Shown here: piece after piece, positions 1-37,806 of the stretch
Layout of the letters: each line of letters begins with the position of its first letter
Position numbering within the stretch: the stretch's first letter is position 1
Assembly: GCF_001561915.1 (NCBI RefSeq)
Contig: NZ_LSKU01000001.1
Location: 1,969,280-2,007,085, forward strand
DNA: 37,806 nt
Direction of reading: 5' to 3'
DNA from: Tepidibacillus decaturensis
Lineage (GTDB): Bacteria > Bacillota > Bacilli > Tepidibacillales > Tepidibacillaceae
Position numbers and translations under genes: made by a program
Notes under the pieces: model-generated
Told to the model about the DNA's origin: nothing
Seen by the model: only the letters and a program-made list of their open reading frames with translations
Database searches by the model: none

Positions 1-135
1 ATATCATAACAAAAAAAGACAACTTTACGCTACGCCTAACCGAAATTCATCTCCCACTTTCACTGGTGCTGGCACACCTTCACGTTTAGAAGTGGGAGAC
101 TTCTTTCGGAGGGAAGTTAAAATTCCATAAAACAT
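1..135 (-). mobile_element. IS200/IS605-like element end (TnpB 3'-end / omega-RNA-like remnant)
   Basis: On the minus strand this stretch folds into a long stem: TCTCCCACT at 50-58 pairs with AGTGGGAGA at 91-99. Inside it is a second hairpin, GGTG at 65-68 with CACC at 75-78, followed by a GATGAATTTCGG-type tail and a T-rich stretch. Such structured ends, just 3' of tnpB and overlapping its guide RNA, are known from IS200/IS605 (IS1341-type) elements. No transposase coding sequence is next to it, so it is either a remnant or a non-autonomous copy. Six-frame translation gives only a short frame with no recognisable domain. Identification is by resemblance only. Confidence 0.45.
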
Positions 136-141
136 TAAAAT

Positions 142-300
142 AAGTTTGTATATTCCATCGCGCTCCGTCATCCGTGCCCTTCTATGAATAAAGATTAAGG
201 AGAGAAAGGCACTTCTGAAGGCACACAAAGTGTACAAGTCGTGCTACACAGCTAAAGCTGCTAGTCACGCTATGTCACAGCTTATGGAATATACAAACCC
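142..300. repeat. Inverted-repeat element A1 (159 bp) with internal structured hairpin
   Basis: A perfect 15-bp terminal inverted repeat, GTTTGTATATTCCAT at 144-158 and its complement at 284-298, bounds the element. Inside the left arm is CGCGCTCCGTCATCC, then a hairpin of GTGCCCTTCT (174-183) with AGAAAGGCAC (203-212). The loop contains ATGAATAA and TAAGGAG. A further stretch of about 60 bp (221-280) holds a second hairpin around AGCTAAAGCT. Element A2 at 11364 has the same arms, the same CTCCGT block and an equivalent hairpin with compensating stem changes. It has no coding capacity. It could be a MITE-like mobile repeat, a structured RNA, or both. Confidence 0.7.
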
Positions 301-341
301 TTAAATGACAAGTGGAGGAAACTTTTACTTTCTTAATCTTT

Positions 342-379
342 AAAAAAGTGAGTTGTCGAACGACAAACTCACTTTTTTG
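342..379. terminator. Bidirectional intrinsic terminator
   Basis: AAAAAAGTGAGTTGTCG pairs with CGACAAACTCACTTTTTT around a short loop, giving an A-tract stem and a T-tract on both strands. The stop codon of yutD lies inside the stem, so it mainly ends the minus-strand yutD transcript. Confidence 0.85.
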
Positions 380-671
380 ATTCCTTTTGCTCGTGCTCCC
401 CATTTTTTGTCTTTTTGAGAATAAAATAGGCACAACCAAAATTACAATATTCAAATAGATACTCTTCAAATGATTCGATTTTCATCTCATGGGATACCCG
501 AGGGTTCTCTCCATAAAACCCTTTAAGGCGCAATTGGTTATAACCCCAATCCCCTACAATATAATCATATTTATCAAGTACTTCACTGTAACGATCACGA
601 AAAGCTTCCGCGTTCCAACCATCTTTATGATTCACAACTAATTCGAATGTATGGCCAAACATGTGTATCAT
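369..671 (-). CDS. yutD: YutD family protein (DUF1027)
   Basis: A 100-residue protein matching the Bacillales YutD family over its whole length. The recognisable core is WNAEAFRDRYSEVLDKYDYI, then VGDWGYNQLRLKGFY, and the C-terminal EYLFEYCNFGCAYFIL with its conserved CNFGC. The function of YutD is not established. It is a small soluble protein with a lysine/glutamate-rich tail. In B. subtilis it lies near lytH (yunA) and yunB, both of which also occur in this window, so this is partly conserved synteny. An AGGAG sequence lies about 12 bases before the chosen ATG; the ATG three codons further in (MFGHTF) is also possible. The stop codon sits inside the terminator stem. Confidence 0.9.
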   Translation of the reverse strand: MIHMFGHTFELVVNHKDGWNAEAFRDRYSEVLDKYDYIVGDWGYNQLRLKGFYGENPRVSHEMKIESFEEYLFEYCNFGCAYFILKKTKNGEHEQKESKK

Positions 672-771
672 ATCTTTTATCGACTCCTGTTGTTTAACTT
701 CTCATTTATTGTAGCATAAAATATTACAAATTGTTAGATTTCTAATCATGGAAAAGATTACACTTCACTTG

Positions 772-800
772 TTGACACTACTCTAAAATTTGACTAAAAT
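772..800 (+). promoter_or_regulatory. SigA-type promoter of the rubrerythrin gene
   Basis: A perfect -35 box TTGACA (772-777), a 17-bp spacer and a -10 box TAAAAT (795-800) lie about 39 bp before the rubrerythrin start codon. An imperfect palindrome TTAGA-TT-TCTAA at 734-745 lies upstream, but its spacing does not match a PerR box. Confidence 0.75.
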
Positions 801-838
801 TACTTTGTAAATAAAAATATATAAAAAGGGTGATAATA

Positions 839-1264
839 ATGGAACTAAAAAATACGAAAACTCTTGAAAACTTAAAAGCTGCATTTGCTGGTGAATCTCA
901 AGCAAATCGCCGTTACCTATACTTCTCAAAAAGAGCAGATGTTGAAGGATTAGCTGATGTTTCTTCCTCTTTCCAACGTATTGCTGATGGTGAAACATCT
1001 CACGCTTTCGGTCATTTCGACATGATCTTGAAATATGGTGGTGGCGACCCTGTAACTGATCTTCCAGTAGGAACAACTGCAGATAACTTAAAATCTGCAA
1101 TTGCCGGTGAAGAATATGAATTCAGTGAAATGTATCCAGGATTTGCAAAAGTTGCTCGTGAAGAAGGTTTTGACGAAATTGCAGAATGGTTTGAAGTAAT
1201 GTCAAAATCTGAAAAAGCACATGCTAACACATTCAAGAAAATTCTTGATCGTTTAAACGACTAA
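839..1264 (+). CDS. rbr: Rubrerythrin, diiron domain only (no rubredoxin domain)
   Basis: A 141-residue four-helix-bundle diiron protein that reduces hydrogen peroxide in the cytoplasm. The ligand motifs visible are GES near residue 19, the ExxH of GETSH (E52, H55), GEEYEF...MYP near 90-100, and the second ExxH in SEKAH (E125, H128). The usual C-terminal rubredoxin domain with its CxxC pairs is absent, so an external electron donor is needed, as in erythrin/sulerythrin-type proteins. The start chosen is the ATG at 839, preceded by AAGGGTGAT; an in-frame GTG three codons earlier lies within the ribosome binding site and is unlikely. It has a near-consensus promoter and is followed by a DUF3501 gene, a common pairing for rubrerythrins. 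Confidence 0.93.
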   Translation: MELKNTKTLENLKAAFAGESQANRRYLYFSKRADVEGLADVSSSFQRIADGETSHAFGHFDMILKYGGGDPVTDLPVGTTADNLKSAIAGEEYEFSEMYPGFAKVAREEGFDEIAEWFEVMSKSEKAHANTFKKILDRLND

Positions 1265-1309
1265 TTTCTATTATAAATACTTATCCTATTCATGTATACT
1301 TAGAAGTGA

Positions 1310-1344
1310 GGACTAGGGCTAATTAACCTAGTCCATTCTTTTAT
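1310..1344 (+). terminator. Terminator or attenuator between rubrerythrin and DUF3501
   Basis: GGACTAGG (1310-1317) pairs with CCTAGTCC (1327-1334), followed by ATTCTTTTAT. The stem is moderate and the T tract broken, so partial read-through into the DUF3501 gene is plausible. Confidence 0.55.
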
Positions 1345-1376
1345 ATGACAAAGTGAAAAGTATAGGAGGTATCTTG

Positions 1377-1960
1377 ATGGCAAAGCTAACGAAAGCCGAT
1401 TTAATTCCATATGCACAATACGTAAATTTACACGAAAAATTTTTAAAAGAAGTGATCGCTGAAAAAAAATGAGAAGGGTTTCGATCAGTGATCGAATGAC
1501 AGGTTTATTTGAATCAAAACTGACCGTATTTTATCAAATTCAGGAAATGATCCGAGCAGAACAAATCACAAACGATACTTACATTGAGGAAATGTTAGAT
1601 GTATATAATGACCTTCTTCCTGAGCCAAATGAATTAACCATGACCTTATTCATTGAAATACCAAATCAACAAGAACTTAGAGAATTTAACAAAACCATTG
1701 TTGGCATTGAAAAAGCAGTTGAACTTGTTTTTGATTCTCACGTCATTACTTCCTACGAACCAGATGCAGAAGATGAGGATGATGAGAAATATACGCAATC
1801 TGTACATTATCTCCACTTCCCATTTTCCGATAGTCAAAAACAAGCCTTCTTAAATACAGACAAGGTCACCTTAAGAGTAAATCATGCCAACTATCAAAGA
1901 GAGACAACCTTATCTAAAGAATTAGTTGCAGAATTACAAAAGCAACTTGCAAATCAATAG
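1377..1960 (+). pseudogene. DUF3501 family protein, interrupted by an apparent -1 frameshift at an A8 run
   Basis: The gene starts at ATG 1377 behind AGGAGG with MAKLTKADLIPYAQYV, the usual start of DUF3501 proteins. It stops after 31 codons at 1470-1472. The rest of the family sequence (VSISDRMTGLFESKLTVFYQ, IQEMIRAEQI, an acidic stretch, and a C-terminal beta-rich part) follows in the next frame from 1469 to 1960. Adding one A to the run at 1462-1469 joins the two into a product of about 194 residues, close to the usual family length. The two frames also overlap as ATGA, so coupled translation of two pieces is formally possible, but the second piece has no ribosome binding site. DUF3501 genes often accompany rubrerythrin; biochemical function is unknown. 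Five genes in this window share this kind of break. Confidence 0.8.
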
Positions 1961-1989
1961 AAAGATTTTTCTTTTACCAAGCAGTAGTG

Positions 1990-2038
1990 TCATCCAACTA
2001 GTTGGCGCTTTCCAATTAGTTGGATGATTTTATTTTTT
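1990..2038 (+). terminator. Intrinsic terminator after the DUF3501 gene
   Basis: ATCCAACTAGTTGG (1992-2005) pairs with CCAATTAGTTGGAT (2012-2025) and is followed by a T-rich tract containing TTTTTT, about 30 bp past the DUF3501 stop. Confidence 0.85.
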
Positions 2039-2147
2039 AGTAAAATCTAAGTTTAAAAGCACTTTATAGGCCATCATACCAGTCCTTCTAAAAAAAATCG
2101 AATACATATATTGTACGAACAAAATGATTAGGGAAGGCTTGGTTTGC

Positions 2148-2783
2148 ATGAAAACCATCTATATCCTGTTTTTAGGCGGTTATGACCCGATGTCATGGAT
2201 CATAAAAATGGTGACTAAAGCTCCTTATGTCCATTCCATTCTTGCCCTAGATTCCAAACTGACTGAGCTTTATAGCTATAATTTGAAAATCAGAATAAAA
2301 AATAGAAGATTATCCTACCAAAATGGTTTTATTGTGGAACAAATAGATCAATATCAAAAGAACTTGCCCTATTGGTTGTATCGAGTGAAGGTTACAAATC
2401 AACAATATAAAAAAATAGCGAAACTGATTTACTACTTTAAAAATAACCCTGATGTAACTTCTTATCATATTAAAGGAGCACTTGGATTTATGTTCCCTAT
2501 ACTATGGAAACATGTGAATAAACGAAAAAAATACACCTTTACTTGCTCGGAATTTATTGCCTATATGCTGCAAACAAGTCATGTCGTATCTTTTGATAAA
2601 CCAATCTACCAAATATCACCTAAGGATATTATCCAGACAAACAAATTAAAGTTTTTAGGAAATGGGAAGATTGGCAACTTAAGCAACAGAGGGGATATCA
2701 TCGTATTAGGGATTATTTTACTACTGATTCGCCATTTTCTTATCATTTGGCAAGGTCAAACTAATCAATCCAGAAACAACTAA
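2148..2783 (+). CDS. Membrane-anchored papain-fold (YiiX/NlpC-P60-like) amidase or peptidase
   Basis: A 211-residue protein of the permuted papain-like type. After an N-terminal beta strand with GGYDPMSWIIKMVTK comes the His-containing APYVHSILALD near residue 30, then a Cys-containing FTCSEFIAYML near residue 130. This His-before-Cys order is typical of YiiX/YebB-like hydrolases. The C-terminus (GDIIVLGIILLLIRHFLIIW) looks like a membrane segment. Substrate is unknown; lipids, peptidoglycan and peptides are all possible in this fold. The start at 2148 is supported by AGGGAAGG ten bases upstream; an ATG 24 bp earlier lacks one. Its last 63 bp overlap the end of the convergent MFS gene, and no terminator is visible between them. 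Confidence 0.7.
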   Translation: MKTIYILFLGGYDPMSWIIKMVTKAPYVHSILALDSKLTELYSYNLKIRIKNRRLSYQNGFIVEQIDQYQKNLPYWLYRVKVTNQQYKKIAKLIYYFKNNPDVTSYHIKGALGFMFPILWKHVNKRKKYTFTCSEFIAYMLQTSHVVSFDKPIYQISPKDIIQTNKLKFLGNGKIGNLSNRGDIIVLGIILLLIRHFLIIWQGQTNQSRNN

Positions 2784-3929
2784 AATCCAACTTAAGAGTT
2801 TTAAAACAAAGGTTAATCCACTTTCCGAAGATGCAGCATGGTCGACAAAATATCCTAATGCGGTCGCTCCAATCCCAGCTGCACCAATCGCAAAGCCAAT
2901 CATTAATCCTGAAGCCATCCCTACTTTTCCTGGAATAAGCTCTTGCCCAAAGACCACGGTTACGGCAAAGGAGGAAAATAAGATAAAACCTAAAAAGCCA
3001 ACTACAACCATGGCGATGATTCCTTCTACGTACGGTAAGAGAAAAAGGAATGGAATCGCAAGCAGCAATGAAGCGTTAACCACGGTCTTTTTGCCTAGAT
3101 AGTCAGCGATTGGCCCTCCAGCTAAGGTTCCTAAAGCACCAAACAATAAAAAGATAAAGGTATAAACACTTGCTTGGTCAATCGTCATTTTCGATACATT
3201 GATATAGTATAATGGAAGAAAGGTCGTGACCCCGATTGTAATCCAAGACCGCATCGTCACAACAAAAACAAGTAGAAGCAAGAATAAAGGTTGGTCTTTA
3301 CCCTTTATTTCTTTTACTGATCGTTGTTGACTTATGCGTTTTTCTTTCATCCAAGGTCTTAAAATCCATAGTAAGTAGGCCGCTAACACAGCTGGAATTA
3401 AAAAGAATGGTGTCCCTTTTACCCCCATCGTGGATAAAAACAATGGGATCATTAACGGACCCAATGCCTGTCCACCATTGCCACCTACTTGGAAAATCGA
3501 TTGTGCTAGTCCTTTCCCTTTACCTGCAGCCAAATGGGCTCCACGACTTGCCTCAGGATGAAAGGCAGCTGAACCAAGACCACTTAATCCAACAAAGAAT
3601 AACAGCCAGACATAGGATGGGGCAACGGCAATACCTGACAAGCCTAGACCGGTGAAGAACACCCCTAGTGGCAATAACCATAATAACGGTTTACGATCAG
3701 AAAGGTAACCAAAAACGGGTTGAACCAACGAAGAAGTAACATTTGCTACCATAATAATGAGTCCAGATTGTGTATAAGATAGATCAAACTCAATGATTAA
3801 AATAGGAATTAAAGCCGGTAGTACTGACGTCATTAAATCGTTAAGCATATGACCTAAGCTAATGATCAATAAAGGAACCCGATTACTCGCTAAAAGCCTC
3901 TTAGTTTGTACCGATGTGGCTGTTTCCAT
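2721..3929 (-). CDS. MFS exporter, fosmidomycin-resistance (Fsr) type
   Basis: A 402-residue, 12-helix major facilitator. The N-terminal half has SLGHMLNDLMTSVLPALIPI and GLIIMVANVTSSLVQPVFGY followed by LSDRKP, the signature loop between helices 2 and 3. The FHPEASRGAHLAAGKGKG segment is typical of the Fsr subgroup. A central basic cytoplasmic loop (PWMKEKRISQQRSVKEIKGK) separates the two halves. Members export small drugs or metabolites by proton exchange; the actual substrate cannot be read from sequence. The start is the ATG at 3929 behind AGAGGGGA; an in-frame start 16 codons upstream adds an implausible charged leader. It is transcribed alone and overlaps the tail of the convergent amidase gene. 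Confidence 0.82.
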   Translation of the reverse strand: METATSVQTKRLLASNRVPLLIISLGHMLNDLMTSVLPALIPILIIEFDLSYTQSGLIIMVANVTSSLVQPVFGYLSDRKPLLWLLPLGVFFTGLGLSGIAVAPSYVWLLFFVGLSGLGSAAFHPEASRGAHLAAGKGKGLAQSIFQVGGNGGQALGPLMIPLFLSTMGVKGTPFFLIPAVLAAYLLWILRPWMKEKRISQQRSVKEIKGKDQPLFLLLLVFVVTMRSWITIGVTTFLPLYYINVSKMTIDQASVYTFIFLLFGALGTLAGGPIADYLGKKTVVNASLLLAIPFLFLLPYVEGIIAMVVVGFLGFILFSSFAVTVVFGQELIPGKVGMASGLMIGFAIGAAGIGATALGYFVDHAASSESGLTFVLKLLSWILVVSGLISLTLPNDKKMANQ

Positions 3930-4039
3930 TTCACAGTTTCCCCTCTCGTATACTCTCTTGTTTCTTTCTTTTCTCAAATTAACTATACTTCAAACTATAT
4001 TTCAAAATAGGCTCTCGATTTCCGTTCCTTAACCCTGCT

Positions 4040-4855
4040 TTAACTATGTTTACCGAAGTAAAATCGTTTTCCTGCAATGACTAGGATCAAAATTAGTACA
4101 CTGGTTAAGACAATCGTTCCCCCAGTAGCCAAATTAAAAAAATACGAGAACAAGATTCCGATAATCACAGATAACAAGGAAAAAATAACGGCATACATTA
4201 ACGCTTTTCTAAAACTATTAGCTATTTGCAAACTTGCAGCGACTGGTATCGTCATCAATGAAGAAACCAATAATATCCCCACGACCCTCATCGATAAGGA
4301 AATCGTCAAGGCCACAAGAATAATAAAAATCGTATTGATAAAACGATGAGGTATCCCACTTAGTCTTGCAGCTTCCTCATCAAACGAGAGATAGAATAAT
4401 TCTTTAAAAAAGAAATAGATCGCTAATAGTATAATAAATCCAACAATAGCTATCGTAAATAGGTCTTTTCCTGAAACAGCCATTACACTCCCAAATAAAT
4501 AACCAAATAGATCAACATTTGTACCACTTACTAAGCTAATGAGCACAACTGCCAGTCCGATTCCAGTCGATAGCATAATCGGAATCGCCAATTCTTCATA
4601 GGAACGGTATAATTTACGTAACTTTTCAATTCCTAATGCAGCCAACACCGCAAAAATCATACCTGATAAAACAGGATAAATCCCACCTAAAATCCCGGCT
4701 GCTACCCCTGCTAGTGTAACGTGAGATAAGGTATCTCCAATTAAAGATAATCTTCGTAGCACGATAAATACACCAATCACCGGACTGATCACACCAATTA
4801 AAATTCCAGCTAAAAAAGCCCGTTGCATAAAATCATACTGTAATATTTCTAACAT
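4040..4855 (-). CDS. znuB: Zinc ABC transporter permease ZnuB/AdcB
   Basis: A 271-residue ABC-3 family permease with about eight membrane helices, forming the membrane channel for zinc uptake. It starts MLEILQYDFMQRAFLAGILI and has the family's RRLSLIGDTLSHVTLAGVA segment near residues 34-52 and DEEAARLSGIP near 160, which contacts the ATPase. It is the last gene of znuA-znuC-znuB, 44 bp after znuC, behind GAAGGAG. The metal is assigned as zinc rather than manganese from the His-rich binding protein and the Zur boxes of the operon. Confidence 0.9.
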   Translation of the reverse strand: MLEILQYDFMQRAFLAGILIGVISPVIGVFIVLRRLSLIGDTLSHVTLAGVAAGILGGIYPVLSGMIFAVLAALGIEKLRKLYRSYEELAIPIMLSTGIGLAVVLISLVSGTNVDLFGYLFGSVMAVSGKDLFTIAIVGFIILLAIYFFFKELFYLSFDEEAARLSGIPHRFINTIFIILVALTISLSMRVVGILLVSSLMTIPVAASLQIANSFRKALMYAVIFSLLSVIIGILFSYFFNLATGGTIVLTSVLILILVIAGKRFYFGKHS

Positions 4856-4899
4856 CTCTCTACTCCTTCATATGGTGGTGATGAGTGACAAGACTCATT

Positions 4900-5625
4900 T
4901 CAGAACCATAAGTTTTTTTCCAATATTCCTCGTTGCATTTCAAACTCATGGGGCGTTCCATGGAAAAATAATTTTTTATTTAAACAGGCCAACTTCGTCA
5001 CTTTCTCCGTTACCATCCCTATATCATGAGAAACTAACATTAAAGTCATTCCTAGTTCCCTATTCAGTTTTCCCATCAATTGATAAAACTTTTGCACAGA
5101 CTCTGTATCCACTCCAACTGTTGGTTCGTCTAGAATTAATATTTTGGGTTCACTTACGATTGCCCTGGCAATAAATACTCTTTGTTGCTGTCCGCCAGAT
5201 AATTTGGCGATATTTCGTTTTGCATACTCTTCTAAACCAACTTGTTCTAAAGCTTCCATTACTTTATTTTTATCTTGCCTCGTTAACCTTTTAAATAAGC
5301 CAACTTTTCCATACAGACCTGTTTCAACGATTTCTTCCACAGTTGCAGGAAATCCTCTGTTAAAACTATTGGCCTTTTGGGAAACATAGCCAATTTTTGG
5401 CCAATCTTTAAACGTTTTAATCGGCATACCGAATAATTTGACTTCACCAGATGTAGGTTCTAATAAACCTAAGATGATTTTTAATAAGGTAGATTTTCCT
5501 GAACCATTAGGCCCTACTAACCCAACAAAATCGCCTTCCATCACTTTCAAATTGACATGTTTTAAAACATGTTGCTCACCATATCGAAAAGAAAGCTCTT
5601 TTACTTCAATGATTGGTTCATTCAT
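4900..5625 (-). CDS. znuC: Zinc ABC transporter ATP-binding protein ZnuC/AdcC
   Basis: A 241-residue ATPase that powers zinc import. Visible motifs are Walker A GPNGSGKST near residue 37, the Q-loop in VSQKANSFNRGFP, the signature LSGGQQQR near 143, Walker B LILDEPTVGVD near 163 and the switch His in LVSHD near 199. Its start codon directly follows the znuA stop (TAG-ATG), so translation is probably coupled. Family members with this VSQKA..FNRGFP stretch serve zinc and manganese uptake systems. Confidence 0.93.
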   Translation of the reverse strand: MNEPIIEVKELSFRYGEQHVLKHVNLKVMEGDFVGLVGPNGSGKSTLLKIILGLLEPTSGEVKLFGMPIKTFKDWPKIGYVSQKANSFNRGFPATVEEIVETGLYGKVGLFKRLTRQDKNKVMEALEQVGLEEYAKRNIAKLSGGQQQRVFIARAIVSEPKILILDEPTVGVDTESVQKFYQLMGKLNRELGMTLMLVSHDIGMVTEKVTKLACLNKKLFFHGTPHEFEMQRGILEKNLWF

Positions 5626-6588
5626 CTATTTCACTCCCAAAGCAATCTTTAACACCTCAAGATTTTTCTTCATGATCGATAAATAATCTTCACCACGTTC
5701 TAGTTCATCCTTCGTTAATCCTTCTAATGGATTTAATTCTAACCTTTGAGCACCGATTTCAGCCATAATCGTTTTAGCATATTTTGATTCAACCAATGGT
5801 TCAAATAAGATGTATTTGATGTTAAGTTCTTTTGCTTTCTTTATAATATTCGCCATTTCTTTTGGGCTTGGCTCATCCGAAGTAGATAATCCAGCAATAG
5901 AAACTTGATTTAAACCATAGCGTTCAGCAAGGTATCCAAAAGCCGCATGAGAAACAAAGATATCCTTGCTAGGTGTTTTTTCCAAGGTGTGTTGATAAGC
6001 TTGATCCAAATCGAGCAAAGCTTGTTTTAATTGCTGAAAATTGCCTTCATACTCTGCTTGGTGATCAGAGTCAATTTTAACCAATGCCTCTTTTATTTGT
6101 TCTGCTTGAGAAATTGCATTGACTGGATTCAGCCAAACATGTGGATCTAAACCCTTTCCATGTTCATTTTTTTGTCCCTGTTCATCTGTATGCTCATCTT
6201 CAGTCGTAAGAAATTCGATCTGCTTCGTAGAATCGACAACTTCAACTTTTTCTTTTATATCATCCACTAGATTCCCTAACCATGGTTCAAATCCCCCACC
6301 ATTATAAACAAATAGATCTGCTTGATTTAATTGGGCGATTTGTTTTGGCGTTAATTCAAAATCATGAGGTTCTACCCCAGGAGGAATGAGATTTGTAACC
6401 TCTACATGGTCTCCCCCTATTTTTTTAGCAAAATCAGCAAGAACATAAAAACTCGTATAAACTGTAACCTTTTGATCTTGATCAACACCCTGATTTTGAT
6501 TATTCTCTTGATTTTTATTTACATTGGCACAGCCAACAAATGATAAAATAAATACCAATATCATCAAAGCCACAAATAACTTTTTCAT
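5626..6588 (-). CDS. znuA: Zinc-binding lipoprotein ZnuA/AdcA
   Basis: A 320-residue extracellular solute-binding protein anchored as a lipoprotein. A hydrophobic leader ends in the lipobox FVGC with Cys at residue 20. The cluster A-I fold is shown by YTSFYVLADFAKKIGGDHVE, then PPGVEPHDFELTP with the first zinc His, a mobile acidic/His loop (EDEHTDEQGQKNEHGKGLDP) and HVWLNP with the second. The third His lies in VSHAAFGYLAERYGL and the final acid in the ISTSDEPSP-like region. The His/acid-rich loop is typical of zinc rather than manganese binders. It is the first gene of the operon, and Zur boxes precede it. Confidence 0.93.
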   Translation of the reverse strand: MKKLFVALMILVFILSFVGCANVNKNQENNQNQGVDQDQKVTVYTSFYVLADFAKKIGGDHVEVTNLIPPGVEPHDFELTPKQIAQLNQADLFVYNGGGFEPWLGNLVDDIKEKVEVVDSTKQIEFLTTEDEHTDEQGQKNEHGKGLDPHVWLNPVNAISQAEQIKEALVKIDSDHQAEYEGNFQQLKQALLDLDQAYQHTLEKTPSKDIFVSHAAFGYLAERYGLNQVSIAGLSTSDEPSPKEMANIIKKAKELNIKYILFEPLVESKYAKTIMAEIGAQRLELNPLEGLTKDELERGEDYLSIMKKNLEVLKIALGVK

Positions 6589-6605
6589 GATTTATCCCCT
6601 TTCAT

Positions 6606-6677
6606 AAATCGTAATCATTCTTATTTAACATATCCCATTATAATATGTTTCATTAAATATGTAAATCGTAATGATTT
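6606..6677 (-). promoter_or_regulatory. znuACB promoter with two Zur boxes
   Basis: On the minus strand, -35 TTTACA (6665-6660), a 17-bp spacer and -10 TATAAT (6642-6637) form a good SigA promoter. Two copies of the B. subtilis-type Zur operator core, AAATCGTAATGATTT (6663-6677) and AAATCGTAATCATTC (6606-6620), overlap the -35 side and lie just downstream of the start. Zinc-loaded Zur would block polymerase at both positions. Confidence 0.85.
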
Positions 6678-6782
6678 GGATTTAAACTATTTTTCAACTT
6701 TCTATGATACAATAATTTGAACGATTCTGAATTTATGTATACACTATTCATATAGAATTTAACCAGGCAAGGGGGAACATTC

Positions 6783-7982
6783 ATGGAAAAAATGCTTCAA
6801 ATTAAAGGGCACATTATTCGTGACGATATTTTAAAACGAATTGATGCTTCTTGTGTCCAATATAATGGTACCTATCGGGTTCTCGAACTGATTGTAGGAA
6901 AAGCAGTTGATGATTTATCATCTGCAAAAATAGCCATTGAGATCAGTGAAGAAGGCTTTAATTTAATATTAAACGAATTAACCAACTTAGGTGTAACAAT
7001 TCCCACAACTGAGGTTCATGCCAAACTTAAGCCTAGCGAAAAAGATAAAACTGTACCTGATGATTTCTATTCCACTACGAATCATCCCACAGAAATATTC
7101 CTAGAAGGTAAATGGATCAAGGCGCAAAATCAGCGTATGGATGCCGTTTTAGTTGTAAAAAATGACGAAGTGTTCTGTACAAAGTTACGCGATGTAAAAA
7201 AAGGCGATCTCATTGTATGTGGTTCTGAAGGTGTCCGTATTTTGCAAGAAAAGAATGGCTCAGATGAACACGAATTCGCTTTTATGATTAACGACGTTAG
7301 CTCGGAACGTCGCGTTGAACTGGTTGTAAAGAAACTAGCTGAAGAAATGAAAGCGATTAAAGCAAATAATGGTAAAATCGTTGTTGTTGCTGGCCCTGTC
7401 GTTATTCATACAGGTGGAATGGATGCCTTTCAAGATATGATTCGTAAAGGGTACATTTCTGGTTTGTTATCAGGAAATGCCCTCGCCGTCCACGATATTG
7501 AGCGAGATTTGTTCGGCACCTCCTTAGGTGTCGATTTAGATACAGGTAAAGTGGTTAAAGGCGGCCATAAAAACCACATGCGAGCCATCAATGCTGTAAA
7601 TAAATCAGGAAGTATAAGTCAGGCTGTACAAGATGGTACGATCAAAAGCGGTATTATGTATGAATTAGTGAACCATCAAGTGCCCTTTGTTTTGGCCGGT
7701 TCGATCCGCGACGATGGGCCTCTTCCTGATACCATCATGGATCTTATTAAAGCACAAGAAGCTTACGCCGATATGGTAAAGGATGCGGAAATGGTGATTA
7801 TGCTATCTACCATGTTGCATTCGATTGGAACAGGCAATATGTTGCCTAGTTGGGTAAAAACGGTGTGTGTAGACATTAACCCTGCCGTCGTCGCCAAATT
7901 AGTAGACCGTGGCTCTGCCCAGGCAAAAGGGGTTGTTACCGATGTTGGATTATTCTTAACCCTATTAAACCAACAACTTTAA
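6783..7982 (+). CDS. TIGR00300 (LOR/SDH domain) family protein, ornithine cyclodeaminase-like
   Basis: A 399-residue protein of the TIGR00300 family. The N-terminal 100 residues form the small alpha/beta domain (IKGHIIRDDILKRIDASC, IEISEEGFNLILNEL). The middle has the NHPTEIFLEGKWIKAQNQRM strip, and the C-terminal half is a Rossmann-like domain with KIVVVAGPVVIHTGG, then GLLSGNALAVHDIERDLFGT and VLAGSIRDDGPLPD. Family members in methanogens were shown to be NAD-dependent ornithine cyclodeaminases, and the same domain forms the C-terminal half of cyanobacterial AgrE. The likely reaction is L-ornithine to L-proline plus ammonia, but this has not been tested for the bacterial branch. Start: ATG behind AAGGGGG. 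larB and larC follow on the same strand after 120 bp. Confidence 0.82.
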   Translation: MEKMLQIKGHIIRDDILKRIDASCVQYNGTYRVLELIVGKAVDDLSSAKIAIEISEEGFNLILNELTNLGVTIPTTEVHAKLKPSEKDKTVPDDFYSTTNHPTEIFLEGKWIKAQNQRMDAVLVVKNDEVFCTKLRDVKKGDLIVCGSEGVRILQEKNGSDEHEFAFMINDVSSERRVELVVKKLAEEMKAIKANNGKIVVVAGPVVIHTGGMDAFQDMIRKGYISGLLSGNALAVHDIERDLFGTSLGVDLDTGKVVKGGHKNHMRAINAVNKSGSISQAVQDGTIKSGIMYELVNHQVPFVLAGSIRDDGPLPDTIMDLIKAQEAYADMVKDAEMVIMLSTMLHSIGTGNMLPSWVKTVCVDINPAVVAKLVDRGSAQAKGVVTDVGLFLTLLNQQL

Positions 7983-8104
7983 CATTCACACGAATAATCA
8001 CTGATTATCTCTTACCCATCTTACTCAAATTACTCAGTAATTAAACATCGAGCGCAACTAAAGTTACAAGTTAGACTACAATCCTACTTTTAGGTGGAAT
8101 GATG

Positions 8105-8872
8105 ATGGAAAAAAAAGACTCATTAACATCACTTTTACTACAAGTTCAACAGGGAAGACTCTCTGTCGCTGAAGCAAAAGCAAAATTAAAAAACTATGAA
8201 GAACTAGGTTTTGCAAATCTAGATCTTCATCGAGCAAAAAGGACAGGATTTCCAGAAGTGATCTACGCGGAAGGAAAATCGACAGAACAAGTATTAGTGA
8301 TTTTTGAACGATTGATTACAAAGAATAAAGTCGTTCTAGCAACAAGAGTAACAAAGGAAATGGCAGAACAAATCCTATGGAAATTTCCCAGCGTTGAATA
8401 TAATGAAATAGCTAGAACCATTCTATGGAATCGTAAGTCAGAAGAAAAACACCCTGGTTATATAGTGGTGGTTTGTGCTGGTACATCTGATCTTCCTGTT
8501 GCAGAAGAAGCTGCAGTAACTGCCCAAGCGATGGGAAATGAAACGAAACTCATTTGCGATGTTGGTGTCGCAGGTTTGCACCGCTTAATTGATAAAATCG
8601 ATTTGATTCGAAAGGCCAATGTGATCATTGTAGTGGCAGGTATGGAAGGCGCTCTTCCCAGTGTTGTCGGTGGTTTAGTTGATAAACCTGTGATCGCGGT
8701 CCCGACTAGTGTAGGATACGGTGCTAATTTCAAAGGGTTATCTGCCTTGTTAGGGATGTTAAATTCTTGTGCCAGTGGTATCTCCGTAGTTAACATTGAC
8801 AATGGCTTTGGGGCAGGTTATCAAGCAGGGCTGATTAATAAATGGATGGATCCATCCTTTAAAGGAGAATGA
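8105..8872 (+). CDS. larB: LarB, pyridinium-3,5-biscarboxylic acid mononucleotide synthase
   Basis: A 255-residue protein of the PurE-like LarB family. It carboxylates nicotinic acid adenine dinucleotide and releases AMP, the first step of the nickel-pincer nucleotide cofactor of lactate racemase. The N-terminal helical part has LGFANLDLHRAKRTGFPEVI, and the PurE-like domain holds VVVCAGTSDLPVAEEAA, then NVIIVVAGMEGALPSVVGGL and VPTSVGYGANFKGLSALLGM near the C-terminus. Three ATGs in a row occur at 8099, 8102 and 8105; AGGTGG at 8092-8097 favours the last. larC follows after 2 bp. Neither larA nor larE is present in the window. Confidence 0.93.
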   Translation: MEKKDSLTSLLLQVQQGRLSVAEAKAKLKNYEELGFANLDLHRAKRTGFPEVIYAEGKSTEQVLVIFERLITKNKVVLATRVTKEMAEQILWKFPSVEYNEIARTILWNRKSEEKHPGYIVVVCAGTSDLPVAEEAAVTAQAMGNETKLICDVGVAGLHRLIDKIDLIRKANVIIVVAGMEGALPSVVGGLVDKPVIAVPTSVGYGANFKGLSALLGMLNSCASGISVVNIDNGFGAGYQAGLINKWMDPSFKGE

Positions 8873-8874
8873 CG

Positions 8875-9707
8875 ATGAAAATTTTATACTTTGATACTTT
8901 TTCTGGAATTAGTGGCGATATGGCTCTTGCAGCTCTTATTGATGCAGGGGCAAATCCTTCCTATATTGAAATGGAATTAAAAAAATTACCAGTTAATCCT
9001 TTTAATTTACAATACCAAAAGGTCGTCAAAAAAGGAGTTACTGCATTAAAACTTGATGTAGTCATCGATCCCCATACAGAAGCTATTCATCATCGCCATT
9101 ACATCGATATTATACAGATGATTGAGGAGTCGGAATTACCAGAACGTGTAAAGGAAAAATCAAAAAAATATTCGAAAAAATTGCTATTGCTGAAGGAAAG
9201 ATTCATCATCTTCCTATAGAAAAAGTCCATTTTCATGAAGTGGGTGCAGTTGATTCTATTGTCGATATTATTGGCGTAAGCTTAGCTCTTGAGGATTTAG
9301 GTATTGACCTAATCTATACTTCTCCTATTCCTTTGGGTTCAGGCCAAATTAAAATTGAACATGGGATTTATCCAATACCTACTCCCGCAACATTAGAAAT
9401 ATTAAAAGGGATTCCCATTCGTTCTTCTCATGTTCCCTTTGAAATGACCACACCAACTGGAGCAGGAATTGTAGCTGCCCTAGGTTCAGGTTTTCATGGT
9501 TATCCTTCGATGACAGTTGAAACAATCGGATATGGGGCTGGAACAAAGGATTTTGAAGATCGGCCCAATGTTTTACGTGCAGTTGTTGGGACAACAAATG
9601 AACTATACGCCACAGAACCCCAATTTACAATGGCACATGAACATGAACACCAACACCATGAACATCATCATGATCATCATAATCCTTTGACAATGCCAAT
9701 TCGATAA
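8875..9707 (+). pseudogene. larC: LarC N-terminal part (LarC1), apparent -1 frameshift at an A7 run and lacking LarC2
   Basis: This is the N-terminal two thirds of LarC, which inserts nickel into the pincer nucleotide. It opens with MKILYFDTFSGISGDMALAA. At residue 97 the frame runs into SKKYSKKLLLL and stops at 9219. The family sequence (KIFEKIAIAEGKIHHLPIEK, then VHFHEVGAVDSIVDIIG) continues in the next frame to 9707. Adding one A to 9162-9168 restores about 277 residues. The product ends in a His-rich tail (HEHEHQHHEHHHDHH), normally the linker to the C-terminal LarC2 domain, but here a stop codon follows. LarC2 is encoded separately on the other strand at 9758-10243. The start at 8875 has AAAGGAG seven bases upstream. 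In Lactobacillus plantarum larC1 and larC2 are joined by programmed frameshifting; that cannot happen here. Confidence 0.85.
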
Positions 9708-9728
9708 TCGATTTGTTGTACCTTTATA

Positions 9729-9757
9729 GGGCTACTCGAAGATTAATCGAGTAGCTC
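9729..9757 (+). terminator. Hairpin between convergent larC1 and larC2 genes
   Basis: GCTACTCGA (9731-9739) pairs with TCGAGTAGC (9747-9755). On the plus strand it is followed by TTATTGTTCTTTT, so it probably ends the larBC transcript. It sits exactly between the two stop codons. Confidence 0.65.
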
Positions 9758-10243
9758 TTATTGTTCTTTTGCCCACTGATATCCTTTTTCCTTTACCAGA
9801 TCATAGACCCATTTAATTGGAACCTGATGTTCTTTTGCTAACCGTACACAATCTTCATACTCAGGGGCTATTTGAACAATTTTGCCTTCTCGTTTCCCGA
9901 TCTTCACTGTACATTTCCCCCACTCTGTTTCCACCTCTATAAATGTTCTTTCTAAACGATGAACTGTATAGGGAGTATACCTGATGCCTAGAGTGGTGGT
10001 TTCAAGAAAAAGAAAATCCATCACCTTTTCTCGAATTTCCTCTCTACATAATATATGAAGAACTTGTCCAGGACGATTTTTCTTCATGATCACTTGTACA
10101 ATATATACATCATTTACACCCATACTAAATAATTGTTCCATGATATATCCATAAAATTCTGGATTCATGTCATCAAGGGAAACCTCTATCTTTACCATTT
10201 GTTTATCAATATGTTCATTTAGATTATTTTTCATATTCTTCAT
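9758..10243 (-). CDS. Stand-alone LarC C-terminal domain (LarC2), inverted relative to larC1
   Basis: A 161-residue protein that equals the C-terminal domain of LarC. VKIEVSLDDMNPEFYGYIME near residue 17 is the start of the family domain, followed by VYIVQVIMKKNRPGQVLHIL, then ETTTLGIRYTPYTVHRLERT and VKIGKREGKIVQIAPEYEDC near the end. In LarC this domain helps the CTP-dependent nickel insertion. Here it has its own start and a GGGAG sequence close upstream (spacing 3-4 to the first ATG; the ATG two codons later is also possible). It is transcribed toward larC1. About 16 residues rich in Lys and Asn (MKNMKNNLNEHIDKQ) precede the domain. The arrangement suggests a local inversion or a separate acquisition that split LarC in two genes. 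Confidence 0.87.
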   Translation of the reverse strand: MKNMKNNLNEHIDKQMVKIEVSLDDMNPEFYGYIMEQLFSMGVNDVYIVQVIMKKNRPGQVLHILCREEIREKVMDFLFLETTTLGIRYTPYTVHRLERTFIEVETEWGKCTVKIGKREGKIVQIAPEYEDCVRLAKEHQVPIKWVYDLVKEKGYQWAKEQ

Positions 10244-10374
10244 GATCTCCCTTACTATATTTTTCGAGATAAATTTCAGGTCAATTTTACCATTTTCCTT
10301 TATACATAGAAAAGGAAACTTTTTTAAAAACTATTTAAATGAATTGAACTAAAGATGATTTTGGAGAGATGGAA

Positions 10375-11361
10375 ATGAGACTGTTAAACAAACGATTAAT
10401 ATGCACTTTAATAATTATCAGCTTAGTTTCAACGATTCCTATACAGAGTTTAGCTAAAGGAGAACAAGACGATCTGTTTCAAACGAGAATGGAGCTATAT
10501 AAAACCATGGATAATATTTATCAAATCCCATGGTACTATATTGCAGCCATTGATCAGTATGAAAGAAATATTCAACCTGTCAGGCAGGATCTTCCTATAA
10601 AAAAAGGTCTAATCAGCATCTATTTTTCAAAAGAAAAATGGGCCGGTTTTCTCAATCCAAATCCCGAAGATCAAAATCCAATGCGAATTCAGTTTTTTAA
10701 TGGTTTTGGTGTAGATGGGGATGGGGATGGTTTAGCTGATCGAAATAATGATGCTGATGTTCTTGTTGCTTTTTTAAATTATCTAAGTCGGTATGGGACG
10801 ACAAAAGATAGCCTCAAGAATGCTTTAATGGATTATTATCAAAGCGAGTTACCAGCCAAAATCATTGATGAAATCGCTCTCATCTACAAAACCTTTAATA
10901 CCCTTCAATTAGCAGAACGGGTTTTCCCAATTCCCAAATGGAACAGTTACTCCTATCGAAGTACATGGGGAGATACAAGAGGCTGGGGAGGGCGAAGAAT
11001 ACACGAAGGGACTGACATCTTCGCTTCTTATGGTGCAGCAGTACGAAGTGTTTCTTATGGGTATGTTGAAGTCCTAGGCTGGAATAAATATGGGGGGTGG
11101 CGTGTTGGAATAAGAGATACAAACAATATTTATTATTACTACGCTCATTTAACAGGGTTTAAAAAAGGATTAAAAGAAGGAGATATTGTCAAACCAGGTG
11201 ATGTCATCGGATATGTTGGAAGTTCTGGTTATGGCTCTCCAGGTACGCAAGGAAAATTCCCCCCTCATTTACATTTTGGTATGTATAAATATAATGGCCG
11301 TCATGAGTGGGCATTTGACCCTACCCCTTATTTACGTGTTTGGGAAAGAAAAAGAAAATAA
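10375..11361 (+). CDS. lytH: LytH-type spore cortex endopeptidase (M23/LytM)
   Basis: A 328-residue secreted zinc peptidase. A signal peptide (LICTLIIISLVSTIPIQSLA) precedes a helical domain that resembles a degenerate transglycosylase fold, with an acidic GVDGDGDGLADRNNDADV loop that could bind calcium. The C-terminal LytM domain has HEGTDI (zinc ligands H210 and D214), YAHLTG (H258) and HLHFG (H298 and ligand H300). Architecture and length match B. subtilis LytH (YunA), an L-Ala-D-Glu endopeptidase that leaves single L-Ala side chains in spore cortex. The start at 10375 is six bases after GGAGAG; the ATG at 10369 abuts that site. The gene has no conventional terminator, and repeat A2 starts two bases after its stop. 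Confidence 0.85.
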   Translation: MRLLNKRLICTLIIISLVSTIPIQSLAKGEQDDLFQTRMELYKTMDNIYQIPWYYIAAIDQYERNIQPVRQDLPIKKGLISIYFSKEKWAGFLNPNPEDQNPMRIQFFNGFGVDGDGDGLADRNNDADVLVAFLNYLSRYGTTKDSLKNALMDYYQSELPAKIIDEIALIYKTFNTLQLAERVFPIPKWNSYSYRSTWGDTRGWGGRRIHEGTDIFASYGAAVRSVSYGYVEVLGWNKYGGWRVGIRDTNNIYYYYAHLTGFKKGLKEGDIVKPGDVIGYVGSSGYGSPGTQGKFPPHLHFGMYKYNGRHEWAFDPTPYLRVWERKRK

Positions 11362-11363
11362 AA

Positions 11364-11469
11364 AAGTTTGTATATTCCAACGTGCTCCGTTGTCCGTGTA
11401 TTTCTTTTAATGAATAATAAGGTAAGAAATACACTCCCAAAAGTCGCTACTTATGGAATATACAAACTT
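11364..11469. repeat. Inverted-repeat element A2 (106 bp) with perfect internal hairpin
   Basis: AAGTTTGTATATTCCA (11364-11379) and its exact complement at 11454-11469 bound the element. Inside lie CGTGCTCCGTTGTCC and a perfect 11-bp stem, GTGTATTTCTT (11396-11406) with AAGAAATACAC (11424-11434). Its loop holds AATGAATAATAAGG. Compared with A1 the stem differs at two adjacent pairs on both strands (CC/GG becomes TA/TA) and a mismatch is repaired, so pairing is kept while sequence drifts. A1 has about 50 extra bases 3' of this hairpin. It sits between lytH and the metH riboswitch promoter. Confidence 0.78.
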
Positions 11470-11497
11470 AAATAATAAGAGGTAGCTCTTTTTGCTC

Positions 11498-11700
11498 TTG
11501 ACAATTTGCTGATTCTCGTACAAACTAGAAGAAATAACAAAAGCATACTTCACTTCTATCCAGAGTGGTGGAGGGATCTGGCCCTACGAAACCACAGCAA
11601 CCGGTCGAATGACCATGGTGCTAATTCCAGCAGAATTTTTCTGGAAGATAGGAGAATCGTGAATACACGTAGCCCTCTCCTATTTTGGTGAGGGTTTTTT
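11498..11700 (+). promoter_or_regulatory. SAM-I (S-box) riboswitch with terminator, upstream of metH
   Basis: A TTGACA -35 box (11498-11503) with a weak -10 near 11520 precedes the leader. The aptamer spans about 11553-11654: P1 strands CTTCTATC and GATAGGAG, then the S-box core CAGAGTGGTGGAGGGA, CTGGCCCTACGAAACC, the CAGCAACC block and a kinked P3/P4 region. The terminator is CCCTCTCC (11673-11680) with GGTGAGGG (11687-11694) and six Ts. The 3' strand of P1 (GATAGGAGA) is also complementary to TCTCCTAT in the terminator, giving the expected antiterminator. Bound SAM should therefore stop metH transcription. Confidence 0.96.
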
Positions 11701-11767
11701 CATTATAAGATTCCTAGGGAATGTATATTATATGTATACATCTCCATATTATGAGGAGGGAGAAACA

Positions 11768-14700
11768 ATGAACAAAATAGATCGTTTAAAACAACAAATG
11801 GAGCAAAAAATCCTCATTCTTGATGGTGCAATGGGTACAATGCTACAAAATGCTCAATTAACTGCCAAAGACTTTGGTGGAGATCAATACGAAGGTTGCA
11901 ATGAAATTTTAAATCTAATCCGTCCAGATCTAATTAAACATATCCATCTTACTTATTTAGAAGCAGGAGCAGACATCATTGAAACGAATACTTTTGGAGC
12001 TACCCCAGTTGTATTAGCAGAATATGGACTTGAAGACCGAACTGAAGAAATCAATCTTGCTGCAGCAAAGATTGCAAAAGAAGCTGTTGATCAAGTTTCT
12101 ACCCCCGAATGGCCACGCTTTGTCGCTGGCTCCATGGGGCCAACAACCAAAACCCTTTCTGTTACAGGTGGGATTACATTTGATCAATTATCGGATTCAT
12201 ATTATCAACAAGCAAAAGGATTAATCATCGGTGGTGTAGATTTACTTTTGTTAGAAACTGCACAAGATACACTTAATGTGAAAGCGGCTGGAATAGGAAT
12301 TCAAAAAGCTTTTGCAGAATGTAAAGTAGAATTACCTGTTATGATTTCAGGCACGATTGAACCGATGGGTACCACTCTTGCAGGTCAAAATATTGAAGCT
12401 TTCTACATCTCCTTAGAACATTTGAAGCCCATTTCCGTAGGACTAAACTGTGCAACAGGGCCTGAATTCATGCGTGATCATCTCCGTTCCCTCTCGCAAT
12501 TAGCTACAAGTGCAGTTAGTTGTTATCCTAATGCCGGATTACCAGATGAAGATGGTCATTACCACGAGTCTCCCAAAGCCTTAGCTGAGAAGATGTCGCA
12601 ATTTGCAAAACAAGGTTGGTTAAACGTTGCAGGTGGATGCTGTGGCACTACACCAGATCATATCAAAGCTCTTTCAGAAACATTAAAAGAATTTAAACCT
12701 AGACGATTTCAAAAGGAACATCTCCCTGCCGTGTCAGGAATTGAGCCAGTTTTTTTAGAAAAAGAAAATCGTCCCCTCTTTGTAGGAGAACGAACGAATG
12801 TGATCGGTTCTAAGAAATTTCGAGACCTGATTGCAGACGGTAAGTATGAAGAAGCCTCTGAGATTGCCCGTGCTCAGGTAAAAGGCGGCGCACAAGTGAT
12901 CGACATCTGTTTGGCCAATCCTGACCGTGATGAGTATTTCGACATGGAGCAGTTCCTACAATATGTAGTCAATAAAGTCAAAGTACCGTTTATGATTGAT
13001 TCAACCGATTCAAAGGTAATTGAGCTTGCTCTAAAATATTCTCAAGGAAAAGCCATCATCAATTCAATCAATTTAGAAGATGGCGAAAGACGTTTTCAGG
13101 AGATCGTCCCACTCATTTTACAATATGGTGCAGCCGTTGTTGTTGGAACGATTGATGAAAAGGGAATGGCTGTTACGAGTGAAAGAAAATTAGAAATAGC
13201 TAAACGTTCTTATGATTTGCTTGTTCATCAATATGGAGTAAATCCTCAAGACATTATTTTTGACCCATTAGTCTTTCCAATAGGAACAGGTGACGAAGCA
13301 TATATTGGATCTGCAAAAGAAACGATTAAGGGAATTCAACAAATCAAGGAAGCTTTTCCTGAATGTCAAACCATTCTTGGCATTAGTAACGTTTCCTTTG
13401 GGTTACCCCCTGCTGGTCGTGAAGTATTAAATGCTGTTTTTCTTTACCATACAACACGTGCCGGCCTAGATTATGCTATTGTGAATACACAAAAGCTTCA
13501 ACGCTATGCTTCCATTCCAGAGGAAGAAAGACAATTAGCTGAACAATTGATTTTTAACACAAATAAACAAACCCTTGCTCAATTTGCTGATTTTTATCGC
13601 AATAAAAAAGTGATCAAGGAAGAAACTAGTATCAGGTATCCATTGGAAGAACGGTTAAGTAACTATATCGTGGAAGGATCAAAAGACGGCCTGATTGATG
13701 ACTTAAAAGAAGCCCTTAGCCGGTATACTCCTTTAGACATTATCAACGGCCCTTTGATGAAAGGAATGCAACGTGTTGGGCAACTATTTAATGACAATGA
13801 ATTAATTGTTGCCGAAGTATTACAAAGTGCTGAAGTGATGAAAACGGCCGTTTCCTTCTTAGAGCCTTATATGGAAAAAAACGATTCTACACAAAAAGGA
13901 AAAATTCTACTTGCTACTGTAAAAGGGGATGTCCACGATATTGGGAAAAACCTTGTAGAAATTATTTTATCCAATAATGGTTACGAAGTAATTAACCTTG
14001 GAATTAAAGTACCTCCCGAACAATTAGTGGCTGCTTTTAAACAGGAAAAACCTGATGCCATTGGCTTATCTGGACTCCTTGTTAAATCAGCACAACAAAT
14101 GGCCATCACTGCTCAGGATCTAAAAACCGCTGGGATTGATGTTCCCCTTCTAGTAGGAGGAGCTGCATTAACAAGAAAATTCACTGAAAACAAAATTGCA
14201 AATGAATATGATGGACTTGTTTTCTATGCAAAGGATGCAATGGATGGGTTAAATATCTTAAACCAGATTAGTGATGAAGCCTATAAAAACGAACTTATTG
14301 CTGAATTACGAAAACAGCGCCAAACAACTGCTGATATGGGTCATACTGACAATATAATAAATGATTCAGTCTTGACCAATAAAAGTATCAAGCGTTCATC
14401 AACCAGTCAAAACGTACCTGTTTTTCAACCGCCAGACTTCGATCGTCATATTTTGCGGAATTATCCAATTGATTTTTTGTATCCTTATTTAAATATGAGG
14501 ATGCTACTCGGAAAACATTTAGGGATCAAAGGAAATATTGAGCAACTTCTTGCTCATGGTGATGCTAAAGCTTTCGAGCTAAAAACAGCGGTCGAACAGC
14601 TACTAACGGAAGCAAAAAATAAAAACTTCATAAAAGCAAATGGAATGTATCAGTTCTTCCCTGCTCAGTCGCAAGAAAATGACATTCTTGTTTACGATCC

Positions 14701-15223
14701 AAAAGATTATTCAAAAGTGATTCAGCGTTTTTCATTCCCAAGACAGCAAGAGGAACCCTATTTATGCCTAGCTGATTTCCTTCGACCTGTAGAAAGTGGT
14801 GTGATGGATTCTGTTGGATTCTTAATAGTAACCACTGGTCAAGGGATTATCGATCTAGCTTCAGAGTGGCGAGAAAAAGGAGATTATTTACGTTCTCACC
14901 TCTTGCAAGCAACTGCCTTAGAATTGGCCGAGGCTTTTGCAGAAAGAATACATCACATGATGAGAGACATCTGGGGCTTCCCGGATCCTTCAGAAATGAC
15001 TATGGTAGAGCGGTTCGCCGCCAAATATCAAGGAATTCGGGTTTCATTTGGCTATCCAGCTTGTCCTAACCTTGAGGACCAAAAGAAATTGTTTGCCTTA
15101 CTAAATCCTGAGGACATTGGCATCCACTTAACAGATGGCTTTATGATGGAACCAGAGGCTTCTGTTTCAGCAATGGTCTTCGCTCATCCCGAAGCCAGAT
15201 ATTTTACCGCTGTTAAATCTTAA
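11768..15223 (+). CDS. metH: Cobalamin-dependent methionine synthase
   Basis: A 1151-residue, four-module enzyme that moves a methyl group from 5-methyltetrahydrofolate to homocysteine via cobalamin. Residues 1-310 form the homocysteine domain with zinc ligands Cys228 (GLNCATG), Cys291 and Cys292 (GGCCGT). About 340-600 is the pterin domain (FVGERTNVIGSKKFRDL). About 635-870 binds cobalamin, with the cap helices and DVHDIGKN, His723 being the cobalt ligand. About 900-1150 is the SAM-dependent reactivation domain, ending RVSFGYPACPN. All key residues are present. The ATG at 11768 has GAGGAGGGAG just upstream; an in-frame ATG 12 codons earlier lacks one. The gene is under the SAM riboswitch and faces the metPS importer across a shared terminator. 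Confidence 0.97.
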   Translation: MNKIDRLKQQMEQKILILDGAMGTMLQNAQLTAKDFGGDQYEGCNEILNLIRPDLIKHIHLTYLEAGADIIETNTFGATPVVLAEYGLEDRTEEINLAAAKIAKEAVDQVSTPEWPRFVAGSMGPTTKTLSVTGGITFDQLSDSYYQQAKGLIIGGVDLLLLETAQDTLNVKAAGIGIQKAFAECKVELPVMISGTIEPMGTTLAGQNIEAFYISLEHLKPISVGLNCATGPEFMRDHLRSLSQLATSAVSCYPNAGLPDEDGHYHESPKALAEKMSQFAKQGWLNVAGGCCGTTPDHIKALSETLKEFKPRRFQKEHLPAVSGIEPVFLEKENRPLFVGERTNVIGSKKFRDLIADGKYEEASEIARAQVKGGAQVIDICLANPDRDEYFDMEQFLQYVVNKVKVPFMIDSTDSKVIELALKYSQGKAIINSINLEDGERRFQEIVPLILQYGAAVVVGTIDEKGMAVTSERKLEIAKRSYDLLVHQYGVNPQDIIFDPLVFPIGTGDEAYIGSAKETIKGIQQIKEAFPECQTILGISNVSFGLPPAGREVLNAVFLYHTTRAGLDYAIVNTQKLQRYASIPEEERQLAEQLIFNTNKQTLAQFADFYRNKKVIKEETSIRYPLEERLSNYIVEGSKDGLIDDLKEALSRYTPLDIINGPLMKGMQRVGQLFNDNELIVAEVLQSAEVMKTAVSFLEPYMEKNDSTQKGKILLATVKGDVHDIGKNLVEIILSNNGYEVINLGIKVPPEQLVAAFKQEKPDAIGLSGLLVKSAQQMAITAQDLKTAGIDVPLLVGGAALTRKFTENKIANEYDGLVFYAKDAMDGLNILNQISDEAYKNELIAELRKQRQTTADMGHTDNIINDSVLTNKSIKRSSTSQNVPVFQPPDFDRHILRNYPIDFLYPYLNMRMLLGKHLGIKGNIEQLLAHGDAKAFELKTAVEQLLTEAKNKNFIKANGMYQFFPAQSQENDILVYDPKDYSKVIQRFSFPRQQEEPYLCLADFLRPVESGVMDSVGFLIVTTGQGIIDLASEWREKGDYLRSHLLQATALELAEAFAERIHHMMRDIWGFPDPSEMTMVERFAAKYQGIRVSFGYPACPNLEDQKKLFALLNPEDIGIHLTDGFMMEPEASVSAMVFAHPEARYFTAVKS

Positions 15224-15244
15224 TCATTATCCTTATCTACACAA

Positions 15245-15274
15245 AAAACCTCACTAGAACTTAGTGAGGTTTTC
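15245..15274. terminator. Bidirectional terminator between metH and metS
   Basis: AACCTCACTA pairs with TAGTGAGGTT around GAACT, with A and T tracts on both sides, so it can end both the plus-strand metH and the minus-strand metPS transcripts. Confidence 0.88.
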
Positions 15275-15299
15275 CTATTTAATCTAACATCCAAAAATT

Positions 15300-15440
15300 C
15301 TACTGATGACTTACCGCATTTTGTCCTGTTTGGCTTGAGGATTTTTTTGATTTAGAGATGGCGACTAATAAGGCAACCCCTAAACCTCCCCAAAGAAGAG
15401 TAGCTCCAAAGATAAACATAAAGATTGCACCTGTGCTCAT
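15300..15440 (-). CDS. metS: MetS, small subunit of methionine/alanine importer
   Basis: A 46-residue protein: MSTGAIFMFIFGATLLWGGL opens one membrane helix (about residues 4-28), then a basic serine/glutamine-rich tail (SKSKKSSSQTGQ). Its start codon overlaps the metP stop as TAATG, so the two are translationally coupled. In Corynebacterium the two-gene MetP-MetS system imports methionine and alanine with sodium, and the small subunit is required. Small single-helix partners of this kind are common next to NSS-family genes. It is short, but position, overlap and composition fit well. Confidence 0.87.
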   Translation of the reverse strand: MSTGAIFMFIFGATLLWGGLGVALLVAISKSKKSSSQTGQNAVSHQ

Positions 15441-16921
15441 TAGAATTCCTCCCTTTTATAACCTGGAATGAGTTTCATCATGACTCCTAACACAATTGCA
15501 GCAATCGCAACTCCCCAACCAAATACGATTAGACTATTTAATGTATATCCTCCATATAGTTCAGTAAATTCCGTTTTAAAGTTTAGAACCATCATGACTC
15601 CTAACACAATTGGTGTGACAAAACGGATCATAATATCCCACCAGCTACCAATTGCAAAATCGGAAAGCGGGTTATTATGCTCACGAATCGTTGAAACCTT
15701 GAAGAACCAGCCAAGGAGAATAACCTCAACTAATCCTGCTAAAGCAATACCAAAGGAATTGATAAAGTGGTCTACAATATCTAAGTAATATAAACCACCA
15801 CCGGTAACATAAAAGAGACTAAGCAAAAAGGTTACAGCAGTAGAAGCAACAACTGCCTGTTTTCTACTTAAGGAGAATTTATCCATCACTGCCGCAACAA
15901 CTACCTCTAGAATGGAGATCGCTGAAGTTAATCCGGCAATCACTAATGCACCAAAGAACAAGACACCCATCAATTCGTTCATAGCAGGCAATTGGTTAAT
16001 AATTTGTGGGAAAACAACGAAAGCTAACCCTACGCCTGCTTTTGCAACATCCTGTACAGGCACACCACTTGATGTAGCCATAAAACCAAGTACCCCAAAC
16101 ACACCTAATGCAGCTAAAAATTCAAAGCCACTATTGGATAGACCAGTAATGAAAGCACTATTGTTGATCTCTGCTTTCTCAGGTAAATAACTAGAATACG
16201 TAATCATAATTGCAAAAGCAATACTTAGACTAAAGAAGATTTGCCCGTACGCAGCAATCCAAGTATCACCATCAAAAATCTTGCTAAAATCTGGGGTTAA
16301 TAAGACATTTAAACCTTCTGTTGCACCAGGTAATGTTACCCCACGGATTGTAAATATAATCATGATAATCAATAATAATGGCATTAAAAATTTGGAAATA
16401 CGTTCAATCCCTGCTTTAACACCTCGATATAATATAAAGAAAATAACTGCCCAGACTACTAATAGAACGAAGAAAATGTGCCACTGAATTCCTCCAGTAT
16501 GCCAAACTCCTTCTGATATGTTTAAATATTCTGAAAATAAAAAAGACTCAGTATCCTCACCCCATTTTAACCCTAGGGCAAACCATGTATAACTTGCACT
16601 CCACGCAATGATCGCAACATAATAGGTCATAATTACAAAAGAAATAAGTACCTGCCACCAGCCAAGCCATTCAGAATTCTTCAAGATTCTACGAAATGAT
16701 AATGGTGCAGACCCTTTAAATTTATGGCCAATACCGAACTCAAGAATAAGGATCGGAATACCTGCTGTTAGAAGTGCGAAAAAGTATGGTATTAGAAATG
16801 CGCCACCTCCATTTGCATATGCTACATAGGGGAAACGCCAAATATTACCTAATCCAACTGCGGAACCAATGGCTGCCAGGATAAATCCTGCCCTGCTTCC
16901 CCATTGTTCTCTTTTACCCAT
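15440..16921 (-). CDS. metP: MetP, sodium-dependent methionine/alanine transporter (NSS family)
   Basis: A 493-residue neurotransmitter:sodium symporter homologue with about 12 membrane helices in the LeuT fold. Helix 1 has the family signature GFILAAIGSAVGLGNIWRFP, which carries the unwound sodium and substrate site, and GGGAFLIPYF follows. Helix 6 is seen at GQIFFSLSIAFAIMITYSSY. Substrate is inferred from the adjoining metS gene and from metH being next door, convergent with it. The start ATG is preceded by AAAGGAGG with eight bases spacing. No S-box leader is visible upstream, so this importer is apparently not under the same riboswitch as metH. Confidence 0.88.
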   Translation of the reverse strand: MGKREQWGSRAGFILAAIGSAVGLGNIWRFPYVAYANGGGAFLIPYFFALLTAGIPILILEFGIGHKFKGSAPLSFRRILKNSEWLGWWQVLISFVIMTYYVAIIAWSASYTWFALGLKWGEDTESFLFSEYLNISEGVWHTGGIQWHIFFVLLVVWAVIFFILYRGVKAGIERISKFLMPLLLIIMIIFTIRGVTLPGATEGLNVLLTPDFSKIFDGDTWIAAYGQIFFSLSIAFAIMITYSSYLPEKAEINNSAFITGLSNSGFEFLAALGVFGVLGFMATSSGVPVQDVAKAGVGLAFVVFPQIINQLPAMNELMGVLFFGALVIAGLTSAISILEVVVAAVMDKFSLSRKQAVVASTAVTFLLSLFYVTGGGLYYLDIVDHFINSFGIALAGLVEVILLGWFFKVSTIREHNNPLSDFAIGSWWDIMIRFVTPIVLGVMMVLNFKTEFTELYGGYTLNSLIVFGWGVAIAAIVLGVMMKLIPGYKREEF

Positions 16922-17060
16922 GTGAATGACCTCCTTTGAAGTTTGTATAACTTTTATATGTTTTATATATTACAGCACTTGTGTGATAAAGAAAAGAGCA
17001 AATTTTTAAAAAAAATATATTTTTCATATAGAAACGCTTACATTTATACTTTCAATATAA

Positions 17061-17112
17061 CCCACCAAAGTGACAACTTCTTTCGAAGTAAAATCCGATT
17101 ACTTTTGTGGGG
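17061..17112. repeat. Palindromic repeat B1 downstream of the histidine kinase gene
   Basis: The outer arms CCCACCAAAGTGA and TTACTTTTGTGGGG pair imperfectly, with an inner ACTTCTTTCGAAGT hairpin. It shares the ACAAAAGTAATCGG core with B4 (28445) and the ACTTCTTT-GAAG centre with B2 (20665). It is followed on the plus strand by GCATTAAAATAA, which resembles the module beside A1 and B2. Read on the minus strand it sits 33 bp past the kinase stop and could act as its terminator, although the T tract is poor. Confidence 0.65.
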
Positions 17113-17144
17113 TCGCATTAAAATAAAGAAAAATCCAACCATGT

Positions 17145-18911
17145 TTACTCATGATTGGACCTAGATATTGACGGAAAATAGATTCGAAATGTGGTTCCTA
17201 CATCGACAGTACTTTCTACTTCTAATCTACCATGTAATCTTTCTATGATTTGTTTTACAATAGCTAGTCCTAACCCTGTTCCACCACTTTTTCTACTTCT
17301 TGCTTTATCCACTCTAAAGAACTTTTCACCGATTCTAGCAAGCTGTTCTTTCTCCATTCCTTCGCCTGTATCACTTACTTGTAAGACGATGTCATCATAA
17401 TAAGGATAAATTTCAACAGTAACTTTTCCACCTGACTTCGTATGTCTTAATGCATTATCTAGTAAATTGACTAGAATTTGAATGATTCGATCCTCATCCC
17501 CAATCATCCACATCGGTTTACTATAATGCTTTTGTAAGGCAACTCCTTTTTGCATATAAGCTGGTAGATACCTTTCAACCACTTGGTTAACAATATGATC
17601 AAGGCGTATTTCTTCTAGATACATGGGGTAGGTGCTTTTTTCTAATTGTGCCAAGTCTAGTAGATCATTAACCAACCGTTCCATACGACAAGTTTCGTTA
17701 TGAATCGTTTCTAAATATTTTGCTTGTGTTTCTTTTGAATCAGCCACCCCATCTATGATAGCTTCCGTATAACCTCGAACATAGCTTAAAGGGGTTCTTA
17801 ATTCATGAGACACAATGGCTAGAAACTCTCTTGTATCGTTTTCCCGCTTTCTTTCCGCAGTTACATCATGAATTACCAGGATAATCCCCCATAACTCCTG
17901 ATCTTCGATTAACGGGCTTAAATATAAGAAATAGGTCTTATCATGTAGTTCAAATTCACCTGTAACAATATCCTTTTCTTGTTTAACCCTTTCGATATAA
18001 GCTTTAATCTCTGGTAAATGGATAAATTCTTCCTTTTTCAAACCTAATTTTCGTAAAAGATTCTTTGACGGATTATTTAGTAGGACAAATCCTTCATTTT
18101 TGTGGATCGTTAGAACACTATCACTGATTCCATCTAAGATTTGTGAGAGTTGTTTTTTCTCTTTTGATAATAAACTAATCGTTTTCTTTAGCGAATCAGA
18201 TAGATGGTTAAAGGTTCTCCCAAGTCTACCAATCTCATCTTCTGTATAGACTTGTATTTTAGCTTCAAAATCCCCATCCATCATTTTTTTGGCTACAGAT
18301 TCCATTTCTCGCAGTGGTTTTGTCATTGTACTGGTAATGAATTTTCCCATGATAATCCCTAGAAAGAAAAAACTGACAAGGAAAAGAAATAGTAAAAATC
18401 GTATTTCTGCAACGGCTTCAGTCACTGTTGCTAGTGGCATATAAAGAAAAACAGCACCTACCAACTGATTTATCTCAGGATCGATTAAAGGAACAGCCAC
18501 GGCAATAATATCTCTTTTAAACCGTGCATGTTCACCAATAATCGTGATCACTTCACCCTGTGATAACTTTTCTCTCTGTTCATAAGAAACAAGTGGTTCT
18601 GCATGCTCACTATCAACAGGAAGGCAAGCCCCCAAGTCTGCAGGATTATCGGTAATCACGATTTCTTCGTTGGTTAATGAGTTAATATCATTTACTTTTT
18701 CCTTAAATGACTGACTGATTTCCCCTCCTGTATACCTGCTAACAATCTTCTTTCCCTTTTCTGCTAAGTATTTTTCTGTCTGTTCAACATAGAGATGTCT
18801 GTAGAGGTAAAGAGTGGTCCAATAATTAAATAAGCTACTAATCAAGAATGCAATAATCAATGTAATCCATAGTTTTGAACTAAGGTCTAATCTTAATTTA
18901 GTATATCTCAA
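17145..18911 (-). CDS. Membrane sensor histidine kinase (HAMP-PAS-HisKA-HATPase)
   Basis: A 588-residue kinase. A membrane helix at about 12-32, an extracytoplasmic sensor of about 130 residues and a second helix at about 165-187 lead to a HAMP linker (TKPLREMESVAKKMMDGDFE). A PAS-like domain covers about 250-355, then the phosphoacceptor box SHELRTPLSYVRGY with His369, and an ATPase domain with NLLDNALRH, DTGEGM and GGTGLGLAI. Organisation resembles ResE, WalK and PhoR kinases. It starts with TTG at 18911, preceded by GGGGGTAGG and overlapping the response regulator by 14 bp. It forms an operon with that regulator and a beta-propeller lipoprotein. The signal is unknown. Confidence 0.9.
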   Translation of the reverse strand: MRYTKLRLDLSSKLWITLIIAFLISSLFNYWTTLYLYRHLYVEQTEKYLAEKGKKIVSRYTGGEISQSFKEKVNDINSLTNEEIVITDNPADLGACLPVDSEHAEPLVSYEQREKLSQGEVITIIGEHARFKRDIIAVAVPLIDPEINQLVGAVFLYMPLATVTEAVAEIRFLLFLFLVSFFFLGIIMGKFITSTMTKPLREMESVAKKMMDGDFEAKIQVYTEDEIGRLGRTFNHLSDSLKKTISLLSKEKKQLSQILDGISDSVLTIHKNEGFVLLNNPSKNLLRKLGLKKEEFIHLPEIKAYIERVKQEKDIVTGEFELHDKTYFLYLSPLIEDQELWGIILVIHDVTAERKRENDTREFLAIVSHELRTPLSYVRGYTEAIIDGVADSKETQAKYLETIHNETCRMERLVNDLLDLAQLEKSTYPMYLEEIRLDHIVNQVVERYLPAYMQKGVALQKHYSKPMWMIGDEDRIIQILVNLLDNALRHTKSGGKVTVEIYPYYDDIVLQVSDTGEGMEKEQLARIGEKFFRVDKARSRKSGGTGLGLAIVKQIIERLHGRLEVESTVDVGTTFRIYFPSISRSNHE

Positions 18912-19593
18912 ACTTATAACCTACCCCCCATATGGTAGAGATGTAATTTGAAAGATCCCCTAGTTTCATCCTTAAAGTTTTGATATGGGTATCTACGGTT
19001 CTTAAGCTTCCATAAAAATCATAACCCCAGACATGTTCTAAAATTTGTTCCCTTGTCCACACCTGATTTTGATTTTTCGTTAAAAAGAGTAACAGATCAT
19101 ATTCTTTAGGTGTAAGAACTAGTTCTTTTTCTTGAACCTTCACTCTTCTAGCTTTTTCATCAATTGAAATGGCTCCAAAAGATTTCATCAGTGGTTCACT
19201 CTCAGACTTATTGGTCACTTGTGACCTCCTTAAAAGTGCTTTGATTCTTGCCACTAATTCCCTAGGACTAAAAGGCTTCACGATGTAATCATCGGCACCA
19301 AGCTCTAATCCGTGAACACGGTCTAGCTCATCTCCTCTAGCTGTTAACATAATAATTGGGACTTCTGAACTCTTTCGAATTTCTAAACAAGTCATTAACC
19401 CATCCATTTCAGGCATCATCACATCTAACACAATACAATCAAATTCAGAAACCGAAAGTTTATCTAATGCGTCTTGACCGTTGTTTGCTTCCTCCACGAT
19501 GAAATGTGACTTTTCTAGGTATGCTCTTAATAATTCTCGCATTTGTGGTTCATCATCAACAATTAAGATCTTCTTGTCTTGAAATTGAACCAT
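18898..19593 (-). CDS. OmpR-family response regulator
   Basis: A 231-residue regulator. The receiver domain shows the acidic pocket VDDEP (D13, D14), phosphoacceptor D57 in VLDVMMPEMDG, the switch Thr in IIMLTARG and Lys in IVKPFSPRE. The C-terminal winged-helix DNA-binding domain has LTPKEYDLLLFLTKNQNQVW, then REQILEHVWGYDFYGSLRTV and DTHIKTLRMKLGD. The ATG at 19593 follows GGAGGAGAAT; an upstream in-frame start would overlap the preceding gene by 44 bp. It starts one base after the stop of the lipoprotein gene and overlaps the kinase, so the three genes are one transcriptional unit. Confidence 0.94.
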   Translation of the reverse strand: MVQFQDKKILIVDDEPQMRELLRAYLEKSHFIVEEANNGQDALDKLSVSEFDCIVLDVMMPEMDGLMTCLEIRKSSEVPIIMLTARGDELDRVHGLELGADDYIVKPFSPRELVARIKALLRRSQVTNKSESEPLMKSFGAISIDEKARRVKVQEKELVLTPKEYDLLLFLTKNQNQVWTREQILEHVWGYDFYGSLRTVDTHIKTLRMKLGDLSNYISTIWGVGYKFEIY

Positions 19594-19594
19594 T

Positions 19595-20572
19595 TTATTC
19601 TCCTCCCATATAAACAATTGATAATGGATGACCGCCAATATCTATTTCTTTTACCTTTAGTAAACTTTCCTCTCCAAAAATAGTTAAAGAACGACTATCA
19701 TAGTTTGAGACATAAATATACCCATTAGCTATCGTAAAATCAAAAGGATTATTTCCTACATAGACTGTTTTCTTATCTTTTTCCTTCCCATTGAGAGAAA
19801 AGATGGATAGCTGATTTGAGCCATGGCTAAGAACATATAATTTTTTCGTCTTCTCATCAAATTCTATTTTTATTGGCATTAATCCTGTCTGTAATAGATG
19901 ATACGTACCTTGATCTAAATTGATTTCATAAATCTTATCATTCGGGGCTTCAGCATCCCCATGGCCACCAACCCATAACCTCCTTGATTCTAAATTTAAA
20001 CCAATCCCCATGGTTCTTTTTGGGCTTTTAAAATCTCTTGTCACTACCCATTGTTTTAGGTCAATTTCTTTTACTTTCCCTTCCTCTAACAAACCTACAT
20101 ATAAAAATTGTCCATTCTCAGAGATTTGTAATGTGGCTGGTTCTTGTCCGATCTCCATTTTTCTAGTAATTTGTAGATCATATGCATCCCATTGGTAGAT
20201 AGATCCCTCTTGTGTTCCAAAATAGAGATATTGCCCATCTTTAGAAATGGTTTGAGCAATGATTCCCCCTCCAATTGGATATTTTCCAATCAATTTTCCT
20301 GTGTGTGCATCAAAAAGGAATAATTGATTCATCTCTTTTCCAGAAGCATATAAAATCTTTTGATCTGGGGATAGTAAAAGATGTTGCACAGGTGCATCAG
20401 TTGTAATCTCCGCTATTTTTTGAAAATGAATCGGATCAATGACTAAAATTTGCCCCTTGTTTACAACTGCAACAAAAATCGCAGAATCAGAATCTTGAAG
20501 AAGATATGGAGTTTTGGTACTGCAACCTGTAGCTAATATCAAGATGATCAACGTAAAGATATACTTTTTCAT
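19595..20572 (-). CDS. YVTN-type beta-propeller lipoprotein in a two-component operon
   Basis: A 325-residue lipoprotein: leader MKKYIFTLIILILATGC with lipobox Cys17, then repeated blades of about 40 residues of the YVTN/SMP-30-like kind (LLLSPDQKILYASGKEMNQL, TISKDGQYLYFGTQEGSIYQ, QISENGQFLYVGLLEEGKVK, KLYVLSHGSNQLSI). About seven blades fit. Propellers of this class bind ligands or partner proteins on the outer cell surface. It is the first gene of an operon with a response regulator and histidine kinase and ends one base before the regulator start, which suggests it may sense or modulate the kinase signal. That role is an inference. The start ATG at 20572 is chosen because the signal peptide begins there. 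Confidence 0.8.
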   Translation of the reverse strand: MKKYIFTLIILILATGCSTKTPYLLQDSDSAIFVAVVNKGQILVIDPIHFQKIAEITTDAPVQHLLLSPDQKILYASGKEMNQLFLFDAHTGKLIGKYPIGGGIIAQTISKDGQYLYFGTQEGSIYQWDAYDLQITRKMEIGQEPATLQISENGQFLYVGLLEEGKVKEIDLKQWVVTRDFKSPKRTMGIGLNLESRRLWVGGHGDAEAPNDKIYEINLDQGTYHLLQTGLMPIKIEFDEKTKKLYVLSHGSNQLSIFSLNGKEKDKKTVYVGNNPFDFTIANGYIYVSNYDSRSLTIFGEESLLKVKEIDIGGHPLSIVYMGGE

Positions 20573-20651
20573 CCTTTTCCCCCAAAAAAATATCAACCTT
20601 ATTTACATCTATTGTACATTATATTTGTGTTAAGAAATTATGAGGATTTTA

Positions 20652-20752
20652 TGAAAAAAAAGAAGCCCACAAAAGTAACGACTTCTTTTGAAGCGTATTC
20701 CGAGTACTTTTGTAGAGCTCCATGAATATTGAAATAAGTTTGTATATGACAA
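20652..20752 (-). terminator. Palindromic repeat B2 acting as argS terminator, with solo A-type remnant
   Basis: On the minus strand CTACAAAAGTACTCGG and its partner CGTTACTTTTGTGGG form a long stem around GCTTCAAAAGAAG, followed by CTTCTTTTTTTT, a clear terminator for argS. The palindrome (20665-20716) belongs to the B family. Next to it, at 20720-20755, lies CCATGAATATTGAAATAAG followed by TTTGTATATGACAAGTG. This matches both outer flanks of element A1 (CCATAAAACATTAAAATAAG... and ...TGACAAGTGG) with the whole inner element missing. Confidence 0.75.
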
Positions 20753-20761
20753 GTGAAAGAT

Positions 20762-22450
20762 TTAAATCGCCTCGGGTGCTTTTAACCCTAATATACTTAA
20801 CCCATGCTGTAATACCTTAGAGGTGGCAGTAGATAAACCTAATTTTGCGATTTGCTCTTTCTCATTTTCAGTAATCACTCGTTCTTGGTGGTAAAAACGA
20901 TTAAACTGTGCACTTACATCCAACAAATATCTTGCCACAATTGATGGTTCAGCACGATTTGCTGCTTTAATCAAGATATCTGGGTATTGGTTTAAAAGCA
21001 AAGACAAAGCCCAAGCAGCTTCCCCTGTAAGATAGCTTCCATCAATTGAATGGATCTGTTCTTCGCTTATGTTCGCCTTTCTTAACAGACTTCTAGTTCT
21101 AGCGTTCGTATATTGGACATAAGGGCCTGTTTCCCCTTCAAAATTTAGCGCATCTTCCCAAGAGAAATTCACTTCATGCATCCGATGTTGTTTTAGATCA
21201 TTAAAAATCACTGCACCAACTCCTACTGCTTTGGCCGTTTCCTCACGATTTGGAAGATCAGGGTTTTTCTCGGCTATGATCTGATCAGCCATCTCAATAC
21301 TTTTTTGTAAAACTTCCTCTAATAAGACAATGGTTCCTTTACGCGTAGACATCTTTTTATTTTCAAATAACATAAGACCAAATGGCACATGTTTCATTTC
21401 TTCTGCCCACTGATATCCCATCTTCTTTAAAACGGCAAAAACCTGTTGAAAATGTAACGCTTGCTCGTTCCCTACCACATAAAACATTTTATCAAAATCA
21501 AAAGCATCTTTACGATATAATGCAGCAGCTAAATCGCGAGTAGCATAGATCGACGAGCCATCTTTCTTTTTAATCAAGACAGGGGGCATGTTTAGATCTG
21601 AAAGGTCAACAATCATCGCCCCTTCACTTTCTTGCAATAATCCTTTTTCTGTTAGTTCTTGGATAACTCGATCCATTTTGTCATTATAAAAGCTCTCGCC
21701 CATAAAATGATCAAAATGAACACCTAAGAGATCGTAAATTTTTGAGAATTCTTGTAAGCTTTCTTCAACAAACCATTTCCATAAGCGGAGAGCTTCATCA
21801 TTACCCTCTTCAAGCTTTCTAAACCATTGTCTTGCCTCATCCTCTAATTCTGGATGTTTCTCTGCCTCTTCATGAAATTTAACGTAAATTTTCACTAATT
21901 CTTCAATTGGGTTTTTGCGAATCACTTCATCATTACCCCATTTATGATAAGCAACAATCAACTTACCAAATTGGGTTCCCCAATCTCCTAAATGATTGAT
22001 ACCAACCACTTGATAACCTAAAGCTTGATATAAATGAACAATCGCATTACCAATCATCGTCGAACGCAAATGAGGTAAACTAAATGGCTTAGCAATATTA
22101 GGAGAGGAATAATCGACCACAACCGTTTTCCCTTTTCCAATTTCACTTTCACCATATGTATTTTTCTTGTCTAAAATCGTTTCAATCAGCTGTTTTGCAT
22201 ATTTTGCACGGTCAAAATAAAAATTTAAATATGGACCAATTGCTTTACAACTAACTAATGGATCACTTAGTTGTCTTGACAAATCTTCAGCGATTTGGTT
22301 TGGGGCTTTACGAAATGCTTTTGCTAAAGAAAAGCAAGGAAATGCCACATCCCCCATCTCACGATTTGGTGGGGTTTCTAATAGATTCAGAATATCCTCT
22401 ACACTAAGGTCAAGCGATTGACTTAAAACTTTAGCCACATATTGTTTCAT
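20762..22450 (-). CDS. argS: Arginyl-tRNA synthetase
   Basis: A 562-residue class I synthetase that charges tRNA-Arg. The N-terminal additional domain (residues 1-110) is followed by the HIGH-equivalent SPNIAKPFSLPHLRSTMIGN, where HLRST replaces the usual HVGHLRS context. The catalytic core has NHLGDWGTQFGKL, and the KMSKS-equivalent is KMSTRKG near residue 368. The anticodon-binding DALR domain fills the C-terminal 130 residues (VQYTNARTRSLLRKANI ... ARYLLDVSAQFNRFYHQERV). Length is typical for the family. It follows its own promoter and a leader with a terminator-like hairpin. Confidence 0.96.
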   Translation of the reverse strand: MKQYVAKVLSQSLDLSVEDILNLLETPPNREMGDVAFPCFSLAKAFRKAPNQIAEDLSRQLSDPLVSCKAIGPYLNFYFDRAKYAKQLIETILDKKNTYGESEIGKGKTVVVDYSSPNIAKPFSLPHLRSTMIGNAIVHLYQALGYQVVGINHLGDWGTQFGKLIVAYHKWGNDEVIRKNPIEELVKIYVKFHEEAEKHPELEDEARQWFRKLEEGNDEALRLWKWFVEESLQEFSKIYDLLGVHFDHFMGESFYNDKMDRVIQELTEKGLLQESEGAMIVDLSDLNMPPVLIKKKDGSSIYATRDLAAALYRKDAFDFDKMFYVVGNEQALHFQQVFAVLKKMGYQWAEEMKHVPFGLMLFENKKMSTRKGTIVLLEEVLQKSIEMADQIIAEKNPDLPNREETAKAVGVGAVIFNDLKQHRMHEVNFSWEDALNFEGETGPYVQYTNARTRSLLRKANISEEQIHSIDGSYLTGEAAWALSLLLNQYPDILIKAANRAEPSIVARYLLDVSAQFNRFYHQERVITENEKEQIAKLGLSTATSKVLQHGLSILGLKAPEAI

Positions 22451-22557
22451 TTTTTACCAACCTTTCAATATATAAAACCCCTCATCTCATAGAGAAGAGA
22501 GGCTAAATTCACCCTATATTCCCAATTATTATATACAACTGTCCAGCTATAAATCAA
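22451..22557 (-). promoter_or_regulatory. argS promoter and leader with terminator-like hairpin
   Basis: On the minus strand, TTGATT (22557-22552), an 18-bp spacer and TATAAT (22533-22528) form a promoter. The short leader then has an 11-pair hairpin with one mismatch, CCTCTCTTCTC and GAGATGAGGGG (22502-22478), followed at once by TTTTATATATT. Only about 27 bases separate it from the argS start, too few for another promoter, so transcripts must read through it. It may double as the end of the peptide-transporter transcript. It lacks the conserved T-box sequence and stem I. Confidence 0.6.
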
Positions 22558-22576
22558 GTAATAGTCTAATTAATGC

Positions 22577-23473
22577 CTATTTTTTCATCTTAGGGTCAAG
22601 CGTATCCCTTAATCCATCTCCTAATAGGTTAAACCCTAATACAACAAGCATAATGGAGATGCCCGGAAAAATTACTGTCCAAGGAGCCAATTGAATATAA
22701 TCTTTGGAATCAGCTAACATCGTTCCCCATTCAGGTGTTGGTGGAACTGCACCTAGTCCAAGAAAACCTAAGGCAGCCGTTTCAATGATCGCTGTTGCAA
22801 TGCCTAATGTCCCCTGAACAATAATAGGAGTCATACTATTTGGTAACAAATGGTGAAAAAGTATGCGGCTATTTTTCATTCCAATTGCTTTTGCCGCTAA
22901 GATAAATTCTTCTTCTTTTAGACTTAACACTTTAGACCTTACAAGCCGACCATAAGTAGGGATATTAATAATGGCAATGGCAATCAAAGCATTGGTTAAA
23001 GATCTTCCCAAAACGGTTACAATCGCTATCGCTAATAAAATACTTGGAAAGGCCAACATGATATCGAAGATTCTAGAAATAATCATATCGATCCATTTTC
23101 CATAATACCCTGCAATAAGTCCGAGCATCGTACCAATCACAATCGAGCCAATTACCGATAAAAATCCGACTCTTAATGATATTTGCGCTCCATAGATGAT
23201 TCTAGTAAATAAATCCCTTCCTAAATCATCCGTCCCAAAGAAATGCCCTTCAGATAGAGGAGGTAAAAAACGATTTTCTAGTACTGATTCCTTAAAGGAA
23301 TAGGTAGTTAATAAAGGAGCAAAAATAGCTAAGAAAATAAAAAACAGAATGATTGTACCACCGATGAGTGCTGATTTTTGTTTAAATAATCTTCGAATAA
23401 TTTCCAACCATAAGGACGGAATCTTTTGTTCTTGAGCATAAGGCTTTAGTGGCGTTTCTACTTCTGTTTGCAT
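22577..23473 (-). CDS. Peptide ABC transporter permease, DppC/OppC type
   Basis: A 298-residue permease with six membrane helices, one of the two channel subunits of a di- or oligopeptide importer. A basic N-terminal stretch precedes helix 1 (SALIGGTIILFFIFLAIFAP). The DDLGRDLFTRIIYGAQISLR segment and the EAA loop (EEEFILAAKAIGMKNSRILF ... HHLLPNSMTPIIV), which docks on the ATPases, are characteristic. The ATG at 23473 follows AAGGAGGGG, 14 bp after the dppB-like stop. It is the last gene of the operon. Confidence 0.92.
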   Translation of the reverse strand: MQTEVETPLKPYAQEQKIPSLWLEIIRRLFKQKSALIGGTIILFFIFLAIFAPLLTTYSFKESVLENRFLPPLSEGHFFGTDDLGRDLFTRIIYGAQISLRVGFLSVIGSIVIGTMLGLIAGYYGKWIDMIISRIFDIMLAFPSILLAIAIVTVLGRSLTNALIAIAIINIPTYGRLVRSKVLSLKEEEFILAAKAIGMKNSRILFHHLLPNSMTPIIVQGTLGIATAIIETAALGFLGLGAVPPTPEWGTMLADSKDYIQLAPWTVIFPGISIMLVVLGFNLLGDGLRDTLDPKMKK

Positions 23474-23486
23474 CGATTTCCCCTCC

Positions 23487-24491
23487 TTAACGGTATCTAA
23501 TTCTTGGATCAATGGCTGAATATAGTAAATCGACGATCAGGTTAACAAGGACGAAAATAGTAGCAATGACTAAAATTCCTGATTGGATCACTGGATAATC
23601 CCGAACCGCAATCGCATCATAAAGATACTTTCCAATTCCAGGCCATGCAAAAATCGTTTCTGTTAAAACTGCACCACCTAAAAGTAAACCAGTTTGTAAA
23701 CCAACGACAGTTAAAATAGGAATAAATGCATTTTTTAAAGCATGCTTATAGATTAAGAAGAATTGATGAACCCCTTTTGCCTTTGCTGTACGAATATAGT
23801 CTGAATTCATCACCTCTAACATACTCGAACGGGTCATTCTTGCGATAATGGCCATGGGAATTGTACCTAAAGCGATACTTGGTAAGATGAGATGTTTCAG
23901 CACTTCTTTTAATCCTTCAAAATCACCCGCTATTAATGTATCGATGAGATAAAAGTTGGTAATCGGTTGAACAGGATTTAGAATCCCGTCTCGACCAATA
24001 GAGGGCAACCAATTTAACTTTTGTGCAAATACCCATTGTTCCATTAAACCAAGCCAAAAGACCGGCATTGATACACCTAAAAGGGCAATAAGCATCGCGA
24101 TATAATCAAACCATGAGTTTTGTTTCCAGGCTGCAATAATCCCTGCATTTACTCCAATCAAAATGGCAAATGCCATCGCAAAAAAGGTCAATTCTATCGT
24201 TGCAGCCAAATATGGCCTAATCTCCTCAGATATCGCTACTTTCGTTTTAATGGAGGTTCCTAAATCCCCCTTGAATATTCCTACCATGTAGTTTTTGTAT
24301 TGAACGATTAGTGGATCATTCAATCCTAATTCCTCTCTCATATTTTCTAGGACTTCAGGGGAAGCCTTCTCACCGAGAATGGTTTTGGCAGGATCACCGG
24401 GAATGAGATGGACAATAGAAAATACGAGTAAAGACATTCCAATCAAAACAGGAATCAACATTAATAAACGGCGAATTGTATAAGATACCAA
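23487..24491 (-). CDS. Peptide ABC transporter permease, DppB/OppB type
   Basis: A 334-residue permease pairing with the DppC-type subunit. It opens LVSYTIRRLLMLIPVLIGMS and VHLIPGDPAKTILGE, both typical of DppB. The EAA loop is SDYIRTAKAKGVHQFFLIYK ... HALKNAFIPILTVVG, and the C-terminus has PGIGKYLYDAIAVRDYPVIQ. No ATG is available. TTG at 24491, preceded by GGGGTGG, gives the usual family start; an alternative TTG lies five codons upstream. Confidence 0.9.
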   Translation of the reverse strand: MVSYTIRRLLMLIPVLIGMSLLVFSIVHLIPGDPAKTILGEKASPEVLENMREELGLNDPLIVQYKNYMVGIFKGDLGTSIKTKVAISEEIRPYLAATIELTFFAMAFAILIGVNAGIIAAWKQNSWFDYIAMLIALLGVSMPVFWLGLMEQWVFAQKLNWLPSIGRDGILNPVQPITNFYLIDTLIAGDFEGLKEVLKHLILPSIALGTIPMAIIARMTRSSMLEVMNSDYIRTAKAKGVHQFFLIYKHALKNAFIPILTVVGLQTGLLLGGAVLTETIFAWPGIGKYLYDAIAVRDYPVIQSGILVIATIFVLVNLIVDLLYSAIDPRIRYR

Positions 24492-24523
24492 CTTCTTCCA
24501 CCCCAATCTATGTTGAATAAGAT

Positions 24524-24549
24524 AGGGTAGTATGTAGTCACACTACCCT
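24524..24549 (-). other. Intercistronic hairpin between binding protein and permease genes
   Basis: AGGGTAGT (24524-24531) pairs with ACTACCCT (24542-24549), 11 bp past the stop of the binding-protein gene and before dppB. It lacks a T tract in the direction of transcription, so it more likely protects the upstream mRNA or lowers read-through, which would give more binding protein than permease, than act as a full terminator. Confidence 0.6.
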
Positions 24550-24559
24550 TTAACCATAA

Positions 24560-26191
24560 TTATTCAAAATGAACTTTTGTAAATTTATCTGAACCTGTAG
24601 GATGAGGATTAAAACCTACAATGTTCTTTTTACCAAGAAGTGGTGGTGTGGAGTGTACTAATGGTACCCATGGTGCATCATTATGAATGATTTCTTGCGC
24701 CTGTTTGTATAGCTCTGTTCTTTCGTTCACATCACTGGATTGCTGTGCTTTAATTAAGATTTCATGTAACTGGTCATTTTTATAGAAGGAGATGTTACCA
24801 GCATCTGGCGCTTTAGCATTATCCTTATCTAAGAGAACATAAAGGAAATTATCTGGATCACCATTATCACCAGTCCAACCTAAAAGAGCCATCGAGTGTT
24901 CGCCCTTACCTGTTTTTTCAAGGTATGTTGCCCACTCTTCAGTGACTAAATTCGTTTTTACGCCAATTTTTTCAAATTCCGCTTGCATCGCTTCGGCTAT
25001 TTTCTTTCCTTGTGGAATGTATGGACGAGGAACAGGCATATACCATAGATCAGTTGTAAATCCATCTGGATAGCCTGCTTCTGCTAATAATTTTTTCGCT
25101 TCATCTAAATTATAAGCATAGTCTTGAACTGCATCATTATATCCCCATAAAGAAGGTGGCATTGGATTTTTGGCTGGTTCAGCTAAACCGTTATAGAATG
25201 CATTGATCAAAGCTTGTTTGTTAACTGCCATACTTAATGCTTGACGAACTTTTACATTATCAAAAGGTGGTTTTTCAGTATTAAAGGCTAAATAACCAAC
25301 GTTCATACTTGGGCGTAACCATACTTGTAAATCTGCATTTTTCTCCGCTAAGGTGACATCATCTGGATTAACCCCATCCATCATATCGATATCACCACTT
25401 TGTAAAGCCGTAAATCTTGCTTGATTATCAGGAATCGATTTGAAAATCAATTGATTTAATAATGGATAACCTTGTACCCAGTAATTCGGATTCTTTTCTA
25501 AGACTATTTTATCATTACGAATCCACTGTTTAAAAACAAACGGACCAGTACCTACAGGATTTTCACCAAATTTATCTCCATATTTTTTGATGGCGTCTGG
25601 AGAAGCAATTGCAAAAGCAGTCATCGCAATATTGTTTAAAAATGGACCTTGTGGTTTATTTAATTGAATTTCAACAGTATAAGGATCTTTGGCCACTACT
25701 TCTTTGATGACATGACCTTCATCCCCTTTATATCCACCGAACATGTAACCATAATAAGGGAAATCCCCTTGATGGTACGGATTTTCCTTATCCATCCAAC
25801 GATTAAAGTTAAAGACGACGGCATCTGCATTAAAATCAGTACCATCATGGAATTTAACCCCTTGTTTTAAGTAAAAAGTCCAAGTTAAACCATCTTCAGA
25901 AGCCTCCCATTTTTCCGCTAAAGCAGGTTCAATTTCTGTATTTCCTTCCTTATAATCTACTAAGGTATCAAAAATATTTTTGGTTACGTTAAGTGATTCT
26001 CCATCTGTTACATTTGCAGGATCTAATGACACAGAATCTCCCCCACGTCCAAAAACCAAAGTAGATTGAACTTCTGCTTCTTGTTGTTCTTGATTTTCCT
26101 TTGGTGCAGTTGTTTCCTTACTACCACAACCAGCTAAAACGACTGATAATAAAACTAAAATAGCTAGTATAAAAGATAATCCCTTCTTCAT
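24560..26191 (-). CDS. Peptide ABC transporter substrate-binding lipoprotein
   Basis: A 543-residue family 5 solute-binding protein. The leader MKKGLSFILAILVLLSVVLA ends before lipobox Cys22, and a Gln/Glu-rich linker follows. The mature part has GGDSVSLDPANVTDGESLNV, then KFHDGTDFNADAVVFNFNRW and the family 5 signature region near residues 80-110, and DVNERTELYKQAQEIIHNDA near the end. Homologues bind di- or oligopeptides outside the membrane; some related proteins bind glutathione or nickel chelates. The start at 26191 follows AAGGGGGTT; a longer frame upstream is less likely. It lies in an operon with two ATPases and two permeases. Confidence 0.9.
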   Translation of the reverse strand: MKKGLSFILAILVLLSVVLAGCGSKETTAPKENQEQQEAEVQSTLVFGRGGDSVSLDPANVTDGESLNVTKNIFDTLVDYKEGNTEIEPALAEKWEASEDGLTWTFYLKQGVKFHDGTDFNADAVVFNFNRWMDKENPYHQGDFPYYGYMFGGYKGDEGHVIKEVVAKDPYTVEIQLNKPQGPFLNNIAMTAFAIASPDAIKKYGDKFGENPVGTGPFVFKQWIRNDKIVLEKNPNYWVQGYPLLNQLIFKSIPDNQARFTALQSGDIDMMDGVNPDDVTLAEKNADLQVWLRPSMNVGYLAFNTEKPPFDNVKVRQALSMAVNKQALINAFYNGLAEPAKNPMPPSLWGYNDAVQDYAYNLDEAKKLLAEAGYPDGFTTDLWYMPVPRPYIPQGKKIAEAMQAEFEKIGVKTNLVTEEWATYLEKTGKGEHSMALLGWTGDNGDPDNFLYVLLDKDNAKAPDAGNISFYKNDQLHEILIKAQQSSDVNERTELYKQAQEIIHNDAPWVPLVHSTPPLLGKKNIVGFNPHPTGSDKFTKVHFE

Positions 26192-26300
26192 TTTTCTATT
26201 AACCCCCTTATTTTCTTTCATTGATTTTCAAAAAAAGCAAAGCGATTTTATTTGATAAGTAAATCCTAGACCACTCCCTTCTTCTTTTTTGTAAATATAG

Positions 26301-27289
26301 TTAGGTACCAAGGTGAGAAGATTCACTATGTAAATGGCAAGCCACAAAATGTCCTTTTCCCACCTCAGCCCATTCAGGTATTTCGTTCTCACAAATCTCC
26401 ATTTTGTACTTACATCGGGTATGAAATTTACACCCTGAAGGTGGGTTTACAGGACTTGGTACATCTCCGCTTAATATAATTCTTTCTTTTTTTACGTCTG
26501 GATTTGGTTCAGGTACAGCAGATAACAAGGCTTGGGTATAGGGATGTAATGGTTGTTCATAAACTTCATCTTTTTCAGCCAACTCTACTAAACTACCTAA
26601 ATACATCACGCCTACTCGATCAGCAATATGGCGAACAACACTTAAATCATGGGAAATAAAAATATAAGTTAAGGAAAATTCCTCTTGCAAATCTTCCATG
26701 AGATTTAGGATTTGTGCTTGAATGGAAACATCTAAGGCTGAAACTGGTTCATCTGCAATAATCAACTTTGGATTTACAGACAAGGCCCTTGCAATTCCTA
26801 TTCGTTGTCTTTGCCCCCACTAAATTGATGGGGATAACGTTTTGCCTGATCTTTATTTAGTCCTACCACTTCAAGCAATTCATATACTTTTGCTTTTCTT
26901 TCTTGCTCATTTCCTAATTGATGAACAAGTAAAGGTTCTTCTAAAATTCTCTGGATGGTATGCCTTGGATTTAACGAAGCAAAAGGGTCCTGAAACACCA
27001 TTTGTAGATCCCTTCTCTTTTTCCTCATTTGTTCTTGATTTAAAGAGACTAAATCTTCCCCGTTAAATAAAATCTTTCCTGCTGTTGGTTCTACTAAACG
27101 TAATATGGATCGACCCGTAGTAGATTTCCCACAACCACTTTCGCCAACGAGTGCAAGGGTCTCCCCTTTATCTACCTGAAAAGTAATACCATCTACGGCT
27201 TTAACATAGCCTGTTGTTTTTTGGAACACACCGGTTTGAATCGGAAAATAGGTTTTTAAATTTTCTACTTGTAAAATGAACTCTGACAT
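26301..27289 (-). pseudogene. Peptide ABC transporter ATPase, DppF/OppF type, apparent frameshift at a G5 run
   Basis: An ATPase that should be about 329 residues. The first part has Walker A GESGCGKST and MVFQDPFASLNPR (Q-loop). It breaks inside the ABC signature: HQFSGG is followed by KDNE and a stop. The other frame supplies [20 protein letters not shown] (Walker B) and the C-terminal [14 protein letters not shown]. Adding one G to the run at 26814-26818 (C5 on the plus strand) restores [16 protein letters not shown] exactly. The start overlaps the dppD-type stop as TAATG. If the break is real, the importer would depend on the other ATPase alone. Confidence 0.88.
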
Positions 27290-28287
27290 TATGCACCCTC
27301 CTCGTTCAGCAAATCCTTTTGTTCGTTTAACCAACATCTAGACTTGTGGTTCGTCCCGACATCTTTTAATTCGGGTACTTGATGAAGACATTGGTCAGTC
27401 GCATATTCGCAACGAGGAGCAAATGTACAACCGCTAGGCATCTCTTTAATACTTGGTACATTTCCAGGAATCGAGTAAAGCCTTTGTTTCGTTTCCTTTA
27501 ATTGAGGAGTTGATTGAATCAGCCCTTTGGTATAAGGATGGTTTGGATGGTGAAAAATCGTTCGAACATCCGCCTCTTCAACAATTTTTCCTGCATACAT
27601 TACGATCACACGATCACACATTTCTGCAACAACGCCTAGATCATGTGTAATCAGCAAAATAGAGGTATTGGAATCCTTTTTTAAATTTCTCATTAAATCT
27701 AAAATTTGCGCCTGGATCGTCACATCTAGTGCAGTTGTTGGTTCATCTGCAATCAAAATCGAAGGAGTACATGACATTGCCATAGCAATCATGACCCGTT
27801 GTCTCATTCCTCCAGACAATTGATGAGGGTATTCATTCATAATCTCTTCTGCTCTTGGAATTCCTACGCGTTTCAACATGTCAATTGCCTTTTTCTTTGC
27901 TTCTTTCTTCGAGAGGGAGGTATGTAAACGAATCGATTCTACCATTTGGTTGCCAATCGTAAAGACGGGGTTTAATGAAGTCATCGGTTCTTGAAAAATC
28001 ATCGCTATTTCATTTCCCCGTAACTTTCTCATTTGTTTTTCTGATAGATTCGTCAACTCTTTTCCGTTATAAAGAATAGAACCTTCTACTTTCCCATTTG
28101 ATTTTGGAATTAGTCCCATGATCGATAGGGAGGTTACACTTTTCCCACTTCCTGACTCCCCAACGATTCCTAATGTTTCACCAGGTTTAAGGGAAAACGA
28201 TACGTCATTTACTGCTGAAAAAACGCCGTCTTCTGTATAAAAATTCGTTATTAATTGCTTTACTTGTAAAAGATATGGTTCAGACAC
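27289..28287 (-). CDS. Peptide ABC transporter ATPase, DppD/OppD type
   Basis: A 332-residue ATPase, first gene of the five-gene importer operon. Motifs: Walker A GESGSGKSV near residue 44, Q-loop MIFQEPMTSLNPV, signature LSGGMRQRVMIAMAM near 150, Walker B LIADEPTTALD near 172 and switch His in LLITHDLG. The C-terminal oligopeptide-family extension has PSGCTFAPRCEYATDQC, a cysteine pattern common in this family. GTG at 28287, eight bases after AAGGTGG, is the likely start; another GTG lies four codons upstream. Confidence 0.92.
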   Translation of the reverse strand: MSEPYLLQVKQLITNFYTEDGVFSAVNDVSFSLKPGETLGIVGESGSGKSVTSLSIMGLIPKSNGKVEGSILYNGKELTNLSEKQMRKLRGNEIAMIFQEPMTSLNPVFTIGNQMVESIRLHTSLSKKEAKKKAIDMLKRVGIPRAEEIMNEYPHQLSGGMRQRVMIAMAMSCTPSILIADEPTTALDVTIQAQILDLMRNLKKDSNTSILLITHDLGVVAEMCDRVIVMYAGKIVEEADVRTIFHHPNHPYTKGLIQSTPQLKETKQRLYSIPGNVPSIKEMPSGCTFAPRCEYATDQCLHQVPELKDVGTNHKSRCWLNEQKDLLNEEGA

Positions 28288-28444
28288 GTTTTCACCCACC
28301 TTCTAGCATAAAAAATATATAAATAATTCATTAAAATACAAACTAAACGTTATTTATGAGAATTTAGAAAATTGTAAATACATGTTATTGATTATAGCAT
28401 AACATCGTTAATAGGGGAAAGAAAAAAATGATCAAAGTGAGATC

Positions 28445-28490
28445 CTACAAAAGTAATCGGTCACTTTTAAGTAAATCGTCACTTTTGTAG
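28445..28490. repeat. Palindromic repeat B4 just past the yunB stop
   Basis: CTACAAAAGT (28445-28454) pairs with ACTTTTGTAG (28481-28490), with an inner TCACTTTTAAGTAAATCG stretch. It is the B family palindrome in the opposite orientation to B1 and B2 and shares ACAAAAGTAATCGG with B1. On the plus strand six Ts follow it. On the minus strand it lies four bases after yunB and may terminate that gene, though its T tract there is distant. Confidence 0.65.
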
Positions 28491-28494
28491 TTTT

Positions 28495-29364
28495 TTACTG
28501 TGCTACACCCGTGAATGGCACCCCTTTACCTGAAATAATAGGATAAAAAGATTCAAACCCAGGAATCGGTTCAGCAGCTGGTGAAGAAGATGGTGCTGCT
28601 TCTCCTACATTTGGTTGAGTATTATTTGGAATACTTGGTGTACCAGGGATGATTTGAATTGGTGGTGGTGTAGTAGATTTACTTGGATCTGTACTGTTGT
28701 AATTACTACCATCATAATAAAACTGTGGAACCTCACCAAAGATTTGTGTTTGGGCAATAGGAACAGAAGTTGCAATGGATGTAGCTTTCGTAACAAAAGG
28801 AATAACCACTTGTACCTCTGCCTTTATATTGATCACAACAGTCATGACTACCACGTTGATACCAGCATTTTGAAAATTGGTATCTGGAGTAACTTCTGCG
28901 TGGCCTATTGGTACAAGCGTGATTGGAATTTCTGGTCCAGCATTTGCAAATATTTTACTATTAAAAGCGGCTCCTAATTTAATCTTTTCTTCCATCTTTT
29001 CAAGATCGTTTAATGTATCTTCTACTCTGGCCGTTGCTTCACCCACGACCCTTGCAAATTCCCCATAATTAAATAGTGCAGCTCTTATTTTACCTTGATT
29101 GTCTGTTTCAAATTGAATGAGGTCATTGAAACTCGTATTTTGGGCAATTTTTTTAGAAATCGCATCGTTTAATGCGTTTGTCGCTATTTGTTTTACCCTT
29201 GCTTCAGCAATACTGATTAATATCGGTTGAAGTTGACCTTCTATATAGAAAAAGGATTGTACCATCATTCCTAAAAAGATAACAAAGCTGATGAAGATAA
29301 GTTGTCTTTTTCGAAGATTGATTTTCTTCATCTTCCATCTTCGTCTAGTTCCCCAACGTGGCAT
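28495..29364 (-). CDS. yunB: Sporulation protein YunB
   Basis: A 289-residue protein of the YunB family, needed for efficient sporulation in B. subtilis, where it is made in the mother cell. A basic N-terminus (PRWGTRRRWKMKKINLRKRQ) precedes one membrane helix (LIFISFVIFLGMMVQSFFYI). The body has the family pattern ARVKQIATNALNDAISKKIA, then VPIGHAEVTPDTNFQNAGIN and VTKATSIATSVPIAQTQIFG with VPQFYY. A proline/serine-rich tail of about 60 residues, longer than in B. subtilis, ends the protein. GAGGAGGGGG four bases before the first ATG supports this start, giving an arginine-rich leader. It is divergent from thyX. Confidence 0.9.
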   Translation of the reverse strand: MPRWGTRRRWKMKKINLRKRQLIFISFVIFLGMMVQSFFYIEGQLQPILISIAEARVKQIATNALNDAISKKIAQNTSFNDLIQFETDNQGKIRAALFNYGEFARVVGEATARVEDTLNDLEKMEEKIKLGAAFNSKIFANAGPEIPITLVPIGHAEVTPDTNFQNAGINVVVMTVVINIKAEVQVVIPFVTKATSIATSVPIAQTQIFGEVPQFYYDGSNYNSTDPSKSTTPPPIQIIPGTPSIPNNTQPNVGEAAPSSSPAAEPIPGFESFYPIISGKGVPFTGVAQ

Positions 29365-29477
29365 CTGTCCCCCTCCTCTCTATACATACATATTCGAAAA
29401 AAAAACTCCAATACATTTTCTTTCCCAAAAAAGGTTATGATTCTGTTAAAATAATAAAAGATGGAGAGGTGAAGGCA

Positions 29478-30260
29478 ATGGCAATTGATTTTACATATCA
29501 AGGTGTTGAATATAAAACCTTAGTTGAATTAGCAAAAGCATTACCTTTAAATTCTGCCAAACTTGTACAATGGACAGAGGATGCGGATCGCTTTGCTGCT
29601 GAAGCTGGTTCTCTTTGTTATGAAAGTGAACCTCGATTAGGTATCGTTAATCATTGTAGAGATAGTGGTCATAATACGGTTTTGGAACATAATATCTTTA
29701 GTTTCGTTAAAAAAGTACCAATCTTTGTTGCAAGACAGGATATGCGTGCCCGTCATGCTACTTTTGATGAACGAAGCCTTCGTTATGTTCGGTTAAATAA
29801 TGGAGGATTTGAGTATTACATTCCACCAGAGCTGAAAAAGCCTGGTCGGGAGCAGGAATTAGACCAATGGATTTATCATCATGAAAAAGCTTTTGAATTA
29901 TATGGCCATTATACAGACGAAGAAATTATGGAAAACGAACGAGCTAGAGCTATCCTACCTTTAGGAATCGCCACTATGTATACCGATTCAAGAAATGCTG
30001 TAGGCTGGCGTCATCATGCGATAAAACGGTTATGTTTAAGAGCTCAAGATGAAATCCGACTCTTGTATCGTTCCATTACTGATCAGTTAGTAGAAAAAGC
30101 TCCACGTTTGTTCGGTGACTTGGACATGCCTTGTTATATGAAACAAGGATGTGGTGAGGTTAAAACCTGTGGATTGATCGAACTCGATCCAAAAACAAGA
30201 CGTGCTGTGGCCTATGAGAAGAAGTTACAGCGTGAGCATACAAAAGTTGAATTGAAATGA
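29478..30260 (+). CDS. thyX: FAD-dependent thymidylate synthase with an altered ThyX motif
   Basis: A 260-residue ThyX-family protein; the family makes dTMP from dUMP with FAD, NADPH and methylenetetrahydrofolate. The fold is recognisable from SGHNTVLEHNIFSFVKKVPI, then FVARQDMRARHATFDERSLR and YVRL, and the C-terminal NAVGWRHHAIKRLCLRAQDE with the nucleotide-binding arginine. The hallmark RHRxxSxxxxSxR is changed here: RARHATFDERSLR (residues 90-102), with Ala91 for His and Thr95 for the first Ser. The second Ser (Ser100) and both Args are kept. Start ATG follows GGAGAGGTGAAGG; a longer frame upstream has no support. No thyA was seen in this window. Confidence 0.9.
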   Translation: MAIDFTYQGVEYKTLVELAKALPLNSAKLVQWTEDADRFAAEAGSLCYESEPRLGIVNHCRDSGHNTVLEHNIFSFVKKVPIFVARQDMRARHATFDERSLRYVRLNNGGFEYYIPPELKKPGREQELDQWIYHHEKAFELYGHYTDEEIMENERARAILPLGIATMYTDSRNAVGWRHHAIKRLCLRAQDEIRLLYRSITDQLVEKAPRLFGDLDMPCYMKQGCGEVKTCGLIELDPKTRRAVAYEKKLQREHTKVELK

Positions 30261-30297
30261 ATTAAAACCTCCCAAATCATTTGGGAGGTTTTAATTC
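30260..30297. terminator. Bidirectional terminator between thyX and the DUF5667 gene
   Basis: AATTAAAACCTCCCAAAT and its perfect complement ATTTGGGAGGTTTTAATT flank a one-base loop. The stem is flanked by A and T tracts, fitting termination of both convergent genes. Confidence 0.9.
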
Positions 30298-30306
30298 ATT
30301 TATCTA

Positions 30307-31488
30307 TTAGTCGCGCTCTTTTTCACCTTTTTTATGTTCTTCTCTTTCCTTTTTCTCTACCTTAACTTCTTTTACTTCTTTTTTATCGTCATCTTTATCT
30401 TCTTTTTCTTGTTTTTCTTTTTCAAGCTTGATTTCTGCTTTGATTTCCAATCCTTTTGGTGTTTCCTTTATTTTTAATTCATTTTTTTGAAGTTTCATAC
30501 CTGTATTAACCGCTACTTTAGCTTTATCCTTACCTTCATTTACGCTATCATCTGTACTATTTTCAGTTGTCATATTAGAAGTTGTTTGAACTTGTTGGTT
30601 CATTTCACCAGTTGTAGCTTCTGTTTGGTTCTCTGTCGTTTGAGTGGTTGAATCTTCAGTATTTTCCTCTGAATCAGCAACAGGTTCAACATTTATCGTT
30701 AAACCGCGTTTTTTAAGATTTCCAGGATGTAAGCCTAATTCTTTGGCAACCAATCCAACCCCTTTTGTTGCAAGAAGATTCGTCACCTCTTCTACGGTTT
30801 TTCCTGAAAGATTGGAAATAGCGACTGTTAATGCAATCTTACCATATCCAACACCTTGCTCCTTCAAGGTAATCACAATTTCAGGATCTATATCCTTGAC
30901 AACAGCTGCTGTGATTTTTGCATTTGTAATGGTTTCTTCCATTTGTTCAACTTGTTCTTCATCTAATTCTTCTGTTTCTTCTTGAACAGTAGTGTTTCCT
31001 TGCTCAGCCACCTGATCTATTTGTTCACTAGCTTCCGTTACATCCTTTCCATCTGCTTTTGCTTCTTCTAGCGTTGCTCCTGCTTTTACTAAAGCATCTT
31101 GGTATGCAGCTAATAAATCTGTAAGAAATTCACTCTTGTTCTCTTCACTGATCGCATCTAATTCAGCTAGACGTTCTGCTGAGATATCTGCATAAAGGGA
31201 TGCCTTGAACTCTGGATCAAATGTAAAAGTAAGTTGAACATTTTCAAGTAATTTATCTAGGAAATAAAGTGTATCCTCAGGAGTTAACCCAGCATTTACT
31301 GTTGTTTCTGCTTGAGTGTTTGTCGTTGCTTCTGTTGAAGTTCCTTGTTGATAAGTATCTGTTGTAACAGTTTGCTCCTGAACGATTTGTGTTTGCTCAT
31401 CAATGCTATTAGTGGATTCAGCTGCACTTACTGCAGTAGGAATTACTAAGCTTGATGCTAATAATAAGGTTGCTAATTGTTTTTTCAT
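30307..31488 (-). CDS. Secreted DUF5667 protein with highly charged C-terminal tail
   Basis: A 393-residue exported protein. Signal peptide KKQLATLLLASSLVIPTAVS with cleavage near AAES, then a Thr/Gln/Glu-rich linker, then the DUF5667 domain (residues about 67-160: GLTPEDTLYFLDKLLENVQL, TFTFDPEFKASLYADISAER). A second conserved part has KEQGVGYGKIALTVAISNLS and HPGNLKKRGLTINVEP. A Thr/Ser/Gln-rich region and a tail of alternating Lys and Glu (about residues 325-393) end it. The function of DUF5667 is not known. No anchor motif such as LPXTG is seen, so it may bind the wall through charge. Base composition resembles its neighbours. The gene stands alone. Confidence 0.8.
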   Translation of the reverse strand: MKKQLATLLLASSLVIPTAVSAAESTNSIDEQTQIVQEQTVTTDTYQQGTSTEATTNTQAETTVNAGLTPEDTLYFLDKLLENVQLTFTFDPEFKASLYADISAERLAELDAISEENKSEFLTDLLAAYQDALVKAGATLEEAKADGKDVTEASEQIDQVAEQGNTTVQEETEELDEEQVEQMEETITNAKITAAVVKDIDPEIVITLKEQGVGYGKIALTVAISNLSGKTVEEVTNLLATKGVGLVAKELGLHPGNLKKRGLTINVEPVADSEENTEDSTTQTTENQTEATTGEMNQQVQTTSNMTTENSTDDSVNEGKDKAKVAVNTGMKLQKNELKIKETPKGLEIKAEIKLEKEKQEKEDKDDDKKEVKEVKVEKKEREEHKKGEKERD

Positions 31489-31624
31489 CTATGATTTCTC
31501 CTTTCAAATCAAATCTTGTGATTTTCTTTTCGATATAATTGTTCGGAGAAATCTAAAATTATAAGTGGGTAGATAGAAACTTTTTTGGGAGAATCCCAGC
31601 AATATTTATTTCATATAATCGTTT

Positions 31625-32719
31625 CTAATTTGATTGATTTACCGCTACATTCATGCTTGTTTCTTTTCTTACTTTCACTCGGAACCAAGTTACTACCACA
31701 GCACCCATGAGCAAAAATCCTAAATAACCCATAACTGGGTATACGGTTCCTACTAGCTTAGAGAATCCTGCTAAACTAGAAATATAAGCTAGAATACCGG
31801 AAAGGATTAAGGCAAACTTAAACTTAGCACTAGTTGGTGAGACGACCCGGGTTGTAAAAGTATAGAGCATCCCTACTGCAGTGTTAAAAATCATGCCTAG
31901 AATGACAATGGAAAGAATAGGTGCCAACCAAGGTAATAATTGATTAGCCATGAATAATGTCGGTAATTCTACTCCTGCTAATTGATCGAGTTTTGACATC
32001 ATTCCTAAATGAATGGTTAAAACTAGCAATCCTAATGTTGCACCTCCAAGAAGCCCTCCTAATCCTAAACTCTTCTTATTATAAGAAACCCCTCCACCCA
32101 TGGTGATTAAAATCGGGGCGGTAGCTGCCAAATTATAAGAAACATACAAAAGAGCACCAAAAAACCAGTTACTTGAAGCGGCCTTCTCTGGACTAGCAAA
32201 TGAGTTCATAACCGATAGATCTTTATTCATGTATAAATAGGAAACTAATGTGATGGTTAATACAGCAATCAATAGAAAGGGAGTAAATAAACTAATCACC
32301 GAAATCATTTTTTCCATTTTTAATAGTAAAGTCAAGATGGTTAAAACTAAGATAATAATACTACCTAATGTTACAGGAACTCCAAATTGTTGATTTAGAA
32401 CAGCCCCTCCTCCTGCTAACATGATACCCGCTACCCCAAAAAGGAAAAAGGTTACAACGATATCCATTATCCACCCAATATACTTCCCACTGATTTGATG
32501 AATGGCTTGTTTATGAGAAGCAGCTTTAACGTCAGACCCTAATCTCAGCAATTGATACCCAAACCAAGCAAAAAGCAGCCCAGCTATGACACTTCCTAAT
32601 GTCCCCCACCAGCCAAAATAAGTAAAGAACTGTAGAATCTCTTGTCCAGAAGCAAATCCTGCTCCGACGACTACCCCTACATATGCCCCTGCGATCGTCA
32701 ATACCTGTTTACCATTCAT
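31625..32719 (-). CDS. ykvI: YkvI-family membrane transporter
   Basis: A 364-residue protein with about ten membrane helices of the YkvI family in the APC/LeuT-like superfamily. The N-terminus GAYVGVVVGAGFASGQEILQ is the family hallmark and resembles the unwound helix 1 of amino acid transporters. SYNLAATAPILITMGGGVSY lies in the middle. The substrate is unknown; an amino acid or derivative is likely. It lies 114 bp downstream of the racemase gene on the same strand, with a hairpin between, and may serve that pathway. The start at 32719 follows GGGAGATGA; five codons upstream another ATG is less supported. Confidence 0.8.
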   Translation of the reverse strand: MNGKQVLTIAGAYVGVVVGAGFASGQEILQFFTYFGWWGTLGSVIAGLLFAWFGYQLLRLGSDVKAASHKQAIHQISGKYIGWIMDIVVTFFLFGVAGIMLAGGGAVLNQQFGVPVTLGSIIILVLTILTLLLKMEKMISVISLFTPFLLIAVLTITLVSYLYMNKDLSVMNSFASPEKAASSNWFFGALLYVSYNLAATAPILITMGGGVSYNKKSLGLGGLLGGATLGLLVLTIHLGMMSKLDQLAGVELPTLFMANQLLPWLAPILSIVILGMIFNTAVGMLYTFTTRVVSPTSAKFKFALILSGILAYISSLAGFSKLVGTVYPVMGYLGFLLMGAVVVTWFRVKVRKETSMNVAVNQSN

Positions 32720-32776
32720 ACTATCATCTCCCATTATTATAATTGATTAAATATTCAGACATTTATATTTATAATT

Positions 32777-32801
32777 GATGGCTATTTAGTTGATAGCCAT
32801 C
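32777..32801 (-). other. Hairpin after the racemase gene
   Basis: GATGGCTA (32777-32784) and TAGCCATC (32794-32801) form an 8-bp stem between the racemase and YkvI genes. There is no clear T tract, so it is a weak terminator or an inverted-repeat site. Confidence 0.45.
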
Positions 32802-32832
32802 TAATATGATCATCTAGTAATCTTCCACCTTA

Positions 32833-33942
32833 TTACGGGCGAAATGTTTTACTAAATAGTGTTCTCTCCTCAATTTTTTCTCGATTTGGCTCATATCCAA
32901 TGCCAGGTCGATCAGGAATAAATATGACACCATTTTCTACTGTCACTTCTGGATCAATAATATCTTCCTCCCAATATCGAGAAGATGCTGCTGTATCCCC
33001 AGGCATCGTAAAATTGGATAAAGTAGTGATCGCAATATTATGTGCTCTACCTACTCCTGACTCTAACATTCCTCCACACCATACAGGAATCCCATTTTTT
33101 TGACATAGGTCGTGGATTTTTTTCGCTTCTGTTAAACCGCCAACACGGCCAATTTTAATATTGATGATCTTACAACTGCCTAGTTTAATCGCTTTTCGAA
33201 CATCTTCAGCCGAATGAATACTTTCATCAAGACAGATTGGGGTTTTTATCTTTGCTTGTAATTCTGCATGATCAATAATATCGTCATGGGCTAATGGTTG
33301 CTCGATCATCATCAGATTATATTCGTCTAATTTAGCCAAATGATCCACATCAGCCAGTGTGTAAGCAGAATTAGCATCTGCCATTAACTGAATATCAGGG
33401 AACTTCTGCCGAATCGCTCTAATCACCTCAATATCCCAATTGGGCTTAATTTTTACTTTGATTCGTTTATATCCTTCATTGACATGTTGTTCAATCACTT
33501 GCAAAAGCTGGTCAATAGATTTCTGGATACCGATACTGATACCCACTTCGATCGTTTTCTTTTCCCCACCTAACGCTTTAGCCAATGGTATTCCCTTTTC
33601 TTTAGCATAAAGATCCCAGACTGCCCCCTCCAACGCAGATTTGGCCATATAATTTCCTTTAATATGTGCAAAACGTTCCGATACCTGATCAGGATGAGTG
33701 ATGGGCTCTTTTAGTAGTAAAGGAATCAAAAAATCCTCCATAATATGCCAATTGGTTTTAACTGTTTCCTCTTTATAAAGGGGTTCAGTAAAAGCGACGG
33801 ATTCTCCCCAGCCAGATAATCCATCAGTATTTTTTACTTCCACAAGAATAAACTCTTTATCTTGCTGGGTACCAAAGCTTGTTGTAAAAGGTTTTTTCAT
33901 CCTCATCTTCATATGTCTTAAAGTAATATATTTAATCTGCAT
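32833..33942 (-). CDS. N-succinyl (N-acyl) amino acid racemase / o-succinylbenzoate synthase family
   Basis: A 369-residue enolase-superfamily enzyme. Catalytic and metal residues are all present: KVK (Lys162 and Lys164), metal ligands Asp189 (LMADANSAY), Glu214 (MIEQPLA) and Asp239 (CLDESIH), and Lys263 (NIKIGRVGG). Numbering nearly matches N-acylamino acid racemase of Amycolatopsis. Homologues convert N-succinyl-D- to N-succinyl-L-amino acids and often retain o-succinylbenzoate synthase (MenC) activity. Here it is flanked upstream by a GNAT acyltransferase and an M20 deacylase, the gene set known from Geobacillus for D-to-L amino acid conversion, and no other men genes are near. So racemase is favoured over MenC. 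The ATG at 33942 follows AAAGGGTG; an in-frame GTG three codons earlier is possible. Confidence 0.88.
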
Positions 33943-33943
33943 C

Positions 33944-34795
33944 TCATTCACCCTTTCTTTTTAAAACATAGAAATGAACACCAGCAAACTCTTCATTATT
34001 CATTTTTAGAAAATCGCAAACGATCCAACCTTGAGAGAAATAATGGATAAAGATCAATCTTGTTTTCTGTCGCCACTCAATTGCTAACTCAATATCTTGG
34101 TGTTTTAATTCCTGAAATTTAGAAGGGATGGGAATAAATAAATATTCTTCTTCATTCTTTGTTATATCTATTTCATTAGGAACCGGAAATCCTTTATTAT
34201 TCATTTCCCATTGGATAAGAGAATCTTTTGAATGGAATAGGGACTCATCGATCCTTTTACCCATTTGTTTCTCTAATACATGGGAACTTTCCAACCACCA
34301 CTCGACAAGAAAACGATCAGAAGCCAATCCACGGTTTAAGGGATCATTCATTTCCCCATAAGCATTTTCTATGTAGGTGTTGGTAATTGCTCCTAATTTT
34401 CCAATATTTAAATTGGCATTTACACTTTCTAAGGGATCGTAAGTCCAAGTGATTAAACGATACCCCAATTTTAATGCTTCATCCCGTTGAACTCTTTTTA
34501 ATCGTTCTCCAATTTTTTGATGACGATAATCTGGATGAATAGCGAGCATATGAGAACATAGATAAGCTTCCTTTCCATTAAACCCAGCAAAGCTATATTG
34601 GAACCCTACTAATTTCTCTTTGTGAAAAGCTCCAAGTACCAATCCACCATTCTTTACTGCTGTTAAAGTTTGGTGAGTAGGAACAATTTCTTTCATCCCC
34701 CAAACTAATTTTTCTAATTCTTGTACTTTTTCCAATTCTTCAAGATTCTTTAAAGAACGGGTCACAATAGATGTTACTACAGGTGTTTGGCTCAA
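33944..34795 (-). CDS. GNAT acyltransferase of the N-succinylamino acid racemase cluster
   Basis: A 283-residue protein of the COG3375-like GNAT group. The acyl-CoA-binding region is in residues 50-120: [20 protein letters not shown], then [20 protein letters not shown] with the pyrophosphate loop, and [20 protein letters not shown], a stretch typical of this subfamily. In Geobacillus kaustophilus the homologue succinylates D-amino acids, making the substrate for the racemase. The same step is inferred here. The start is TTG at 34795 overlapping the M20 stop by four bases (TTGA) with GGAGGAAAGG ahead, and the gene ends one base before the racemase start. Tight coupling supports a single pathway. 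Confidence 0.8.
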
Positions 34796-35948
34796 TCCTT
34801 TCCTCCCCTTTCGAATGTATCAATTACAGCTTGTGCTAAAATCTCTGCACCTAAAAATATGGCTTGATGATTAAATGTCATATTAGGGTGATGTAACCCA
34901 GGTTCTAGATCACAGCCAACTCCCAACATCGTTGCCTTGATCGTGGGACGTTCTAATGTATAAAAATGGAAGTCTTCGCCGCCGGGTGTTACGATTCCGT
35001 TTACTGCGTTTTCAGAACCTAATGTTTTTTTGATCGTCTCACTCATGATTTTTTTGCCTCTTCATTTACTTCAGCAGCAGCAATTTTATTGGATGGCAAT
35101 AGTTTTATTTTTGCTCCATACATCGTTGAAATATTTTGAGATAGACTTTCTATTTTTTGATAGAGCTCATCAAGAACTTGATTGGTTTGTGCACGCAGAT
35201 CTAAAGCAAATTCTGCAAAATCCGGAATGATATTTACATTTTCCCCACCTGCGTTTAGCCTTGTCATCTTTACTGTTGCAGGTACCATCGGATCTGTATA
35301 AATAGTGTGTAGACCATGAATAAAGTGGGAGGCCACATCAATAACATTCACTCCTAAGTGTGGTCTTGCACCATGTGCAGCCTTTCCATGAATCTCTCCT
35401 TTTACTAATAAAGCTGCTCCATTATATATGGCAGAACTAACCTTCCCAAATGGAAGCTCTTGAATAGGTCGAAGATGAACACCATATAAGTAATCCACAT
35501 CATCGACTACACCTTTCTCAATCATTTTTAGAGCACCTGTCCCTTTTTCTTCAGCCGGTTGAAAAATAAGCTTAAACTTTCCTTTTGGTTGAAAACCTAC
35601 AACTTTAAGAATTTCTAGTGCTCCTAATACCATTGCCATATGGGCATCATGTCCACATGAATGATTGGCGCACCATTTTCCATCAACCTCTTGCCATAAA
35701 GCATCCATATCTGAACGAAGAGCAACAGTCAGCTTATGATCTGTATGTATATTGTCCCAAATTCCTATCACTCCAGTTGTATCTTCAAACGTTATCGTTT
35801 CTAAACCTAATGCTTGTAATCTCTCTTTTAAAAATTGTGTCGTATTGACTTCCTGCCAACTCAGTTCTGGATGAGTATGTAAGTGTAGAAAATTCTCCAT
35901 CATCTTTTCTTTTATATTTGCTCTTATATGATTAGAAAGTTCCATCAT
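34792..35948 (-). pseudogene. M20 amidohydrolase (N-acyl-L-amino acid deacylase), apparent frameshift at an A7 run
   Basis: An M20-family zinc hydrolase of about 385 residues if repaired. The first frame (35948-35043) holds HTHPELSWQEVNTTQFLKER and the metal motif HSCGHDAHMAMVLGALE, then FQPAEEKGTGALKMIEKG and the dimerisation domain with HGKAAHGARPHLGVNVID. It stops after NEEAKKS at 35043. The last 84 residues (GGEDFHFYTLERPTIKATML, LHHPNMTFNHQA) follow in the next frame. Adding one T to plus-strand 35049-35055 joins them. Role inferred from context: removing the succinyl group from N-succinyl-L-amino acids. The break would remove a metal ligand region (GGEDF, HHPN), so the truncated form should be inactive. 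AGGTAGG precedes the two tandem ATGs at the start. Confidence 0.85.
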
Positions 35949-36172
35949 CTAACCTACCTCATTTATAAAATGTTTCATCCAACTATTAAAAACCAAACTT
36001 TTCTGAAAATAATGTTCATATTAAAATTTAATTAAAATTTATAGTTAATAGTAAATGTGAAAACGTAACAAGTCAATTGTTTTGTTCCATTTTTTAAAAA
36101 GGATATTTATTCTCTATACAAATGAAATACCAACCCAAAAGGATTGGCATTAAACTAGAATATTTCCGTTCA
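35949..36172. other. AT-rich intergenic region, mostly without recognised features
   Basis: Between the HD-GYP gene end and the M20 start lies AT-rich DNA with no supported open frame. At 36130-36156, on the minus strand, AATGCCAATCC and GGGTTGGTATT pair with two G-U pairs around TTTT, a possible weak terminator of the HD-GYP gene. The M20 promoter probably lies in the right part, but no near-consensus boxes stand out. Confidence 0.4.
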
Positions 36173-37257
36173 TTAGTTAAGACAGGAGATGATTACTTTG
36201 GAACTTTCTTTGGATAAATCAATTTCATAGGGTGAATCGACTATTCCCTGATTTTTATCCTCTAATACTCTAATGATTGGTCTGTCCGGGTATTTGGAAT
36301 TTATATCAACGACGATTCCAAGCTCTCCACTATTTAAAATGATATTCATTCCAATCGGATAGATCGCTATTGTTTTTCTAAATAGTTCAAGTAAATCCCG
36401 GTCAAAATCTACCCCTGCTTTTGAATATAAAAATTCTAAAGCTTCATGAGGAAGAATCGTATTTTTATAAGCTCTTTTAGAAACCAACGCATCATAAACA
36501 TCTGCAATCGCAACAATTCTCGCATATTCGTGAATATCATCACCCGAAAGACCACGGGGATAACCGCCACCATTTATCCTCTCATGATGTTGATAGGCAC
36601 AGTGTGCAGATAACAATGGAATCCCAGGCTCTTTTCGTAGCAAATCAAAACCATACTCTGTGTGTGAGCGAATAAGAGCAAATTCTTCTTCTGTTAATGG
36701 TTCTTTTTTTCTAAAACAGAAATAGGAACCTTTGTTTTCCCAATATCATGTAACATTGCACCAAGACCTAATTCACTTAATTGTTGTTGGTTATATCCTT
36801 TTGCCATCCCCATTGATATGGAATAAATGGCTACCTGTAAGGAATGGGTATAAAGGTATAAATCTTTGATGTAGATTGAAGACAACATTAACATGGCTTG
36901 TTGATTCGCTTTCATGTCATCAAGCATATGATCCAAAACAGGCTTAAAGACCAATGTAAGGTTTCCCTTTGTCAATGGACGGTGAACTAATTTTTCCTTA
37001 AACATGTCTTGAAACGTATCTTTAATCGATTTTAGCGCTAATTCTCTGGTTTTATCAGATAAAACATCCTTTACTTCAATATCATCTGTTCTAGCATCAT
37101 AAATATATAAAGAGTCTACTCCCAACTGTAATAATCGTTCAATCATTGATTGTGTTAATTCAACATCCTTTGCAATTAACACACCGCCAATATCATTTAG
37201 AATGGGTTTAGCTAATTTAAACCCTGGTTGGCATTTTGTTGTTGGAATTCGTCTCAT
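36173..37257 (-). pseudogene. HD-GYP domain protein, apparent frameshift at an A7 run
   Basis: A probable cyclic-di-GMP phosphodiesterase of about 361 residues if repaired. The N-terminal 115 residues resemble the DUF3391-like leader (GFKLAKPILNDIGGVLIAKD). The first frame reaches the HD motif MLHDIGKTKVPISVLEKK then stops at 36694. The other frame supplies EPLTEEEFALIRSHTEYGFD and the GYP motif HHERINGGGYPRGLSG, then IVAIADVYDALVSKRAYK. A C-terminal PilZ-like or beta-barrel extension of about 60 residues follows. Adding one T to plus-strand 36704-36710 restores the link. AAAGGGGAACG precedes the ATG at 37257. No GGDEF gene is nearby. Confidence 0.86.
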
Positions 37258-37379
37258 CGTACGTTCCCCTTTTTAATGGTAAAAAAGTTATACTTTCATT
37301 CATTTCAAGATGAATGAGAATGTATATTACCTCTTTCTCTCTATTATAGATGCAAACACCCAAAAAAGGGAAGGAAAAA

Positions 37380-37401
37380 CTACCATTAACTTTAATGGTA
37401 G
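37380..37401 (-). terminator. Terminator of the small acidic protein gene
   Basis: CTACCATTAA and TTAATGGTAG form a perfect 10-bp stem with a two-base loop. On the minus strand TTTTTCC follows, nine bases past the stop of the upstream gene. Confidence 0.8.
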
Positions 37402-37410
37402 TAGGATTCT

Positions 37411-37680
37411 TTAATGTAAAGTTGAATCATTCACCATTCTTGTTTTAAAATCAGAGCCGCCAACGCTTTCTTGAGCCATTTTTGCCTTTAGCATTTCGAT
37501 CAAGTACATAGCAAACATCTGATATACCTCATGCTCTTCCATTTCCTGAATCACATGTAAAATATCATTTTTCTTATGATCCTCAAGCAAATTTAGGACT
37601 AATGCGACTGCATCTTCTTCATCTCCTGTTAAATGATTTCGGTATAACTCATATATTTCATTTACAAATTTCACGGGCAT
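37411..37680 (-). CDS. Small acidic helical protein, conserved-looking, function unknown
   Basis: An 89-residue soluble protein, VKFVNEIYELYRNHLTGDEE ... DAVALVLNLLEDH ... LHVIQEMEEHEVYQMFAMYL ... IEMLKAKMAQESVG. It is rich in Glu and Leu and probably all helical, with no membrane segment or cysteine. I recall similar short Bacillales proteins of unknown function (possibly DUF6154) but could not confirm it. The ATG at 37680 has GAAAGGAG directly upstream; an ATG five codons earlier is less likely. It has its own terminator and lies upstream of the HD-GYP gene. Confidence 0.65.
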   Translation of the reverse strand: MPVKFVNEIYELYRNHLTGDEEDAVALVLNLLEDHKKNDILHVIQEMEEHEVYQMFAMYLIEMLKAKMAQESVGGSDFKTRMVNDSTLH

Positions 37681-37762
37681 AACTCCTTTCACCATATCTT
37701 AGTATGCCACATTTACTAAAACGTTTATGCCAACCTTCATTTTATTTATTATAACGTTTTTT

Positions 37763-37806
37763 AGTGAACTACCCGCCACCTACGCTTCGCTTAGAGGAGG
37801 GGGCTT
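37763..37806. mobile_element. IS200/IS605-like subterminal hairpin end, cut by the window edge
   Basis: AGTGAACTACCCGCCACC, then TACGCTTCGCTTAGAGGAGG and GGGCTT, form a hairpin (CCCGCC/GGAGGGGG arms around CTACGCTTCGCTTAG). This sequence type recurs at ends of IS1341/IS605 tnpB elements in Firmicutes. The remainder lies outside the window, so its size, orientation and coding content cannot be seen. Confidence 0.55.

Follow-up and report, generated by a model that had tools for sequence, protein, structure and literature searches.

BOX of Streptococcus pneumoniae is a small intergenic repeat near gene 3′ ends, with ends that pair with each other and a middle module, not always present, that forms a hairpin of its own; it comes in several size classes and is regarded as a non-autonomous mobile element (PMC3049150). 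In the Bacillus cereus group, the bcr repeats (~100–400 bp) are interspersed and show signs of mobility, which has been linked to a TTTAT motif; a strain carries 39 copies of bcr1 on average (PMC6542083). A conserved structure has been predicted for bcr1 (PMC2267715). The ERIC/RU repeat of enterobacteria is an intergenic element of ~127 bp that forms one long stem-loop, and in Yersinia, ERIC was reported to affect the expression of neighbouring genes via RNA hairpins (PMC2229807, PMC2267715). Work on BOX, ERIC and bcr1 goes back decades, but it has proved difficult to tell if selection maintains their fold or if the fold simply follows from palindromic ends. Two other kinds of element are relevant here: REP/RAYT and the miniature elements derived from IS200/IS605 are hairpin repeats moved by single-strand transposases, and group IIC introns insert directly after intrinsic terminators in a fixed polarity.

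We analysed a stretch of 37,806 nucleotides from Tepidibacillus decaturensis (NZ_LSKU01000001.1, positions 1,969,280 to 2,007,085; hereafter the window), which carries two copies, A1 and A2, of a non-coding inverted-repeat element. As in BOX, an optional internal module lies between paired outer modules. The element is also short (100–153 nt), non-coding, intergenic and multicopy and has terminal inverted repeats, as expected of a miniature inverted-repeat transposable element (MITE).

Results

Two copies of a folding repeat in the window

The original prediction described A1 and A2 as sharing terminal inverted repeats, a CTCCGT block and a hairpin stem that differs at two adjacent pairs on both strands. 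Comparison of the two copies (Table 1) bore this out. The inverted repeats are identical over 13 bp, with A2 having the same outer arms as A1 (TTTGTATATTCCA and TGGAATATACAAA) lengthened to 16 bp (AAG...CTT); GCTCCGT is present in both copies; and the two-pair double change in the apical stem is real (GTGCCCTTCT/AGAAAGGCAC versus GTGTATTTCTT/AAGAAATACAC), with one C.A mismatch in the A1 stem. A further double compensatory change distinguishes helix P2 of A1 (TCA/TGA) from that of A2 (TTG/CAA). The window contains six occurrences of the 16-mer end where 0.95 would be expected, and comparison of A1 and A2 folding with shuffled sequences on either strand gave z scores of −4.8, −6.8, −6.8 and −8.4. 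The resemblance and the folding of the two copies are beyond chance.

Two features were missed in the earlier reading. The extra 53 nt of A1 form a second hairpin module, and A1-subfamily copies run past the inverted repeat into a further small hairpin (AAGAAAGTTATACTTTCTT), of which positions 311–335 of the window are a diverged copy. A protein-coding origin of this conserved flank (ATGACAAGTGGAAGAAAG...) was set aside, as its frame shifts between copies.

Table 1. Parts of A1 and A2 and neighbouring features in the window
Feature	Position	Strand	Details
A1 outer stem P1, first arm	145–157	+	TTTGTATATTCCA; pairs with 285–297; covaries in the family
A1 helix P1b, first arm	160–163	+	GCGC
A1 helix P2, first arm	168–170	+	TCA (A2: TTG)
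A1 apical stem P3, first arm	174–183	+	GTGCCCTTCT
A1 apical loop	184–202	+	Variable across the family
A1 apical stem P3, second arm	203–212	+	AGAAAGGCAC
A1 helix P2, second arm	216–218	+	TGA (A2: CAA)
A1 optional 53-nt module	222–274	+	Second hairpin; not carried by A2 (short form)
A1 helix P1b, second arm	277–281	+	One bulged base
A1 outer stem P1, second arm	285–297	+	TGGAATATACAAA
A1-subfamily conserved outer flank	298–347	+	Small hairpin ~311–335, consensus AAGAAAGTTATACTTTCTT, diverged in A1
Host intrinsic terminator of YutD-like gene	348–378		GTGAGTTGTCGAACGACAAACTCAC plus T run, by eye; adjoins A1
YutD-like gene	369–671	−	
M23 peptidase gene	10369–11361		A2 begins 5 bases past its stop codon
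A2 outer stem P1, first arm	11367–11379	+	With extension, 11364–11379
A2 helix P2, first arm	11390–11392	+	TTG
A2 apical stem P3, first arm	11396–11406	+	GTGTATTTCTT
A2 apical stem P3, second arm	11424–11434	+	AAGAAATACAC
A2 helix P2, second arm	11438–11440	+	CAA
A2 outer stem P1, second arm	11454–11466	+	With extension to 11469
SAM riboswitch	11553–11654		Rfam; directly upstream of the methionine synthase gene
metH-type methionine synthase gene	11732–15223		

A dispersed family in five genera

Searching the 2.96-Mb genome with the 13-mer end, allowing at most one mismatch, returned 143 matches, against six for the reversed pattern. By reading the loci, we found some forty elements with both ends, which fall into two main subfamilies, A1-like and A2-like. 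A covariance model built from 20 copies matched this genome 55 times and the four further genera of its family that were analysed 27, 47, 3 and 18 times. The further copies on which the original prediction depended thus exist, and the repeat is a dispersed family with at least 55 copies in the T. decaturensis genome and members in five genera in all. A second contig (106 kb) also bears copies. One apparent pairing of ends (1049542–1049869, 328 bp) was dropped as a chance pair in unrelated sequence.

From one end of the outer stem to the other, the short form spans 100 nt and the long form (A1) 153 nt. Both forms occur in each subfamily, and the same module occupies the same slot. The module covaries as well: read by eye, its central helix is CGTG/CACG, GACG/CGTC, CACG/CGTG or CATG/CATG depending on the copy. 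The module is shared with a second repeat family at three loci of a relative (G002; L150, L156 and L201), which has outer arms such as GGCTTATATGTTC...GAACATATAAGCC, and one T. decaturensis copy (L101) has a different hairpin in the module slot. The copies that we read in another relative, G004, are of a 68-nt form that lacks most of P3, with three in tandem.

In Rfam, the A1 region stayed below thresholds, and the SAM riboswitch was the sole match in the window above the gathering threshold. A blastn search with A1 against the 72,556 plasmid records of PLSDB gave no match, nor did a search for the repeat in phages. Separately, a cluster of diverged copies with outer arms of the ATTG...CAAT type lies within ~53 kb (G000 C1:2208275–2261610; L208, L209, L212 and L213), several of them with partial copies alongside. 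At G000 C1:2508698–2510415, a copy seemingly falls into two parts (query 21–88 and 92–158) with ~1.6 kb of other sequence between them, possibly an insertion sequence inside the element.

Compensatory changes in all helices

The whole element forms one imperfect hairpin of 31 pairs, consisting of outer stem P1, the short helices P1b (4 bp, with one bulged base) and P2 (3 bp) and apical stem P3, with a symmetric 3×3 internal loop between P2 and P3. In 20 divergent copies picked by hand, 92.6% of cells were paired and double changes occurred at 17 of the 31 pairs; there were 67 double-change cells, against a shuffled mean of 21.6 (sd 3.6). When the partner was slid by 1–3 columns, at most six pairs had double changes.

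The original prediction had called for a covariance model and a test with R-scape. Because the 20 copies had been chosen by hand, we also applied an R-scape-like test, with a tree-preserving null and a two-set correction, to the 52 distinct copies that scored highest with the covariance model. In this alignment, which was fitted to the covariance model and so leans towards the structure, 11 of the 31 proposed pairs were significant, in all four helices, and the ten top-scoring of ~4,750 column pairs all lay within the structure. Supported pairs include 1–100, 8–93 and 11–90 in the outer stem, 17–83 in P1b, 25–73 and 26–72 in P2, and 32–66 to 35–63 in P3. No column pair outside the structure was significant in the two-set test. 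With all-pairs E-values from an exponential tail, calculated by the same method and leaving out the two-set correction, no single pair reached significance; the two-set test reported here is the usual one for a proposed structure.

The apical stems differ yet remain complementary (GTGCC.., GTGTA.., ATGCC.., GCGGT.., GCCAC.., GTTGTC.., GTCGT.. and GCTGC..), and the drift is not confined to them. The outer inverted repeats also change with compensation: the variants TTTGTATATTCCA, ATTGTATTTTACA, GTTAGATATTCTA and TTTGTGTATTGTA each have their own complement, and in other subfamilies both arms have been rewritten (for example ATTGTATTTTACA/TGTAAAATACAAT and GTTAGATATTCTA/TAGAATATCTAAC). Stem decay that goes uncompensated, which would have spoken against the original prediction, did not occur. 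The prediction had also paired drifting stems with a fixed loop, and here it stands in part: the drift is compensated and short unpaired motifs are kept, and ATGAATAA and TAAGG are found in the loops of both A1 and A2, but across the family the apical loop varies. Near-constant unpaired stretches in 25 divergent representatives from four genera are CTCCG, the TCC/TCC internal loop and AAAGTCGC.

The better-folding strand

In 49 of 54 copies, RNA parameters gave the more stable fold to the reverse complement of the strand on which A1 and A2 were first read, the mean advantage being 4.8 kcal/mol; DNA parameters did so for 50 of 54 copies. For A1, the folding energy is −63.7 for the reverse complement and −49.9 for the first-read strand. 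After clustering, the non-Watson-Crick cells in the first-read orientation comprised 47 A.C and 18 G.T, and A.C cells on this strand are G.U on the opposite one. At unpaired positions of the A1 subfamily, G>A exceeded C>T by 6 to 1, so the strand bias could be in part mutational.

On the reverse complement, the 3×3 loop becomes GGA facing GGA; such purine-rich loops are stable in RNA. The long form folds on this strand as a three-way junction, in which the 53-nt hairpin is a further branch near P1. The folding strand is also the one usually read from the neighbouring gene, with 18 of 22 A1-type copies lying in the sense of that gene.

Terminators and gene context

The copies are intergenic. 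Among the 43 that we classified using simple longest-ORF gene calls, one lay clearly between divergent genes, ten between convergent genes and 26 between tandem genes. A2 lies between the peptidase gene and the SAM-riboswitch/metH unit. Promoter-like matches around A1 and A2 were no more frequent than in shuffled sequences. Another inverted repeat, at 30255–30301 in the window, also lies at a gene end; it is perfect over 23 bp with a 1-nt spacer.

Of 26 A1-type copies, 12 have an intrinsic terminator in the folding sense next to one end and none (0/26) has one on the other side; such a terminator was present in 22 of 381 random windows. In the A1 subfamily, the conserved flank leads to the small hairpin, beyond which an intrinsic terminator often follows; the terminator next to A1 itself was not listed by the consensus scan. 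The arrangement suggests that copies insert beside terminators with a single polarity. Some copies are shortened on the terminator side yet still abut the terminator (L049, L046 and the G002 copy at the A1 site), as a retrotransposon-like (SINE-like) element might. Among copies that keep both outer arms, a retro-like 5′-truncation bias stood out. However, half-copies are, in our own reading, about balanced with no clear truncation bias, and we therefore keep both the truncation bias and the polarity reading only as leads.

Mobility

The orthologous site of A2 is empty in four relatives and that of A1 in three, and in G002 a partial A2-like copy is fused to the terminator at the A1 site. A1 is 95% identical to a copy in G002, another genus, whereas the surrounding genes match G002 at 71–78%, and one copy is nested within another (L090). 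Together with the copies on the second contig, these observations support mobility of the element. By eye, the flanks of some 70 copies showed no consistent target-site duplication, the empty sites being too diverged to align; in place of a duplication, the flanks show short extensions of the inverted repeat.

Among perfect-end matches, we found no long element with both ends that could be an autonomous partner. A search for Y1 transposases (PF01797) returned no match in this 99% complete genome, although the control search was positive elsewhere. Reverse transcriptases (PF00078) likewise had no match in the T. decaturensis genome; some are present in three relatives, but G004, which has 18 copies of the repeat, lacks them. 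A bridge-RNA element of the IS110/IS1111 kind, which would adjoin one end of its DEDD transposase gene, was considered but received no support: IS110 matches in the T. decaturensis genome are fragments, the stretches around IS110 matches carried no copy, and IS110 and reverse-transcriptase loci fetched from relatives had no copy on board. The mobilising enzyme may have been lost in this genome or may belong to a family beyond those searched.

Positions 1–124 of the window are another dispersed sequence, which contains GTTTAGAAGTGGGAGACTTC and matches G002 C11:29347–29473 at 91% and C9:71412 at 79%. It resembles the non-coding terminus of an element of the IS200/IS605 type, even though the genome lacks a Y1 transposase.

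Discussion

The original prediction, a structured RNA or a single-strand-recognised element inside a mobile repeat, is supported by many copies in five genera and by their compensatory changes. The reading that we consider probable is that of a non-autonomous, dispersed, modular repeat kept for its folded single strand, most likely as RNA. Copies would insert in gene 3′ regions, at or just past intrinsic terminators, and read-through would transcribe them. A transcribed copy might then act as a folded RNA tail, either in stabilising or processing the transcript or in recognition of the element's own RNA, and a trans-acting enzyme would spread the element.

Selection during transposition on a hairpin of single-stranded DNA would likewise yield covariation. 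A trans-acting transposase would read the folded strand, with pairing as the integration signal; the recognition of REP or IS200/IS605 ends by Y1/HUH enzymes is of this kind. Such an explanation accommodates the mobility of the family and the conservation of end pairing, rather than end sequence, between subfamilies. It is also consistent with the A1-subfamily orientation relative to replication, which is the same in 24 of 26 copies (taking the origin at dnaA, 2701372, and a GC-skew switch near 1.0–1.1 Mb). However, most of that bias would follow from gene orientation, given how often A1-type copies lie in the sense of their neighbour, and we set it aside as evidence for single-strand insertion. 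Together with the negative Y1 search in a nearly complete genome, this makes selection as single-stranded DNA a possible but unlikely explanation. We assign a smaller probability still to a SINE-like element that is targeted to terminators, read by shape and inserted in one polarity by a trans-acting enzyme, with ends free to change while they pair.

Long inverted repeats are prone to palindrome correction, in which the arms switch template at the replication fork, and the covariation could then have arisen with no selection in an ordinary DNA-transposon MITE. Several of the double changes do fall at adjacent pairs, as correction would produce. Yet correction would not have spared the unpaired loops: it would have turned TCC/TCC, CTCCG and AAAGTCGC complementary, whereas the TCC/TCC loop, although it lies between good helices, has stayed unpaired and near-constant. 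The outer ends are moreover not conserved in sequence, unlike transposase-bound ends, and the flanks show no consistent target-site duplication; we thus regard a corrected MITE as very unlikely. Selection that guards a folded single strand, letting paired positions drift with compensation while holding the unpaired motifs, is the simplest account. A fixed cis-regulatory RNA of particular genes would explain the conserved structure, the intergenic position and the place of A2 ahead of the SAM-riboswitch/metH unit, but the empty orthologous sites largely refute it. Near-identical copies occur at many different sites, and the neighbouring genes in the window are unrelated to each other. The lack of a tie to one gene or function, and of sites conserved between genera, speaks against constant regulation of any particular gene, which we consider extremely improbable.

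On whether the fold of such repeats is selected, the family offers a clean case: in five genera, stems including the outer ends have been rewritten repeatedly with compensation, around fixed unpaired motifs and an exchangeable module. The old question of whether such elements are parasites, RNA devices or both becomes testable, and the terminator-side polarity is a lead on how they insert.

Among known systems, the Tepidibacillus repeat resembles BOX in its paired ends, optional hairpin module, size classes, location near gene 3′ ends and non-autonomous nature. Judged by the description of BOX, it differs in lineage, in the compensated drift of its ends, in having an identifiable better-folding strand and in the terminator-side placement of one subfamily in one polarity. 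Like the bcr repeats, it is an interspersed mobile repeat of Bacilli, but TTTAT is not a recurrent flank here (bcr1 being compared by description). ERIC/RU belongs to an unrelated lineage, and the modular long form and drifting ends set the Tepidibacillus repeat apart from it. Unlike REP/RAYT and IS200/IS605-derived elements, the repeat resides in a genome devoid of Y1 transposases, is longer and has conserved internal loops; unlike group IIC introns, it has no reverse transcriptase in its own genome, and its window matches no intron in Rfam. By analogy, the repeat may work in a BOX-, ERIC- or bcr1-like way. We regard it as a novel family of repeats that are small, modular, mobile and conserved in structure and that, on the present comparisons, can be assigned to none of BOX, ERIC and bcr1.
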